Source: Nitrospira sp. MA-1 (GTDB taxonomy: Bacteria > Nitrospirota > Nitrospiria > Nitrospirales > UBA8639). Taken from it: a DNA stretch of 64,000 nucleotides. The DNA lies in contig JAQJDB010000007.1 of assembly GCA_032139905.1 (NCBI GenBank), positions 1,550,001 through 1,614,000 of the forward strand, given 5' to 3'. Both the position numbers and the translations under genes were made by a program. Positions within the stretch are counted from its first letter, which is position 1; the number at the start of each line of letters is the position of its first letter. Of the stretch, positions 1-64,000 are shown in pieces. The notes beneath the pieces were generated by a model, which saw only the letters and a list, made by a program, of their open reading frames with translations, did not search any database and was not told where the DNA came from.

Positions 1-225
1 TATGATTTTTCCATCCCTCAACTAGGCAAAGTCAGTCTCATGTCGTTTGATCCGCACCCTCTTCTTGACCCCCACCCTTACTTTGAATGGTTTTCGACTG
101 ATCAACAACATTATCGCATTGAACTGCAACCGGATGAGGCGTGGGTCATGTCTGGTGATCAACGAGATGTTGTGGAGGGTCAGGCCCAGAGAATTCGCCA
201 AGAGCTGGCACCTCTTTTACCATGA
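1..225 (+). CDS. 3' end of an unrecognised protein gene (partial)
   Basis: The reading frame is open from the first base of the window and stops with TGA at 223-225, so about 74 C-terminal residues are visible and the start lies outside. An internal ATG at 40 is possible, but the frame stays open upstream of it. The visible part is rich in Pro, His, Asp and Gln and has no membrane segment, Cys cluster or catalytic motif I recognise. It lies about 157 bp upstream of hemE on the same strand. That it is coding is inferred only from the open frame and position; no function is proposed. Confidence 0.5.
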   Translation, partial: YDFSIPQLGKVSLMSFDPHPLLDPHPYFEWFSTDQQHYRIELQPDEAWVMSGDQRDVVEGQAQRIRQELAPLLP

Positions 226-382
226 ACGGAAATGGATTGGTGGTATCCCGTCGTATTTAACAGGTAAGAGAGGGAGATCATTTTTGATTAGAAAGACAAT
301 CTGCCGAACATAATAATAACCAGCATCACTTTGTGAACGTTATTGATTGACTCGCTTTTTCTCCATTCGTAGAATGCCAGCC

Positions 383-1414
383 ATGAATGACCGATTTATA
401 AAAGCCTGTATGCGACAGCCTGTAGACCGGACCCCGGTTTGGTTTATGCGTCAGGCAGGGCGGTACATGGAAGAGTACCAGGCTATCCGACGCAAGTATT
501 CGATTTTAGAAGTATGCAAAACACCGGCGTTAGCTGCCGAAGTCACCCTTCAACCGATTAATCGCTTTGATCTGGATGCGGCAATAATTTTTGCGGATAT
601 TTTATTGCCCCTCCAAGCCATGGGATTAAACCTGGAATTTGTTGAGGGGAAGGGTCCGGTTATTGATAATCCGATACGAGGTGAGATGGGCATTGTGGAC
701 CTGCGTCAGGTCGATGGGGAGGCCTTCGCTTATGCCGGGGAAGCCATTCGCCAGACACTTCAGGCCCTCGATAATCGAGTCCCCTTACTTGGATTTGCCG
801 GGGCGCCGTTCACGTTAGCCAGTTACGCCATTGAGGGCGGAAGCTCACGTGACTATGCCCGAACCAAACATTTGATGTTCTCGCAGCCAACCGTGTGGCA
901 TCAATTAATGTCCAAACTGTCTGTGGTTGTCGTGGAATATCTACGGGTGCAAAGTCGAGCAGGCGCCCAAGCTATTCAGCTTTTTGATAGTTGGGTCGGA
1001 AGCTTAAGTCCTGGCGATTATGAAGAATATGTCCTTCCTCATGTTCAAAATATTTTTTCAGCCCTACGCGTTGAAGGGATTCCCCTTATCTATTTTGGAA
1101 CAGGGACGACTGGGCTTCTTCCACTTATGCGAAAGGCTGGAAGCGATGTCATGGGCGTCGACTGGCGTGTTCGTTTGGATGAAGCATGGAGGACCATTGG
1201 GTTTGATGTGAGTATTCAAGGTAATCTGGACCCCCTGGTACTGTTTGCCCCTGAAAAAGAAATCGAGCGTCGGGTGAAGGATATTATGCAGCAAGCTGGC
1301 GGCCGACCCGGTCACATATTTAATTTAGGTCACGGAATTCTTCCTAATACCCCTTTGCACAGCGTTGAATTTGCCATTGAATGTGTTCGCCGGTTTTCCA
1401 CGGCTTCCTCGTAG
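383..1414 (+). CDS. hemE: Uroporphyrinogen decarboxylase (HemE)
   Basis: Cytosolic enzyme that decarboxylates the four acetate side chains of uroporphyrinogen III to give coproporphyrinogen III in haem synthesis. The 343-residue product has the usual family length. The signature segment PVWFMRQAGRYMEEY lies at residues 18-32 and supplies the substrate-binding Arg pair. GFAGAPFTLASYAIEGG and the FDSWVG segment with its conserved Asp follow. The frame extends upstream to a TTG at 347, but the ATG at 383 (MNDRFIKAC) matches the family N-terminus and is preferred; an ATG at 374 is the alternative. It is followed after about 100 bp by hemG, so the two haem genes are probably co-expressed. No hemH is seen between them. 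Confidence 0.96.
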   Translation: MNDRFIKACMRQPVDRTPVWFMRQAGRYMEEYQAIRRKYSILEVCKTPALAAEVTLQPINRFDLDAAIIFADILLPLQAMGLNLEFVEGKGPVIDNPIRGEMGIVDLRQVDGEAFAYAGEAIRQTLQALDNRVPLLGFAGAPFTLASYAIEGGSSRDYARTKHLMFSQPTVWHQLMSKLSVVVVEYLRVQSRAGAQAIQLFDSWVGSLSPGDYEEYVLPHVQNIFSALRVEGIPLIYFGTGTTGLLPLMRKAGSDVMGVDWRVRLDEAWRTIGFDVSIQGNLDPLVLFAPEKEIERRVKDIMQQAGGRPGHIFNLGHGILPNTPLHSVEFAIECVRRFSTASS

Positions 1415-1514
1415 GTGCTTTTTCCTGTCAGCTTTTCCCATCCCTCCATGAAAACCTGTTTATTTCAATTTCTCACCACGTTCTAGCATTTCCTCGTTGA
1501 TTGCTCGAGACTTC

Positions 1515-2996
1515 ATGAGGAAGACACCGTACCAAGTGGTTATTGTGGGAGGAGGGATATCCGGCCTCGCCACGTCGTATGCCATCATGGAAGAAGCTGA
1601 GAAAACCCAGACGGCCGTACAATGCACAGTCGTTGAACGAGATCCCAGATGGGGTGGGAAAATTCTGACACATGTCACAGACAAGTATCTGATTGAAGGG
1701 GGACCTGACTCCTTTCTCACTTCAAAGCCGTGGGCGCTCGAATTGTGCCGGACCCTGGGGCTTCAAGATCAATTAATTTCTACCAACTCACAACACAATC
1801 AAACGTTTTCATTTTGCCGGGGTGCCTTGAGAGAACTTCCACAAGGATTATTGGCCTTTCGGCCACGACGGGTTGATACCCTTGTTTCTAGCGGACTCTT
1901 GTCCTGGGGTGGAATGCTTCGGATGGCGGCCGAGCGCTTTTGGCCAAGGCGGAATCCTTGGCCGGCAGACGAATCAATGGGCGAGTTTTTTCGTCGACGG
2001 TTTGGGACTGAAGCCTTCGAAAACCTCATTGAACCATTGGTGGCAGGCATCTATGCCGGGGATGCAGATGAACTGAGTATTGAGTCGACCTTTCCTCGAT
2101 TTCGCGAATTAGAGCGAGAACATGGCAGTGTCATTAAAGGAATGCGGAAGGCTTTGGGCGCCGCGCCAGCCGCCCCGCGTTCCTCCGGTGATACTCCCAC
2201 GATGTTTATGTCGCTTCGAGGGGGATTAGGGGAGCTCATTCGAACCTTAGTGGAGGCATTGCGCAGACGTGGAGTAGAATTAATTGGAGGTGCCGAGTGT
2301 CAGGAAATTCAGTCTCCGGCTCCTGAGTCTGGCGTATTTCACGTTATGTTGGATAATGGAGATCGGCTTCCAGCTGATGCCGTTGTGTTGGCCACTCCCG
2401 CCTATCAGACCGCTCAGTTGCTTCGTGCCATTCAGCCTGAAGCAGCGAGTCTGTTAGATGGCATTCCCTATGCCTCGACGGCTACGATTTCTATGGCCTA
2501 TCCCCCTGAATCCATTAGGTCGCAGATTCGAGGATTCGGATTTGTTGTTCCTCGAAAAGAACAACGCCCATTGCTTGCGGCAACCTGGACTTCGTTAAAG
2601 TGGCCGGATAGGAGCAGGGCTGGAGAAACTCTGATTCGTTGTTACATCGGTGGTCGAGGGCGAGAGTCGGTTCTTGAGCAGGATGATGACTCACTTGTGG
2701 AGTGTGTTCGGGGAGAATTAACGTCTTTGGTCGGGATCACGACCGCTCCGACCTATACAGAAGTCCATCGATGGAAGCAGGGAATGCCTCAATATGTGCT
2801 CGGACATCGGGACCGGTTGGCGAAGCTTCAGGAACACTTAGCTCATTCGCCAGGTCTCTATGTGACAGGAGCAGGAATGTATGGCATCGGTATCCCTGAT
2901 TGTATCCGAGAAGCCACGAGGGTTGGAAAACAGCTACTACAGGATTATGCTGCTCACCATTCAGCAAAGAAATCTGGACGCACGGTATCCGGTTGA
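1515..2996 (+). CDS. hemG: HemY-type protoporphyrinogen/coproporphyrinogen oxidase
   Basis: FAD-dependent oxidase of late haem synthesis, which oxidises protoporphyrinogen IX (or coproporphyrinogen III in the alternative pathway). The 493-residue product begins with the dinucleotide-binding stretch VVIVGGGISGLATSYA. It has GGPDSF and the NLIEPLVAGIYAGD region typical of HemY-family enzymes, and ends with a GIGIPDCIREA flavin-binding C-terminus. An upstream TTG (1497) is in frame, but the ATG at 1515 places the Rossmann motif at the normal distance. It sits downstream of hemE and 19 bp before the acylphosphatase start. Which of the two substrates is used cannot be told from the sequence. Confidence 0.92.
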   Translation: MRKTPYQVVIVGGGISGLATSYAIMEEAEKTQTAVQCTVVERDPRWGGKILTHVTDKYLIEGGPDSFLTSKPWALELCRTLGLQDQLISTNSQHNQTFSFCRGALRELPQGLLAFRPRRVDTLVSSGLLSWGGMLRMAAERFWPRRNPWPADESMGEFFRRRFGTEAFENLIEPLVAGIYAGDADELSIESTFPRFRELEREHGSVIKGMRKALGAAPAAPRSSGDTPTMFMSLRGGLGELIRTLVEALRRRGVELIGGAECQEIQSPAPESGVFHVMLDNGDRLPADAVVLATPAYQTAQLLRAIQPEAASLLDGIPYASTATISMAYPPESIRSQIRGFGFVVPRKEQRPLLAATWTSLKWPDRSRAGETLIRCYIGGRGRESVLEQDDDSLVECVRGELTSLVGITTAPTYTEVHRWKQGMPQYVLGHRDRLAKLQEHLAHSPGLYVTGAGMYGIGIPDCIREATRVGKQLLQDYAAHHSAKKSGRTVSG

Positions 2997-3015
2997 GGAG
3001 GAACTGAAAGAGCAG

Positions 3016-3306
3016 ATGGAAGAGATTGTTCGGGCTCATGCCTGTGTGAGTGGAACAGTTCAAGGAGTCGGATTTCGAGCATTTGTACAAATGCAGGCCA
3101 ACAGGAGGTCATTGCATGGATGGGTGCGAAACCGCGCTGGAGGAGAAGTCGAATTGGAAGTGGAGGGGCCACACGCCTCTGTTCAGACCTTTCTCCACAC
3201 TCTCCACAAAGGGCCTCCTCTCTCTCAAGTTCTTCAGGTAATAGTTGACTGGAAAGACCCAAACAGGCAAACTGAAGGGTTCCAAATCCTTCGTACTTTT
3301 CTGTAA
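3016..3306 (+). CDS. acyP: Acylphosphatase
   Basis: Small cytosolic enzyme hydrolysing acyl phosphates. At 96 residues it has the normal size for a stand-alone acylphosphatase. The active-site loop GTVQGVGFRAFVQ carries the phosphate-binding Arg, and the conserved Asn lies in the following segment GWVRNRAGGEVELEVEG. The open frame extends far upstream inside hemG in a different frame, so a start after the hemG stop is required. The ATG at 3016 gives the family length and follows a GAGGAGG at about 2995-3001, though that spacing is rather long. It overlaps nothing and is probably co-transcribed with hemG. Confidence 0.88.
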   Translation: MEEIVRAHACVSGTVQGVGFRAFVQMQANRRSLHGWVRNRAGGEVELEVEGPHASVQTFLHTLHKGPPLSQVLQVIVDWKDPNRQTEGFQILRTFL

Positions 3307-3391
3307 GGGATAGAGGGCGGTGCGGATCGGATAATTCCGATATAAAAGTTAGAAGAAACCACAGGTCTTATCAAGATTGAGTAGTTTATCT

Positions 3392-3907
3392 ATGGACTAT
3401 AAAGCGCATATTCGAGAGGTTCCTGATTTTCCTAAGCCGGGTATCCTCTTTTATGATATTACGCCCTTATTAAATAATCCTGTTTGCTTTCGTTCCATTA
3501 TTGATGAATGCATTCGACACTACCAGGATGCCGGTATTACCAGGGTGGTTGGGATTGAATCACGAGGGTTTATTTTAGGAAGCCCATTGGCGTATCACTT
3601 GAATGCCGGATTTGTCCCTGTCCGGAAGCCTGGCAAATTACCGGCCGATGTGTTTGAGGTCAATTATAATTTAGAGTATGGCTCGACGACGTTGTCGATT
3701 CATCGTGATGCGATTCAAGAGGGAGAGCGAGTGCTTGTGGTTGACGATCTCCTTGCGACTGGAGGAACGGCCGGGGCGACAGTCCATCTCATTCGGCAAC
3801 TGGGTGGAGATATTGCCGGCGTGGTGTTTTTAGTGGAATTACTTGGGCTTGAAGGACGAAACAAATTAAACGGGTGTGAAATTCACTCCCTGATTACGTA
3901 TGAATAA
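3392..3907 (+). CDS. apt: Adenine phosphoribosyltransferase
   Basis: Purine-salvage enzyme joining adenine and PRPP to AMP, acting in the cytosol. The 171-residue product opens with the family hallmark VPDFPKPGILFYDITPLL. The PRPP-binding loop VLVVDDLLATGGTAGA lies near residues 115-130, and GIESRGFILG precedes it. The ATG at 3392 (MDYKAHIREV) is preferred over an upstream TTG at 3377 because it matches the usual N-terminus. It is a stand-alone gene, 85 bp after acyP and 112 bp before the zinc-finger gene. Confidence 0.95.
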   Translation: MDYKAHIREVPDFPKPGILFYDITPLLNNPVCFRSIIDECIRHYQDAGITRVVGIESRGFILGSPLAYHLNAGFVPVRKPGKLPADVFEVNYNLEYGSTTLSIHRDAIQEGERVLVVDDLLATGGTAGATVHLIRQLGGDIAGVVFLVELLGLEGRNKLNGCEIHSLITYE

Positions 3908-4019
3908 GGACAAAGACTTTACTCGTATTGCATGATGCAACGGGGAAGGTGTGCGCAGACATTGATCCTCCAGTCGTGTGAGAGAATGGTTAACTTTCGA
4001 AGGAAGAAAGGAATGTAGT

Positions 4020-4523
4020 ATGGCCGAAAGACCAGTAAAGAAAGAAACGAAAGCGACGGTCACCGCCGGGACGAAAAAAACCACAGCAAAAGCCACTTCC
4101 ACAACCCCTGCTCCGCGGAAGCCGGCGAAAGCTCAAACAGAGGATCGTCATGTGGCGTTAAAGGAAATTCTCTTGGCCAAACGGGAAGCGCTGATTCAAG
4201 AAATCAAACAACAGCTTGGTCAATCAGTGACAGAAGAACAACAACGCCGGCTGGAAGCGGCGATGGACAGCGGGGACCAGGCGCTGGTGGATTTGGATCG
4301 CGAAATGGGGATTTCGCTTCAAGAAATGCGAAATCGCGAACGACAACTGATTGATGATGCCTTGGATAGTTTGGATGAAGGCACCTATGGTGTGTGCGCA
4401 GAATGTGGGGGCGAGATCAATGAAAAGCGTTTGCAAGCGCTTCCGTTTGCGCGTTTGTGTGTCGAGTGTAAATCCAAACGAGAACTGATGGAAAAAATTG
4501 AACGATCGGAACAGCGGCAATAA
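4020..4523 (+). CDS. DksA/TraR family C4 zinc-finger protein
   Basis: Probable DksA/TraR-type regulator; family members bind the RNA polymerase secondary channel. The 167-residue product has a C-terminal four-cysteine finger, CAECGG then CVECK (C-x2-C-x17-C-x2-C), after a helical hairpin region rich in Glu and Arg. The first 45 residues form a Lys/Ala/Thr/Pro-rich tail that is absent from classical DksA and looks unstructured. The start at 4020 is supported by GAAGGAAGAAAGG just upstream; a longer frame from 3978 lacks such a site. Whether it modulates transcription like DksA or is a more distant general-stress relative cannot be decided from sequence alone. Confidence 0.85.
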   Translation: MAERPVKKETKATVTAGTKKTTAKATSTTPAPRKPAKAQTEDRHVALKEILLAKREALIQEIKQQLGQSVTEEQQRRLEAAMDSGDQALVDLDREMGISLQEMRNRERQLIDDALDSLDEGTYGVCAECGGEINEKRLQALPFARLCVECKSKRELMEKIERSEQRQ

Positions 4524-4716
4524 TCAGAAGGATTGCTGCATCTGCTCTCTGACCCTGTCTAATTGGGAGTGGCATACACTCATCCAATTCGACAAATGCG
4601 TTTTGCGCCTTCAACTTTCTTTCCAACAAAACCTGAGGCCGTGACTGATTTTTCCTTATACCCCTCTGCTAACCATCTGATAGGCGAGAGGAAAAGGGTT
4701 CAGGGAACATTCTCGT

Positions 4717-5403
4717 ATGCCTAAGTCAAGAATTGTTGTTCTAGCAAGTGGCGGGTTGGATTCCACGGTGACGGCCGCCATTGCCAAATCAGAAGGACAT
4801 GAGCTGTATTTCCTGACTATTGATTATGGACAGCGTCATCGAACGGAAATTGATTGTGCGCATAAAATTTCTGAATATTTTGAGGTCAAAGAACACAAAA
4901 TAGTCCAACTGGACTTACGAACGTTTGGGGGATCGGCCTTAACCGATCAGATACCGGTTCCCGCCCATCAGCCCGCACGGGATCGTGAACGGCAGATTCC
5001 CATCACCTATGTTCCGGCCAGAAATACCATTTTCTTAAGTTTGGCGCTGGCCTATGCCGAGGTGTTGGGTGCCACCAGTATTTTTTTTGGGGCCAACATT
5101 CGTGACTATTCCGGCTATCCGGATTGTCGGCCGGCATTTATTGAGGCATTCAAGGAGGTGGCCCGTCTCGGCACACAAATGGGATTGGAAGGTCGACAGA
5201 TCGACATTCTCGCTCCGCTGCTCTTTTTGACCAAACGTGAAATTATCCAAAAAGGACATGCCTTAGGGGTGCCTTTTCAATGGACGAATAGTTGTTATAA
5301 TCCAGGACGACATAATCAACCGTGCGGACAATGTGATAGTTGCGTAATTCGTCAAGAGGGATTTCAAGAGGCCCAACTTCCCGATCCGCTACTGGCCGGA
5401 TAA
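4717..5403 (+). CDS. queC: 7-cyano-7-deazaguanine synthase (QueC)
   Basis: ATP-dependent enzyme converting 7-carboxy-7-deazaguanine to preQ0 in queuosine tRNA-modification synthesis. The 228-residue product has the PP-loop LASGGLDSTVTAA at its start. It ends with a zinc-binding cluster, NSCYNPGRHNQPCGQCDSC, as in characterised QueC. IDYGQRH and YVPARNTIFLS are further family segments. The gene stands alone: no queD, queE or queF is adjacent. No preQ1 riboswitch-like structure was recognised in the 190-bp upstream gap. A queuosine-precursor transporter-like gene lies elsewhere in the window, on the tRNA-Arg island at 21393. Confidence 0.95.
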   Translation: MPKSRIVVLASGGLDSTVTAAIAKSEGHELYFLTIDYGQRHRTEIDCAHKISEYFEVKEHKIVQLDLRTFGGSALTDQIPVPAHQPARDRERQIPITYVPARNTIFLSLALAYAEVLGATSIFFGANIRDYSGYPDCRPAFIEAFKEVARLGTQMGLEGRQIDILAPLLFLTKREIIQKGHALGVPFQWTNSCYNPGRHNQPCGQCDSCVIRQEGFQEAQLPDPLLAG

Positions 5404-5461
5404 ATATGAGGCTGTGGCCACGTCTGATTGTGACCGAGTATGGGTGTAAAGGAATTTGGAC

Positions 5462-5890
5462 ATGAACCATCATTCTAAAGGGACAATTCTCCGGGGTTTT
5501 GCAGGGCTTCTTTGTTGGTTTGTTATTGGCTGTTCTGAGAATGGGACGAGTGCCGGGGAATCTTCTGCTCCCGCATCCATCGCACAAATATCGGTAGTAA
5601 AAGATCTTCCAACAGAATTCAAAGAAGGCGAGGAAAAATTTAATGCCTTTTGTTCTCCTTGCCATGGTTCCCAAGCCTCGGGAACGGGTCAAGGTCCTCC
5701 ATTAGTTCATAAGATTTATGAACCCAGTCATCATGCGGATTTTGCTTTTCAGCGGGCTGCGGCCCAGGGAGTCAAAGCCCACCATTGGAAGTTCGGGAAC
5801 ATGCCGAAGATCGAAGGCGTGACCGCCGATGATGTCACGCAGATTATTGGCTACATCAGGTGGCTTCAACGCCAAGCAGGAATTTCCTAA
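5462..5890 (+). CDS. Lipoprotein c-type monohaem cytochrome
   Basis: Small class I cytochrome c, presumably a membrane-tethered periplasmic electron carrier. The 142-residue precursor has a hydrophobic signal ending in a lipobox-like WFVIGC, so Cys24 is likely lipidated. The haem motif CSPCH lies near residue 62, and GNMPKIEG supplies the probable axial Met near residue 116. The ATG at 5462 is preceded by AAAGGA at the proper distance; a TTG two codons upstream is less likely. It lies 58 bp after queC with no functional link. Its partner in respiration is not evident from neighbours. Confidence 0.85.
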   Translation: MNHHSKGTILRGFAGLLCWFVIGCSENGTSAGESSAPASIAQISVVKDLPTEFKEGEEKFNAFCSPCHGSQASGTGQGPPLVHKIYEPSHHADFAFQRAAAQGVKAHHWKFGNMPKIEGVTADDVTQIIGYIRWLQRQAGIS

Positions 5891-5999
5891 GGCACCCCAG
5901 GGCGTCGTCCAGTTCGGCTTTCTTCTGTCACCATGGCCATCGTGGGAATACTGCCTGTTGTTTAATCTCACGGATTGACCCCGTTTAAAGCCAGATCCT

Positions 6000-7763
6000 T
6001 CACGGCATACTTCGTTCCAGTTCATTGACCAGTCCTTGGATTCTTGTAAATCCCGCTTGCCAGAAAGTCGTGGAGTTGATATCCACCTGTAGGGGTTTGA
6101 GCAAGTCTTGTGGGCTGGCCGACCCACCTCCTGAAAGCAATTGTAAATATCGAGGGACGAAGGAGGATCCTTCTGTTTGATAGCGTTGAAAAAGCGACAG
6201 TACTAATAAACTGCCAAAGCTGTAGGCGTAGCAATAAAACGGACTGCCAAAAATATGGGGAATGGCTAGCCACTCCCATTGAAACTCCTGGTCCACGGGT
6301 AAGCGAGGCCCGAATTGCTCACGAAGGAGTGCCAGGTAGGTTTGAGCAAGAGCATCAATGGTCGCGCCTTGTTGAACCATCTGATGAGCTTGCCGTTCAA
6401 ATTGAACAAAATAGGCCTGTCGCATAATGGTGGCATACGCATCGTCGAGTTGATCGACAAGAAGTCCCGCCTTGACCTTAGGGTCCTTTTCCTGTTGGAG
6501 AAGTAAATCCGAAAGCAGGTGCTCGCCAAACACAGAGGCCGTTTCCGCCAGAGGGAGCGACGAATGAAATGTGAAAATGGAATGCTCCTTTGCCATCATG
6601 GCATGAACGGCATGTCCCAGTTCATGGGCTAGCGTCGAGACATCACGTGGCTCTCCCGTAAAATTCACCAGTACGTAGGGAGTCTGTGTCGGGAGGACGC
6701 TATAGCAAAAGGCCCCACCCATTTTCCCTGGTCGAATCGCAGCATCAAGATGGTTTTCTTCAAGAACCTGCTTCGCCCGTTGAGCCAATTCAGGGGAAAA
6801 GGCTTGATAGGCTTCCATCACAAGTTCTTTCGCCCTGGCAAATGAATATTTTGATTTCTTCGCCGTGAAGGGAGCATACAAATCGTATCGTTGAAATTGT
6901 TTCATCTTCAGCAGCCGTCCCTTTAACCGAAAATATTCCTGGAAAATGACGGCATTCTTTCGACAGGTTTTGAGCAGAGCATCAACGGCTTTTTCGGGGA
7001 CATCATTTGTGACATTGCGCACGGCCATAGGCGAGGCGTAATGCCGCAAGGTGAGACCTTCATTACCCCAATCCTGAACCAGGCTTTTATACATTTCTCC
7101 AAGAGCATCACGGTGTTCACCGTAGACCTTAAAGAGGGCATGGTAGGCTTCTCGACGAACCGAAGCTAATGGATGCCGGACATATCCCATGAGTTGTTCG
7201 CGGGTCAGACGGGTAGTCCGGCCTTTTATTTTCATAGGAAATGTCAAACTATTCGTGGTAACGCCATACAATGTTTCGAGAGCCTGGCGACCGGTCGTAC
7301 TTTTAATGGTTAAAATTCGTTCCTCAGACTCACTCAAGGTATGCGGTGTGAATCGAGTCAAGGTGTCAAGATGATATCGAAATCGCTCGGCTTTTTCGGT
7401 CAGCCGGGCCGCGTTGGTGGGATCGAGGCTTTGCCACCAGAGGTCAAGAAAGACCAGTCGATTTGAAAAATCTGTCAGTCGGTTCCGTACCTGGGTGTCA
7501 AACGCCCGGGCTTCCTGATTTTTCGTATTTTCCGAAAACCATAAAGACGAAAAAGCCCGCAACGTCGTCATTTGCTCGGTGACGGTTTCGTATTGCTCCC
7601 AGATTTTTTTGAAACGGGCGGCAGAAATATCGGGGCATAAATGCGGTCGTACGGCCTCGAGTTCAGAAATCAGGGAGTCAAGCTTTTTGGTGATCCGCTT
7701 GAAGTCTTTGGTCGGATGGCGCAAGAGACCTTGAAGGTCCCAGGATGGAAGAGTCTTCGACAT
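6000..7763 (-). CDS. pepF: M3 family oligoendopeptidase F
   Basis: Cytosolic zinc metallopeptidase degrading oligopeptides. The 587-residue product carries the M3 zinc motif HELGHAVHAM at residues 380-389 and the downstream ETASVFGEHLL segment with the third (Glu) ligand near 408. The length is normal for PepF. The start at 7763 is well supported: on the minus strand AAAAAGGAG stands about 6 bases before the ATG. The gene lies downstream of tRNA-Ser and serS on the same strand, but 170 bp of repeat-containing sequence separates it from the tRNA. Nothing looks degenerate. Confidence 0.95.
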   Translation of the reverse strand: MSKTLPSWDLQGLLRHPTKDFKRITKKLDSLISELEAVRPHLCPDISAARFKKIWEQYETVTEQMTTLRAFSSLWFSENTKNQEARAFDTQVRNRLTDFSNRLVFLDLWWQSLDPTNAARLTEKAERFRYHLDTLTRFTPHTLSESEERILTIKSTTGRQALETLYGVTTNSLTFPMKIKGRTTRLTREQLMGYVRHPLASVRREAYHALFKVYGEHRDALGEMYKSLVQDWGNEGLTLRHYASPMAVRNVTNDVPEKAVDALLKTCRKNAVIFQEYFRLKGRLLKMKQFQRYDLYAPFTAKKSKYSFARAKELVMEAYQAFSPELAQRAKQVLEENHLDAAIRPGKMGGAFCYSVLPTQTPYVLVNFTGEPRDVSTLAHELGHAVHAMMAKEHSIFTFHSSLPLAETASVFGEHLLSDLLLQQEKDPKVKAGLLVDQLDDAYATIMRQAYFVQFERQAHQMVQQGATIDALAQTYLALLREQFGPRLPVDQEFQWEWLAIPHIFGSPFYCYAYSFGSLLVLSLFQRYQTEGSSFVPRYLQLLSGGGSASPQDLLKPLQVDINSTTFWQAGFTRIQGLVNELERSMP

Positions 7764-7825
7764 ATGTGCTCCTTTTTGAGGCTATAGTGAACGGTATATT
7801 CTATTTGGAAGGGTGGTTGTGTCCT
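7764..7825. other. pepF leader and short spacer
   Basis: This short stretch holds the minus-strand ribosome-binding site of pepF (near 7770-7776). I see no further gene or recognisable promoter. Confidence 0.4.
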
Positions 7826-7936
7826 CCTTCGCTAAAGCTTCGGCGGACAGCCTTCGTCCTTTCTACTTCGGTAGTTTACTTGGTGGAATTTTGGCTCTCT
7901 TCTGTGCTGGCTTGCCAGCCGAAGCCTTGGCGAAGG
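7826..7936. repeat. Inverted pair of a GC-rich mini-repeat beside tRNA-Ser
   Basis: A 23-bp unit beginning CCTTCGCTAAAGCTTCGGC at 7826-7848 recurs in inverted orientation at 7914-7936 (reverse strand CCTTCGCCAAGGCTTCGGC), with about four mismatches, so the pair could fold a long hairpin. Units of this look, which read as FAKASAD when translated, are known from many genomes as dispersed REP-like repeats. The second copy abuts the encoded CCA end of tRNA-Ser, so the tRNA transcript may end in or run through the structure. Whether the unit recurs elsewhere in the genome cannot be judged from this window. Confidence 0.6.
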
Positions 7937-7937
7937 C

Positions 7938-8025
7938 TGGCGGAGGGGGTGGGATTCGAACCCACGGTCGCTTTCACGACGCCGGTTTTCAAGACCGGTC
8001 TATTCGACCACTCTAGCACCCCTCC
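7938..8025 (-). tRNA. tRNA-Ser (anticodon TGA)
   Basis: On the minus strand the sequence starts GGAGGGGTGCTAGAGTGG. It has an anticodon stem around CTTGAAA (anticodon TGA), a long variable arm, the T-loop GGTTCGAATCC and a closing CCCCTCC acceptor strand, followed by G73 and an encoded CCA at 7938-7940. The length of 88 nt with the variable arm is typical of class II tRNA-Ser. It lies between serS and pepF on the same strand, so a tRNA and its cognate synthetase are neighbours. Confidence 0.95.
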
Positions 8026-8285
8026 GAATCATTTAGAGTCAAAAACTTGAGGATTGTTGGTAGGACTGACTCTCACCTAATTGCGGACCTAGCTCTTATT
8101 GCTCGACAAGAGGCTCCTTTTAAAGGGAGATGACTTGAATCTCACCACGCTCATCTCCATACAAGCCTATAGTAGCCGACTGAGGCGGGAATGTGAACTC
8201 TCCGGCTTAAGCAAATTTGTTGAGAGTTGGTGGAAAGATTGTGTCATTTCACCAGTCTGAAGATCACATGCATGTTTGGGGAACA

Positions 8286-9605
<1,320 letters not shown>

Positions 9606-9680
9606 CTATCATGAGTCCCCATCTCAGTCAATGAATGAAAACCTGAAAATCCTTTTCATTCCGGCCGCAGCCTAGCACTC

Positions 9681-9788
9681 ATGCCCTATATCTTTCCTGC
9701 TGAAGACGTGTTTGTGGTCCTGGTGAGTTTGGTCATTGCGGGATTGCTGCTTTTTCGCTGGTATATAACTCAGAATCGTAAGAAATGA
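9681..9788 (+). CDS. Possible 35-residue single-pass membrane protein
   Basis: A short frame opens with ATG at 9681 and stops at 9786-9788. The product starts MPYIFPAEDVF, continues with a hydrophobic helix of about 18 residues (VVLVSLVIAGLLLF), and ends with a basic tail containing RWY and NRKK: one transmembrane helix with positive-inside topology. The hydrophobic design and compact basic end favour a real microprotein, but the ribosome-binding site is weak and there is no homologue I can name. It lies between serS (opposite strand) and rph. Confidence 0.45.
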   Translation: MPYIFPAEDVFVVLVSLVIAGLLLFRWYITQNRKK

Positions 9789-9945
9789 TTCCCGTTGCCA
9801 ACGAAAATAAAAATGCAGATGGTACGTTATCACCATCCTATTAGATCAGCCATTCTTTAAAATTCCTGAGGTTAACGTGTCTGGCGCATTTGTGTTTTGT
9901 CTGAGCCCTCTTTATAATTCAAACCCTTTTTTTTTAATGTGAGGA

Positions 9946-10692
9946 ATGATGTTACCGACACTTGGAATTTCGCGAACAGATAATCGACGGGCGGATGAAC
10001 TCCGACCTGTCAAAATTACCCGTCCCTTTACCAAATATGCGGAAGGGTCAGTGCTCATTGAAATGGGAGAGACGAAGGTCGTCTGTACGGCTTCAGTGGA
10101 AGAAAAAGTCCCCCCATTTTTACGGGACAAGGGGCAAGGCTGGATTACCGCTGAGTATGGGATGTTGCCTCGTTCGACCCATGACCGGATGTCCCGTGAA
10201 GCCAGCAAAGGCAAGCAGGGCGGACGAACATTGGAAATCCAACGGTTAGTGGGACGAGCGTTACGAGCCGTCACGGATATGCGTCAAATGGGTGAACGCT
10301 CCATTTGGATTGATTGTGATGTGATTCAGGCGGATGGGGGAACCAGGACTGCCTCTATCACTGGCGCCTACATTGCCCTAGCTGATGCCTTTTCGACTTT
10401 GAAGGAGAAAGGTTTGATCAAGCAATGCCCGCTTCTGGATTATCTGGCGGCTATCAGTATCGGAAAGGTGGCCGGGGAAATCCTGTTAGACCTGGCCTAC
10501 GACGAAGATTCCAAAGCTGACGTGGATATGAATTTAGTTATGACGGGGAATGGCCGGATGGTCGAGGTGCAAGGAACGGCCGAACAGTCTCCCTTTTCCA
10601 AAAAAGATTTGGATGAGTTTTTGGCAATGGGATGGGGAGGTATTCAACAATTGATTACCTTGCAGAAGGAACTCATCGGCTCTATTTCCTAA
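9946..10692 (+). CDS. rph: Ribonuclease PH
   Basis: Phosphorolytic 3'-5' exoribonuclease trimming tRNA 3' ends. The 248-residue product has the N-terminal [12 protein letters not shown] segment, [13 protein letters not shown], and the [15 protein letters not shown] segment that carries active-site basic residues. It ends with the usual [12 protein letters not shown] and MGWGGI region. The length is normal. GTGAGGA stands just before the ATG at 9946; a second ATG at 9949 could also serve. It overlaps nothing and is followed after 11 bp by rdgB, the common rph-rdgB arrangement. Confidence 0.96.
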
Positions 10693-10703
10693 TTTTGGTC
10701 CCC

Positions 10704-11318
10704 ATGCCGGTCATCGCCTCATTAGTCCTGGCGACAGGAAATCGACATAAAGTTGAGGAGATTCAATCCATTCTCAATGATGTGGACATTCCTATGCTTA
10801 CCTTGAATGAATTCCCTGATTTTCCCGCTGTGGAAGAAGATGGCGACACCTGTCAAGCTAATGCCGTCAAAAAGGCCGTAGCCACAGCAAAATATACCGG
10901 ACACTGGGCCTTGGCCGACGATACCGGGTTGGAAGTGGATGCGTTACAGGGACGTCCAGGGGTCTATGCGGCCAGATACGCGGGTGAGCATGCCACCTAC
11001 GAACAGAACTGCAAAAAATTATTGCAGGAATTACACGGGGTGCCTTCAGACCAGCGAACCGCCCGATTTATCACCGTGGTGGCGCTGGCCAATCCTGATG
11101 GGCAGACAGAAACCGTTGAAGGCGTGTTAGAGGGAATTATCACCCAGGAGTTTCATGGGACAGGTGGATTCGGGTATGATCCAGTATTCTATGTTCCTCA
11201 ACTAGGAAAAAGCTTAGCCGAGATGACCTTTGCAGAAAAAAACCGCATCAGCCATCGAGCTCAAGCGGTCACCAATGCTAAGAGTCTTCTCACCGCAGAC
11301 CGCCATCTAGCAAAATAG
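10704..11318 (+). CDS. rdgB: XTP/dITP diphosphatase (RdgB/HAM1)
   Basis: House-cleaning pyrophosphatase hydrolysing dITP, XTP and ITP so they do not enter DNA or RNA. The 204-residue product opens with [14 protein letters not shown], has the [24 protein letters not shown] active-site region, and ends with GFGYDPVF and the [12 protein letters not shown] motif. The frame reaches upstream into rph, but the ATG at 10704 fits the family N-terminus. It is co-oriented with rph, 11 bp apart, and tRNA-Pro begins directly after its stop. Confidence 0.95.
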
Positions 11319-11319
11319 T

Positions 11320-11811
<492 letters not shown>

Positions 11812-12234
11812 ATGGAAAAATTATATTTTCATCGGCGGGTTGTCGAATATTTTCCCCACCTAGGGCACAATATTCTCACGTTTTATGTTTTCATTCGGTT
11901 GTTTCAATGGTCCATTACCTTTTTCAGCGACCCTCCTCGTGAGGTGATTTTCAATATCGATCCTGAGATATATAATATGGGAATTCTCCACCTTGTCTCT
12001 TTAATGGTTGGCCTTTTCTTGATATTTAAAGTGCGCTGGAGTCCGCTGCTAGCTCAATTGTACCAACTATTTCTTGTGGCTCATCCCATTTTTTTGCCGT
12101 CAAAAATGTCTGAGCTGATTGCGGCCGTCCTTATCCATGGTCTTTGGATTTTCTACTTTAGTTTCTCCCCAATGGTGAGAGACTTGTATGGCCCCAATGT
12201 GGGGTCGTTTATTGTTAAATCTCCCACCACATGA
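11812..12234 (+). CDS. Small integral membrane protein of unknown function
   Basis: A 140-residue frame with about four hydrophobic segments (near residues 20-40, 58-75, 80-95 and 105-122) separated by short polar loops. No family is recognised. It is the first gene of a three-gene cassette on the tRNA-Pro island: its TGA overlaps the ATG of the next frame in an ATGA, which implies translational coupling. Base composition is more AT-rich than the flanking rdgB or EAL genes, which fits transfer. A membrane partner of the coupled small proteins is the only reasonable inference. Confidence 0.6.
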   Translation: MEKLYFHRRVVEYFPHLGHNILTFYVFIRLFQWSITFFSDPPREVIFNIDPEIYNMGILHLVSLMVGLFLIFKVRWSPLLAQLYQLFLVAHPIFLPSKMSELIAAVLIHGLWIFYFSFSPMVRDLYGPNVGSFIVKSPTT

Positions 12235-12377
12235 GAAAAATGCGTCCTTTTAATCTTCCCGAAAGTGAATGGGCCAAAATGAAGCATATCCATTCTCATC
12301 CTGGTGGAAATCAAACAATTATTCATCATTGGAAAAATCTAATAAACGGTTCAAGCCAAGGATTTAAGTTTAAATGA
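12231..12377 (+). CDS. 48-residue His-rich protein of unknown function
   Basis: This frame starts with the ATG inside the ATGA stop/start overlap of the preceding gene and ends in a second ATGA overlap with the following gene, a strong sign that it is translated. The product begins MRKMRPFNLPESEW, contains HIHSHPGGNQTIIHHW (five His within 16 residues) and ends with a basic SQGFKFK tail. The His-rich core followed by a short basic C-terminus recalls the ends of some polymorphic-toxin nucleases, but the resemblance is vague and no catalytic assignment is made. It could equally be an anti-restriction or adaptor peptide. Confidence 0.5.
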   Translation: MRKMRPFNLPESEWAKMKHIHSHPGGNQTIIHHWKNLINGSSQGFKFK

Positions 12378-12846
12378 AAAGAAAAGTTTTGCAATTGGCG
12401 GCAGCCAATTTGGTCTTGGGCTTGCTCAATGGGAAAAATCTACCTGATATCGCAACAGAAGCTCTGGTGGAAGGAGAGGATTCCCATTCCTTGAGAATTT
12501 TGGCTGGCCTCCTTGAGCCATCTTCCTCAGAAGGACAAATACTTCTAGAAAAAGTATTTCTGGAACTGGCAATACTCAAGCCAAATCGAATCGAGGCTGT
12601 CCTTCACCTCTCAAAAGAAATTGCAGGAAAAATACTTGAAGGGCAACCTTCACCCTATCAAGGGTCCAAAAAGTTAGTGAGATTTCTTTATTAGTTCCTT
12701 CGGAAGACATTCTTCCCCTTCACCCCTTTATTTATCGGGCTAGTGAGTGGGAAGAGCGCCCAGAAGATCACGCTTTTATGGATAATGCAATTATTGAAGC
12801 GGCAAAAGATTTAAATTCCCATACTGAAAATGAGGAGAAGCAGTAG
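12374..12846 (+). pseudogene. Frameshifted gene of unknown function, last of the cassette
   Basis: The frame from ATG 12374 runs 106 codons to a stop at 12694. The coding signal continues, however, in another frame from about 12674 to TAG at 12844-12846, with an acidic C-terminus (SEWEERPEDHAF and a final NEEKQ). The switch falls at an A5 run (12668-12673); one extra A would restore a single product of about 157 residues. The helical, Leu/Glu-rich product has no family I recognise. The break could be a true mutation, a sequencing error in the homopolymer, or rarely a slippage site. Its coupling by ATGA to the 48-residue gene suggests the two products work together. Confidence 0.5.
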
Positions 12847-13242
12847 GTAGCTTGGGGATTAGGAATAGGTTGAATGTAATTATCTCGAATGTATGCCGGA
12901 GATGTTTGTTTTTGACTGTATTCGGGGATATCTCAGAGAAATACGTCGATCATAGTCATTGGCCCGTTGACTTGCCATGTTTTGCCTCACGGCAGAGATC
13001 AGGCGTCGCATGCAGGTCACGAAGTCGCTTAATGAATGCGAGACAGAGAATTTCCAACGCCCAGGTTTGGGCAATAGAGGGTAGGGGAAGGGGAGAGAAT
13101 TTTTAGGAAAAAATTGTCACGGTTAGGCAATGCCACATGGTACTATTGCAACGAACACCAAGCATCGAAAGACCTTGTTGCTATTGATGAATCTGTGATA
13201 CTGTGCCGCACCATGTTGACTGGCGTTGCAATATACAATCTC
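12847..13242. other. Island right part without recognisable genes
   Basis: About 400 bp between the frameshifted gene and the second tRNA-Pro repeat. Short frames exist on both strands but none has a family signature, good start or hydrophobic design. Confidence 0.35.
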
Positions 13243-13579
<337 letters not shown>

Positions 13580-14314
13580 ATGTCCGTTATTTCTAGTCAT
13601 ACCGTTCGGGCTTCCGTTTTTGCGAAGTACCAACCCATCATCGATCTCACTACCAATCGGATCGTAGGCTGTGAAGCCCTCGCCCGCTGGCGAGCGGACG
13701 ATGGCCGTGAGACCAGCATTGAACCCCTCATTGAGGAGCTCGAATCGCAGGAGGACTTGGCCTTAGAGTTAACCACCTGTATGTTTACGTGTCTTAAAGC
13801 GGATTTAGGCACTCTGCTGGTCGAACATCCCACATTTTCTGTGAGCGTGAATCTGCCCCCTATTGTCATGGGGAAAAACAAGATTTTGCCGGTGCTTGAG
13901 AAATTAGCGTTGATGGACCATCTCCCGCAGCTCACCGGGGAAATCACTGAACGGCAAGCACTCAATGAGCAAGGTCGGGAGGCCATCCGCCAGGCTCGGC
14001 AACTTGGCGCCCGAGTGGCCATTGATGACTTTGGCACCGGTCAGTCTGGACTCCAACAACTCATTGGACTGGAAGTGGACACGATTAAAATTGACCAATC
14101 CTTTATTCGGCAGCTGGGGACTAATATGGCGGCGGAACGGCTGGTGCGTGGGATTGCAGCCCTGGCCGCCATCCTGAACGTGGATATTGTGGCCGAGGGT
14201 GTTGAGACCGCCGAACAGGCTTTCTTTCTGCGAGCCATCGGGATCGAAAAGGGGCAAGGCTGGTTGTGGGCGAAAGCCCTCACCCCCACTGAACTACGCA
14301 AGTGGCTGAGCTAG
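13580..14314 (+). CDS. Stand-alone EAL-domain protein (c-di-GMP phosphodiesterase-like)
   Basis: The 244 residues form a single EAL domain without sensor or membrane parts. Motifs are present in order: YQPIIDL, EALARW (the EAL signature near residue 30), SVNLPP, GEITERQAL (usually LEITES), IDDFGTGQSGL, TIKIDQSFI, VAEGVET and GQGWLWAKAL. The Asp pair, metal-binding Glu and Lys positions are present, so catalysis is plausible. Stand-alone EAL proteins hydrolyse cyclic di-GMP to pGpG or act as light or redox regulators with partners. It lies just outside the tRNA-Pro island and is followed by a probable terminator. Confidence 0.9.
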   Translation: MSVISSHTVRASVFAKYQPIIDLTTNRIVGCEALARWRADDGRETSIEPLIEELESQEDLALELTTCMFTCLKADLGTLLVEHPTFSVSVNLPPIVMGKNKILPVLEKLALMDHLPQLTGEITERQALNEQGREAIRQARQLGARVAIDDFGTGQSGLQQLIGLEVDTIKIDQSFIRQLGTNMAAERLVRGIAALAAILNVDIVAEGVETAEQAFFLRAIGIEKGQGWLWAKALTPTELRKWLS

Positions 14315-14407
14315 CGAGGCGCGATCATCTGGCTACCATGCCGGGCATGGCGGTCGTTGTCTAGAAAAGCCAAATAATCAAAGTCCAACCATTGACCTTC
14401 TCATGAG

Positions 14408-14434
14408 CCTGACTCCTCACGAAGTCGGGTTTTG
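14408..14434 (+). terminator. Probable rho-independent terminator after the EAL gene
   Basis: CCTGACT (14408-14414) can pair with AGTCGGG (14423-14429, including one G-U) around an 8-base loop, followed by TTTTGTT. It sits about 95 bp downstream of the EAL stop codon. Confidence 0.5.
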
Positions 14435-14882
14435 TTGTGTGAGGCAAACTTAGGGATGGAGTCAAAACAAAAAAATCCTAGGCTCCCTCATGCGTACGGG
14501 ATCCGATAGTCCCAAAGCTAGATGGGGCAAAGGTGGGTAGGGTATTCTTGGAGAATTTTGATAGAAAATTGGTCACGTGTTTTGTCACAGTTGAAAATCA
14601 AAACGTCTGAATTTTGTTACGCTTAAACTGAACCATCACGTCTCATGCAAGGTCATAAATAAAAACACATTCCCTTGCCATTATTGACGTTTCTATATTC
14701 CTTCTCACATTGTGTTGATGCGAGTGGCATTAGGTATTCCTCCTTTTGACGGAGGATATCCGAGGATTCGACGGGACATGGTATGCCGATCCGGCCCCTC
14801 ATGTCTTGCCAGGTGATCTCCTGGTGAATAATCGGTATCGCGTCAAAATTGGTCGTGAGGTTGGCACGCCCCCCATTGTGAT
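14435..14882. other. Intergenic stretch with a possible gene-end relic
   Basis: No complete gene. A plus-strand frame without an ATG, from about 14733 to a TAA at 14883-14885, reads TEDIRGFDGTWYADPAPH and ends KIGREVGTPPIVI. It looks protein-like and may be the tail of a lost gene; no family is recognised. Confidence 0.3.
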
Positions 14883-15509
14883 CTAATTATTTTCAAAGAT
14901 CGGAGGGGCCTCCATATCGGTCTGTCTCCAGTTGAAAAAGAAAAATGCCGTATAGACCGTTTGAGTGACCTGTCCTACCTGCGGCTCCGTTGAGGCAAAA
15001 AAACGACCGGATGCTCTTTCGAAAATATCAAAATAAAAGCGCACATAGCCCTGGCTTTGAACACGTTTATAGAAAGCCAATTCTGGTGTGGCGATGGGAA
15101 ATATCGTGGCCTGGGTGGCTGGCAGCCCCAACAACCTCGCATTTTGGGTCGTTCCTATAGACTCAACGATTAAATGCACACGGTACGTCGCCTCGTTTGC
15201 CTCTTCCCGAATGATCACTCCTTGTTGCCCTAGCCACCCGGTCACGACCTGTTTCATATGCTGCTGGATGACATCTCCGTTGAAACTCTGGTCCACCCTC
15301 AGATCTGAAGCGGTGAGGAAGATTGATGCCCCTTTAAGAATGCCCACATCAGAACGCTTCAGGCCTTTGTTGATCGCTGAGCTGAATAACAATTGCTCCG
15401 TGGGTGTCAGGGGATCCGAAGCCTTCTTGGAGGGTATGGCGCAGGCGGACAACATACTCAGAATCAACCCACAAGTCATGATAAATCGCACCGTCTTTAT
15501 TCGGGTCAT
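14883..15509 (-). CDS. Lipoprotein of unknown function
   Basis: The 208-residue precursor has a signal peptide (MTRIKTVRFIMTCGLILSML) ending in the lipobox LSAC, so it should be lipidated at Cys22 and anchored in the envelope. The mature part has an alternating helix/strand look and a conserved-looking stretch LLFSSAINKGLKRSDVG. There is a curious run of four Phe near the C-terminus (AFFFFNWRQ). No enzymatic motif is visible. It is isolated, with non-coding sequence on both sides and genes of the other strand beyond. Confidence 0.7.
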   Translation of the reverse strand: MTRIKTVRFIMTCGLILSMLSACAIPSKKASDPLTPTEQLLFSSAINKGLKRSDVGILKGASIFLTASDLRVDQSFNGDVIQQHMKQVVTGWLGQQGVIIREEANEATYRVHLIVESIGTTQNARLLGLPATQATIFPIATPELAFYKRVQSQGYVRFYFDIFERASGRFFASTEPQVGQVTQTVYTAFFFFNWRQTDMEAPPIFENN

Positions 15510-16072
15510 TTTGCCTTACTTCCTCATTTCAGGGTGATGGTCTAACTCCGACTTCCTCAAACCGAGGCGTTCGGCAGGGCCAGAGCTTCGATAATTCTTG
15601 CAGGAAGTAAAATGAGTCCATTTCATTGCTGTGGCAATTTGCGATTGGGTTGAGGACGCTATTCCAAATTATTGAAACGGATCTGTTGGCTCCGGATTCA
15701 ATGCGGACCCGAATTTTTTGTCTGCACGATACGCCCAACACCCTTTTTCTGTTAGTCCGTTGCCGTTTGCCTGATATTGATCAACGCATCGCATGGTATC
15801 CCTTGACTGAAAGTCCATCTACCTGACCCAAACAAACCGGCTGATTTTTGATCGGTCAACAAAAAAAGTCAAGAAAAATCTCGTCGAACTCGGTTTCAAG
15901 TGGTTGTGGGATCCGCGTTGATCCATGCAATGGAATTCCTCGATCTTCTGATCTGGATTTGTTACCTTCCCTTTGAGATTGGGTTTTTATCGAGGTGGAT
16001 CGTGATAACATTCGCACGATAGCCTGTCTGATGAATTGGGAATTTTTTATTGAAAGTTATTGAAAGGCGACC
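15510..16072. other. Intergenic stretch with doubtful relics
   Basis: No gene is supported. A 66-codon plus-strand frame (15626-15826) with LRTLFQIIETDLLAP looks somewhat protein-like but lacks a ribosome-binding site and recognisable family. The last 100 bp form the leader of the DsbA-like gene. Confidence 0.35.
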
Positions 16073-16936
16073 ATGAATCGACGAATTCAGGAAATTGAGA
16101 AGCAGAAGAACACACCCAGAGGACAGGGAGGTCTCGCCCGAGGACTGATCGGCCTGCTGGTCTGTGTCAATTTGCTCATGATCAACCCTGGATTGGGCCA
16201 GGCCGTAGTTGAAGACGATGTCCGGGTCCTTCGTGAGGATATGGAGCAGGTGAAGAAGGATCTTGCTGAAATTAAGAGCATTCTTCAGAGTGCGATAAAA
16301 CGGCCAAGTCCGGAGAAAAGCACCGGCACCGTGGGTGTGACCGGGGGTGCAATGCTGGGGGAAACCGATGCCCCGGTGACGATCGTGGAATTCTCGGACT
16401 ATCAATGCCCATTTTGCCAACGGTATTCATTGACGGTGTTCCCTGTGCTCAAACGTGAGTATATCGATACAGGAAAAGTCCGGTATGTCTTCAGAGATTT
16501 TCCCTTAAGCAGCATTCATCAACAGGCGGGAAAGGCTCATGAAAGCGCACGCTGCGCCGGAGAATTCAATAAATACTGGGAGATGCATGTTGCGTTGTTT
16601 CAAAATCAGAAAGATCTCACCGTTCCCTCGTTGAAACAATATGCGGCTGACCTGGGACTGGATTCCACGACGTTCGGGGAATGCTTAGATAGCGGCAAAT
16701 ACGAAGTGAATATTCAGAAGGACGTTGATGATGGTGCTGCGGCTGGCATTAGAGGGACCCCATCGTTCTTTATCGGGAAAAGCGGCTCAGAAGACTCCAT
16801 CACTGGAACGATTGTCCGTGGAGCACAACCCCTGGCGAATTTTCAAACAATCATTGATCAGCTCCTGGGCGATCATGCAGAGGACGTTGATGCTCCCTCC
16901 GTACCCGGTGAACGTTCTCCAGCTCCTCTGCCGTAA
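16073..16936 (+). CDS. DsbA-like thioredoxin-fold protein with signal anchor
   Basis: Envelope thiol-disulfide oxidoreductase of the DsbA/BdbD type. The 287-residue protein has a basic N-terminus, a hydrophobic segment (residues 22-45) serving as signal or anchor, a short coiled coil (residues 50-75, LREDMEQVKKDLAEIKS), then the thioredoxin fold. The active site is C112-PF-C115 in DYQCPFCQRY, and the cis-proline loop is GTPSFFIG. A Pro-rich tail follows. It probably introduces or isomerises disulfides in exported proteins such as c-type cytochromes. No DsbB-like partner is adjacent. The start ATG at 16073 is preceded by GAAAGGCGACC. Confidence 0.88.
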   Translation: MNRRIQEIEKQKNTPRGQGGLARGLIGLLVCVNLLMINPGLGQAVVEDDVRVLREDMEQVKKDLAEIKSILQSAIKRPSPEKSTGTVGVTGGAMLGETDAPVTIVEFSDYQCPFCQRYSLTVFPVLKREYIDTGKVRYVFRDFPLSSIHQQAGKAHESARCAGEFNKYWEMHVALFQNQKDLTVPSLKQYAADLGLDSTTFGECLDSGKYEVNIQKDVDDGAAAGIRGTPSFFIGKSGSEDSITGTIVRGAQPLANFQTIIDQLLGDHAEDVDAPSVPGERSPAPLP

Positions 16937-17085
16937 GCCCTATTCCCTGTTTACGAATCGGCAGGACTTTGGTGGTCCCTCAGACTAAGAATATTTGGTG
17001 CGTCAGTTGAAAATCACAAACATGGCCAGAACAGCGTCCAAGGTCGTTGACTCAAACTCACCAACTATGCGATTTTCCTAACGGG

Positions 17086-17162
17086 GCGCCCGTAGCTCAG
17101 TTGGATAGAGCACCGGCCTTCTAAGCCGGGGGTCGCTGGTTCGATTCCAGCCGGGCGCACCA
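17086..17162 (+). tRNA. tRNA-Arg (anticodon TCT)
   Basis: A complete 77-nt cloverleaf: acceptor GCGCCCG, D-arm region AGCTCAGTTGGATAGAGC, anticodon loop CTTCTAA (anticodon TCT), T-arm CTGGTTCGATTCCAG, acceptor CGGGCGC, discriminator A and encoded CCA. A mutated copy of its 3' end lies at 22568-22613, so this tRNA is the integration site of the AT-rich island downstream. Confidence 0.97.
17118..17162 (+). repeat. att-like repeat, intact copy in tRNA-Arg
   Basis: The 45 bp from the anticodon loop to the CCA end. They match 22568-22613 except for one indel and two substitutions; the core starting GGGGGTCGCTGGTTCG is identical in both copies. Confidence 0.75.
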
Positions 17163-17349
17163 ATAAAAACAACGTCTTGTAAATTTATTCCATATTTGTA
17201 TTTTCTTTAGGTGCGTATGCGGTGCGAGACGTAAAGCTGGGTATAACTAAATTTTTTTTAAAAATGGAGAAAATGTAGCTTTGGAAATAAATTAAGGAAA
17301 CTATATACTTGTCGTACCAATTTCATGGAGGTCCAAAAAAAAGGAGTGG

Positions 17350-18330
17350 CTAGTCAGGAAGTTTTATTTGTTCCGGCTTAGGCCCAGGGAGGAAGTTTTC
17401 CTTCGTGACAACTGGCTTGCCCATTTTCTTTTCAATATTTCTTCTTGCACTTCCGGCAACATCCCCCCCAGCTATTGCTGCATTCTTGTTTTCATAGAAC
17501 CCTTGAGCGTTTTGCGTCTTGGCCATTTCAGCCGTAGTCGTTTCGCCTAACATAGTTAGAGCTAATTCTAGAGGAGACATATGGTCCCTCAGATTGTGTG
17601 ACTTTTTGAGTCCCTTTTTTGCTTTGTGTTGTTCAACCTGCAAATCAAATGTTCCCTTAGAGATAGTATTACTCAAAATTGCAAATTCAAGTCCCTCTTC
17701 CACCCCCCTCTTTTTCCATTCACTTGTTAATTCTTTGCGACTAGTTATTGTCTGCAAGCGTGACCTGACCCACTCATCGGAGTACCCCTTGGCTTTATAG
17801 GTGAGCATGGCTCGCTTGATGGCAATTTCTGGATCTTGAATTTCCTGAATTCGCTCATATCCGACCTTGGCTAGCCACTTCTTAAATGGTTGTGCTTTTG
17901 GTGACGGGATAGATTGAACAACCCTAAAAACTGTTTCAGCGTTTGCTCCATCTGTCTGGCGCATTTTTCCGTCAGAAGCCAACATTGGCAACTGTACGAT
18001 TTCATCGTATAGTTCAGAAAAGCCTTCATTTTCAACTAGTTTCCTTTTTAGGTCACTCCAATATTGACTGGGCCTATCAGATCCCGTTAGGGCTCCAATG
18101 ACATCTACAATTGAAAAAAACCATTCATCATCATGTAAGACTTGGCGAATCTCTTTACCACGAAACATGACTAATTGGGTCTCGCCTTCTGTGACTACTG
18201 CCTTGGTCCCGCCCTGCTGGCCAATTTCTTCCTTTGTGACTTTCGCAAATCGCTGTATAGCTTCTTCTGTGCTCATTTCTAGTTTGATGGGCTTTTCGTA
18301 CACGCTGCTTTCTTCTGGCTTCTTGCTCAT
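17350..18330 (-). CDS. BRO-N domain (DinD-like) protein
   Basis: The 326-residue protein has an N-terminal BRO/antirepressor-type domain around residues 55-140 (EWFFSIVDVIGALT, SQYWSDLKRKL). The extended region SIPSPKAQPFKKWLAKVGYE and EWKKRGVEEGLEFAIL follows, and the tail has TMLGETTTAEM and GGDVAGSARRNIEKKMGK. This pattern matches the DinD/BRO family found on phages, plasmids and islands, often damage-inducible; its biochemical role is not settled. The start at 18330 is chosen because AAGGAGG stands 8 bases upstream; the longer frame to 18402 runs into the transposase gene. It abuts the IS1595 stop with 4 bp between. Confidence 0.82.
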   Translation of the reverse strand: MSKKPEESSVYEKPIKLEMSTEEAIQRFAKVTKEEIGQQGGTKAVVTEGETQLVMFRGKEIRQVLHDDEWFFSIVDVIGALTGSDRPSQYWSDLKRKLVENEGFSELYDEIVQLPMLASDGKMRQTDGANAETVFRVVQSIPSPKAQPFKKWLAKVGYERIQEIQDPEIAIKRAMLTYKAKGYSDEWVRSRLQTITSRKELTSEWKKRGVEEGLEFAILSNTISKGTFDLQVEQHKAKKGLKKSHNLRDHMSPLELALTMLGETTTAEMAKTQNAQGFYENKNAAIAGGDVAGSARRNIEKKMGKPVVTKENFLPGPKPEQIKLPD

Positions 18331-18334
18331 GCGA

Positions 18335-19063
18335 CTACCTCCTTGTAAGTAATGCGCCCGCCGCGCATTGGCCCAACAGCCCATTGACTCTTTGCCCTTC
18401 ATTTAACTGGAGCGTGTTATATCTATAGGAAAATTCGTGCAGGTAAAAAGGCAGGTGTTTTTGGCTAGCATGGTGGTATATTCCGATTTTTCCTCGCTTC
18501 AGAAGAGACCAAGCTCCCTCAATGGCATTGGTGTGCCGATCCCCAACGCTATATCCCCCGTCGCGGTGCGTGATAATTTCCTGCTTATTCTTTTCCTTGC
18601 CACCAATATAAGTTTCGTCAATTTCTACCGGACCGGCCAATGGCTCCTGAAAGGATTTGGTTTCTGTCGCAAATCTCAACCTTTGAAGCATGAACCAGGC
18701 GGTTTTTTGTGTGATCTTAATATCTTTTGCTAATTGGGTTGAAGCAATGCCCTTCTTATGTGAGGAAATAAGATAGATGGCCATAAACCATTTACGGAGA
18801 GGGATTTTACTCTCCTCAAAAATAGTCCCAACTTTTATGCTAAAACGTCGCAAACAAATTCCGCATTTGTGGTTCTTGTTATCTGTAAAATGATAAACCT
18901 TATTGGCACCACAATGAGGACAGTAGACTCCATTTTTCCAACGAATACTACGAAGATGATTGATGCAGGATTGCTCGTCTTGGAAGGTTTTCATCATTTC
19001 GTAAAGGCTGGAAAATTGTTTAATCAAGACTATCTCCTTTTTAGTATAAAAGGAGCATAGCAT
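18335..19063 (-). pseudogene. IS1595-family transposase with internal in-frame deletion
   Basis: The N-terminal part has the zinc-ribbon CPHCGANKVYHF and CGICLRRFSI, then KTAWFMLQRLR and the first catalytic block PVEIDETYIGGKEKNK. The C-terminal part has HTNAIEGAWSLLKRGKIG and KHLPFYLHEFSYRYN. These are diagnostic of IS1595/ISXO2-type DDE(N) transposases, normally about 300-320 residues. Here only 242 codons remain. The missing region between GGKEKNK and THRDGGYSVGD is where the second catalytic Asp (TDEW-like) should be, so the protein should be inactive although the frame is kept open. Terminal inverted repeats were not identified. Confidence 0.82.
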
Positions 19064-19421
19064 GAGATTCTAGGTCACACAAGTATATAATAATATAAAT
19101 CAATTGTTGCTTCCTCGTTCTAACCAGTCAACTTTCCCTCCCTGTTAATTTCCATCTAAGCCAAAAAAAATTATTCTAAAATAACAATTAAATTCTCGAT
19201 ATTATTCGGTTTTTGGTTTAAGCTTCGGACTACAAAAAATAAATCGCCTTGAAACATGGGGTGGCTCAAAGTGTTGAGGCCATAGTGGGTGATTTACTTT
19301 AAGGTTTATTGGATCCAAGAGTGAATTCACATTGAATAGTACAGGTCAAAAACCGCATCGCAAGGCAAGATATATCGCAAAGATCGCCACCAGAGTCTAA
19401 CAATAATGGAATCCACCTAGT
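19064..19421. other. AT-rich spacer inside the tRNA-Arg island
   Basis: About 360 bp of AT-rich sequence between divergent genes. No gene or structured RNA is recognised. It must hold the promoters of both the transposase unit and the 19422 gene. Confidence 0.35.
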
Positions 19422-20144
19422 ATGAGCATCCAAGATTACATTGCTGCTCAAAGGGCAAACATTTCGTCCATCAGTCAGCTGCCGCACTTTTCCAAACTCG
19501 GTGATCTCACTTATAGACTCTATGAAAGTGCCGTTTCCCTTGTACCTAGATCTTTCCCCCGGCATTTTGGTCTATTACTCCTCATTTGCCACCGGTCATT
19601 TTTGTCAGCACTAACTTTGATTGGTCAGGCTCAGCCAGACGATGCTGCCCCGATTAGCCGACGGGCTATCGAAGCAGCCAGACTTGCCTTAGCCGTCAAG
19701 ACAAATCCGGAGAGTGCTAGGGAATGGTTTGCTCATGAACAGAGGATGGAGCGTTGGCAAGCTAGGTATAGGGGGGAAAAGCCAAAAAAACCAGTCATAC
19801 CGAAGCTTGATCTGCCAAGCGGCCATCTGATCTTGGCCAAATTAGAGGAGCATCTTGGTATCCTTTCTGACTCGTCTGTTCATTTTACTCCTGAATATTA
19901 TGGTTCGCAGCATTGGATTCGAAACGGAACAAAGTACGAACTTCTGGACTTCACTCCCGACCAGAGAGCAATTGAATGCAGTCTGATTATTCTCATTGGG
20001 CTACATGGCAGTATATTGCGCATATTTGACGAATGCCTCGATGGTCCCTTTTTCTCGGACGACCAGTGGAAGCAGGTATGGGAGCAGAAAGAGATAATTG
20101 GCCGGCAATTAGTTGAAGCAACTGAAGGGCTTGAGGAGGCCTGA
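19422..20144 (+). CDS. Helical protein of unknown function
   Basis: The 240-residue product is soluble and mostly helical with many Leu, Glu and Arg. A hydrophobic stretch FGLLLLICHRSFLSALTLIG is followed by a repeated-Ala/Arg segment, SRRAIEAARLALAV. The arrangement of a buried helix bundle resembles uncharacterised accessory proteins found on islands, including some abortive-infection-type families, but no conserved catalytic motif is seen and I do not recognise the family. It stands alone between the IS relic and the 20431 pair. Confidence 0.6.
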   Translation: MSIQDYIAAQRANISSISQLPHFSKLGDLTYRLYESAVSLVPRSFPRHFGLLLLICHRSFLSALTLIGQAQPDDAAPISRRAIEAARLALAVKTNPESAREWFAHEQRMERWQARYRGEKPKKPVIPKLDLPSGHLILAKLEEHLGILSDSSVHFTPEYYGSQHWIRNGTKYELLDFTPDQRAIECSLIILIGLHGSILRIFDECLDGPFFSDDQWKQVWEQKEIIGRQLVEATEGLEEA

Positions 20145-20430
20145 AACTACGCCTAGGTAATAGTTGATTTTGAGTTGGCAAGATTGCCGTTGGTTCTCAA
20201 ATTCATTCAGAGGGTAATGATGCGGGATTTTTTCGGGTTTTTGAACGAGGTATTTTTTCTTATAAAAAATTATAATAATTTGTCGGGAAAAATAGCCGTT
20301 TATGATAAATACAAAAATTTGTAATCTAATGTGATTTTCGAATAAAAAACATAAAGGGGAAAAGTTTTATCTCTATTGGTGAGGGAAAGGTTTTGGCCCA
20401 TGCAGAATAAGTTATTGGATTAGCATTGCC
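20145..20430. other. AT-rich leader of the 20431 operon
   Basis: Very AT-rich 286 bp with several TATAAT-like hexamers. No gene is seen; it likely contains the promoter of the two-gene unit that follows. Confidence 0.35.
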
Positions 20431-21381
20431 ATGAACAATAAAATAATTTTTCTCTTTTCTTTTTTAATTTTTATCCCTTTATTAGGGGTAACTCAGGCAG
20501 ATTTTACTTCTGTTAAAGCATCGGCCATTATTGACCTTGGCGACTCTCCAGATTCTACGATTGTTAAAGTTTCCTTCGATAGAACAACCTCAGAAGGTCC
20601 AGCCCTGCTTGTTACATCTTTAAATCTTTCACACAAAGATTCACCGAAGAGAATGGATCAATTAAAAGTCACCCCTATAAGTAATTACCTTTCACTTCTT
20701 ACAGGGTGGTTTGTGGTCCAACAAGAAAGCCAAGAATTGTGGGTAGGGATAACATTACCCGCAGGCGAAAATCATGGGGAAATTGAATTAGTTGTTCCGG
20801 GGATGTTGAAGCTGGTAAGTGATTATCCAGAGATTTATGAGTTATCTTATCAACCATCTGGCCCAATGCTGTCTCAATTGGCAGGCTCAGCACAAGGAGC
20901 TCAACATGCCAGAATGGAATCTATTAGATTATCTTTGCCCAGCTGGGGGGAGATAATTAAGGAAAAATCTACTGGCTGGAAAAGAGTGCGAAGCAATTAT
21001 TATACGCCAGAAAACAAGGAAGGAATGTTAAGCATTTTAACGGTAAAAAGTAATCCTGGCACTTTTTCAATTTGGATGAAAGGTAGTATGGTGCACTACT
21101 TTAGTGCAATGGCATTCGGTGTAATTGCTGTCGGAGTTTTATTTGGACCGCAAGCACATTTAACTAAGAAGCATCGTTACTTATCTCTTGGAATTGTGAT
21201 GGTAGGATTCACTTTGCTTATATTTTTGGGTGGAGGATTTCCTCCAAATTTAAAAAAAATTATCTTTGATGGAGATTATATTTTAGGGTTTATATCTCCA
21301 TTTGTTTTAGTGGCTGTATTTCCTTTGGGTTGGAGCGAAACTATAAAGGAGTTTTTTCATGAGGTCCGAAATGCCACATAA
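20431..21381 (+). CDS. Exported membrane-anchored protein of unknown function
   Basis: The 316-residue protein has a signal peptide (residues 1-23, FSFLIFIPLLGVTQA), a beta-rich extracytoplasmic domain of about 200 residues, and then three hydrophobic segments at about 225-243, 253-272 and 285-302. There is no catalytic motif I recognise. The layout, an exported sensor-like domain on a C-terminal three-helix membrane unit, could be a receptor or stability partner. It is followed after 11 bp by the VUT-family transporter gene with a similar MNN start, so the two are likely one operon. Confidence 0.62.
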   Translation: MNNKIIFLFSFLIFIPLLGVTQADFTSVKASAIIDLGDSPDSTIVKVSFDRTTSEGPALLVTSLNLSHKDSPKRMDQLKVTPISNYLSLLTGWFVVQQESQELWVGITLPAGENHGEIELVVPGMLKLVSDYPEIYELSYQPSGPMLSQLAGSAQGAQHARMESIRLSLPSWGEIIKEKSTGWKRVRSNYYTPENKEGMLSILTVKSNPGTFSIWMKGSMVHYFSAMAFGVIAVGVLFGPQAHLTKKHRYLSLGIVMVGFTLLIFLGGGFPPNLKKIIFDGDYILGFISPFVLVAVFPLGWSETIKEFFHEVRNAT

Positions 21382-21392
21382 GGGATTAGGAT

Positions 21393-22091
21393 ATGAACAA
21401 TGAAATTTTGTTTTTTCTCGTAACAATAATTGATCTTCTTTTTGTTCTGTTGGCCTGGAAGTTAGGCAAGGAGTGGGTCTATATTACAATTGTTGTAAAT
21501 GTGATATTGGTTTCTACATTCGCTGCCAAACTTATTCCGATATTTGGTCTTGTCACTAATGTATCTAATACCTTTTATGCATCTATTTTCATTGCTACTG
21601 ATATTTTAACTGAGCATCATGGGAAGAAAGTTGGTTATCGATCTATTTGGATGGGGTTCATTGGATTAGTGCTTTTTGTATCGATGGGACAGTTTGTTTT
21701 GAAATTTGAAATAATTCCAGAAAGTGAAAAAGTAGCTATGGCAATGGAAGTGGTTTTTAACGCCGTTCCAAGGATCGCAATAGCATCCTTTATTGCCTAT
21801 GCTATTGCGCAGAGCTTAGATATTTGGCTTTTTCACTATATTGGGGAGAAATCCAAGGGAAGGTACCTCTGGTTGAGAAACAATGGGAGTACCTTTGTTT
21901 CTCAGTTAGTTGATAGCATAGTATTTTTTTCACTTGCTTTCATTGGAACAGTTCCTTTTCCTGTACTTCTGAATATTATATTTACCGGGTACCTTGTGAA
22001 ATTGATTGTGGCAGTACTTGATACTCCTATTATTTATTTATCCTATACCGTAAAGGGAATTCCTGTGCCGGGGGGAGAGAAAAGAATCTAG
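21393..22091 (+). CDS. VUT/YhhQ-family (queuosine precursor transporter-like) protein
   Basis: The 232-residue protein has six or more membrane helices and the family segments VSNTFYASIFIATDILTEHHG and RNNGSTFVSQLVDSIVFF. These are diagnostic of the VUT/YhhQ (DUF165) family, members of which import preQ0/preQ1 or related deazaguanines. It follows the exported protein by 11 bp. QueC is encoded elsewhere in the window, so the cell probably makes its own preQ0 and an importer would be redundant or specialised. Substrate assignment is by family only. Confidence 0.8.
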   Translation: MNNEILFFLVTIIDLLFVLLAWKLGKEWVYITIVVNVILVSTFAAKLIPIFGLVTNVSNTFYASIFIATDILTEHHGKKVGYRSIWMGFIGLVLFVSMGQFVLKFEIIPESEKVAMAMEVVFNAVPRIAIASFIAYAIAQSLDIWLFHYIGEKSKGRYLWLRNNGSTFVSQLVDSIVFFSLAFIGTVPFPVLLNIIFTGYLVKLIVAVLDTPIIYLSYTVKGIPVPGGEKRI

Positions 22092-22567
22092 GCTTAATTT
22101 TGTTTTAGAAAAATGGGTAGTCCAGAATTTTATTTACATTGGCAGTAGAAATATGTGCTAATTTTGCATTGCTAATCCGCGGGCATGAACCCCTAGCAAA
22201 AATCTTACTGACGTTTCAATAAATTTTCTTCTGTTCTGGGGCAAGTGTCCTTGCCATCGGCCACCCCCCTTAACCCTTCCACACGAATACCGTAAAAACC
22301 GTGACACATGCTTTCCTGAGCAATATCCTAATTTAATTCTCCAAGTAATCTGGCTATCGTAGGTTTCTTATTTGTTTTAATTAGAAAGGAATATAAGATC
22401 GGAAATCCCCTTTTAACGCATCATTTTTCTATAGGCGCTGACGCCCTGCCTGTAGAGTGTACTTCCTTCTATTTCTTTTTTACCCTAAAAGACATAATTG
22501 CAAAATCTAGTGAGGTAAATGGGGCTTCAAGGAGAGCCGTAGCCGGAGGATTTTCTCGAAGAAAGGT
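22092..22567. other. Non-coding right end of the tRNA-Arg island
   Basis: About 475 bp without a supported gene. The composition becomes mixed towards the repeat at 22568. Confidence 0.35.
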
Positions 22568-22613
22568 CTTATAAGCCCGGGGGTCGCTGGTTCGATTCCA
22601 GCCGGACGCACCA
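22568..22613 (+). repeat. att-like repeat, degraded copy of tRNA-Arg 3' end
   Basis: A 46-bp near copy of 17118-17162. It carries an extra C in the anticodon-stem region and two substitutions, one of them G to A in the acceptor strand (CGGACGC). No 5' half of a tRNA lies upstream, so it is an integration scar and not a gene. Confidence 0.75.
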
Positions 22614-22780
22614 CCAACCGCAACATCCACGAGGGAAAAACATCCCGCCAGGTCATTTACACCCTCATCACCAAGCACATTGTTGCCGATCTTGAGCAAG
22701 ACGTCCGGCCATAGGCCAGAACGTGGAACGCTGAACACATCGCAGGAAAGATTAGCCGGCCATTGCGGCACAACGGAATG
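22614..22780 (+). pseudogene. Possible transposase relic (ISAs1-like?)
   Basis: Directly after the repeat a frame reads NRNIHEGKTSRQVIYTLIT and, after a stop and frame change, AEHIAGKISRPL. The first piece resembles the GKTS-EVVYGITSL stretch of ISAs1-type transposases and the second the following helix, but both are short and broken. It is a tentative assignment. Confidence 0.28.
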
Positions 22781-23012
22781 CCTTATTTCGGCATGAGTAT
22801 CCTGGTGCTTTGGTCTTCCGCGTTCCTCTAACCCCTGATTGCCATCGGTGGTTGAGGGCTTTTTATGGTTCCTGCAAACAAAGAATGCAGCTTGGTCTTT
22901 CCTATATCTTGTGGGACTTGCAAGGCGACATCCTTTAATCTGTACATGGATTTTTTGAAGAAATTTGCTAGACTTCCCATCCTGTCTTAGGTCTTCATTT
23001 CAGGGTGCCTTT

Positions 23013-23441
23013 GTGGAACTGGATTCCAAAAAACGCCATCTTCTCACCCGACAACGCGATGAGCGGGGTGAGTTGCTTTACGCTCTGGAACTGCTACACG
23101 CCAATTTTCAAAAGCAATGTGAAGAGGTTCGGAGGCAGGTGCGGAAAAGCGCCTTTAACCGGGAGATCACCCGCGCAGGCCGGTACAGGGAAGAAAAACG
23201 CTTTTGGGAATACGTGAACAATATCATCGAAGATATCCATTTACTCACCTGGAAAAGAGCCGCCATTTCGGTCTGTCAGGCTCAATATGCCAGAAAGCTC
23301 AAGGTCTTAGAAGAAGAACTCCGGGAGTTGGAAACCACCCATCGCAAAGAACGCATCAATTTGCGCTATTCCGGTCAGCCGCCCCAGGAAAATTCTTCTG
23401 ACCACACCAGCATCACGCCTCCCTTTTATTTTCCGCTTTGA
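23013..23441 (+). CDS. Charged coiled-coil protein of unknown function
   Basis: About 142 residues from a GTG at 23013 (the frame is open from a TTG at 22965). The protein is rich in Arg, Glu and Leu with long helical stretches (LHANFQKQCEEVRRQVRKS, KLKVLEEELRELETTHRKER) that should form coiled coils, and ends in a Pro-rich tail. No family is recognised. It is flanked by non-coding stretches. Coding is plausible but not proven. Confidence 0.45.
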   Translation: MELDSKKRHLLTRQRDERGELLYALELLHANFQKQCEEVRRQVRKSAFNREITRAGRYREEKRFWEYVNNIIEDIHLLTWKRAAISVCQAQYARKLKVLEEELRELETTHRKERINLRYSGQPPQENSSDHTSITPPFYFPL

Positions 23442-23903
23442 GCTTCACACTCCCTTTCCAGACTCTACACGTTGCTCACCACCAGGTTCCCTGCCCTCTC
23501 TACAAAAAACTCCCATTGTAAGGTCCAAAGGATATTTCATTCGTAGACTTTCTTTTGGTGTTCCGCATAGTGGTTGCGGTGGGGTTTTTTAAGACCGTCT
23601 TTCTTCGTTTGTTGTTTTCCACTATTCACACCAGTCAGGTGTACGCTTCCCCGTCAAGGGGACAGTTGGTACCTAGAGCTTTCAGTTCTCGCTGATCCAG
23701 TTTTGCGGGATGACGTCCGTGTTCGTCCTTCGAAAACACTGAATCAGAGGAAGAACGTTTTCAACATTTCCTCCCTAGGAGATTTTTGTGTGTTCCTGCC
23801 TTTCCTATGCCGATGTTGGGTTTTAAAGCCAAGTCGTTAAGGTTGCTGCAATTGGAAACCGAGAATGCCTTGGATGGGGTGCACGAAGTTTGACAGGAAA
23901 GGA
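23442..23903. other. Intergenic stretch upstream of the GH31 gene
   Basis: No gene or repeat is recognised in about 460 bp; the end supplies the AGGAAAGGA ribosome-binding site of the following gene. Confidence 0.35.
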
Positions 23904-26087
23904 ATGATGAAGTTTCTGCAAATTTTTCTGGTTGCGTTATTGCTTGGCAACCTTGCCTGTGCCGCCGAGCCGATACCGTTAACCATTGAGCAAAAGGAAA
24001 AGACTTTGGTGGTGTTTCGGAATCAACAACCCATCATGGTGATTCAGGATATCATGCTGGATTTTCACTCCTGGGATGATGTCCAGCTCAACAGGAAAAG
24101 TAACAGTTTCTATCGTTTACACCTGACCTACCGTGATGTTGCGAACGAGGATGAGATCGAATCCCTGGAGGATTCCAGAGTCATCATTGATATTGAAGCG
24201 GATCAGGCAGGGCTGCATTTCTCCAGTGATGCTGACTGGTTTTCCCATGTCAATATTTTCATGGAAGACCTCGGCGGACATATGTTTGGCGTGAAACAAA
24301 CCACCGAGCCGTATAACCAAAAAAGCCCGGATTTGCGGGGTTTGGTGCAAGATGTCAATGCGATCGGCGAACACAACCGGTTTAGTTCCGACTTTGCCAC
24401 CGCGGTTTCACCCATGTTCTTTAGTACGAAGGGGTATGTGAGCTTTTTTAAAACCTTCGCTGAGGGTCGTTATCAATTTGCGATGAATGACCGAACCGAG
24501 TTGTACCATGCCGCCACAGAGTTCAATTGGCATGTTCTTGATGCCCCCACGTTGGATCATGCGCTGGTGAATTATTACCGGCTTGTTGGGGCACCCAAAC
24601 AGGTTCCGCTCTGGAGTACTGGCCCCGTGATCTGGCGTGATGTCCATAAGCGAGGCAAGCAGGATGTTCTTGATGACACCAGACGCTTTACTGAGATGAA
24701 AATTCCCTTCACGGGATTGTTTGTTGATCGCCCCTATAGCGATGGCGCCCATGGTTGGTCGGACATGAACTTTGGTCGTGGTTTCTCTAATCCCCAGGAA
24801 TGGATAAAGACATTACATGAGGATTACCACATCCACTTAATGACCTGGATTGCGCCGATGACTTTTGCCGAACAGAATTTCCCCGGGCGCATGGCAGGTA
24901 CTAAAGGGTATTTTGATCTCAGCAACCCCAAGGCTGTCAGCGAATTTACGCGGCGTTTAACCGACTTGCAGTACACAGTTGGCGTGCAGGGCCACAAAAT
25001 GGATCGGGCGGATGAGAACTTTCCCTATGATGAAAGCTGGCACGATGGCACGCCGATTCTGGAGCGCCGCAGTAAATTCATTTGGCTCTATGCCAAACAT
25101 ACCCATGAGGCGCTGGCGGATTACTGGGGCGAAGACCAGTTTAATTTTGCTCGCGCGGCAGTCCATGGCACGCAGCCCCATTTAAGTGCGATCTGGGGAG
25201 GGGATGTCCAGACAAATTGGGAGGGCTTGCGCAGCAATATGGCCAATGCCATCCGCGCCAGTTATCTGGGTTTCCCCAATTGGGGGACAGATGCCGGAGG
25301 GTTCACCGGCAATACAGGCCTCATTAGTGAAGACCTGTATCTGCGTTGGATCCAATTTGGCGTATGGACCGGGTTTTTTGAGATTAAGCTGGATGGCGCC
25401 AGTGGTCACGGCAACGATCGGGCGCCCTGGCGGTACTCGGAATCCTTTCAGGACCGTTACCGGAAGGTTTTCGAAGAGCGCATGGCGTTGATTCCCTATA
25501 TTTACTCCCTGCTGAATACCGCAGCGGAGCAGGGAACCTTGATGAAACCGCTTGCGGGTATGTACCCCGATGACGAACAAACGTATGCCATCTGGGACCA
25601 GTACCTGTTTGGCCCTTCATTATTAGTCGCGCCCATTCATGATCAAGAACCCATCCGGAAAGTCTATCTGCCGGAGGGAAGCTGGATTGATTACTACAAC
25701 GGCACTATTCATGCCGGTCAACAATGGCTCGAGGTAAAGGTGGTGAGAGAGCATGTGCCGATTTTTGTGAAGGCCAACAGTGTGATGGTCAAAGGAAATA
25801 TGTATCAGGGTAATGACCGTACTTGGAGCCATGCCACGCCCCATCTGGATATTTTCTATTATGCCCAGCGAAACACGACCGCGAATACCCTTTTTACCGT
25901 GGTGGATGCGGGCGATAGCAACAAACACAAGACCATACACGCCAAAATTTCTGGTAACCACGTCACCCTATCGATCCCGGGTAACAGTTATGGCGGGAAG
26001 GTGCATATTGTCCCAAGTGATGGACCCACGCTTGTCAGGGACTATTCCGTTAACAAGGACACCTTCATCACCCTTGAGTTGAAATGA
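23904..26087 (+). CDS. Exported glycoside hydrolase family 31 protein
   Basis: Secreted or periplasmic alpha-glycosidase of family GH31 (alpha-glucosidase/alpha-xylosidase type). The precursor of about 727 residues has a signal peptide (FLQIFLVALLLGNLACAAEP). An N-terminal beta-sandwich is followed by the catalytic barrel with HLMTWIAPMTFAEQNFPG, the nucleophile region HKMDRADE (Asp367 as numbered from 23904) and the acid/base region IWGGDVQTNW (Asp434). A C-terminal beta domain follows (YLFGPSLLVAPI, VYLPEGSWIDYY). ATG 23904 or 23907 both fit the ribosome-binding site. It is alone, with no transporter or regulator. A secreted glycosidase is unexpected if the host is a lithoautotroph, which suggests acquisition. 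Confidence 0.92.
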   Translation: MMKFLQIFLVALLLGNLACAAEPIPLTIEQKEKTLVVFRNQQPIMVIQDIMLDFHSWDDVQLNRKSNSFYRLHLTYRDVANEDEIESLEDSRVIIDIEADQAGLHFSSDADWFSHVNIFMEDLGGHMFGVKQTTEPYNQKSPDLRGLVQDVNAIGEHNRFSSDFATAVSPMFFSTKGYVSFFKTFAEGRYQFAMNDRTELYHAATEFNWHVLDAPTLDHALVNYYRLVGAPKQVPLWSTGPVIWRDVHKRGKQDVLDDTRRFTEMKIPFTGLFVDRPYSDGAHGWSDMNFGRGFSNPQEWIKTLHEDYHIHLMTWIAPMTFAEQNFPGRMAGTKGYFDLSNPKAVSEFTRRLTDLQYTVGVQGHKMDRADENFPYDESWHDGTPILERRSKFIWLYAKHTHEALADYWGEDQFNFARAAVHGTQPHLSAIWGGDVQTNWEGLRSNMANAIRASYLGFPNWGTDAGGFTGNTGLISEDLYLRWIQFGVWTGFFEIKLDGASGHGNDRAPWRYSESFQDRYRKVFEERMALIPYIYSLLNTAAEQGTLMKPLAGMYPDDEQTYAIWDQYLFGPSLLVAPIHDQEPIRKVYLPEGSWIDYYNGTIHAGQQWLEVKVVREHVPIFVKANSVMVKGNMYQGNDRTWSHATPHLDIFYYAQRNTTANTLFTVVDAGDSNKHKTIHAKISGNHVTLSIPGNSYGGKVHIVPSDGPTLVRDYSVNKDTFITLELK

Positions 26088-26453
26088 TGCTCAAAAAAAT
26101 ATTCTTTTTTCTTGTAAAGATTTCCACCTAGGCGGAGGAACCAGTTGCCCTGGTTTCTACACACTTCGTTTTCTCCAAATCTCAATGGATCTTGATAGTT
26201 GTGTCTGCCAAAGCAGGAGAAGTCCGCAATAGGGTATCTGGTGAAAAAGCTCAACTGTCCATGGGGTTGGTCCACTGTATCCTGCGGCCATCAAAGGGAT
26301 GGTGTGAAAGCGAGGCCACTAGGTGGAATGGGATGAGTGCACGTGGCGCTGTACCTCCACAGTCGGGTAGGGGTTTGCCAATTTTGCATCTTCACTGACG
26401 GGTAAATTTTCACCGTGTGATTGCCGAAAAGGTCAGTAAGAGGGAAGACTGCG
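26088..26453. other. Intergenic stretch
   Basis: About 365 bp without a supported gene or repeat; its last bases hold the GAGGGA ribosome-binding site of the STAS gene. Confidence 0.35.
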
Positions 26454-26795
26454 ATGCTGACTGTCAGAGAAGATGTTCGCCGGGATACGAAGGTTCTGGA
26501 ATTATCTGGTCGTTTTGATTGTGACTCGAAGCTTGGGCTTGAAGTCGCTATTCTCGGAGCTCAGGAAATAGGGTGCCAACATATCATTCTCAACTTCTCG
26601 AATATTACCTGGATTGACTCGATAGGGTTGGGGCAGATGTTTCTCTGGTACCATCGGATGAAGCCGGACCGGATTCGGTTGAGTATCGTGAGTCCCCAGA
26701 CACCTGTGAGAGAGTTGCTCGAATGTGCTAATTTGCCACAAGTGATTCCCATCTATCAGTCTGAGGAAGAGGCTGTTGGAGGTATGACGCACTGA
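26454..26795 (+). CDS. STAS-domain protein (anti-sigma factor antagonist-like)
   Basis: A 113-residue single STAS domain of the SpoIIAA/RsbV type. Beta-strand VLELSGRFDCDSKLGLE is followed by HIILNFSNITWIDSIGLGQMF. The Ser of DSIGLG is the site usually phosphorylated by an RsbW-type kinase. The start at ATG 26454 follows GAGGGA; an upstream TTG at 26421 is less likely. No kinase or phosphatase partner is adjacent. A second single STAS protein lies at 45441. It probably acts in a partner-switching pathway, an inference from the family. Confidence 0.85.
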   Translation: MLTVREDVRRDTKVLELSGRFDCDSKLGLEVAILGAQEIGCQHIILNFSNITWIDSIGLGQMFLWYHRMKPDRIRLSIVSPQTPVRELLECANLPQVIPIYQSEEEAVGGMTH

Positions 26796-26889
26796 AACAA
26801 TATTCTTTATTCCAGCATTTTTAGAAGATATCGCATTCTGTGATTCCTTGACGGTTGAACACATCTGATCTTTAAGCCCACCCTCCAGA

Positions 26890-26924
26890 TACAAAAATCC
26901 CCTGTGAGTCTGACCCACAGGGGA
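26890..26924 (-). terminator. Rho-independent terminator of the Skp/OmpH gene
   Basis: TCCCCTGTG (26898-26906) pairs perfectly with CACAGGGGA (26916-26924) around a nine-base loop. Read on the minus strand, the hairpin is followed by TTTTTGT. It lies about 32 bp beyond the stop of the OmpH-like gene. Confidence 0.85.
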
Positions 26925-26955
26925 GAATGTTCAAACGCTTTCTCTTAGTCGTTCG

Positions 26956-27540
26956 TTATTTAAACCGACGGTCAAATTCTTTAACGACTTCATTGGTGAG
27001 ATCCAACCCATCTCTATTGTACAGCACAATTTTTAGCGTGTTTTCGCTTCCTTTATCAATGACGACATCGAAGCCATGGCGTGCGGCAACGGCTGCGGTC
27101 GCTTCTTCGATTTTTTTCATATATTCCTGGACCAGGTCTTTTTGTTTTTGGCCGAGTTCATTCTGGAAATCTTGACCTTGTTTTTGCCAGGCCTGATACT
27201 TTTGGGCAAAACGTTCTTGTTTGCGTTTTTGGTCCTCTTCACTCAGCTTGGAGTCCCTGGACTCTCCAGCCTTGAGTTCCTCCTGGAGGGTCTCTAATTC
27301 TCTTTGATCATTTTTCATCACGGTTTCTCTGGCTTGGGCATGTTCTTTTAACGCAGCCAGGGCCCGGCTTCCGGCCTTCGATTTTTCGATCACGGTCTGA
27401 GGATCAAGGACACCCACGCGGAAGGAATCTTTTCCAGCAGCAAGGGCATGCTGTTCCAAAGACCCGCCTAGGATACAGATGCCGGAGATGAACAGGACCC
27501 CAACAATTTTTGTCAAACCATTTACACACATCTTCTTCAT
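26956..27540 (-). CDS. Skp/OmpH family periplasmic chaperone-like protein
   Basis: The 194-residue precursor has a signal peptide (VGVLFISGICILGGSL, cleaved near ALAAG). The mature protein starts FRVGVLDPQTVIEKSKAGSRAL and continues as a long charged coiled coil, then a final ATAAVAARHGFDVVIDKG strand, the usual Skp/OmpH design of a tentacled trimer that holds unfolded outer-membrane proteins. The start at 27540 follows GAGGGAAAAGC; the frame runs further upstream but lacks a signal there. It is not next to bamA or lpxD as Skp often is. A strong terminator follows. Confidence 0.86.
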   Translation of the reverse strand: MKKMCVNGLTKIVGVLFISGICILGGSLEQHALAAGKDSFRVGVLDPQTVIEKSKAGSRALAALKEHAQARETVMKNDQRELETLQEELKAGESRDSKLSEEDQKRKQERFAQKYQAWQKQGQDFQNELGQKQKDLVQEYMKKIEEATAAVAARHGFDVVIDKGSENTLKIVLYNRDGLDLTNEVVKEFDRRFK

Positions 27541-27765
27541 GCTTTTCCCTCTAGCGTTTAAAGGATGACCCTCGGTTCGGCCAGAGTAGCCGAAGAGGCA
27601 GGAATTACGGGTAAACCTGATGAGAGTAACGAGGGTAAGCGGAGCTGTCAAGAGTCCAACTCCCTTGTGGCTAAACGGTATTGCCGTTTCGAATGGCATT
27701 CATTTTTTCTTCTGTCGAAGGGTAGGACACGTCGGCTTTTTATGGGGAAAGGGCCGGGTTTTGAC
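27541..27765. other. Leader between Skp/OmpH gene and IS30
   Basis: About 225 bp without a gene. The insertion of IS30 here may have separated the Skp/OmpH-like gene from its original upstream neighbour. Confidence 0.3.
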
Positions 27766-27791
27766 TGCGGTTTCAACCGGTCGCTGCAACA
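27766..27791 (+). repeat. IS30 terminal inverted repeat, left
   Basis: A 26-bp repeat beginning TGCGGTTTCAACCGGTCG. It is the exact reverse complement of 28969-28994, and the transposase stop codon lies within it. Confidence 0.9.
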
Positions 27792-28933
27792 CATGGGTTA
27801 AATCGTTCAGCAGGTGTTTCAAAGTTTAACGTTTTTCTTGGTCGTTCGTTGAGACGCCGTGCAACGGCGTTTAGCTTGGCTTGTGGAACTCTCGACAGAT
27901 CCATTCCTTTCGGGAAGTATTGCCTTAACAGACCATTGGTATTTTCGTTGGACCCTCGCTGCCAGGGATTGTGTGGATCACAAAAGTATACCTTTATGTC
28001 GGTCGCCAGCGTGAAGCGTTTATGGTCGGCCATCTCTTTGCCTCGGTCCCAGGTGAGTGACTTGTAAAGCTCCCGAGGTAACTTATGCGCTTGCTTGATC
28101 AAGGCATTGATCACCGTCTCGGTGTCTTTGCTGTCGACTTTGACCAGCATCAGGTAGCGTGTATGACGTTCGACCAGCGTCGCCATCTGGCTGTTATGAC
28201 TACCGAATAGCAGATCACCCTCCCAGTGTCCCGGTAAGGCTCGGTCTGCCGCAGAGGCAGGCCGCTCACGGATCGATACGGTGTCGGTAATCCGGCCGTG
28301 CTCCTCCGTTTTTTGTGTGTGGTGGCGTGAACGACGCATCATTCGTGTGCGCCTCAAATGCTGCATCAACTCTTTCTTCAAGGCACCACGTGCCTGGATG
28401 AATAGGCTCCTATAGATCGTCTCGTGGGACACCTGGTAACGTTCATCGTCCGGATAGGTGTGCTTAAGCCAACCGGCAATCTGCTCGGGTGACCACTCCA
28501 ATTGTAGCTTCCTGGCTACGATTCGAGCCAGTGCACGGTTCTCTACTAGTTTACAGGTTTTGGGGCGATGGGCCCGAGCCCAGGCCGCCTGATCAGCCTG
28601 ACTTGCCCGGTAACCGCCTTGCCCATGGTTGCGTTTGATTTCCCGACTGATGGTCGAAGGCGCACGATTCAGGGAGGCTGCGATGGAACGAATGGAGCAA
28701 CCTGTAGCTATGCCGCGTGATATTTCCTCCCGCTCCGCCAGGGTTAGTGCGCATGATGATCGTCGACGCTCTGGCGGGCGTATCCCCCCATGCTCTCGAA
28801 GGATACGTTCAATCGACGGATGATGCCGATCAAATAACCGCGCAATCGACTCCAGAGATTCACCTTTCTTCCAGCGATCCCACATTAAGGCCTTTTGTTC
28901 TTCTGTGTAATAAATCCTTGGGCGCCGCTTCAT
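27773..28933 (-). CDS. IS30-family transposase
   Basis: DDE transposase of 386 residues. N-terminal helix-turn-helix segments (ESIARLFDRHHPSIERIL, SIRSIAASLNRAPSTISREI) are followed by the catalytic domain. This has GHWEGDLLFG (first Asp), SLTWDRGKEM (second Asp) and PWQRGSNENTNGLLRQYFP (Glu), then LNERPRKTLNFETPAE, the family C-terminus. All catalytic residues are present. The ATG at 28933 is about 10 bases from AGGAGG; an ATG at 28942 is too close to that site. It probably transposes actively. Confidence 0.93.
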   Translation of the reverse strand: MKRRPRIYYTEEQKALMWDRWKKGESLESIARLFDRHHPSIERILREHGGIRPPERRRSSCALTLAEREEISRGIATGCSIRSIAASLNRAPSTISREIKRNHGQGGYRASQADQAAWARAHRPKTCKLVENRALARIVARKLQLEWSPEQIAGWLKHTYPDDERYQVSHETIYRSLFIQARGALKKELMQHLRRTRMMRRSRHHTQKTEEHGRITDTVSIRERPASAADRALPGHWEGDLLFGSHNSQMATLVERHTRYLMLVKVDSKDTETVINALIKQAHKLPRELYKSLTWDRGKEMADHKRFTLATDIKVYFCDPHNPWQRGSNENTNGLLRQYFPKGMDLSRVPQAKLNAVARRLNERPRKTLNFETPAERFNPCVAATG

Positions 28934-28968
28934 TTTCAACATCCTCCTCTCTATTATTAGAGATTAGA

Positions 28969-28994
28969 TGTTGCAGCGACCGGTTGAAACCGCA
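28969..28994 (+). repeat. IS30 terminal inverted repeat, right
   Basis: A 26-bp repeat, the exact reverse complement of 27766-27791, upstream of the transposase start. Confidence 0.9.
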
Positions 28995-29132
28995 ACATAT
29001 TCCAGATGGAGAAATTTGAAGAGGGTATCGGGGGCAGGGCGTGAAAATTTGGCTGGTTATCGTCGTGCAATGATTCCGGTTATTGTCAGAGCTGTTGCGC
29101 AGATGCCCGGGGCAATGCATCTGCGAAACAAA

Positions 29133-29591
29133 TCAGGGCTTACTATCGGATGAAGAGGTCGTCCCGGATCCGGTGGAGGCACTCGAACTTGAGGATGTCC
29201 CCGATCCTGAAGTTGAACCTGCTCCTGATCCCGAAGACCCGGTAGAAGATGTGGCGGGTGCGGATGTGGATGGTGTGGAACCGGACCCACTATCAGAGCT
29301 GGTCGAATTGGTCTTGTTGTCGGTTTTAGCTTCAGACGTGCCGGTGTCAGCGGTTTTCCCTTTGTTCTCCGATTTACTCTCTGGCTCTTTGAGTTTGTCC
29401 GAGTAGTCCGTGACATACCAGCCCTTTCCCTTGAACATGATGGCGGGCGCTGAGATGACTTTTGTGACCGGTTCGACTTTGCCACAACCACAGGACAATT
29501 GATCGCAGGTTTGAATGGGAGGATCTGACATTTTCTGTTGAATTTCAAATCGTTCACCGCTACCGGTGCATTGATATTCATAAATGGGCAC
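29133..29591 (-). CDS. FmdB-family zinc-ribbon protein with Ser/Gly-rich tail
   Basis: The 152-residue product starts PIYEYQC and continues FEIQQKMSDPPIQTC, the FmdB zinc-ribbon signature. After residue 75 it has a long low-complexity tail of Ser, Gly, Thr and Ala. The GTG start at 29591 is supported by GGAGG six bases upstream. Unusually, the second Cys of the first zinc knuckle is missing: the expected C-x2-C reads CTGSG. The second half is CDQLSCGCG, so metal binding may be altered. FmdB proteins are proposed regulators, but the role is not settled. An alternative frame over the tail (to 29057) is a shadow. Confidence 0.8.
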   Translation of the reverse strand: MPIYEYQCTGSGERFEIQQKMSDPPIQTCDQLSCGCGKVEPVTKVISAPAIMFKGKGWYVTDYSDKLKEPESKSENKGKTADTGTSEAKTDNKTNSTSSDSGSGSTPSTSAPATSSTGSSGSGAGSTSGSGTSSSSSASTGSGTTSSSDSKP

Positions 29592-29730
29592 GGCATACCT
29601 CCAGAGAGTAAACGTCAATTAAAGAGACTTGTACACATATGTTCATAAGAATAAGGCTGATTCTGTTCAGGTCAAGGTTTCGTGGTGATGGAATTATGGG
29701 AAAACGAACCGCCGAATGGGGAGAGGTCGG

Positions 29731-30924
29731 CTACTCAAGTTTAGCCACGGCCTTGGTCAGGTGGTCTAATCCCTCCTCAATCACCCCTAATGTTCCGGTA
29801 TACGAGAATCGTAAATGCCCGGAACTCCCAAATGGTTCTCCGGGTACGCACGCGACTTGGGCTTCTTTGAGGAAAAAGTTGGCAAAAGCCAACGGTGTGG
29901 ACAGGGATTCTCCCTGGAAGCGTCGGCCAAGGAGTTGAGTGACGCTTGGAAATGCATAGAAGGCGCCTGAAGGCATAGGACAGTGAATGCCCGGGATCCT
30001 ATTTAAACCCTCCACAATGGCTTTTCGTCGAATATCCAACTCTTTTACCATATGTTGAATAAATGCATCAGACTTTCGGAGAGCCCCAACGGCGGCCTTT
30101 TGCGAAATGGAGCTGGGGTTTGAGGTACTTTGGCTTTGAATGTCTCCCATGGCTTTGATCAGCCTCTCCGGGCCGGCGGCGTATCCAATTCGCCATCCTG
30201 TCATGGAATAGGTTTTTGATACCCCGTTCACAATAATGGTGTTTCTGGCGATGTCCGGGCCTAGCGAGGCAATACTGTGGTGTAGATGCTGGTCATAAAT
30301 CATCTTTTCGTAAATTTCATCAGAGATAATGAGCAGGTTATGTTGGAGGGCCAATTGGGCAATGCCCTCCAAGGTCTGTCGATCATACATGCTGCCGGTC
30401 GGATTGCAGGGAGAGTTCAGGATGATCGCTTTTGTGCGGTCGGTCACTGCCGCTTCCAGCGCCTTCACGTCAATGGCATAGCCTGAGGATTCGGAAGTGG
30501 GGAAAAAGACAGGTTTGGCATCGGCCACGAGAATTTGTTCGGGATACGAGACCCAGTACGGAGCGGGAATGATGACTTCATCTCCAGTTTCAAACAAGGC
30601 CAGCGCGATATTAAATAATGTGTGTTTGGCCCCACATGACACCAGAATTTGAGATCGCGAGTAGGTTAAACCCTGGTCCCGCTGAAATTTTTCAATGATG
30701 GCTTCTTTTAATTCATCAATGCCTGTCACGGCCGTATATTTGGTAAAACCGGAGCGAATCGCTTCGTAGGCTGCTTCTTTGGCCTCCTCGGGGGAGTCTA
30801 AAGAAGGTTCTCCGGCTGTAAAATCGAAGACCTGTTGCCCATTCGCGACCAGGGCTTTCACGGTTGCGGAGAGTTGCAACGTAGGGGAGGGGGTAATACG
30901 GGTCGTTCTCGAGGCAAGGTTCAT
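29731..30924 (-). CDS. Class I pyridoxal-phosphate aminotransferase (aspartate type)
   Basis: Cytosolic PLP enzyme of 397 residues, probably aspartate (or aspartate/prephenate) aminotransferase. Segments seen: DFTAGEPSLDSP, the cofactor-binding SCGAKHTLFNIA, PYWVSYPEQ, NSPCNPTGS, SDEIYEKM, the Schiff-base lysine in VSKTYSMTGWRIGYAAG, and the C-terminal HLRFSYTG with the substrate-binding Arg. The ATG at 30924 follows GGAGA; it overlaps the coaD stop in an ATGA, so translation is coupled. It is third in rsmD-coaD-aminotransferase. Confidence 0.92.
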   Translation of the reverse strand: MNLASRTTRITPSPTLQLSATVKALVANGQQVFDFTAGEPSLDSPEEAKEAAYEAIRSGFTKYTAVTGIDELKEAIIEKFQRDQGLTYSRSQILVSCGAKHTLFNIALALFETGDEVIIPAPYWVSYPEQILVADAKPVFFPTSESSGYAIDVKALEAAVTDRTKAIILNSPCNPTGSMYDRQTLEGIAQLALQHNLLIISDEIYEKMIYDQHLHHSIASLGPDIARNTIIVNGVSKTYSMTGWRIGYAAGPERLIKAMGDIQSQSTSNPSSISQKAAVGALRKSDAFIQHMVKELDIRRKAIVEGLNRIPGIHCPMPSGAFYAFPSVTQLLGRRFQGESLSTPLAFANFFLKEAQVACVPGEPFGSSGHLRFSYTGTLGVIEEGLDHLTKAVAKLE

Positions 30925-31409
30925 TTGGCATTTCTCCGTATTCGGCCCTGGAGGCATTCGGCAACCTCGGGATGAAGGAAATGGTGAAGGGGACCACCAA
31001 CCGAGGCAACCTCTTTGACCATGCTGGAAGTGAGATACGAATATTCCTCACTCGACATCAAAAAGACGGTTTCCAGGTTAGAGTCAAGTTTTCGGTTCAG
31101 CAGGGCCATTTGAAATTCATGTTCGAAATCCGACACGGCTCGTAGCCCCCGGATGATGGCCAAGGCCCCACGTTCCCGCACGTAGTTCACCAGTAATCCA
31201 TCAAACGGTTCAACTGTGACTCCCTTCAGGTCGCTGGTGGCGATTTTGGCCAATTGTACTCGTTCGTCTAGGTCGAACAAGGGAGCTTTCCGAGGGTTTG
31301 GGGCTACCGCTACGACCAATTGCTCAACCAACCTGAGGCTTCGAGCAATGACGTCGGTATGCCCTCGGGTAATGGGATCAAATGTGCCTGGATATATGCC
31401 AATGGTCAT
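30921..31409 (-). CDS. coaD: Phosphopantetheine adenylyltransferase
   Basis: Penultimate step of coenzyme A synthesis: 4'-phosphopantetheine plus ATP to dephospho-CoA. The 162-residue product begins IGIYPGTFDPITRGHTDVI, carrying the nucleotidyltransferase T/HxGH motif. It also has AIIRGLRAVSDFEHEFQMA and the YSYLTSSMVKEVASVGG segment with the conserved SS-VKE. The length is canonical. It overlaps rsmD upstream and the aminotransferase gene downstream by four bases each. Confidence 0.97.
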   Translation of the reverse strand: MTIGIYPGTFDPITRGHTDVIARSLRLVEQLVVAVAPNPRKAPLFDLDERVQLAKIATSDLKGVTVEPFDGLLVNYVRERGALAIIRGLRAVSDFEHEFQMALLNRKLDSNLETVFLMSSEEYSYLTSSMVKEVASVGGPLHHFLHPEVAECLQGRIRRNAK

Positions 31410-32002
31410 AGGTCAGAATCTTTTTCGGGTTGGGGCACAGGTCGGTAAAACGTCAAGGCCGTATCCCCATAGCGAGCGGTTCGGATGAGCGCCCATTTCC
31501 CAAGAGGAATCGGGGGGATGGTTTTATGGAAATGTTCATAAATGATTCGACCGGTCGGGGCCATGACGTCCGCTTCCTCTAAGTGATGCAAGATCTGTTG
31601 TACATTCGGGAGCCGGTAAGGCGGGTCCATGAATATCATGTCAAACGGACGCCATCCTACCAAAATTGAATTTTGTATGGCGAGTGACACATCCTCAATG
31701 AGGACCTGGCTTGATGAGGCAATCTTAAATTGGGAAAGCATCCGCTGAATACTCGCTCCGGCCAAAGGATTTTGCTCAACAAAGAGCGCTTTGGTCGCTC
31801 CACGGCTTAAGGCTTCCAGTCCCACCGCTCCTGTCCCCGCAAACAGATCGGCCACGGTGGCACCCTGAATCTGGCCACCCAGGATAGAAAAGAGGGCCTC
31901 CCTGGCTCGCTGGGAGGTCGGACGGGTGGTTCGCCCCGGAAGGGTAGGGATGGTTCGACCTTTCAATTCTCCTGCAACGATCCGGATAGAAGAGGGTTTC
32001 AT
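31406..32002 (-). CDS. rsmD: 16S rRNA (guanine966-N2)-methyltransferase
   Basis: SAM-dependent methyltransferase modifying G966 of 16S rRNA. The 198-residue protein starts with IVAGELKGRTIPTLPG and RPTSQRAREALFSIL. It has the SAM-binding VADLFAGTGAVGLEALSRGA and the catalytic MDPPYRLP. The rsmD-coaD order is common in bacteria. Its stop overlaps the coaD start. It is the first gene of the three-gene operon, transcribed away from radC. Confidence 0.95.
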   Translation of the reverse strand: MKPSSIRIVAGELKGRTIPTLPGRTTRPTSQRAREALFSILGGQIQGATVADLFAGTGAVGLEALSRGATKALFVEQNPLAGASIQRMLSQFKIASSSQVLIEDVSLAIQNSILVGWRPFDMIFMDPPYRLPNVQQILHHLEEADVMAPTGRIIYEHFHKTIPPIPLGKWALIRTARYGDTALTFYRPVPQPEKDSDL

Positions 32003-32114
32003 GGCGAGTGGACGATATCATAGTTTTGGAAACCTCAACAATCTCTATCACAGGGTGGGGAAATGGTTTTTGACGGGGTAAAAAATAGCTGCGTATAGTT
32101 CAACGCATGTTCGT

Positions 32115-32861
32115 ATGGGCCCCACTGGCATGACGAGTATGAATGAACCGCAACTCAAAAAAGGGATTCAATCCTGGCCGGAAAGGGAACGTCCCCGCGA
32201 ACTCCTTCTAAGCCATGGGGCTCAGAGATTATCAGATGCTCAGCTGGTGGCCATCCTCTTACGAATTGGTCGACCCGATTCCTCGGCGGTTGATGTTGCA
32301 TTGGACCTTTTGACGCGTCTTAAGGGACTGCGGGGTTTAGCCAATCGAAGTCTGCAAGAACTGTGTGTTGTCCCGGGTATTGGTCCTGCAAAAGCCGCCC
32401 AGATTCTCGCAGCAGTTGAGTTGGGGAAACGGGCATTAGCGATCCCGTTAACGGCAGGGTTACGAATTCACCATAGCCAGGATATTTATCAGCACTACTA
32501 TCCTTTGTTGCGAGACCTTCGGCATGAGGTCTTTAAGGCACTGTTGCTAGATGCCAAGCATGGGCTTATTCGAGATGTCACCGTTTCCGAGGGAAGTTTG
32601 ACGGTAAGTATTGTTCATCCGCGGGAAGTGTTCAACCTGGCCGTACGAGAATCTGCGGCGGCAGTCATCTTTGTCCATAATCATCCAAGTGGTGACCCGC
32701 AGCCCAGCGAGGAAGACCATGCCTTGACCCGTCGACTCATGGCGGCAGGGGAAATATTGGGTATCCGGGTATTGGATCATATTGTGATTGGAGATGGGCG
32801 TTATGTGAGCTTTGCGGATGAAGGCTTTCTGCTTTCCTCGGCAACCACCTTGGATCTGTGA
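32115..32861 (+). CDS. radC: RadC-family (JAB/MPN domain) protein
   Basis: The 248-residue protein has the helix-hairpin-helix-like region LCVVPGIGPAKAAQILAAV near residues 85-103 and a C-terminal JAMM metalloprotease-like motif, FVHNHPSGDPQPSEED. Despite the name its role in repair is doubtful in the literature. ATGs at 32115, 32130 and 32139 are all possible starts; the last gives the typical short N-terminus before SWPERERPRE. It is transcribed divergently from rsmD. Confidence 0.92.
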   Translation: MGPTGMTSMNEPQLKKGIQSWPERERPRELLLSHGAQRLSDAQLVAILLRIGRPDSSAVDVALDLLTRLKGLRGLANRSLQELCVVPGIGPAKAAQILAAVELGKRALAIPLTAGLRIHHSQDIYQHYYPLLRDLRHEVFKALLLDAKHGLIRDVTVSEGSLTVSIVHPREVFNLAVRESAAAVIFVHNHPSGDPQPSEEDHALTRRLMAAGEILGIRVLDHIVIGDGRYVSFADEGFLLSSATTLDL

Positions 32862-33038
32862 TTGCCTCAAGTTCTTTCTCTGGATTTTCCTGGTCTCTCC
32901 CTTTCCCACCCCCGCTTCGATCCTTTGTTTAAGTAGCTTTTCATGAGAATTTCATGGTAGAAATACGTGGTGGCATGTGGTTTTTGCTTGCAATGTTTCA
33001 GCATGGTTTTTAAATTCCTGCGTTCATAAGGATCAGAT

Positions 33039-33332
33039 ATGGCCTCTATCACTCAAAAAGAAGTCGAACATGTTGCTCAATTGGCCCGTTTGGACCTCAC
33101 CGAGGCGGAAAAACCCGTATTTGCGGAACAATTGAATCATATTTTAGCGTATGTGGATCAATTGCAAGGGGTGTCGACGGAAGGTGTTCCTCTCACGGCT
33201 TCTGTTGTCCATGAGGAACCGGTGCTACGTGAAGATACCCCACGCGAATGCTTGTCCGTGGAAAAGGCGCTGGCCAATGCCCCATTGTCACATAATGGAT
33301 TTTTTGTGGTTCCGAATATTTTAGGTAAATAA
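33039..33332 (+). CDS. gatC: Asp-tRNA(Asn)/Glu-tRNA(Gln) amidotransferase subunit C
   Basis: Small stabilising subunit of GatCAB, which amidates misacylated Glu-tRNA(Gln) and/or Asp-tRNA(Asn). The 97-residue product shows the family pattern EVEHVAQLARLDLTEAE, LNHILAYVDQL and the C-terminal FFVVPNIL. AAGGATCAGAT precedes the ATG. It is first in gatC-panD-gatA-DUF948-YtxH-gatB. Presence of all three subunits implies indirect amidation of Gln and/or Asn tRNA in this organism. Confidence 0.95.
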   Translation: MASITQKEVEHVAQLARLDLTEAEKPVFAEQLNHILAYVDQLQGVSTEGVPLTASVVHEEPVLREDTPRECLSVEKALANAPLSHNGFFVVPNILGK

Positions 33333-33393
33333 AGGCGACCTGATTAAACAAAAACCCTCGTTTCCGAGCAGGACTAAAAAATTAGGATTTAAT

Positions 33394-33741
33394 ATGTATA
33401 GACAATTGTTACGATGTAAAATTCACCGGGCGACCGTTACCGATTCCAGTCTTGACTATGAGGGTAGTTTAACGATTGACCAGGACCTCATGGATCGAGC
33501 GGGAATCATGGCCTATGAAGCGGTGATGGTCTCCAATTTGAATAACGGGGAGCGGTTTTCGACTTACGCGCTCCCTGGTGCCCGTGGCAAAGGTGAGATC
33601 ATCTTAAATGGTCCCACTGCCAGGTTGGGAGTGGTTGGCGATAAGGTCATTATTTTTTGTTATGAATTATTTAATGACGAAGAAGCCAAACGGCACGTCC
33701 CTCAAGTTATCCAAGTCGATCATCAGAATAAAGCAAAGTAA
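33394..33741 (+). CDS. panD: Aspartate 1-decarboxylase proenzyme
   Basis: Pyruvoyl enzyme making beta-alanine for pantothenate and CoA. The 115-residue proenzyme has MYRQLLRCKIHRATVT at the start and the self-cleavage site DYEGSLTID (Gly24-Ser25), giving the pyruvoyl group. The conserved NGERFSTYALPG and LNGPTARLGVVGDKVIIFCY follow. It lies between gatC and gatA, an unusual position for a vitamin gene; coaD of the same pathway lies about 2 kb away on the other strand. Confidence 0.95.
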   Translation: MYRQLLRCKIHRATVTDSSLDYEGSLTIDQDLMDRAGIMAYEAVMVSNLNNGERFSTYALPGARGKGEIILNGPTARLGVVGDKVIIFCYELFNDEEAKRHVPQVIQVDHQNKAK

Positions 33742-33829
33742 CCAATCTCGTATGAAACGGGTTGCTCCGGTTAAAGGCCGTTTTCGTGCCATCTCCCTAT
33801 TTATCCACTGATCCCAGATTCTGGTTTGT

Positions 33830-35302
33830 ATGTCTCTATTTAAACTTACGCTAAAAGAGCTTCAGGGGAAATTTACCGCTGGCGAGGTGAGTGCGATGGA
33901 TATCGCCAGGTCCTATTTGCTGCGACTCAGTCAAGTAGAACCAAAAATTAAAGCCTATATTACCCTGACACCGAAAGAGACTCTGCTTCAGCAAGCCAAA
34001 GCGATTGATGATGGCTTGAAAGCCTGGCGAAAAACACAACCGCTCATGGCCATGCCATTAGGCATTAAAGATAATATTTGTACAGAGGGGATCCGGACGA
34101 CTTGTGGATCTCGAATGTTGGAAACCTTTGTTCCGCCGTATGACGCTTCCGTAATGGGCGGTCTTCGACCTCACCAACCCCTGATTCTTGGCAAAACCAA
34201 TCTTGATGAATTTGCCATGGGTTCGTCCACGGAACATTCAGCGTTCGGGCCGTCCAGGAATCCGTGGAATCAAAAGTATATTCCCGGAGGATCCAGTGGA
34301 GGATCGGCCGCCGCGGTGGCTGCAGATGAATGTGTGGCAGCCTTGGGTTCCGATACCGGAGGGTCGATCCGACAACCGGCGGCCTGTTGCGGGGTGGTGG
34401 GGTTGAAGCCAACGTATGGGCGTGTGTCCCGGTATGGGCTCATCGCATTTGCCTCATCTCTGGATCAAATCGGTCCTATTACCAAAACCGTGACTGATGC
34501 TGCTATCCTGCTCAATGCCATTGCCGGATTTGATCCAATGGATTCCACGTCTGCTAATCGTGACGTCCCGGATTTCACCAAATCCGTGAAAAAGAAAGAC
34601 GTCAAAAAACTTATTATCGGAGTGCCGCGGGAATATTTTGCAGAAGGTCTTGATGCTGAAGTCTCCGAGAAAGTTCAAGATGCCATCCTGGTGTTGCAGG
34701 AGTTGGGCGGAACGATTCGCGAGGTAACGTTGCCCTTCACGGAACAAGCCATTGCGACCTATTACCTTGTCGCCACGGCAGAAGCCAGCTCTAATTTAGC
34801 TCGCTATGACGGCGTCAAGTTTGGGTTTCGTTCAAAGGAGTCGGGAGAGCTGGCAGAGATGTATCGGAGCACCCGGTCTCAAGGGTTTGGGCCTGAAGTG
34901 AAACGGCGTATTATGTTGGGGACTTATGCGCTGAGTGCCGGGTATTACGACGCATATTATGGAAAAGCCCAAGCGGTTCGCACCTTGATTCAACGGGAAT
35001 TTGAGTCAGTGTTCCAGGAAGTTGATCTGCTGGTGAGTCCAGTCATGCCGACGCCGGCTTTTCAATTGGGGGAGCGATTAGACGATCCCTTGCAGATGTA
35101 TCTATCCGACATCTATACCATTCCTGCGAGTTTGGCTGGACTTCCAGCAATTTCCGTTCCCTGTGGATTGAGTAAAACCGGCCTCCCCATTGGATTACAA
35201 CTGATGGGTCGTCCCTTTGAGGAAGCCATGGTCTTGCGTGCAGCCTATGCCTATGAACAAGCTACCGACTGGCGAGTGAAACGGCCAGTGATTCGGTCTT
35301 GA
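33830..35302 (+). CDS. gatA: Asp-tRNA(Asn)/Glu-tRNA(Gln) amidotransferase subunit A
   Basis: Amidase-signature subunit that releases ammonia from glutamine for tRNA amidation. The 490-residue protein has the catalytic Lys in [12 protein letters not shown], the Gly/Ser-rich [13 protein letters not shown] (cis-Ser), and [16 protein letters not shown] with the Ser nucleophile. The C-terminal [18 protein letters not shown] is typical. The length is normal. It is separated from gatC by panD and followed 14 bp later by the DUF948 gene. Confidence 0.97.
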
Positions 35303-35316
35303 AAGGATAGCGAGAT

Positions 35317-35724
35317 ATGGTGGATTTGGCAGCGATCATCATTGCCGTGGCCTTTGTCGTCTTGGTGGGCTATCTGGTTCCGATGATTCTTCAAGTGAAA
35401 CGTACAGTTGGGCAATCCGAACGTTTACTTATTCGCTTGAACCATGAGTTGCCGGGATTATTGAAGGACGTCAAGGGAACCAACGAAAACCTTTTAGCTC
35501 TTACCGATCAAGCCAAGCTTGGTATTGATCGTGCCACTATTTTCTTGAATGCAGTTGGAGATGTTGGGGAAACCGTGAGTCATGTCCATCAGACCGTTCG
35601 TGAGAAAGGGGGAGGCCTTGCTGTGGGCGTTACCAGTTTACTTGCCGGATTCAAAGCAGCGACTTCGACGATGAAGAAACGTATACATAAAGAACAAAAA
35701 GGAGGGCCATCCTATGGCAGTTAA
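35317..35724 (+). CDS. DUF948-type membrane-anchored protein
   Basis: The 135-residue protein has one N-terminal membrane helix (IIIAVAFVVLVGYLVPMIL), then an amphipathic helical region (ERLLIRLNHELPGLLKDVKG) and a basic C-terminus. It matches the pattern of the DUF948 family, found next to YtxH proteins and linked to envelope or stress functions in firmicutes. Its frame overlaps the YtxH-like gene by 11 bp, so the two are probably coupled. Function is unknown; the location inside the gat cluster is likely just operon sharing. Confidence 0.78.
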   Translation: MVDLAAIIIAVAFVVLVGYLVPMILQVKRTVGQSERLLIRLNHELPGLLKDVKGTNENLLALTDQAKLGIDRATIFLNAVGDVGETVSHVHQTVREKGGGLAVGVTSLLAGFKAATSTMKKRIHKEQKGGPSYGS

Positions 35725-36028
35725 TCAGTCAGGTGCATCAGCAGGCTCGGTTGCGTTGGCCTTTTTAAGTGGAGCGCTATTGGGAGCTGTGACGGCGATC
35801 ATGTTAGCCCCTCAGCCGGGAAGAGATTCCCGAGAACGAATTACGGGGTATGCCCGACGCACGAGTGAAGATTTGCGAGACATTAAGGAGCGGGCCACGG
35901 ATGCTGTGGAAGATGTCGTCGGTCGTGGCCGTGAACTGGTGGAAGAAATTTCCTGTGCCGTGCGAGAAGCGTTAGACGCGGGTCGGGATGCCATGCGCCG
36001 TGAACGTGAAATGAAATCCTTGGATTAA
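35714..36028 (+). CDS. YtxH-domain protein
   Basis: The 104-residue product has an N-terminal hydrophobic segment with the YtxH hallmark, [18 protein letters not shown] then [14 protein letters not shown] long charged helix rich in Arg, Glu and Asp follows, which probably forms a coiled coil. A ribosome-binding AAAAGGAGG sits inside the end of the preceding gene. DUF948 and YtxH genes are commonly paired. Its precise role is unknown. Confidence 0.8.
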
Positions 36029-36072
36029 GATTCGAAAAAAGGCGAAATCGAGAGGAGTGGCTCTGCTGCGTT

Positions 36073-37503
36073 ATGGCTTATGAACCTGTCATTGGAGTTG
36101 AGGTGCATGCCCAACTCCAAACGAAGACGAAATTGTTTTGTAGCTGTCCGACTTCCTTCGGACTTCCTCCGAATACGCAGGTGTGTCCAACCTGTCTGGG
36201 GTTGCCTGGAAGTCTCCCGGTGCTGAATCGCCGCGCGGTGGAAATGGCCGTGCGGACCGGACTTGCGCTTCACTGCGAGATCAAGCTGACGAATCAATTC
36301 TCCCGAAAAAATTACATGTATCCTGATTTGCCGAAGGGCTATCAAATTTCGCAGTATGATTTGCCGATCTGCGGACCAGGATGGCTTGACATTTCGGTCA
36401 ACGGCGAGTCGAAACGCGTGCGCATTTGCCGGGCCCATTTGGAGGAAGATGCCGGAAAAAATGTTCATGATGTGCCTGTGGAAGGCAGTGGTGTCGATTT
36501 AAATCGGGCGGGAACTCCATTGTTAGAAATTGTCACCGAACCCGACCTGCATTCATCGGATGAGGTTGATGCCTATTTGAAAACACTGCATGATCTCTTG
36601 GTCTATCTGGAGGTCTGTGATGGAAACATGGAACAGGGAAGTTTTCGTTGTGAGCCCAATGTGTCGCTCCGTCCCAGGGGCCAGGACCGTCTCGGAACCA
36701 AGGTCGAATTGAAAAATATTAACTCTTTCCGTTTTGCCAAAGAGGCATTGGAATTTGAAATTTCCAGGCAAACTGAGGCCTTAACCGAAGGTGAAACGAT
36801 TCGTCAGGAGACCCGGCTGTGGGATGTGCAGAAAGGACAAACGGTTGTCATGCGAAGTAAGGAAGAAGCCCATGATTACCGGTACTTTCCCGACCCGGAT
36901 CTGCTCCCCGTTAGCGTGGATGCGGAATGGATGGAATCGCTGCGCCAGACGATTCCGGAACTTCCGGCTGTCCGCATGAAACGGTTTGTGATGGAATATC
37001 ATCTTCCTGAGTACGATGCGAAGATTCTGACGGATTCAAAAAACTTAGCCGACTATTTTGAAGCCTGTGTGAAACTCTTTCCCCATCCCAAAACGGTCAG
37101 TAACTGGGTGATGGGCGAATTACTTCGTGAGCTCAATACCGCTAATACCCCTCCCGAATCCTCCCCGGTAGGCCCCGAACAATTGGTTCAACTCTTACAA
37201 TTGGTAGAAGAGGGAACCATTAGTTTAAAAGTTGCCAGAGATCTTTTCCCGGAATTTTATGGTAGTGGAAAATCTCCGGATCAATTGGTCAAAGAGAAGG
37301 GCCTGGTCCAGGTTTCCGATGAAGGCATCCTGGAAACACTGATTAAAGAGGTGCTGACCCAGCATTCAACTCAAGTGGAGCAATATCGTGGTGGGAAGGA
37401 GACGGTGTTAGGATTTTTAGTCGGACAGGTGATGAAGGCGTCGCAGGGAAAAGCCAATCCTGGCAAGGTCAATACTCTGTTGAGACAGCATCTCACGCCT
37501 TGA
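36073..37503 (+). CDS. gatB: Asp-tRNA(Asn)/Glu-tRNA(Gln) amidotransferase subunit B
   Basis: tRNA-binding and kinase subunit of GatCAB. The 476-residue product starts [20 protein letters not shown], has CSCPTSFG and [10 protein letters not shown] (zinc knuckle pairs), [21 protein letters not shown] and [14 protein letters not shown]. It ends with the GatB/YqeY tail domain ([24 protein letters not shown]). All family segments are present and the length is normal. It closes the gat cluster; eno follows after 70 bp. Confidence 0.97.
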
Positions 37504-37532
37504 TCTAAGGCTCGACTCAGGGTACAAGATAA

Positions 37533-38861
<1,329 letters not shown>

Positions 38862-38870
38862 TTTTCAAGT

Positions 38871-39224
38871 ATGCGTCCCAATAATAAAAAACGGACGTCC
38901 ACCGGGTTTGGGGGTGATCTGTTGGATCGCCTTCCAATGGTTGGGGCATTTTTGATGATGAGTGTAATGGCGGGGACCATGTTTTTTAATTCTGATGGAT
39001 TGCCCTTATACTTTCATATGCGAGAAACGCGTGAGCATTTGACCGAACAAATCCAGCAATTACAAGATATCAATGCCCTGCTCGAAGAAGATATCACCCG
39101 TATTCAGCGGGATCCGCAACGACTGGAAGAGTTGGCCCGTAATCGTTTGGGCATGGTCCGGCAGGGAGAGGTGGTGTATCAATTTGTGGAGCCGGTCCCT
39201 TCCTCATTTACGGCCAGACCTTAG
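38871..39224 (+). CDS. FtsB/DivIC-type septum formation initiator
   Basis: Bitopic division protein. The 117-residue product has a basic cytoplasmic start, a hydrophobic helix (residues 22-38, MVGAFLMMSVMAGTMFF) and an extracytoplasmic leucine-zipper-like coiled coil (LTEQIQQLQDINALLEE). It ends with the family segment DPQRLEELARNRLGMVRQGE. The eno-ftsB order is common in Gram-negatives. FtsB links FtsL and FtsQ in the divisome; no other division gene is adjacent here. Confidence 0.88.
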   Translation: MRPNNKKRTSTGFGGDLLDRLPMVGAFLMMSVMAGTMFFNSDGLPLYFHMRETREHLTEQIQQLQDINALLEEDITRIQRDPQRLEELARNRLGMVRQGEVVYQFVEPVPSSFTARP

Positions 39225-39312
39225 CGGCCAGACTTCTTGCGCCAGGCCCCTCCAACCCTTCATACTCATGCATTGATGTTTCTTCCGTTTTCCCATACTT
39301 AAAAGTTATTCG

Positions 39313-40206
39313 ATGAAATCAGGTCAATTAGCCATTCTCGGCCGACCCAATGTCGGCAAATCAACGTTGCTCAATGCATTGGTTCGCGAAAAAATCGCCA
39401 TTGTCTCTGATAAACCACAAACTACGCGAAACCTCATTTTAGGAGTCGGGCATTACCCGGAAGGCCAGCTCATTCTCATTGATACGCCAGGCCTCCATAC
39501 GCCTCACCATCGAATGAATACACAGATGGTGCAATCAGCGTTAGGCACCCTGACTCAATCTGATGTGGTCTACATGATTGTGGACAGTCAGGTTTTGCCA
39601 GGCCCCGGAGACCGACAGGTTATGGAGCAGGTGACCACAGCCCATCAAGAACGACCATTTCAGGGAGTATTTTTATTATTAAATAAAGCCGATGCTGTCG
39701 CCAAATCCAGGCTGCTCCCTCTCATTGATCAATACCGCACGTGGTTTCCCTGGAGTGAAATTATCCCCATTTCCGCTAAGACCGGGGTTAATCTTCCCCA
39801 ATTAGTTGAATTAACCTTTGCGTGTTTGCCCTCATGTCCGGAATTGATGTATGACGAAGATTTTTTGACCAATCAGCCTATGCGTCATATGGCTGCGGAG
39901 CTCATTCGTGAAAAAGTTCTAGAACAGACCTACGATGAATTGCCGTATGCAGTGGGTGTCATGATTGAGGAGTTTCAGGAAGAACCAGACCTGACAAGTA
40001 TTCGGGCCGTTATCCTGGTGGAAAAAACCAGTCAAAAAGGAATCATTATCGGGAAAAAAGGCATGCGCCTCAAAGAGATTGGCCAAAGTGCGCGGATAGA
40101 TATGGAGCGACTGTTCGGTATGAAGATTTATTTGCGCATGTGGGTGAAAGTGCAGGAGGGCTGGCGCGATAATGTGCAGATGTTAAGCGAATTGGGATAT
40201 GGATGA
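39313..40206 (+). CDS. era: GTPase Era
   Basis: Ribosome-assembly GTPase binding the 3' end of 16S rRNA. The 297-residue protein has G1 GRPNVGKSTLLNAL, G3 DTPGLHTP, G4 NKADAV and G5 ISAKTG. A C-terminal KH RNA-binding domain follows, with TSQKGIIIGKKGMRLKEIG. The length is normal. The gene overlaps nothing and precedes recO by about 60 bp, the frequent era-recO order. Confidence 0.97.
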   Translation: MKSGQLAILGRPNVGKSTLLNALVREKIAIVSDKPQTTRNLILGVGHYPEGQLILIDTPGLHTPHHRMNTQMVQSALGTLTQSDVVYMIVDSQVLPGPGDRQVMEQVTTAHQERPFQGVFLLLNKADAVAKSRLLPLIDQYRTWFPWSEIIPISAKTGVNLPQLVELTFACLPSCPELMYDEDFLTNQPMRHMAAELIREKVLEQTYDELPYAVGVMIEEFQEEPDLTSIRAVILVEKTSQKGIIIGKKGMRLKEIGQSARIDMERLFGMKIYLRMWVKVQEGWRDNVQMLSELGYG

Positions 40207-40268
40207 ACATGGGTGGTAATCACAGTAGTTTTCACATCTGACGTGCAGAGAGTCCTCGTGGAGTTCTC

Positions 40269-41033
40269 ATGCCGCTCCTAAGAACCCGCGCGGTCATTAT
40301 TCGAAGCCAACGCTGGGGTGATGCTGACAGAATTGTTACCCTGTATTCCCCTGATCTAGGTAAAATTCGTGGCGCCGCTCGTGGTGCTCGCCGAATGAAA
40401 ACACGGTTTGGCGGGGTTCTTGAGCTCTTTGGGATTGTTGATGTCACCCTGTTCCAGAAAACCCCTGACGCTTTGGGACAAATTAGTCAAATAGATCTTG
40501 TCAAAAACTTTAAAGCCGTACGAGAAGATTTGGGCGTAATGGCTGCAGCCGCCAAGATGGTACGTATGGTGGAGATGATTACGGCGGATCGTGATCCCAA
40601 TCCTGAGATGTATTCAGCACTGGTTTATGGCCTGGAAAGCCTGCTTCCTGACCGGGACCTGGCACTCGCCACATTATTATTTCAAATTCATGTGCTGAGC
40701 TATACTGGTTTTCGTCCACAAATTGATCGTTGTACTGAATGCGGAAATATGGCCTCCTCCAAAATGTCTCAGTGGTTTTCCCCTCGATTAGGTGGGATGG
40801 TCTGTAACGGCTGTGGTCAAGAGGGGGTAGGCCGATTATTATCCATTTCTAAAGGAAGCCTGGCGTTTATTGAACAGGCTCGACGACTCCCCATGGCCAG
40901 TCTATCTCGATTGAAAGCGATTGGAACGGTCCGTATTGAAGTGGAAGAAGCTATTGAAGCCTATTTCCAGGCAGTTGTCGGAAAAGCTCTCCCAACATTT
41001 GAACAATGGGTGTCGAAGGATGCCCACTCATAA
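40269..41033 (+). CDS. recO: DNA repair protein RecO
   Basis: RecFOR pathway protein that helps load RecA on SSB-coated DNA. The 254-residue product has the N-terminal OB-fold (TRAVIIRSQRWGDADRIVTLYS, KIRGAARGARRMKTRF), a helical middle, and a zinc-binding pair CTECGN and CNGCGQ. The length is typical. It lies between era and the DUF971 gene on the same strand, 12 bp from the latter. Confidence 0.93.
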   Translation: MPLLRTRAVIIRSQRWGDADRIVTLYSPDLGKIRGAARGARRMKTRFGGVLELFGIVDVTLFQKTPDALGQISQIDLVKNFKAVREDLGVMAAAAKMVRMVEMITADRDPNPEMYSALVYGLESLLPDRDLALATLLFQIHVLSYTGFRPQIDRCTECGNMASSKMSQWFSPRLGGMVCNGCGQEGVGRLLSISKGSLAFIEQARRLPMASLSRLKAIGTVRIEVEEAIEAYFQAVVGKALPTFEQWVSKDAHS

Positions 41034-41045
41034 GGAGAATCGGGT

Positions 41046-41396
41046 ATGAATTCTCAATCGTCACTTGAACCTACAGATATGGAATGGCTGGAAAACGGGG
41101 TGTTGGGCATTACCTGGAGTGATGGGCATAAGGGCATCTATCCGGTTCGGTATTTGCGACAACATTGCCCCTGTGCAGCTTGCACGGACGAATGGACCGG
41201 TGAGTTGCGTCTCAAGCCGGACTCTATCCCCCTTCTTATTTTATTGCAGGATATGGAGCCGGTTGGGCGCTATGCCTTTCGATTTAAATGGAGTGACGGA
41301 CATGATACCGGGCTCTATTCCTACACCGCACTGCGCAGCATGTGCCAATGTGATATTTGCCAGCCCAATAAGCCAAAAAGCAAGCAACTCCTCTAG
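41046..41396 (+). CDS. DUF971-domain protein
   Basis: The 116-residue product is a single DUF971 (GBBH-like N-terminal) domain. It has GITWSDGHKGIYPVRYLR, CPCAACTDEW, the mid-part VGRYAFRFKWSDGHDTGLYS and the final CQCDIC. The Cys pairs form a likely zinc site, as in the family. Some relatives act with iron-sulfur cluster carriers, but this is not general. An AAGGAG precedes the ATG. It ends the eno-era-recO run. Confidence 0.85.
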   Translation: MNSQSSLEPTDMEWLENGVLGITWSDGHKGIYPVRYLRQHCPCAACTDEWTGELRLKPDSIPLLILLQDMEPVGRYAFRFKWSDGHDTGLYSYTALRSMCQCDICQPNKPKSKQLL

Positions 41397-41551
41397 CTTA
41401 TTCTGGTTTTCTTTTCATCAAGATTCCAGCCAGATAGTGCCAGTATGAACCTATGAAAATGTTTAAAGGGAGGACCGTTACGAAAGATAGCGTGAAGCGG
41501 ACGACCGAAGCAAAAAAAGGCTTGAGTGAGTGAACCAGGAGGGAACGATTT

Positions 41552-42079
41552 TTATTGTACCAGGACTTCCTGTGTAGATAGTGAGACGGGCCGAATGGTG
41601 GTCAATTGTTCTAACGCATGATTGGCCTTGCTGACGTAGAATGCATATTGAGATTCTGGATAATCTACTATGATTTTCTGAAAGGTGCGCAGAGCCGTTG
41701 GCCAGTCTGATGACAATTGGGCAACTTCTGCAAGGTGGATTGAGCATGAGGCAGCCATGGCCCGTGGATCGACTGCCAAACGGGAACCCCTCGCTGTCGA
41801 TAATTTTTTTAAAAAGGCGGGGACAGGAATAGGAGAATCATCCAGTGAGATCGGTTTAGGTGCAGAGGCTAACACGGAAAGATTGGCCTGCATGCTTTGA
41901 ATATCAGAACCATCTACGCATTGATTATAGGCGTCCCAAATTCCCAGGAATTCCTGATCCTCCATGGCCAACTCCCCAGGTGATTTTGGCTGAATACTCT
42001 GACAGCCAATAAAAATGACAGGAAGTAAGGTTACGAGGAAATACTTGATACATGTGGAAGCAAGAAATCTGGTCTTCAT
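41552..42079 (-). CDS. Lipoprotein of unknown function, TPR-like C-terminus
   Basis: The 175-residue precursor from ATG 42079 has a signal peptide ending in the lipobox IFIGC. The C-terminal half has alternating helices such as SIHLAEVAQLSSDWPTALRTF and IIVDYPESQYAFYVSKANH, which resemble a tetratricopeptide-type helical pair. No enzyme motif is visible. It lies about 250 bp downstream of the helicase gene pair on the same strand, but that gap makes co-transcription uncertain. Confidence 0.68.
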   Translation of the reverse strand: MKTRFLASTCIKYFLVTLLPVIFIGCQSIQPKSPGELAMEDQEFLGIWDAYNQCVDGSDIQSMQANLSVLASAPKPISLDDSPIPVPAFLKKLSTARGSRLAVDPRAMAASCSIHLAEVAQLSSDWPTALRTFQKIIVDYPESQYAFYVSKANHALEQLTTIRPVSLSTQEVLVQ

Positions 42080-42333
42080 CGTTAAGCCTGGAAATCGAAG
42101 TTTAAAAAACATTTTAGGAATTCAGTATTATTAACGCAAAATTCATGCTCAGAAATAATAATTATGGATATGGGTTATTTCCTTAAAATTAACAATAAAA
42201 GCAATAGAATGATGGCGGAAGCGTATACTTATTACCACAACATGTGTTTATTTCGGCACAGTTGCTGGTCCCTTGAAATTTAATGTCACACTTGAGATTG
42301 CAGGCGATGTAAGTTTTCCCATTAATTCATAAA

Positions 42334-43389
42334 TTATCGAAATGGTTTAATTTCGTATTCGGTGAACAGCTGTCTGGTGTCTGGATGAAATATATAGCCT
42401 TTGCCTTGGAGAATATCCTGGTTTTTGAATAATGGAACGAGTTGCCCTGTGGGATGGAGATACAGCCCTCGAAGAGGAACGGATCGTTTGGCATGTCGGA
42501 TTAGATGGCAGGGAATAGGCCTGATGGCCTGTAGCCATTCGGCCAAATCTTGAGGGTTCCCGATAGATGCAGAGAGGAGGAGGAGCCGTGCCTGTGAGGG
42601 ACACAAGATAATCGTTTCCTCCCACACCACCCCTCGTTCTGGATCAGCGAGGTACTGCGATTCATCCAGAATGACTAACCCCAGAGTATGCAATCGCAAA
42701 TCAATCTCCCCACTGGCGGCATCATAGAATAAATTTCTCAAAATTTCTGTGGTCATCACCAATAGCGGAGCTTGGGCATTGTCCCTCCGGTCTCCGGTCA
42801 ATATCCCGACTTGATCCGGTCCAAAAAGTTGGGTGAATTCCATAAACTTTGTATTCGACAATGCTTTAAGTGGAGAGGTGTATATCACCGTTTGATTGAG
42901 TGCCATGGCCTGTTTGATTGCTTGTATGGCGACATAGGTTTTTCCACTTCCCGTCGGAGCGCTGACGATGACATCGGAATGCGCCAGATGCTCTACCGCT
43001 TCGGTTTGCCATAGATCAGGAACAAAGGGCTGAGGTTTAGGAACACCAATTCCTTCCAAAATTTCCTGAAGTGTAATCGATGGCTGGGAAGGGCCGAAGT
43101 TGGGCTTTCCCTTCATTTGTCGATTTTTTGCTTGAAAGGGGGAAGCGGGCTTTTGATGGCGGGCAGCGGCGCGGACTTCCTGTGCGGCCACTCGTTCCTG
43201 TCGAGTGGTCAGTATTTGTTGTAACTCAGTTTCAATGGCCAGAATCTGGTCGGGAGGGAAAGCCAGCATTAATTCAACAAGCCGATGTTTCCCGAGGCGG
43301 AAATGTCGATGGATGCGGCCTTTGGCCATATGATGCAAATATTTCACCGGTAAACTCTGGAGTTCATGTTTGAGATCATCAAAATGCAT
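42334..43389 (-). CDS. Ski2/HelY-like helicase, N-terminal (RecA1) half, separate gene
   Basis: The 351-residue product is only the first half of a superfamily 2 helicase. After a basic 110-residue N-terminus it has a Q-motif-like LWQTEAVEHL (near 127), Walker A SAPTGSGKT (143-151), motif Ia TSPLKALSN, MTTEILRN, DESQ as the Walker B/DExH variant (242-245) and motif III SAS (273-275). It ends in a strand-rich linker just where RecA2 should begin. The RecA2/DSHCT half is a separate gene directly upstream (43412-45271), 22 bp away. A weak GGGGAC site precedes the ATG. Alone it could not unwind RNA, so a heteromer with the upstream product is inferred. Confidence 0.86.
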   Translation of the reverse strand: MHFDDLKHELQSLPVKYLHHMAKGRIHRHFRLGKHRLVELMLAFPPDQILAIETELQQILTTRQERVAAQEVRAAARHQKPASPFQAKNRQMKGKPNFGPSQPSITLQEILEGIGVPKPQPFVPDLWQTEAVEHLAHSDVIVSAPTGSGKTYVAIQAIKQAMALNQTVIYTSPLKALSNTKFMEFTQLFGPDQVGILTGDRRDNAQAPLLVMTTEILRNLFYDAASGEIDLRLHTLGLVILDESQYLADPERGVVWEETIILCPSQARLLLLSASIGNPQDLAEWLQAIRPIPCHLIRHAKRSVPLRGLYLHPTGQLVPLFKNQDILQGKGYIFHPDTRQLFTEYEIKPFR

Positions 43390-43411
43390 GGCGTTGGGTC
43401 CCCATCTTTGG

Positions 43412-45271
43412 CTATGGAAGTTCCTGCAAGACTTCCCGTCGCATGGTCACCATCGCGGAGTGGGCGGTATCGGCCAAGCCCGGGTGAGTGATCTTGAGTC
43501 CATATATTTGAGAGAGAAATTCCAAAGTCCTGGCTAAGAGGCGATACACGTCCCCTTCGGCCATGGATGTGGAGCGAACCAGTGAGGCCCAAGTGAGCTG
43601 AGGATTCCCGATCCAGCTTTCCACCAGTGCGGCGACATCTGAGCGTAACAAGGGTGGGGGTTCATACGGACTCAATGAATCAGCCACCGCCCGCACTTGC
43701 GTCAACATCGTAGCCAAGCCGGATGGGAGCCGCATGTAGGATCCCGGACGATCATCATCATGGGAAATACTCGCCATGATGCCTGCCAACAATCCTGGAG
43801 CAATGCCTGAGAAGGCATCCATACGTATGAGTTCTGTTATGAGCAAGGAATGGTTAATACGAATGAGTCGAGCCCACTCTCCGTCAGCAGTGAGTTGCGA
43901 GGAGGCGGTGATATATCCAAATTTGTGGAGCACATCGGCTTTTTGTTGAAATCGGTGCCACAATCCGTCACGGAGTGCTTGAATCGTTTTGGTTAATTGC
44001 TGGGATTTCTGTCGGAGTTTCGAAGCCAGGGGAAAGTCTTTCTTACATGCCGAGTGGGACGGGCAGGTGGGACAGGGAAATTCCTCTGTTAATATTTCTG
44101 CAAGGAGCGGGTCGTCTGTTTCCTGGGTTTCCGGCAAAATGGGGACTGTCGGCAGACGCGTGGGCAATTGGGAAAGCTCTTTCTTGAGTTGAGAGAGGAC
44201 CTGTGGCTGACACCAGGGAATAGTGCGAGAGGGCTGAAACTCAAACACCCGGTCGTAAACCTGAGTGACCGAATGAGCGGGACACTCACCCAACGTGCCT
44301 TTGGCCCGAATCACGGATAACATAGGGGCAAAGGTTCCACGGCTTCGATACTGACGAAGTATAATCGCCGGACCTTTCGGCAGTCCGATAAGGCGACCTG
44401 GAGTCAGAAACGGCAGACAAGCAGTCAAGAATGGCGTGTCATTGGTGACGATGGGATGTCGGTGCGCTTTGCGTCGACGGGCCAGATCAAAGCCCTTCCA
44501 TTGAGTGATCCAATCGGCGCATTCCCTGGGCCCGTAGGGTTCCAATTGTTCTTTGATCTGATCCAGATGATCTTGATGGATGCCCGATCGTTGATTCAGC
44601 TGAAATTGCGCAAAGCTTTTAGCGAGCAGCCCCTCAATTTGATCCAGCGAATGGGCCTTTAGCAGATTTAGGACCATGGGGTAGGACACCACGAATTGAC
44701 TGTCAATCGGTTCCGGATAGCCTGTGAGTCCTTTGCCAAGGATGTGCAAGTCAATGTACGGGGAGGGGGTAATGACCACGACTCCCACCAAATCTTTTCC
44801 CCGGCGGCCTCCGCGCCCGGCCAATTGTTGAATTTCGCTGTTCGTCAAATCCGTGAAATCCTGCGATTTGCGGACGCTGGATTGGGTAATGACGACGGTA
44901 CGTGCCGGGAAGTCGACCCCGGCGGCCAAGGTCGTTGTGGCAAACACGGCATCCAACAATCCCAGGCGCATGAGTTCTTCAATCGCAATTTTCCAGGATG
45001 GGAGATGCCCTGCGTGATGAGCTGCGACTCCAAATTCTTGCACAACCGGAATGAGAGGGTGATGGGTAATACTCGGGAAGTCTTTGGTGAATTTCTCCAG
45101 AAATTCCCGGATGGCCTCTGAGCGTTGAGAGGACATCCTGGCTGAACTGTGGGCGAAAGTATCAATGGCCTCATCGCAGGCCCGGCGAGATGTCAAAAAG
45201 ACAATCGCCGGAGTCAACCGGTGCTGGCGGAGAATTTCTATGAGATCAACGGGATGAATGGCTGGTGGCAT
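43412..45271 (-). CDS. Ski2/HelY-like helicase, C-terminal (RecA2-DSHCT) half, separate gene
   Basis: The 619-residue product begins at the RecA2 domain: PAIVFLTSRRACDEA (residues 21-35), FGVAAHHAGHLPSWK, motif V TTTLAAGVDFPART (112-125) and motif VI QQLAGRGGRRG (148-158). A long helical C-terminus follows, with a Cys cluster C400-x2-C403-x5-C409 like that of HelY, then a DSHCT-type end (ITELIRMDAFSGIAPGLLAG). No Walker A or B is present. The upstream frame has a stop at 45311-45313 and no other start, so the protein truly begins at RecA2. It precedes, rather than follows, the RecA1 half at 42334-43389. Confidence 0.88.
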   Translation of the reverse strand: MPPAIHPVDLIEILRQHRLTPAIVFLTSRRACDEAIDTFAHSSARMSSQRSEAIREFLEKFTKDFPSITHHPLIPVVQEFGVAAHHAGHLPSWKIAIEELMRLGLLDAVFATTTLAAGVDFPARTVVITQSSVRKSQDFTDLTNSEIQQLAGRGGRRGKDLVGVVVITPSPYIDLHILGKGLTGYPEPIDSQFVVSYPMVLNLLKAHSLDQIEGLLAKSFAQFQLNQRSGIHQDHLDQIKEQLEPYGPRECADWITQWKGFDLARRRKAHRHPIVTNDTPFLTACLPFLTPGRLIGLPKGPAIILRQYRSRGTFAPMLSVIRAKGTLGECPAHSVTQVYDRVFEFQPSRTIPWCQPQVLSQLKKELSQLPTRLPTVPILPETQETDDPLLAEILTEEFPCPTCPSHSACKKDFPLASKLRQKSQQLTKTIQALRDGLWHRFQQKADVLHKFGYITASSQLTADGEWARLIRINHSLLITELIRMDAFSGIAPGLLAGIMASISHDDDRPGSYMRLPSGLATMLTQVRAVADSLSPYEPPPLLRSDVAALVESWIGNPQLTWASLVRSTSMAEGDVYRLLARTLEFLSQIYGLKITHPGLADTAHSAMVTMRREVLQELP

Positions 45272-45440
45272 GGATGGTGAAATTGTAGCAGGAGTCGGTG
45301 GGTGAAAACACTAATATGATACAGGTCGAACAAAAGAAAACGAACCGTGCTCTGTGGGGTTACCATGGATCGCGGAAGCCGAGAAGGCAGGAAACACCCG
45401 TTGTTAAGGTCTGGCATATTGGACCGATAAGGTTTCGATT

Positions 45441-45788
45441 ATGGCCATTGAAGTCATTATACGCGGAATTCGAGGCGCCACCGTCGTGGATTTTCATGGC
45501 CGGTTGGATATGCATTCCCGATGGCATGTCAAAGCCATTATTAATCAATGTTGCCATACGGAAGAAGAGCACCTGATTCTCAACCTCAAGGGCTTAACAT
45601 TTCTCGATAGCGCTGGGTTAGGTCTTCTCGTGTTGTGCTCCTATCAATTCAAAGAATTACGTCGCCGCATAACCTGGATTCAGCCACAAGGATGTGTCGG
45701 AGAATTGCTTCATAATCTCCAAATCAATGAACTCATCTCAGTGTGCCAGTCCGAACAGGACGCATTATCTTCAGTCTCTCCTTCCTGA
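45441..45788 (+). CDS. STAS-domain protein (anti-sigma factor antagonist-like)
   Basis: A 115-residue single STAS domain. VIIRGIRGATVVDFHGRLD is followed by LILNLKGLTFLDSAGLGLL, where the Ser of DSAGLG would be the phosphorylation site. The C-terminal GCVGELLHNLQINELISVC is typical. It differs clearly from the STAS protein at 26454 and likely serves another partner-switching pathway. No kinase is adjacent. It is transcribed divergently from the helicase genes. Confidence 0.85.
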   Translation: MAIEVIIRGIRGATVVDFHGRLDMHSRWHVKAIINQCCHTEEEHLILNLKGLTFLDSAGLGLLVLCSYQFKELRRRITWIQPQGCVGELLHNLQINELISVCQSEQDALSSVSPS

Positions 45789-46463
45789 AATCCTTCTCAT
45801 TCCAAGTATTCATAAGATTTTCCGTCTTTGATTGTGTGGGATCCTAATGCCGGGAATTTGGCAAAAGATTTCCGGTTTCCGGACAATCAAAACCTTCTCC
45901 TCCCTCATTATTTTTGAAGGATTACCCACATCGACCTCAACGTTTATCTAATCGGGTATGGTCCTGTGATATAAGCCTTCAGGTTATCAGCATAATTCAC
46001 AGAACCAATATCCTCAGTTCTTTAGCAAAAATGAGAGTTCTTTACTCTTGCCAGCCTGACATATAAAACGGCAAGATGATTTCTGTGAGAATATACCTCA
46101 AGAGATACAGAAAAAAAACGATCGTTCCTTGAAAAAAACAAAAGGCCATATTGCGTCCGTTCGAGTGGATATGACATTTTGTTCCAAGGAGTGTAGGAAT
46201 CACCACGAAGTATTTTGGTCTAAATGCCAGGTACCGTTGTTTTTTGATGTACCAACCTGTGGGAAAATTGACCAAGTGCACTTGAATTCAGTGAGGCTAA
46301 TCTGGATGGTTGAGTCACTGAATGTGAGACTCTCCGAGAGATTTAATGATCCTCGTTCCCTCCAACGATGTGTAGAGGTTATCCCCCACTAACCCGTCCC
46401 ATGTGCGTTGGAAGTCCAAGAGGCTTCTTAAGGATAAAATTTATAGGTGAGGAGATTTGTGTC
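45789..46463. other. Intergenic stretch
   Basis: About 675 bp with no supported gene. An 87-codon frame at 46129-46392 has no family likeness or ribosome-binding site. The last 20 bp hold the GGTGAGGAG site of the next gene. Confidence 0.35.
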
Positions 46464-47267
46464 ATGAATGGCAATCGGGTCAAAGGCCAGGAAAGAAAAT
46501 ATCCATTCCTATCATTGATCATGGTGGGTGTGATGTGGTGTGCCCTGATGAGCCAACAGACGGTGCATGCCTACCAGGAAGAGGAGGTTGCTGGTGGAGG
46601 GATAATTTCCGGTGTGATGAAATTTTCTGGAATTGTTCCATCGGCCAAGACCCATAAAGTCACCATGGGAAGCAATCCAGAATTCTGTCAGACCATTTCT
46701 GACAAAAATGGTGTCATTCATATTCCAGAAGTCCGGGTGTCTTCCAAACAACGCTTGGCTGATGTGATCGTGTTTCTTCAAGAGGTTGAGCGTGGCAAAC
46801 CCGTACCGAAAGAAGGTCCGGTCGTGACGGTGGACCGTTGTCAATTTGCGCCACGAGTCATCGGTGCCATGTACGAACAAACCCTCCGGATAGCCATGCA
46901 TGATCCGATTCTTCACCAGCTTCGCGGATGGGAGATGTTGGACAAGGGACGCCTGCCACTTTTCCATTTACCCAATCTGGGAGAAGGAGGGGAGGCGACG
47001 GTTCCACTCAAAACACGGGGTAGCAGTATTATCAAGCTGGAATGTGATCAACACCGATTCATGCAAGGTTGGCTCCTGCTGGCAGCCAATCCGTATGTGA
47101 CCGTATCCGATGACCATGGGGTGTTCCGTTTGACGGATGTTCCAGAGGGCACACATACAGTCGGGGCCTGGCATCCGGTGTTGGGTTATCAGGAAGCCAA
47201 AGTGACGCTCAGTTCTGGACGGCAAGAGACTCTTGCGCTGACGTGGGTGTCCCCCTTGAAACCCTAA
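46464..47267 (+). CDS. Exported cupredoxin-like protein with carboxypeptidase-regulatory-like end
   Basis: The 267-residue precursor has a signal peptide (FLSLIMVGVMWCALMSQQTVHA). The mature protein starts with a GGGIISGVMKFSGIVPSAK strand. A cupredoxin-like domain follows, in which MHDPILHQLRG and CDQHRFMQGW supply a possible His/Cys-x2-His-x2-Met copper set. It ends with YVTVSDDHGVFRLTDVP and GTHTVGAWHP, the beta-sandwich typical of carboxypeptidase-regulatory-like domains. Such proteins occur in periplasmic respiratory settings, but the copper load is only inferred. AGGAG precedes the chosen ATG; the open frame extends 32 codons further upstream. Confidence 0.78.
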   Translation: MNGNRVKGQERKYPFLSLIMVGVMWCALMSQQTVHAYQEEEVAGGGIISGVMKFSGIVPSAKTHKVTMGSNPEFCQTISDKNGVIHIPEVRVSSKQRLADVIVFLQEVERGKPVPKEGPVVTVDRCQFAPRVIGAMYEQTLRIAMHDPILHQLRGWEMLDKGRLPLFHLPNLGEGGEATVPLKTRGSSIIKLECDQHRFMQGWLLLAANPYVTVSDDHGVFRLTDVPEGTHTVGAWHPVLGYQEAKVTLSSGRQETLALTWVSPLKP

Positions 47268-47415
47268 GGCCTTCTGAGGCAATCGAGCTGACCACCTGTC
47301 GGTCTTTAAATTCCTCAAAGATTCTGGCGGGTCAGGTTTGACCGTTTCAACCTTCGGTTCTTTTCCTCAATGACGGTTTTCTTCCACCGGCTCACGAACT
47401 TGTTCGCTCTCTGAT

Positions 47416-48603
47416 ATGAAAGATTCCAAGGCATTTCTCTTTCTTAGTCTTGTCGGATTTTGTAGTTTTGTCAGTTATGACATGGTGCGTCGACCGGCCT
47501 TGGCGTTGTTTGTGGAAAGCCTTGGTGCGGGACCTTTTCTTGTTGGCCTATTGGTGGCTGTCTCGACAGTGACCGGAGTGATACTCAAGCTTCCGATGGG
47601 ATTGCTCTCCGACCAAGTCAATCGAAAACGGTTAATGTTAGGAGGAGTGCTGGCCTTTGCGTTTCCGCCCTTTCTTTATCCGTTCACCTCAGATCTCTGG
47701 ACATTAGGGGCTCTCCGATTGGTTCACGGATTGGCAACAGCCATGTTTACGCCGCTGGCCTTGGCGATGGTGGCAGAGCTCTTTGCGAAACGGCGAGGCG
47801 AAGCCTTTGGTTGGTATACTTCGGCGACCCAAGGCGGTGGGCTGCTGGGTCCGATGATTGGCGGTGCTGTCGTGTATCAATATGGATTTTCGCCCACGTT
47901 TCTTTTAGCCGGTGTCTTTGGATTATTAGCGTTGGTCTTCTTCTGGTTGATCCCTCCGACTCAGGCTCCTTCGCGAGTTCATCAACATTCCTCCTCGACC
48001 ATATGGAAGGAAATGCGCGAAGGCCTCCGCCGGGTCTGTCAGATTCCACCCATTCTCATCACGAGTACCGTGGAAGCGGCCAAGATGATGGGAAACGGCA
48101 CGCTGATGGCGTTTTTGCCGCTGTATGGTTTGCTCATTGGGTTGAACGCTGCAGAAATCGGGGTTTTGTTTGGAGTGCAGGCGTTGACTTCCTTTATCGC
48201 CAAACCGGTGATGGGCCGGATCTCCGATCGTGGGGCCAGGCAACCACTGATTTTTGGAGGACTGTGCCTGTGCGGACTCATGGTGATGTTTATTCCGCAC
48301 ATTCAGGGGTATATTCTTTTATTGGTGGTCGCCGGAACGTTTGGATTTGGGGAGGCGGTGGTGACGTCCTCGACCACGGCCCTGGTTGCTGATTATTCAG
48401 AAGGAAAAGATCTGGGGGCTGGTATGGGATTACGAGGGACCATTATGGATATCGGGCATGCGGGGGGACCGCTTTTAGCGGGAATACTTATCCATGCCCT
48501 AGGCTATGGAGGCGGGTTTTTCTGTATTGGAAGCTTATTATTACTGACGGCGGCATTTTTTGGTGTCACGATGATAGGGATCAAAAAACCGGTTGTGCTA
48601 TAA
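47416..48603 (+). CDS. Major facilitator superfamily transporter
   Basis: The 395-residue protein has about 12 membrane helices and the MFS loop motifs GLLSDQVNRKRLML (loop 2-3) and GRISDRGARQPLIF (loop 8-9). LRLVHGLATAMFTPLA is a helix 4 element, and the pattern is that of drug- or sugar-phosphate-type exporters. No substrate can be inferred. It follows the cupredoxin-like gene by about 150 bp and precedes the microprotein and ribE on the same strand. Confidence 0.9.
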   Translation: MKDSKAFLFLSLVGFCSFVSYDMVRRPALALFVESLGAGPFLVGLLVAVSTVTGVILKLPMGLLSDQVNRKRLMLGGVLAFAFPPFLYPFTSDLWTLGALRLVHGLATAMFTPLALAMVAELFAKRRGEAFGWYTSATQGGGLLGPMIGGAVVYQYGFSPTFLLAGVFGLLALVFFWLIPPTQAPSRVHQHSSSTIWKEMREGLRRVCQIPPILITSTVEAAKMMGNGTLMAFLPLYGLLIGLNAAEIGVLFGVQALTSFIAKPVMGRISDRGARQPLIFGGLCLCGLMVMFIPHIQGYILLLVVAGTFGFGEAVVTSSTTALVADYSEGKDLGAGMGLRGTIMDIGHAGGPLLAGILIHALGYGGGFFCIGSLLLLTAAFFGVTMIGIKKPVVL

Positions 48604-48643
48604 TGAACTTTTTCCTGATGGGCAGGCAAAGGAGTCGAACACC

Positions 48644-48775
48644 ATGAATGAAGAAATGGGAACCGGTGATCTTATCATCGGGATTGTGGCGTCCCTCGGT
48701 GTCGTAGTCCTGATCGTGGTCTTTGTTGTGATCGTGAAAAAAGTTCTCCTCAATAAAGACAGTCATATCCAATAA
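48644..48775 (+). CDS. 43-residue single-pass membrane protein
   Basis: From ATG 48644 the product is MNEEMGTGDL, a hydrophobic helix of about 23 residues (IIGIVASLGVVVLIVVFVVIV) and a basic end starting KKVLLNK. GGCAAAGGAG stands about 9 bases before the ATG, a good ribosome-binding site. It lies between the MFS gene and ribE, 16 bp before the latter, so it is likely translated in the same unit. No family is recognised. Confidence 0.68.
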   Translation: MNEEMGTGDLIIGIVASLGVVVLIVVFVVIVKKVLLNKDSHIQ

Positions 48776-48791
48776 CCAAAATTGGTGGAAT

Positions 48792-49448
48792 ATGTTTAGC
48801 GGAATAATCGAGGAAATGGGTGCAATTCAGTCGATTAATAAAGGGTTGACAGGTGCAAAGTTTTCCATTTTGGCTTCTCTGACATTAGAAGATCTGAAAC
48901 TGGGTGATAGTATTAGTGTCGCCGGTGCCTGCTTAACGGCCAGTCAAGTGGGCGACCTGGGCTTTTCGGTGGATGTGTCGACCGAAACATTGAACTGCAC
49001 AACATTAGGAACCATTTCCGTTGGAACACCGGTTAATCTGGAGCGGGCCATGAAACTCAATGCCAGGATGGGGGGGCATATAGTCACGGGCCATGTCGAT
49101 GGAATTGGTCTTTTACGTGCTCGACAACAAGATGGGAATTCGATTCAACTCACCATTGAAGCTCCAGAGGAAATTATGCGCTATTGCGTGGCAAAAGGCT
49201 CAATTACCGTGGATGGAATTAGTTTAACCATCAATGCGGTCTCGGAACGTTCTATCGCCGTAGCCATCATTCCGCATACAGCCAAAGTTACCACCATGGG
49301 GCTCAAGCAAATTGGGGATACGGTCAATTTAGAATCCGATTTGATTGGAAAATATGTTGAACGCTTGTTACAAACAAGCGGGATGCTTCCCGCAAAGCCC
49401 GCCCCAATGATCAATCGAGAATATCTCGAAAAACGCGGTCTCCTATAG
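48792..49448 (+). CDS. ribE: Riboflavin synthase (alpha chain)
   Basis: Final step of riboflavin synthesis: dismutation of two 6,7-dimethyl-8-ribityllumazines. The 218-residue product is the usual internal duplication of two lumazine-binding barrels. It starts MFSGIIEEMGAI, has SISVAGACLTA and GHIVTGHVDGIG, and repeats as SITVDGISLTINAV and KYVERLL. No FMN riboswitch is visible upstream; only 16 bp separate it from the microprotein gene. Other rib genes are not nearby. Confidence 0.96.
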   Translation: MFSGIIEEMGAIQSINKGLTGAKFSILASLTLEDLKLGDSISVAGACLTASQVGDLGFSVDVSTETLNCTTLGTISVGTPVNLERAMKLNARMGGHIVTGHVDGIGLLRARQQDGNSIQLTIEAPEEIMRYCVAKGSITVDGISLTINAVSERSIAVAIIPHTAKVTTMGLKQIGDTVNLESDLIGKYVERLLQTSGMLPAKPAPMINREYLEKRGLL

Positions 49449-49464
49449 TTTTCTTATATATTTC

Positions 49465-49638
49465 ATGTCCCAAAATCTTCCACAAAAAACCAAACATCCC
49501 CTTTGGCGTTTGTTTGCAGTCGTCACCCTCTTTGTGATCGTTATTCCCGCAACGTTGTGGGGAATCGTTCAGCTGTATGAAATTATTTGCGCCTGGTGCG
49601 GCTGCTGTAGTGCCATCGATCGTCCACGAACCGGGTAG
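49465..49638 (+). CDS. 57-residue membrane protein with a Cys cluster
   Basis: A short frame from ATG 49465 to TAG 49636-49638, starting 16 bp after ribE. The product has a basic N-terminus (KTKHPLWR), one hydrophobic helix (LFAVVTLFVIVIPATLWGIV), and then IICAWCGCC, four Cys within seven residues, which could bind a metal or cofactor at the membrane face. It looks designed rather than random. No family is recognised, and no strong ribosome-binding site is visible, so translation may be coupled to ribE. Confidence 0.5.
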   Translation: MSQNLPQKTKHPLWRLFAVVTLFVIVIPATLWGIVQLYEIICAWCGCCSAIDRPRTG

Positions 49639-49698
49639 ATCCCCACTCAGGCATTCACTGAAACCGCCAATGTATGAGGAGAGCAGGTTTTTCTCCTT

Positions 49699-51600
49699 AT
49701 GTATTCAAGCCAATTATACAACCCCAAAGATTTTGTCTTAACCCTTATCCTGGCTGGTGGGGTTTTCACGTTTGATCTCCTTCTTCCACGGGGATTTGCG
49801 GAAGAAATGTTGTACACGGGCGTGGTGTTCTTTGCCACACAACGGTTACCACGAAGGATGGTCTATGTTGTGGCCATTGGATGCACCGCACTCACGATCA
49901 TAGGGTTTGGCCTCACATTTTCCACCTTGAGCGGGGCACCGTCATCCTTGAGTTGGCCATTTCGATTTCCCATCACGAACAGAGCCTTTTGTATTGGCGC
50001 CATTTGGGCGATTACCCTCTTGGCTCTTCAACGGAGGCGGGCGCTAGAAGCCCTTCGGACGAGTGAGGATCGATTTGGCTTGGTCGCCGAAAGCATCCAG
50101 GACTACGGAATAGTAATGCTGGATCCGGAGGGGAACATCGCGAGTTGGAATGCAGGGGCCGCACACATTTTCGGCTATCTCGCAGGGGATGTTCTGGGTC
50201 GGCCTCATTCCCTGTTATATCCACCTTTTGCCATTGATTCCGGCGAACCAACTCATTTTCTGAATGAGGCCAGGGCTTCGGGAAGTGTCATGAAGGAGCA
50301 ATGGTTAGTGCGAAAAAACGGGGTGAAATTTTGGGGCCATGTTGGCATCACCGTCTTACGTGATGAAACTGATCAACTTCAGGGATTTGCCACCGTGATG
50401 GGGGATCTCACCAAACAAAAACAAGAAGAAGATGTTATTCGAGCCCTGCTGCGTCTGAGTGAAAAATTGAATTCCACTTTCGTTCTGGAAACGCTCCTGG
50501 ACGAATTAGTGACAGAAGCCATTCAACTCGTCCAGGCTCATGCCGGGTTTGCCGGGTTGGTTTCGGGGGAAAAGCTGGTGTGTGAAAAATATTTTCACGG
50601 TCAGACAATGAAACTCTGTCATCGTTCGTGGTCCCCTGGGCAGGGATTACCCGGCTGGCTTCTCCTCCATCAGACTGCCTATCTCACGAATCGAGCGCAT
50701 GAGGACAGACAGATTGAGCAGGATTTCCGACAGGCATTTGAAATTCATTCAGCCTTAAGCATTCCAATTCTCGATGCCAAGGATACCCTTTTGGGATGTA
50801 TTGAAGTACATAACAAAGAGAAGACGAGTGGCTTTACACGTTTTGATCAGCAAACCATGATCGGGGTTTCACAAGTGGCCTCTATTGCCATTCAGAATGC
50901 CTTGGCCTACCAAAAGCTTCAAGAAGCTGAAGCGCTTCATAGCCAATTATTGGAAAAAATCATGACGGCCCAGGAGGATGAGCGGCGACGGATCAGCCGG
51001 GAATTACATGATGAAATTGGCCAATCGCTGACCTCCCTTCTTGTTGGACTCCGCGCAGCTGAGAATGATGCCCGTTCAGATGGAATGGCAGCACGGGTGA
51101 ACGATCTACGAAAGATTACGAGTACGACACTGCAGGAAGTTCAGCGACTGGCAAAAGGTTTGCGTCCGAGCGTGCTGGATGATTTTGGACTGGAGGAAGC
51201 CATCGCCCGCTATGGAGGAGAATTTAGTTCAACATATGGCATAGAGGTGGATGTGGCTCAAAATTGGCAAAGTAAGAATCGCCTGTCTCCCGCAGTGGAA
51301 ACCGCCTTGTATCGAATCGTTCAGGAGGCGCTGACGAATATAGCAAAATATGCAAAGGCCACCACCGTGTCGATCCTTCTGCAGCAAACCCCTACCCAGA
51401 TTCGACTTATTGTGGAAGATAATGGTCAGGGGTTTGACGCGGAAGCGATTGTCGGGAGAGCTGCGGCAGGTGCCCATCTGGGCCTGCATGGAATGCGGGA
51501 GCGAGCGCTGTTGCTCAATGGTTCGATTTCCATTGAATCATCTGCGGGAACCGGAACCACCATCTATGTCAATATCCCTTTAAAGGCTGAGACGGCGTGA
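49699..51600 (+). CDS. Sensor histidine kinase (PAS-GAF, NarL/DegS type)
   Basis: Membrane-bound sensor kinase of 633 residues. N-terminal hydrophobic segments (to about residue 115) contain 3-4 helices. A PAS domain (about 125-245: SEDRFGLVAESIQDYGIVML) and a GAF domain (about 265-410: AHAGFAGLVSGEKLVCEKYF) follow. The HisKA_3 dimerisation helix has RRRISRELHDEIGQSL with the phospho-acceptor His437, and the ATPase domain has EDNGQGFDAE and GLHGMRERA. Its stop overlaps the GTG of the response regulator, so the pair is translationally coupled. The ligand of the sensor is unknown. Confidence 0.9.
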   Translation: MYSSQLYNPKDFVLTLILAGGVFTFDLLLPRGFAEEMLYTGVVFFATQRLPRRMVYVVAIGCTALTIIGFGLTFSTLSGAPSSLSWPFRFPITNRAFCIGAIWAITLLALQRRRALEALRTSEDRFGLVAESIQDYGIVMLDPEGNIASWNAGAAHIFGYLAGDVLGRPHSLLYPPFAIDSGEPTHFLNEARASGSVMKEQWLVRKNGVKFWGHVGITVLRDETDQLQGFATVMGDLTKQKQEEDVIRALLRLSEKLNSTFVLETLLDELVTEAIQLVQAHAGFAGLVSGEKLVCEKYFHGQTMKLCHRSWSPGQGLPGWLLLHQTAYLTNRAHEDRQIEQDFRQAFEIHSALSIPILDAKDTLLGCIEVHNKEKTSGFTRFDQQTMIGVSQVASIAIQNALAYQKLQEAEALHSQLLEKIMTAQEDERRRISRELHDEIGQSLTSLLVGLRAAENDARSDGMAARVNDLRKITSTTLQEVQRLAKGLRPSVLDDFGLEEAIARYGGEFSSTYGIEVDVAQNWQSKNRLSPAVETALYRIVQEALTNIAKYAKATTVSILLQQTPTQIRLIVEDNGQGFDAEAIVGRAAAGAHLGLHGMRERALLLNGSISIESSAGTGTTIYVNIPLKAETA

Positions 51601-52271
51601 AGATTCGCATTTTTATCGTGGATGATCATGCAGTTTTACGATCGGGATTGCGTCTCTTGATCAATGGGCAACCGGACATGGAAGTCGTAGGTGAAGCCGG
51701 AGAAGCCCCTGCGGCCCTTGAGGCCGTTCAAAGCCTATTACCTGATATCATCTTGATGGATCTGGCCATGAATGGTCACATGCATATTGATACGATCGGT
51801 GAACTGAGAAAATGTTGTCCTTCCGGTTACATTCTTGTCCTGACCATGCACACCGAAAGCGGCTACGTTCGCGGATCCCTTGCTGCCGGGGCTTCCGGGT
51901 ATGTCGTCAAGAGTGCGGCAGACACAGAATTATTAAGAGCGATCCGCACCATTGCCCAAGGAAAGACCTATGTTGACTGGACTGTGGGGAAAGGGGTGGG
52001 GCAGGATCTTCGCGGGGCATCAAAAAAAAGTCTCACCGACAAGGCGCCTGGGTTACTGGGACAACTCAGCCCGAGAGAGCGTGAAATTTTCGGTTTGGTC
52101 GCTCAAGGTTTTACCAATCAACAAATTGCCGATCAATTGGGAATCAGTATCAAATCGGTTGAAACCTATCGAGCGAGGGTTATGGAAAAGCTCGGGCTTC
52201 GTAGTCGTGCCGACCTTGTTCAGTTTGCCCTGAGCTGTGGTGTGCTGACGCCTGGAAATCCCCTTCACTAA
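51597..52271 (+). CDS. NarL/FixJ-family response regulator
   Basis: The 224-residue transcription regulator has a receiver domain with acidic pair DD9-10, phospho-acceptor Asp55 in LPDIILMDLAM, the switch Thr in VLTMHTE, and Lys in GYVVKSAAD. A C-terminal LuxR-type helix-turn-helix follows (LSPREREIFGLVAQGFTNQ, GISIKSVETYRARVM). It starts with GTG inside a GTGA overlap with the kinase gene, so the two act as a pair. Target genes are not known; the SulP gene follows after about 390 bp. Confidence 0.94.
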   Translation: MKIRIFIVDDHAVLRSGLRLLINGQPDMEVVGEAGEAPAALEAVQSLLPDIILMDLAMNGHMHIDTIGELRKCCPSGYILVLTMHTESGYVRGSLAAGASGYVVKSAADTELLRAIRTIAQGKTYVDWTVGKGVGQDLRGASKKSLTDKAPGLLGQLSPREREIFGLVAQGFTNQQIADQLGISIKSVETYRARVMEKLGLRSRADLVQFALSCGVLTPGNPLH

Positions 52272-52660
52272 TCCCCCATTTGTTCCCTCGATTGAAAATA
52301 TTCCCATCCCCTGCGTGCAGTATCTTGTCAGGTTTTCCCCTCTGCCATTTCCTCCTGATTCCCGTTATTTTATCCACATAGAGGTTCAAAGCTAGATGTG
52401 GGCCCCCTTGTCGTATTCCGGCTATTGGAAATTCAGTTGCTGAAAGGCGGGGCAAGAACGCCTCCTATTCACAGATCAATTCTTTTTCATTGCCCATAAT
52501 GTTCTCTGAATTATGTACTGTAAAGAACATCTACCGTTTAGATACCCATTTTTCCCCTCTCAGATCAGTCAATAGTCCATGCGCCTCAACACGCTAGTTC
52601 GCTCAGTTGCGATAGGTGATGGTTTCGAAAAACCTCATTCATGAAGGAGTAAGAGAGACG
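52272..52660. other. Intergenic stretch between regulator and SulP
   Basis: About 390 bp without a supported gene. The end contains GAAGGAGTAAGAG, the likely ribosome-binding site of the transporter gene. A regulatory site for the adjacent response regulator is conceivable, but no inverted repeat stands out. Confidence 0.35.
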
Positions 52661-54331
52661 ATGCCCATGATTCATGGACTGCATTTCAAGAACATTCGAG
52701 GAGATATATACGGGGGTGTGGTCGCTGCAGTCGTCGCCCTTCCCTTGGCGCTGGCGTTTGGTGTGGCCTCCGGTGCCGGTGCGATTGCCGGACTGTATGG
52801 CGCCATCTTTGTCGGCATGTTTGCCTCCTTGTTCGGAGGAACACCTGCGCAATGTTCCGGCCCCACCGGCCCTATGACGGTCATCATGGCGGGTATACTC
52901 GTTCAGTTTTCTGACAATCCCGCCCTCGCGTTTACTGTGGTGATTATGGGTGGTGGATTACAAATTATTTTCGGTTTACTTGGCTTTGGTTATTATATTG
53001 CGCTTGTTCCCTATCCGGTTATTTCAGGATTCATGAGTGGAATTGGATGCATTATTCTTATTTTACAGGTGGGACCACTTGTCGGATTAGAGGCCAAACC
53101 TGAGGGAATTGTCGAAAACTTGATGGCCATTCCTCAGTTTTTGGCCAATCCTCTGCCTCAGGCAGCGATTCTGGGTGTCGTCACCCTCTCCATTATGTAT
53201 TTGACACCGGTACGAATCAGTCAATTCATTCCTCCCCAACTACTCGCGTTATGCCTGGGTACCTTTGCCGCCTATATGTTTTTCCCCCAGGTGCCGTTAA
53301 TCGGGCATGTTCCAGAGGGGTTCCCCTCTCTAATTTTTCCTCATATTGAGCCTCATGCCTTTGTCATCATGGCCGAAGGAGCGGTTGTGCTGGCTCTCCT
53401 GGGCAGCATCGATAGCCTCCTGACCTCGCTGGTGTGTGACAATATGACTCGGACCCAACATGATTCCAATCGTGAATTGATTGGTCAGGGAATTGGCAAT
53501 ATGGTGGCAGGGGTATTTGGTGGCCTTCCCGGAGCAGGAGCGACGATGCGGTCCGTCGCGAATATTCGGAGCGGCGGTCGTACCCCTCTGTCAGGGATGC
53601 TGACCGCGTTGGTCTTATTGGCCATGTTACTCGGATTGGGGCCCTTAGCGGAAAAGATTCCCTTAGCAGTGTTAGCCGGCATTTTGTTTAAAGTGGGATT
53701 GGATATTATTGATTGGAGATTTCTCCGGCATTTACTCAAGGCCCCACGAACAGATGTGATCATCATGGGAGTGGTGCTGGTCATTACGGTTCTCGTGAAT
53801 TTGATCACCGCTGTTGGCGTGGGAATCGTACTGGCCAGTCTGTTGTTTGTAAAGCGGATGGCCGACCTTGAGTTGGCAAATTTGCGGATCATCAGCGCGC
53901 CGACAACCGAAATACCTTTTGGGCCGGAGGAAAAGGCCATTCTTGAACGCAATAATGGTCGAATTGTTTTAATCCACGTGGATGGACCCATGAGTTTCGG
54001 ATCCGCTAAAAATATGGTACGTCGGCTGGAGTCGATAAAAGGCTTCAACAACTTTACCCATGTCCTTCTCGACCTGTCGGATGTCTCGGCCATTGACGGA
54101 ACTGCCGCTCTTGCCATTGAAGATATGCTTCGTATGGTTCAGGCACATCGCCAGAATCTTTACTTTGTTGGAATAAATGCTGGAGTGCTTAAAGTTCTGG
54201 AAGGATTGGGGGTCTTGGATCAGATTGGCCCTGAACAGCGATACGACCTTCGATTGGATGCGTTGCGCCATGCCGATCAAGGGGATAATTTTTTACCCAC
54301 AAATGAATTCTCCAGAGCGCAACGGGCATGA
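52661..54331 (+). CDS. SulP-family anion permease with C-terminal STAS domain
   Basis: The 556-residue membrane protein has about 10-12 helices, with ALPLALAFGVASGAGAIAGLYGA (SulP substrate loop), FGGTPAQCSGPTGPMTVIMA and NRELIGQGIGNMVAGVFGG as family hallmarks. A cytoplasmic STAS domain follows (about residues 430-540: ILIHVDGPMSFGSAKN-type fold, DLSDVSAIDGTAALAIEDM). Such proteins carry sulfate, bicarbonate or other anions, and bicarbonate uptake would suit an autotroph; substrate assignment is inference. ATG 52661 is preferred over 52616 because of the AAGGAG just upstream. Confidence 0.93.
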   Translation: MPMIHGLHFKNIRGDIYGGVVAAVVALPLALAFGVASGAGAIAGLYGAIFVGMFASLFGGTPAQCSGPTGPMTVIMAGILVQFSDNPALAFTVVIMGGGLQIIFGLLGFGYYIALVPYPVISGFMSGIGCIILILQVGPLVGLEAKPEGIVENLMAIPQFLANPLPQAAILGVVTLSIMYLTPVRISQFIPPQLLALCLGTFAAYMFFPQVPLIGHVPEGFPSLIFPHIEPHAFVIMAEGAVVLALLGSIDSLLTSLVCDNMTRTQHDSNRELIGQGIGNMVAGVFGGLPGAGATMRSVANIRSGGRTPLSGMLTALVLLAMLLGLGPLAEKIPLAVLAGILFKVGLDIIDWRFLRHLLKAPRTDVIIMGVVLVITVLVNLITAVGVGIVLASLLFVKRMADLELANLRIISAPTTEIPFGPEEKAILERNNGRIVLIHVDGPMSFGSAKNMVRRLESIKGFNNFTHVLLDLSDVSAIDGTAALAIEDMLRMVQAHRQNLYFVGINAGVLKVLEGLGVLDQIGPEQRYDLRLDALRHADQGDNFLPTNEFSRAQRA

Positions 54332-54334
54332 CTG

Positions 54335-54990
54335 AAATATTAGCACGCCGCCATCGCCAATGGAGTAACCGGTTGTTCCCAAGGCCGACGCGACCTCAAA
54401 CAAGAGAGAGAAACGGATGAGGTTCAACCATGGATAAGAAATGCGTGAACAGGGTTACTAGGAACATGGCGAGAAAAATTAAAGCCAGAGCCCGGTGAAC
54501 GACTATCGTTGGCACCCGGGCAAAAAAATCACGTCTTGACGATGCCGCAAGGCAATACACACAAACCTTCCGATAATTCCGAACGTGGGCGTTTTAATTC
54601 CGCCAGCAGTCCCTCCTGCTACCCCCCCGATGAAAATGACAATGAGGTAGAGAGAGGCATTACCCCAAATGATATGAAGCCTGCCGTCCTGGCAGAAACA
54701 GTATGAAAGGCTCCCACCAGGACTTTATCCATTATCGGCAAATCCCCTAGCGTTTTAGGGATATTCCATTCAAGGAGTAAGAGACCCAAAGTTCCTCCGA
54801 CAATCAGCATGCCGGAAATGACAAGCACCAGCTTGGAATGGGCCTGAAGACGGTGACGTTCTCTTCGAAAAATTTGAGCAACCTCAAGCAGGATAATAAA
54901 TCCCAACCCTCAAAAAACAACCAAAATCTACGTGATGAGATTCACGGTCAGATCGGTCTGATAGGAGATTGAATTGGTTGAAAATGAGGG
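54335..54990 (-). pseudogene. Decayed TrkH/KtrB-type potassium transporter gene
   Basis: On the minus strand, broken frames align in order with the C-terminal half of a TrkH/KtrB-type protein. NSISYQTDLTVNLIT comes first (near 54980), then a stop, GLGFIILLEVAQIFRR, LLLEWNIPKTLGDLPIMD, and AFHTVSARTAGF. After a frame change come GGVAGGTAGGIKTPTFG (the selectivity-filter region) and finally ALGTTGYSIGDG near 54360. At least two stop codons and two or more frameshifts interrupt it. The 5' half is not recognised upstream. It is a clear pseudogene. Confidence 0.75.
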
Positions 54991-55203
54991 AAATCCGGGA
55001 AGGACAAATCATTAAAAATTCCGCCCCATGTTTCCCCTGTACATTTCTTCAGTTGTTGGCTACCATTTCTACTTGAATGTTTTAATTCCTACCTTTCTGA
55101 TCACTTCTGCGGGATTTCTGTTTTTTTCTGTTACCCCAGGTCGTTGGTGTCTTGAGATGACAGCGATTCAGCCCAAACCCAGGTTCAAGGTCTTGCTTAA
55201 GAG
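54991..55203. other. Leader of the CHASE2 gene
   Basis: Just over 200 bp without a gene; probably holds the promoter of the CHASE2-SH3-M48 unit. Confidence 0.3.
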
Positions 55204-56901
55204 ATGAAGAACTTTTCTATCGAAAAACTCATTCAGGTCGGGTATCGCTTTGTCACGAAATCCCAAGGTCATTTTTATCTCTATCTGGCGATTTTCTGTA
55301 GCGTTCTCGTGGTCTTGGATGCCGGCTCCGTTGAACTGATTCGGGGAATGAAGCTGAAAACCTTTGATGCGATCATGAAGAACCGGGTGCTGTTTCACAA
55401 AGCCGATCCCGACATTGTGATTGTCGATATTGATGAAGCCAGTTTGGAGGCCATGGCTCAAGAATATGGCCGGTGGCCCTGGCCCCGTCAGGTTTTTGCC
55501 GAATTTCTGGAAACACTACAGGAACAACAACCCTCAGCCGTGGTGTTTGATATTTTATTTAGTGATTCGGATGTATTCAATAAAGAGTCCGACTCGTATT
55601 TCAATGACGTCGTCAGTGGTACGGAAAATACATTTTTCCCCATGATGCGTTTATCGTCAACGAACGATGAGCTCAGCAAGGTGACCCCTTCCATGATTCC
55701 CGGCATAGAACCCGTTCCCGGGAAACCCCAAGACGAGAAAGGAATTGCCCTGGTTCTGCCAGCCTTCACCGCCATTCTGGAGAGTGGAAGAATGGGCACC
55801 AACAATGTTTATCCTGATCGGGATGGCATTGTTCGACAGTACCCTATCTATCGGGATCACTATGGGTGGCGTGTGCCTTCCCTTCCAGCAAAGCTGGGGG
55901 AAACCCTGGGATGGAGACTACCGGATGATTCAGATGTGTATTTGAACTGGCGTGGGAAATTTGGGGCCTTCCGGTCTGTCCGCTTCAGCGAAGTGTTTGA
56001 TGATTTCTTGCGTAGAGACGGGCAGCGGGCGCCGGATGAATTCACGAATAAAATTGTGATTATCGGGTCCACTGCCTCTGCACTGTTCGATACCAAACCC
56101 ACGCCTATGGAGAAGATTCATCCCGGCGTGGAAATTCTGGCCACCGCGATCGGGAATATCAAGAATGGAGATTGGATCACCCAACCAAAGAATCCCTGGC
56201 TCTTTACCGCTCTGGCGCTTGGCCTTATTTGGGTCACGGCGTTGGCATTTTTAACCGGGGTCAAACGTAAAGCCATTGATATGGTGTTTGCCGGTTCGCA
56301 AGTGGGTTTGATGGCCTTTACCTTCTCGAGCTTGAATCTCACCACCTACTATCTTGATTTAACCGCACCCATCACGGCAGGGTTGATCTATTTTTCTCTC
56401 GCGCGGGTGTATGCCTATGCCGAAGCCACAATCATGGAAAAATATGTCTGGATTAATGTGGAAGAGGGTGTGGACGGTTGGCAATATACCGTGGTGGTGG
56501 TCCTTCAACCGGAGAGTTTGGAAAAAATTTCGGAAGCAAGGTTCCTGACCCTGTTAAAGCGGGGTCTCTATGGCAAAAAAGTCGGGTTTACGATAGAAGC
56601 CTTTTCGCGGAAACCTGCCGGCATTGAAAAAGCCTTTCAAAATATGTTTCTCATTTATTGGGTGGAAAATCATGTGGAAACAAAGCCATGGGAGGTGGGG
56701 AAATCCGGCGAACAGACGGTATCTCTGGTTCGAGAAGTTGCTCGCAGCATCTGTGAAAACGATAGAATAGGATGTAAGCTCGGATGGTGCCAAGGACCTC
56801 TAACGTATGGAAATGAGAAATCGAGGCTGGAGGCTTGGCAACAAATAGTGGTGAAAGCCATGGTGAATCTCAAAGACCAGCCGCTTGTGATTATATCATG
56901 A
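55204..56901 (+). CDS. CHASE2-domain membrane protein without a recognised output domain
   Basis: The 565-residue protein has an N-terminal helix (residues 24-40) and a large extracytoplasmic CHASE2 domain (about 45-325), with the family marks DIVIVDIDEASLEAM, GRWPWPRQVFAEFLE, AVVFDILFSD, PDRDGIVRQYPI and IVIIGSTASALFD. Three membrane helices follow (about 333-410). The cytoplasmic end of about 150 residues is where a cyclase, kinase or GGDEF domain would normally be, but none of those is recognisable. It is first in a cluster with an SH3 and an M48 protein, suggesting an envelope-sensing role. Confidence 0.85.
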   Translation: MKNFSIEKLIQVGYRFVTKSQGHFYLYLAIFCSVLVVLDAGSVELIRGMKLKTFDAIMKNRVLFHKADPDIVIVDIDEASLEAMAQEYGRWPWPRQVFAEFLETLQEQQPSAVVFDILFSDSDVFNKESDSYFNDVVSGTENTFFPMMRLSSTNDELSKVTPSMIPGIEPVPGKPQDEKGIALVLPAFTAILESGRMGTNNVYPDRDGIVRQYPIYRDHYGWRVPSLPAKLGETLGWRLPDDSDVYLNWRGKFGAFRSVRFSEVFDDFLRRDGQRAPDEFTNKIVIIGSTASALFDTKPTPMEKIHPGVEILATAIGNIKNGDWITQPKNPWLFTALALGLIWVTALAFLTGVKRKAIDMVFAGSQVGLMAFTFSSLNLTTYYLDLTAPITAGLIYFSLARVYAYAEATIMEKYVWINVEEGVDGWQYTVVVVLQPESLEKISEARFLTLLKRGLYGKKVGFTIEAFSRKPAGIEKAFQNMFLIYWVENHVETKPWEVGKSGEQTVSLVREVARSICENDRIGCKLGWCQGPLTYGNEKSRLEAWQQIVVKAMVNLKDQPLVIIS

Positions 56902-56983
56902 TCCGTTATCCTGAGGCCCCATGTCTCAGGTAGTGGTTAACCGGGAACCGCTTGGTCGGTTGCATGCAAGAAGGAGGACGTTG

Positions 56984-57499
56984 ATGAAAAACTGGGTAGC
57001 CTTCCTGGCAATTGTCCTTATTTGGGTCCTTCCCGCAGAGGGAAACGCTACGGATCCGGGGATAGCCGTCCGATCCTGCCAAGTCATGAGCGAACCCTTT
57101 AAAGATTCTCAAGAAGTGACATCATTGAAAGAAGGCGACACCGTAGAAATTCTGAAAAGGAAAGGTGGATGGTTGCAGGTGTCTCGGAAAGGTCATACCG
57201 GATGGGTCAGGATGTTATATATTCGTCGGGGGGCCTCCGCGGAAAATGTTTCGGCCGCGACGGAAGCTTCAGGACTTTTAGGTCTGGCTACCGGGAGAGC
57301 TGGGAGTGGAAATGTAGTGGCCGCTACGGGAGTGCGTGGATTAAATGAAGAGGAATTAAAAGAGGCTAAGTTTAATGAACATGAACTGCAGAAACTGAAA
57401 ACCTATCGGGCTTCAAAAAAACAGGCACAAGAATTTGCTAATCAGGCAGGGTTAACCGTACAAAAGGTTCCGTTCATTCAGCCGACAGACGGGAATTAA
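56984..57499 (+). CDS. Exported bacterial SH3-domain protein
   Basis: The 171-residue precursor from ATG 56984 has a signal peptide (WVAFLAIVLIWVLPAEGNA). An SH3b domain follows (about 30-85: VRSCQVMSEPFKDSQEV, GDTVEILKRKGGWLQV, GHTGWVRMLYI), and the rest is a linker with a helical end. AAGGAGG stands just before the start; an upstream start at 56921 is possible but unsupported. SH3b domains commonly bind peptidoglycan. It lies 82 bp after the CHASE2 gene and 3 bp before the M48 gene. Confidence 0.85.
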   Translation: MKNWVAFLAIVLIWVLPAEGNATDPGIAVRSCQVMSEPFKDSQEVTSLKEGDTVEILKRKGGWLQVSRKGHTGWVRMLYIRRGASAENVSAATEASGLLGLATGRAGSGNVVAATGVRGLNEEELKEAKFNEHELQKLKTYRASKKQAQEFANQAGLTVQKVPFIQPTDGN

Positions 57500-57502
57500 A
57501 AA

Positions 57503-58519
57503 ATGAGCAATCAGCATACTATGAAGAACTGTCTACCCTCTGAATCTTTACTGCCTGTTTCTCTGATATTCCACAAGCAACAGGCAATTCCGGGCTCGAA
57601 AGGATTCCTTCTGCGTGCATTCATTCTGACATGTGTGTTCTCCGGGGTGGCAACCATGACTCATGCCTTTGATCTGGGTGATGCCCTCAAACAATTGGGG
57701 CAGCCGAATGAAACCACCATCGGAAAAACCAAGGAAGGGACTCCGGAGAAAAAAGCCGGCAAGAAGGCTCCTTCGCTGACAGACTTGACCGACCTGGTCA
57801 AAGGGACTTCCACCGAAGAAGAAATAGCCATAGGGCAAGAGATTGCCGGACGACTTCTTGGAGCGGCCCCCCTGGTCGAGGATGAACGCTTGCAGCGGTA
57901 TGTCAATCAAGTGGGGAAATGGCTCAGTTTACAGAGTGGAAGAACGGACCTGGATTGGTATTTTGGGGTGATCGATTCCGAAGACATCAACGCCTTTGCG
58001 GCGCCTGGGGGATTTATTTTTCTGACGAAGGGTTTATATACACAACTTCATTCTGAAGCGGAGTTAGCTGGAGTCCTGGGGCATGAGATCGGTCATGTTA
58101 TCAAACAACATCAGCTGACCATTATTAAACAAAGCCAGGCGATTGAGATGGGAAGCAGCCTGTTTTCCCGAAAACTTGGCAAAATGAAAAATGAACAAGC
58201 CAAGCAGGCTGTGAATAATGCTATCGGGAGTGGAGCGGAGGTGATGGCTCGTGGGTTGGACAAAGATGCCGAATATCAGGCCGACAGGATTGGGGTGGTC
58301 TTGGCCACCAGGGCCGGCTATGACGCTTATGGCCTGCCCATGGTGTTACAGGAAATTGGTCATGCGGGTCTCAATGACAGCAGCGTCGCCTTACTGTTTA
58401 AGACTCACCCTCATCCCGACACGAGATTGGCAGAACTCGGCGATTCCATGGGAGAGACCTTTGATACATATTCTGACGGCAAAATTGTGAAGGAGCGGTT
58501 TTATAGATTGGGCAAATGA
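57503..58519 (+). CDS. Exported M48-family metalloprotease
   Basis: The 338-residue protein has an N-terminal hydrophobic segment (about residues 37-54, ending in a likely cleavage before FDLGD) and a charged linker. The M48 peptidase domain follows, with zinc motif GHEIGH at 193-198 and the third ligand in DAEYQADRIG. LFKTHPHPDTRLAEL is the C-terminal signature. It resembles periplasmic BepA/LoiP-type quality-control proteases, without the TPR tail of BepA. It begins 3 bp after the SH3 gene stop, so the two are co-translated. Confidence 0.9.
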   Translation: MSNQHTMKNCLPSESLLPVSLIFHKQQAIPGSKGFLLRAFILTCVFSGVATMTHAFDLGDALKQLGQPNETTIGKTKEGTPEKKAGKKAPSLTDLTDLVKGTSTEEEIAIGQEIAGRLLGAAPLVEDERLQRYVNQVGKWLSLQSGRTDLDWYFGVIDSEDINAFAAPGGFIFLTKGLYTQLHSEAELAGVLGHEIGHVIKQHQLTIIKQSQAIEMGSSLFSRKLGKMKNEQAKQAVNNAIGSGAEVMARGLDKDAEYQADRIGVVLATRAGYDAYGLPMVLQEIGHAGLNDSSVALLFKTHPHPDTRLAELGDSMGETFDTYSDGKIVKERFYRLGK

Positions 58520-58644
58520 ATAAATTAAATTAGTTTTGACCTGATTGGCGGGGAGGATGCCTGTCCTTCTTTAGAGAAAAGGCTGAGTCTTTGGGACTGT
58601 TCTCTGGTCTGGAGAGCTGCCGGGTTGACAGGCAGCACATACGA

Positions 58645-59706
58645 TCAGGCGTTCTCGGCTTGTTGGACGGACTTGGCAATAGCCAGACCGGCGCGTGTGC
58701 TGAGGGATCGTTGCTGATCATAGCCCATCACAATTTCCCACGCGCTATCTTGATAGCGGGTAATCAGGGGAAGGGCGACTTCATTCAACATCCATTGACC
58801 GTGCCGAAGATCCTCCTTAATGTGGATATCCCAGTAGCCGATCGCTTTTTCGCTGAGGCCAAGCCGTTCTCCGGCGATTTTATAATGTTGGAATGCGGCA
58901 GGAACAGAGATCTCAAAGTAGAGAAGACTGCCAATATACCGTAAGAAATATTTTTTGCGTTCGGAAACGGTGAAGCTGTGGTTGATATTGGCCAGGACTT
59001 CCCATGGCACGATGTCAAAGTAGGCTTCCGGCGTGGGGTCCATACCCAATTCCTTCAGCATCGCCGAAAAAAACGACGTATGTTTTTTCTCTAATTTGGC
59101 CCCTCCATACTCCTCAAAGAGAATCTTCGTGAGTATCGTTTGGATTTCATTCCCAACGCCGCCAATTACTCGTGACAATTGACTTGCTTCCACCAAACCA
59201 TCTAAAGAGGCGATGGCTAACAATTGACGGTAACCCACCGGGGACATGTCGTTGCGATAGAAGGCCCCGGCTTGGGAGAGTTCCGGGTTAAGATCTTCTG
59301 CGGCGCGTTCTCGAAGCGCGGCCTCGATGTCCAGTCCCTTTAAGGCAGAGAGATTGATGTTCTGAGCTTCCCAGGCCTGCCAGGCGGTTGCAATCTTTTT
59401 CCGTATGGAGAGAAGAAATGCGGAATCCTCATTCGTATAATTCTCAAGGTCGTCATACCAGAACAGTTTCAATCGGTTGATTCGATAGAGAATCTGTTGG
59501 AGAAACAGATGTGCCGTGGAAGATGAAGACTGGTCTTCATAGGCCTCCACCATCGCCTGATCTAAGACATCCTCGAACGGCTTCAAGCATTTGGGGGTGT
59601 GAGCGACATACTGATCGAGATTCTCCTGCTGAAGGAACTGCGTAAAGATCTCTTGGGCCTCGCAGTATTCGAGGTCAGACATGTTGCGAACGAAAGAAAC
59701 ACTCAT
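58645..59706 (-). CDS. Haem-oxygenase-like diiron (HDO-type) enzyme
   Basis: The 353-residue protein is all-helical and matches the iron-containing redox enzyme (haem-oxygenase-like) family. FEEYGGAKLEKKHTSFFSAM holds the Glu/His set of the first ligand helix, and IGYWDIHIKEDLRHGQWML gives His-x3-Asp-x2-His of the second. HDO enzymes bind two irons and oxidise diverse amines, amino acids or fatty acids. It is divergent from an EgtD-like methyltransferase gene with about 112 bp between, so a common promoter region and a shared small-molecule substrate are plausible. The substrate is unknown. Confidence 0.8.
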   Translation of the reverse strand: MSVSFVRNMSDLEYCEAQEIFTQFLQQENLDQYVAHTPKCLKPFEDVLDQAMVEAYEDQSSSSTAHLFLQQILYRINRLKLFWYDDLENYTNEDSAFLLSIRKKIATAWQAWEAQNINLSALKGLDIEAALRERAAEDLNPELSQAGAFYRNDMSPVGYRQLLAIASLDGLVEASQLSRVIGGVGNEIQTILTKILFEEYGGAKLEKKHTSFFSAMLKELGMDPTPEAYFDIVPWEVLANINHSFTVSERKKYFLRYIGSLLYFEISVPAAFQHYKIAGERLGLSEKAIGYWDIHIKEDLRHGQWMLNEVALPLITRYQDSAWEIVMGYDQQRSLSTRAGLAIAKSVQQAENA

Positions 59707-59818
59707 CAGGGAAGATAAAAAATTAAAAAGGATGTATAAAGGGTGGGCGACTTCATACTAGCAAGCCTGAGCAGGGGGAGCAAATACCAATCATTTTCAC
59801 CATGGAAGAAGGAAGCTA

Positions 59819-60817
59819 ATGTCATTTCAATTTCACAATCTCCGATCGGGAGTTGCAGCACCGCCATCTGATGACCTGTTCGCTCAAACTGTGCTGAAAG
59901 GGCTGTCGAAAAGTCCGAAATGCCTGCCATCGTGGCTGATTTTCGATGATCGAGGCAGCGAAATCTTTACCGAAATCACCCAATTGAAGGGCTATCATCC
60001 CGCTCAATGTGAATATGAGATTTTCAGCAAGCAGAAACAGGCGATCACCGATATCCTCAGGAATCAGACTTTTCGGATGATTGAACTGGGGGCGGGAGAT
60101 GGAGGGAAAACCCAAATTCTTCTTCAGCACTGCATACAGAGCCAGCTGATATTCGAGTATGTGCCGATTGATATTTCCGAGGGCGCAATCAAGACACTTC
60201 TATCTTCTCTTGAGTCACGATTTGGAGAAGGGCCTATGTCGGTGACAGGACTGGCCGCCGATTATTTTGATGGACTCCGCGCGATTGGTGAGCAATCGAG
60301 GATCCGGAACTTTGTGCTCTTTTTGGGTTCGACCATTGGGAATTTTGCGTTGCCTGCGGCCGAGGAGTTTATTGGAAAGCTGCGGGAATGTTTGAATGAA
60401 GGGGACTATATCATGATCGGGTTCGATCTCATGAAGCACCCGAAGACCCTGTATGCAGCCTATAATGATTCAACAGGAGTCTTCGAAAGATTCAACCTGC
60501 ATCTTCTTGATGTCATCAATCAGAAACTAGGGGCAAATTTTGTGAAAGAACGGTATGTCCAGCAGGGCCAGTATAATCCACTATCTCATGCGGTCGAAAG
60601 CTTTGTTTACAGTACCCGTGAGCAGGTTGTATGCATTGAGACACTGGATAAGGAGTTTCATTTTGAGGCATGGGAACCGATGCAAACCGAGCATTCCTAT
60701 AAATACACGCAATTAGAGATTGAAATGTTAGCGGAAAAGAATGGGTGCCGGATCGTAAGGCATCTGTTTGATACCAACAACCACTTTGTGAACTCGATCT
60801 GGGAAGTGAAGAAATAG
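59819..60817 (+). CDS. EgtD-like SAM-dependent methyltransferase
   Basis: The 332-residue product belongs to the histidine-specific methyltransferase (EgtD/Methyltransf_33) family. LPSWLIFDDRGSEIFTEIT is followed by MIELGAGDGGKTQILL (SAM binding). FLGSTIGNFALPAA has the Asn of the substrate pocket, and QTEHSYKYTQ keeps the Glu-x-Ser pair that holds the amino-acid amine in EgtD. The usual P-T-R after the Tyr segment is replaced by PAQ, so the substrate may not be histidine. No EgtB (sulfoxide synthase) is adjacent; the neighbour is a diiron oxygenase-like gene on the other strand. Confidence 0.86.
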   Translation: MSFQFHNLRSGVAAPPSDDLFAQTVLKGLSKSPKCLPSWLIFDDRGSEIFTEITQLKGYHPAQCEYEIFSKQKQAITDILRNQTFRMIELGAGDGGKTQILLQHCIQSQLIFEYVPIDISEGAIKTLLSSLESRFGEGPMSVTGLAADYFDGLRAIGEQSRIRNFVLFLGSTIGNFALPAAEEFIGKLRECLNEGDYIMIGFDLMKHPKTLYAAYNDSTGVFERFNLHLLDVINQKLGANFVKERYVQQGQYNPLSHAVESFVYSTREQVVCIETLDKEFHFEAWEPMQTEHSYKYTQLEIEMLAEKNGCRIVRHLFDTNNHFVNSIWEVKK

Positions 60818-61948
60818 TTGCCGTCGGATTGCTGCTTCACGGTAAGTGGTAGAAGAGGAGGTTCAGGTGTGGATCCCTTCTGGTTCCGGCGAGAGTTTCA
60901 GGAAAATTCTTTGACGTGGTCGAATCAATAGACGAAAAGGGGCCATGCCGCTATAAGAAACTCAGTCGAGTGCATGGGGTTACTGACCAGTTATTTACCA
61001 TAATTAAGTATCAACAGTGGCCACATCAGGAAGGAGGGTTCAACTTCGTTACAAGGCATGCCAGAAATGGGTTTGCAGTCTTTTAGAGGAAAAAGCATTT
61101 CTACTAAACACTTAAACTGTACCGATGGTTAGGGCCATTGAGTGCGTAGAGACAACACATGGAAGAAGAGTTGAAAACTGTCAAATTAGGACTGGCACTC
61201 GTAAAGAATCTTCAAGATAACTTGAGGCTTGGGACGTCACGGGTTTTCTGAAATTCTTTTTACTTACAAAGAATTTCTGCTCATTTTTTAGAAGCCGGGT
61301 TCTGGAGTTGAACGTGCTGAAATGAAGAATCCTTACCGAGGACCTCTTGATGCCGGGCTTCTTTGAGAACAGGTGGGGACGATTCAATCCGAGGATTTGA
61401 GGATGTATTCGAAATTTTTGAAGAAAAGATAACAGGACTGAATACAAAAAGAAGAAACACGATAGGCCAGAAGACAGGCTTTCTCAACGGACAATACATG
61501 CAATCCTCAGAATCTGCGGGTTGGTGTTTGTCCTTCCTTGTTCCTGTTTTGCTATAGCTCATTTGGCGGTTGACCAACCTTTCACGATTTCTTTGGAAGA
61601 CCATGGCGTTGGTTCTTCCATTTACATTTATCGGAATGTGTTAGGGATGTATTAATACTTCCCTGATTACCTCCTCCATCCGTTGGTCGTTTGGAGAGAC
61701 ACCGACCGCAGGTAAAAAAATATCGTTGGGACGCTGGGGGAGCAGGAAAAATTGGGAGATTCTCATTGATGCGATGTGAAAATTTTGCTGATGTGGAATG
61801 ACGGGTCACTGAAGGGAGAGTTCAGTAATTCTACCTTCTAGGTTTCAGAAGACGGGTTAAAAACTTGTTATTGGATCTGTTTGTGGTGCCAAGTTGGATT
61901 TAAGTAAACGGTGAGTCGCAATGGCAATGCAGGACCCTTCGTTCCTAG
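60818..61948. other. Long region without confident genes
   Basis: Over 1.1 kb of low coding density with stop codons in all frames. Apart from a doubtful small membrane protein (61281-61562, minus strand) nothing is supported. It begins a decayed tract that reaches to hypF. Confidence 0.4.
61281..61562 (-). CDS. Doubtful small membrane protein
   Basis: A 93-codon frame with a polar start (MSYSKTGTRKDKHQPADSE), one hydrophobic helix (FWPIVFLLFVFSPVIF) and a Ser/Pro/Lys-rich end. The single helix with a charged tail is suggestive, but the ribosome-binding site is poor, there is no family and the surroundings are decayed. Confidence 0.28.
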   Translation of the reverse strand: MSYSKTGTRKDKHQPADSEDCMYCPLRKPVFWPIVFLLFVFSPVIFSSKISNTSSNPRIESSPPVLKEARHQEVLGKDSSFQHVQLQNPASKK

Positions 61949-62590
61949 TCAGATTTCAAAATATTGCTCCTTCAATTGCTCGCAGGCACCATCTAGGCCA
62001 GGAAACATAGAGCCTGCCGTAATTCCCATATATCTTAATTCATTGATGACCTTCTCTCGATCACAGATCGGAAGATCAATTGCTGATAAATAAATTTTCC
62101 CATTTGATTCTTTTGATTTTATATAAGATTCTATGTCATCGATATTGGTTACAGTGGAAGCTGCTTGTTGGGAATCATTCGTTCATTCTCAATTGCTAAA
62201 AACTCTCCAATTGAAAAATAGGGAGTTGGATGCGATAAAAGCATGCTTTGAGTTCCGTCCTCTTTCCACTGCTCTTGATCGAATATTAGAATTCTAATCG
62301 TTTCTTCTCAACGCAGAATGAGGGTTTATTGGCAACAGGAGGCTTGTGCGGAACCGAAGGGAGCGGCTTTTATCAGATGTTTTGAATAAGGCTACCGTAG
62401 TTGGGAAATTTTGATCCTGTTCAATTAAATACGCTACCCCTTGGAAGCATGTGGGCCTTTCATCAATATTAAGGATAATAGTTCCACTTGTGTCTCCGAT
62501 GTAATTTCCTATCCACTGACCCTTGATTAATCAAATTCCCATCCATTTGAAAAATAGTGAAATTAAATTGTCCGTTCAGTGTACTTTCTT
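61949..62590 (-). pseudogene. Decayed FRG-domain-like protein gene
   Basis: On the minus strand several protein-like pieces follow each other in different frames. GQWIGNYIGDTSGTIILNID and FPTTVALFKTSDKS lie near 62540-62380, HPTPYFSIGEFLAIENERM near 62200, and finally SAIDLPICDREKVINELRY with MGITAGSMFPGLDGACEQL, ending at a stop at 61949-61951. The last piece strongly resembles the C-terminus of FRG-domain proteins (the FPGLDG signature). Several frameshifts and internal stops break the gene. FRG proteins are often in defence or toxin settings, but the remnant has no activity to assign. Confidence 0.45.
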
Positions 62591-62625
62591 AGCACCTCTT
62601 ATGCTGATTTTTCAAACTTCCCTGG

Positions 62626-62906
62626 CTAAGTATTCATTTCTTCAGTAGAATTATCCACGGGGTCTTGGCCGAGTTCTTTGGCTTTCAAGATGCGGCGCAT
62701 GATTTTGCCGGAACGGGTTTTGGGCAGTGAAGGGACAATTTCAATTTTCCGGGAGTTGGCGATTCTGCCTAACTTCCCTAAGATATGATCCTGCAAACTT
62801 TTGATGAGGTCGACATTTCCTGCTGACCCTATTTCAAAACTACAAATGCCGTGATTTGTCCTTCTGCGTTTGGGTGTGGATTTCCGATAACGTCGGCTTC
62901 CGCCAC
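62626..62906 (-). pseudogene. C-terminal fragment of an acetyl-CoA synthetase gene
   Basis: The minus-strand frames encode VAEADVIGNPHPNAEGQITA and, after a frameshift near 62840, QDHILGKLGRIANSRKIEIV, LPKTRSGKIMRRILKAKELG and a stop at 62626-62628. This is the C-terminal domain of acetyl-CoA synthetase, including the lysine of the TRSGK motif used in adenylation and acetylation control. Only about 90 of some 650 residues remain and the frame is broken. Confidence 0.75.
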
Positions 62907-63207
62907 TGTTCGTGGCTACCTAGAGCCCTTTCAACTTCTGTGGTACCAATCCAGTTCCCGCTTTACAGATCCAGACAAACGGTTCTTTCCCAAAATCAGC
63001 CTCCTCTTTATGCCGGTTGTCCTTCTGCGGAGTAGAAACCTCGATTCCTTCTGATGAAATCATTTTGGGGCAGATTCGGTATTTCGAGGATTTTGTTCTT
63101 GGTTTTTGGCTATTAAAAAAAGACAAAGCTATACTGGACAACACGCATGGCTTTCTTAGGGTGGTTGGCCGGCCAGCCAACTTTTCAGGCTAAAGGGGAC
63201 CATCAAT

Positions 63208-63336
63208 GAAGTTTTCCCGTGAGGGGGAGCCTGGGCTAGCCCTATCATGTTCAGGTGTATGACAAGTTTGTAGTGGTGTCGGACTCAGGCAACAACCGTA
63301 TTCAACTGTGGGACATTGACGGAGCCTGGCTAATAT
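63208..63336 (+). pseudogene. NHL-repeat protein fragment
   Basis: A plus-strand stretch reads FSREGEPG and then, in another frame, VYDKFVVVSDSGNNRIQLW followed by DIDGAWLI and a stop. The SGNNRIQ sequence is the hallmark of an NHL beta-propeller blade. Only about one blade remains, so it is a remnant; the hypF start overlaps its end. Confidence 0.5.
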
Positions 63337-64000
63337 GATGGAAACAGTAACGGTGAGAACCTCAAACGAACAGGCATTCAATATCCAAGTGTCTGGATTG
63401 GTCCAGGGTGTCGGTTTTCGTCCGAAGGTCTGGCAACTGGCTCAACGATTTGATCTTCGAGGTCATGTTTCCAACAATGGAAACGGTGTTCAAATTCTGG
63501 TGGCCGGCGAGGAAGATAACCTCAGGCATTTCATTCATGATCTGACGCACAATCCTCCACCACTCGCAAAAATTACGGAAATCTTCACAATGCCCATTTC
63601 CTTGAGTGAGATCCCTGAAGGCACATTTGTCATTGCCGGAAGCGACAAAAGTGCTGTGCAGACCGGCATTGTGCCGGATGCCGCCCCATGCCCGGAGTGC
63701 CTGAAGGAAATATTGGATCCTTTTGCCAGGCGCTTCCGTTATCCCTTTACCAACTGCACGCATTGCGGGCCCCGCCTGACGATTCAGGAAGGGATTCCCT
63801 ACGACCGGCCTTCCACCACACTGAAGAATTTTCCTCTGTGCGAGGCCTGCCTGAAAGAATATCACGATCCCCGAGACCGGCGGTTTCATGCCCAGCCGAT
63901 CGCCTGCCACGCATGCGGTCCGAAGGTGTGGCTTGAACGGATAGACGGAAAACCTCTAGCGGTGCATTCCGATATGAAACTTGATGAGGCCGATGCGGTC
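63335..64000 (+). CDS. hypF: Carbamoyltransferase HypF, N-terminal part (runs off the window)
   Basis: Hydrogenase maturation protein that makes the carbamoyl group used as cyanide ligand precursor of the NiFe centre. The visible 222 residues start with an acylphosphatase-like domain (SGLVQGVGFRPKVWQLAQRF). Two zinc knuckle pairs follow: CPECLKEILDPFARRFRYP with CTHCGPRLTI, and CEACLKEYHDPRDRRFH with CHACGPKV. ATG at 63335 or 63338 fits; the frame is open to the end of the window. The gene implies a NiFe hydrogenase in this genome. Other hyp genes would lie beyond the right edge. Confidence 0.94.
   Translation, partial: MMETVTVRTSNEQAFNIQVSGLVQGVGFRPKVWQLAQRFDLRGHVSNNGNGVQILVAGEEDNLRHFIHDLTHNPPPLAKITEIFTMPISLSEIPEGTFVIAGSDKSAVQTGIVPDAAPCPECLKEILDPFARRFRYPFTNCTHCGPRLTIQEGIPYDRPSTTLKNFPLCEACLKEYHDPRDRRFHAQPIACHACGPKVWLERIDGKPLAVHSDMKLDEADAV

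Follow-up and report, generated by a model that had tools for sequence, protein, structure and literature searches.

Two adjacent genes of Nitrospirales encode the halves of one Ski2/HelY-type helicase in swapped order

INTRODUCTION

The ATP site of superfamily 2 (SF2) helicases is built from both the RecA1 and the RecA2 motif sets. In the DEAD-box proteins, domain D1 takes up ATP, and the joining of D1 and D2 creates the ATPase site (PMC4383044). To our knowledge, every described member of the Ski2/Mtr4/HelY group carries both RecA domains on one chain, with RecA1 first. HelY is the actinobacterial Ski2-like representative with a DSHCT domain, and the eukaryotic exosome helicases Mtr4/Dob1 and Ski2 are also single chains, in none of which a split or a swapped order is known. 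The split reverse gyrase of Nanoarchaeum equitans is likewise a helicase-containing enzyme made from two genes. In that enzyme the cut separates the helicase from the topoisomerase.

Here we describe a helicase of the order Nitrospirales (nitrite-oxidising Nitrospira and related bacteria) in which, unlike the situation in N. equitans, the cut lies within a single motor and separates its two RecA domains. We found no earlier account of the pair in the open-access literature that we searched and, as far as this limited search allows us to say, a swapped split helicase has not been described. The two genes lie in a 64,000-nucleotide stretch of the Nitrospira sp. MA-1 genome (contig JAQJDB010000007.1, positions 1,550,001 to 1,614,000), referred to below as the window.

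RESULTS

Two genes encode the halves of one helicase

The RecA2 gene is transcribed first and the RecA1 gene second, both from the minus strand (Table 1), and the two are out of frame with each other. Within the gap between them, a Shine-Dalgarno-like GGGGA sits 9 nt ahead of the RecA1 ATG. Because the RecA2 frame is open for merely 13 codons before its ATG (open frame 632), no RecA1 domain can be hidden in front of it; the RecA1 gene has 19 open codons upstream. In Pfam searches, the RecA1 protein matched DEAD at residues 128-280 (2.1e-22) and nothing beyond the linker, while the RecA2 protein matched Helicase_C at residues 79-158 (3.3e-6) and no Walker A family.

Table 1. Features of the split helicase locus, with coordinates as positions in the window
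Feature	Position	Strand	Details
Gene 1, RecA2 + putative stalk/beta-barrel + winged helix/ratchet (DSHCT) subunit	43412..45271	minus	619 aa
Gene 2, RecA1 subunit with N-terminal helical domain	42334..43389	minus	351 aa
Intergenic gap between the two genes	43390..43411	minus	22 bp, read from the sequence
N-terminal 62-aa four-helix domain of the RecA1 protein	43204..43389	minus	AF2 pLDDT 90.5, pTM 0.73
Motif I/Walker A, APTGSGKT	42937..42960	minus	RecA1 residues 144-151; P145-T151 invariant (n = 39)
Motif II, DESQ	42655..42666	minus	RecA1 residues 242-245; D242, E243 and Q245 invariant
Motif III, SAS	42565..42573	minus	RecA1 residues 273-275; S273, A274 and S275 invariant
Motif VI, QLAGRGGRRG (arginine-finger motif)	44798..44827	minus	RecA2 residues 149-158
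Cys cluster, CPTCPSHSAC	44045..44074	minus	RecA2 residues 400-409; C400, C403 and C409 invariant
DSHCT (NUC185) domain, PF08148	43427..43897	minus	RecA2 protein residues 459-615, 8e-20

Joined as RecA1 followed by RecA2, the two proteins aligned colinearly and without interruption to residues 31-901 of HelY (the Nonomuraea gerenzanensis copy, L113) with a score of 732, against 355 and 406 for the single halves. In the genomic order, RecA2 followed by RecA1, only one half aligned (score 406). The first residues of the RecA2 protein, MPPAIHPVDLIEILRQHRLTPAIVFLTSR, match HelY just ahead of motif IV (SRPPDRVQVIEKLDSEGLLPAITFIFSR), and the linker is covered by the RecA1 tail, so no part of the HelY frame has been lost at the cut. 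HelY has the same domains and the same internal sequence as the joined halves, including PCHGC at the place aligned with the Cys cluster. It differs in being one chain with DEVH and SAT, whereas the split pair is two chains in reversed gene order with DESQ and SAS, and the N-terminal 62-aa domain of the pair did not align to it.

By sequence, both halves matched Mtr4/Dob1 and Ski2 best among PDB entries. Mtr4 was also the best match of each half in a family-profile search of the PDB (185.9 bits for RecA1, 176.5 bits for RecA2), and the profiles matched successive parts of yeast Dob1, RecA1 ending at residue 332 and RecA2 beginning at residue 397 (6lqs numbering). We conclude that the two genes are the halves of one Ski2/HelY-type helicase, divided at the linker between RecA1 and RecA2 and placed in swapped order.

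The original prediction, made from sequence alone, had claimed just this split and swap, and the coordinates, domains and HelY alignment bear it out. Its further claims also held: a 22-bp gap, with Walker A, DESQ and SAS on the second gene and no Walker motif on the first; no alternative start or read-through upstream of RecA2; and a HelY-like Cys cluster and DSHCT-like end on the RecA2 protein.

The source genome (4.76 Mb, 99.98% complete) carries each half in single copy. A search of it revealed no further copy of RecA1 or RecA2 and nothing resembling a full-length homologue; the second-best RecA1 match scored only 22.6 bits and lay in an unrelated ORF.

The swapped pair is conserved across the Nitrospirales

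A search of 211 Nitrospirales genomes found 203 with RecA2 and 197 with RecA1. Both halves were present in 196 genomes, neither in seven (G004, G015, G151, G363, G371, G374 and G391) and one alone in eight. Contig ends explain seven of these eight singletons (G254, G047, G370, G387, G377, G272 and G381). The sole unexplained case is G194, a 99%-complete draft that keeps RecA2 and in which no RecA1 was found; a polysaccharide/sugar-nucleotide gene region directly follows its RecA2 gene.

In 62 closely read genomes (18 genera in families f1, f2 and f3), RecA2 lies immediately upstream of RecA1 in the same orientation. They include named Nitrospira sp. and Nitrospirales MAGs as well as single-contig genomes (among them G011, G019, G029, G030, G036 and G054). 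The gap between the genes ranges from -4 to 195 bp across the order, and all three frames occur. In the window's genus it is 22 to 23 bp in nearly all members examined and 178 bp in one. A 4-bp overlap of the ATGA or GTGA type, the usual sign of translational coupling, occurs in seven genomes, three from f3 and each of the four f2 genomes that were read.

Not every member keeps the genes side by side. In the f3 genome G232 both are intact on the same contig 25 kb apart, with sugar-nucleotide/polysaccharide genes between them. In family f4, RecA1 and RecA2 are both retained at separate loci, and the RecA1 protein (about 274 to 295 aa) keeps all helicase motifs. These separate loci show that adjacency is dispensable and that the two products, if they pair, must meet in trans.

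The split is therefore neither chance nor a local assembly error but is ancient and conserved through the whole order, so that the check proposed with the original prediction, a search for the swapped order in relatives, came out positive. Two outcomes would have refuted that prediction, an assembly rearrangement at the locus and full-length partners elsewhere in the genome, and neither was met.

Several local features were recorded during this survey. In two f3 loci (L115:4757-6289 and L116:4641-6173) a GlgC-like nucleotidyltransferase-like gene (MKNIFTMVLAGG) overlaps the start of RecA2 on the same strand, which suggests that the operon extends further there than it does in the window. Two contigs, L015 (G006) and L018 (G005), break off within RecA1 at the same point, the codon that aligns with residue 187, a coincidence that might hint at a common repeat or insertion. 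Fragments of RecA1 on opposite strands at the extreme end of a G042 contig (L093:18576-19166) are probably an assembly artefact. A seemingly broken RecA2 in G360 was rejected, the break being a stretch of N in the scaffold sequence rather than biology.

Each protein holds half an ATP site, and both are under purifying selection

We judged residue invariance over 39 RecA1 and 42 RecA2 sequences. The core residues of motifs I (PTGSGKT), Ia, Ib, II (DE-Q) and III (SAS) were all invariant in RecA1. In RecA2, FATTTLAAGVDFPAR (F110-R124) was invariant throughout, as were the G and R residues of QxxGRxGRR; the invariant residues of motif VI are Q149, G152, R153, G155, R156 and R157. With motifs I to III invariant on one protein and V to VI on the other, each alone holds half of an ATP site. 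Two marks set this lineage apart from HelY and G226: motif II is DESQ or DEAQ rather than DExH, and motif III is SAS rather than SAT.

The domain content was equally uniform, with Pfam DEAD in 39/39 RecA1 proteins and both Helicase_C and a C-terminal DSHCT (PF08148) in 42/42 RecA2 proteins. For the stalk and KOW/beta-barrel insertion that Mtr4/Ski2-type helicases carry between RecA2/winged helix and DSHCT, searches at E <= 0.1 matched the MTR4-like stalk (PF21408), a possible likeness to the single-chain eukaryotic helicases, in 31/42 RecA2 proteins and the barrel (PF13234) in 5/42. Strands were seen at RecA2 residues 293-342 in a model of moderate confidence.

Both halves are under strong purifying selection, with dN/dS values of 0.03 to 0.19 for the within-order pairs in which it could be computed. 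Pairwise distances of the RecA1 and RecA2 proteins correlated across 40 genomes (r = 0.86). No control pair was available for this mirror-tree comparison, and we regard it as weak evidence.

The RecA1 protein has an N-terminal domain of its own

Neither sequence nor fold searches gave a convincing match for the N-terminal 62 residues of the RecA1 protein. In this domain, which is absent from f4, G33, K34 and R36 are strongly conserved. Relative to RecA2, the RecA1 N-terminal region evolves about 2.7 times as fast and the RecA1 core at 0.47 of the rate. Foldseek returned six weak matches, none significant, including the Rho N terminus and CARP2. Rho and CARP2 contain helix-extended-helix units, and on these weak fold matches the domain could be a SAP/Rho_N-like nucleic acid binder, an idea that remains unproven.

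Fused forms outside the order

No fused form appeared within the order among the listed matches. Of 296 genomes sampled across the phylum, 95 members of the order had DSHCT, and the only other occurrence was in G226, which belongs to the same class; a search of the whole class agreed with this. G226 (family f11; L112:4855-7095) has a fused RecA1-RecA2-DSHCT ORF in canonical order with an open frame of 746 aa. This helicase is one chain with DECH and SAT, in contrast to the two chains with DESQ and SAS of the split pair. It is separated from the split form by a very long branch and was not shown to be its fused ancestor; it was probably acquired separately. Its gene adjoins one for a heavy-metal P-type ATPase. 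No homologues were found in viral contigs, and plasmid records contained only fused HelY-type or unrelated helicases. The genome survey was confined to Nitrospirota and did not cover other phyla.

DISCUSSION

A proposed two-subunit motor

As far as we know, described Ski2/Mtr4/HelY members are single chains with RecA1 first; the split pair departs from this, being two genes with RecA2 first across the order. We think it likely that the pair is an obligate two-subunit RNA helicase of the Ski2/Mtr4/HelY type with its ATPase formed in trans; pairing, the trans ATPase and RNA unwinding, which in this group is ATP-driven and runs 3'-5', are all inferred. The RecA1 protein (Q motif, I, Ia, Ib, II and III) would bind ATP, and the RecA2 protein (V, VI, stalk/barrel, winged helix/ratchet and DSHCT) would contribute the arginine fingers and form most of the path taken by the RNA. 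The subunits would associate noncovalently, forming the ATP site at their interface, and ATP cycling would drive RNA along the channel as in Mtr4, guided by the DSHCT and arch domains. In most members, cotranscription with overlapping or closely spaced cistrons would produce both subunits together. A role in RNA processing or decay is an inference.

The original prediction had also put forward an obligate heteromeric RNA helicase. That claim is well supported indirectly but has not been shown. Its basis is the co-retention of the genes, the divided ATP site and the selection on both. An AlphaFold model of a natural in-frame RecA2-RecA1 pair (L049) reached a pLDDT of 64 and a pTM of only 0.35, and no docking could be read from it; stops were treated as residues, and the alignment had only 29 rows, three of them paired. 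Foldseek with this model returned Mtr4/Ski2, but at high rmsd. Unlinked RecA domains would make a weakened contact that needs extra affinity, and we identified no source for it.

Motifs II and III couple ATP to RecA2. It is conceivable, although speculative, that the DExQ and SAS changes relate to work across two chains, and catalytic detail may differ, motif II being DESQ and not DExH.

A bolder reading, possible but no more than that, is an SF2 motor whose ATP site comes from two freely dissociating proteins, with assembly as the control point. The RecA2-DSHCT protein would sit on RNA or on a nuclease, and RecA1, which has its own possible nucleic acid-binding N-terminal domain, would join it and switch the motor on.

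Origin and alternative explanations

We favor as the likely origin, again by inference, that a fused gene was duplicated in tandem and that the first copy then lost RecA1 and the second RecA2-DSHCT. Such reciprocal loss would be expected to leave the halves in swapped order. A competing origin, also compatible with a two-subunit motor, is relocation of the 5' half, the separate loci of f4 being the older state. In its favor, the RecA2 tree places f4 together with f2 close to its base, and f4 RecA1 lacks the N-terminal domain. Against it, f2 has tightly overlapping swapped genes and the root is unreliable. The tree was rooted with HelY and G226, whose branches (8.7 and 10 changes per column) are too long to resolve the order of f4 and f2. 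On balance we incline against relocation without setting it aside.

Among alternatives to a two-subunit motor, the strongest is that the proteins have separate jobs, RecA1 acting as an ATPase stimulated by RNA or as a module used by other proteins, and RecA2-DSHCT as an RNA-binding scaffold without ATPase activity. The original prediction had allowed that one half might have such a job. In support, the genes are apart in f4 and G232, G194 may carry RecA2 only, and RecA1 has an N-terminal domain of its own. However, the motif V and VI residues of RecA2, which make sense only facing RecA1-bound ATP, are invariant, and the presence or absence of the two genes goes together, lone cases being nearly all at contig ends. 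We consider separate jobs unlikely, though not excluded.

A full-length chain made by read-through, frameshifting, or protein or RNA splicing is more doubtful still. In L049, L053 and L061 the RecA2 stop is followed by an in-frame RecA1. Spacing and frame nevertheless vary freely, which excludes read-through or frameshift fusion as a general explanation; the two genes of the window are out of frame with each other, those of f4 and G232 lie at a distance from each other, a fusion product would place RecA2 ahead of RecA1, and neither protein has an extra domain of the splicing type.

That the genes are decaying remnants of a broken helicase could be argued from the loss of both in a few genomes (G151 and others), but the low dN/dS, the invariance of all motifs and order-wide retention all but exclude it. 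Assembly rearrangement of an ordinary fused gene has nothing to support it beyond the draft state of many relatives and is practically ruled out by the same order in 62 independent assemblies, single-contig genomes included.

Implications

RecA1 and RecA2 are usually treated as one inseparable motor. In the Nitrospirales they are two gene products in reversed order, throughout the order. The pair is a clear case of gene-level permutation, and the two genes together provide a marker for the order. It also offers a natural system for testing how far helicase action needs a covalent linker.
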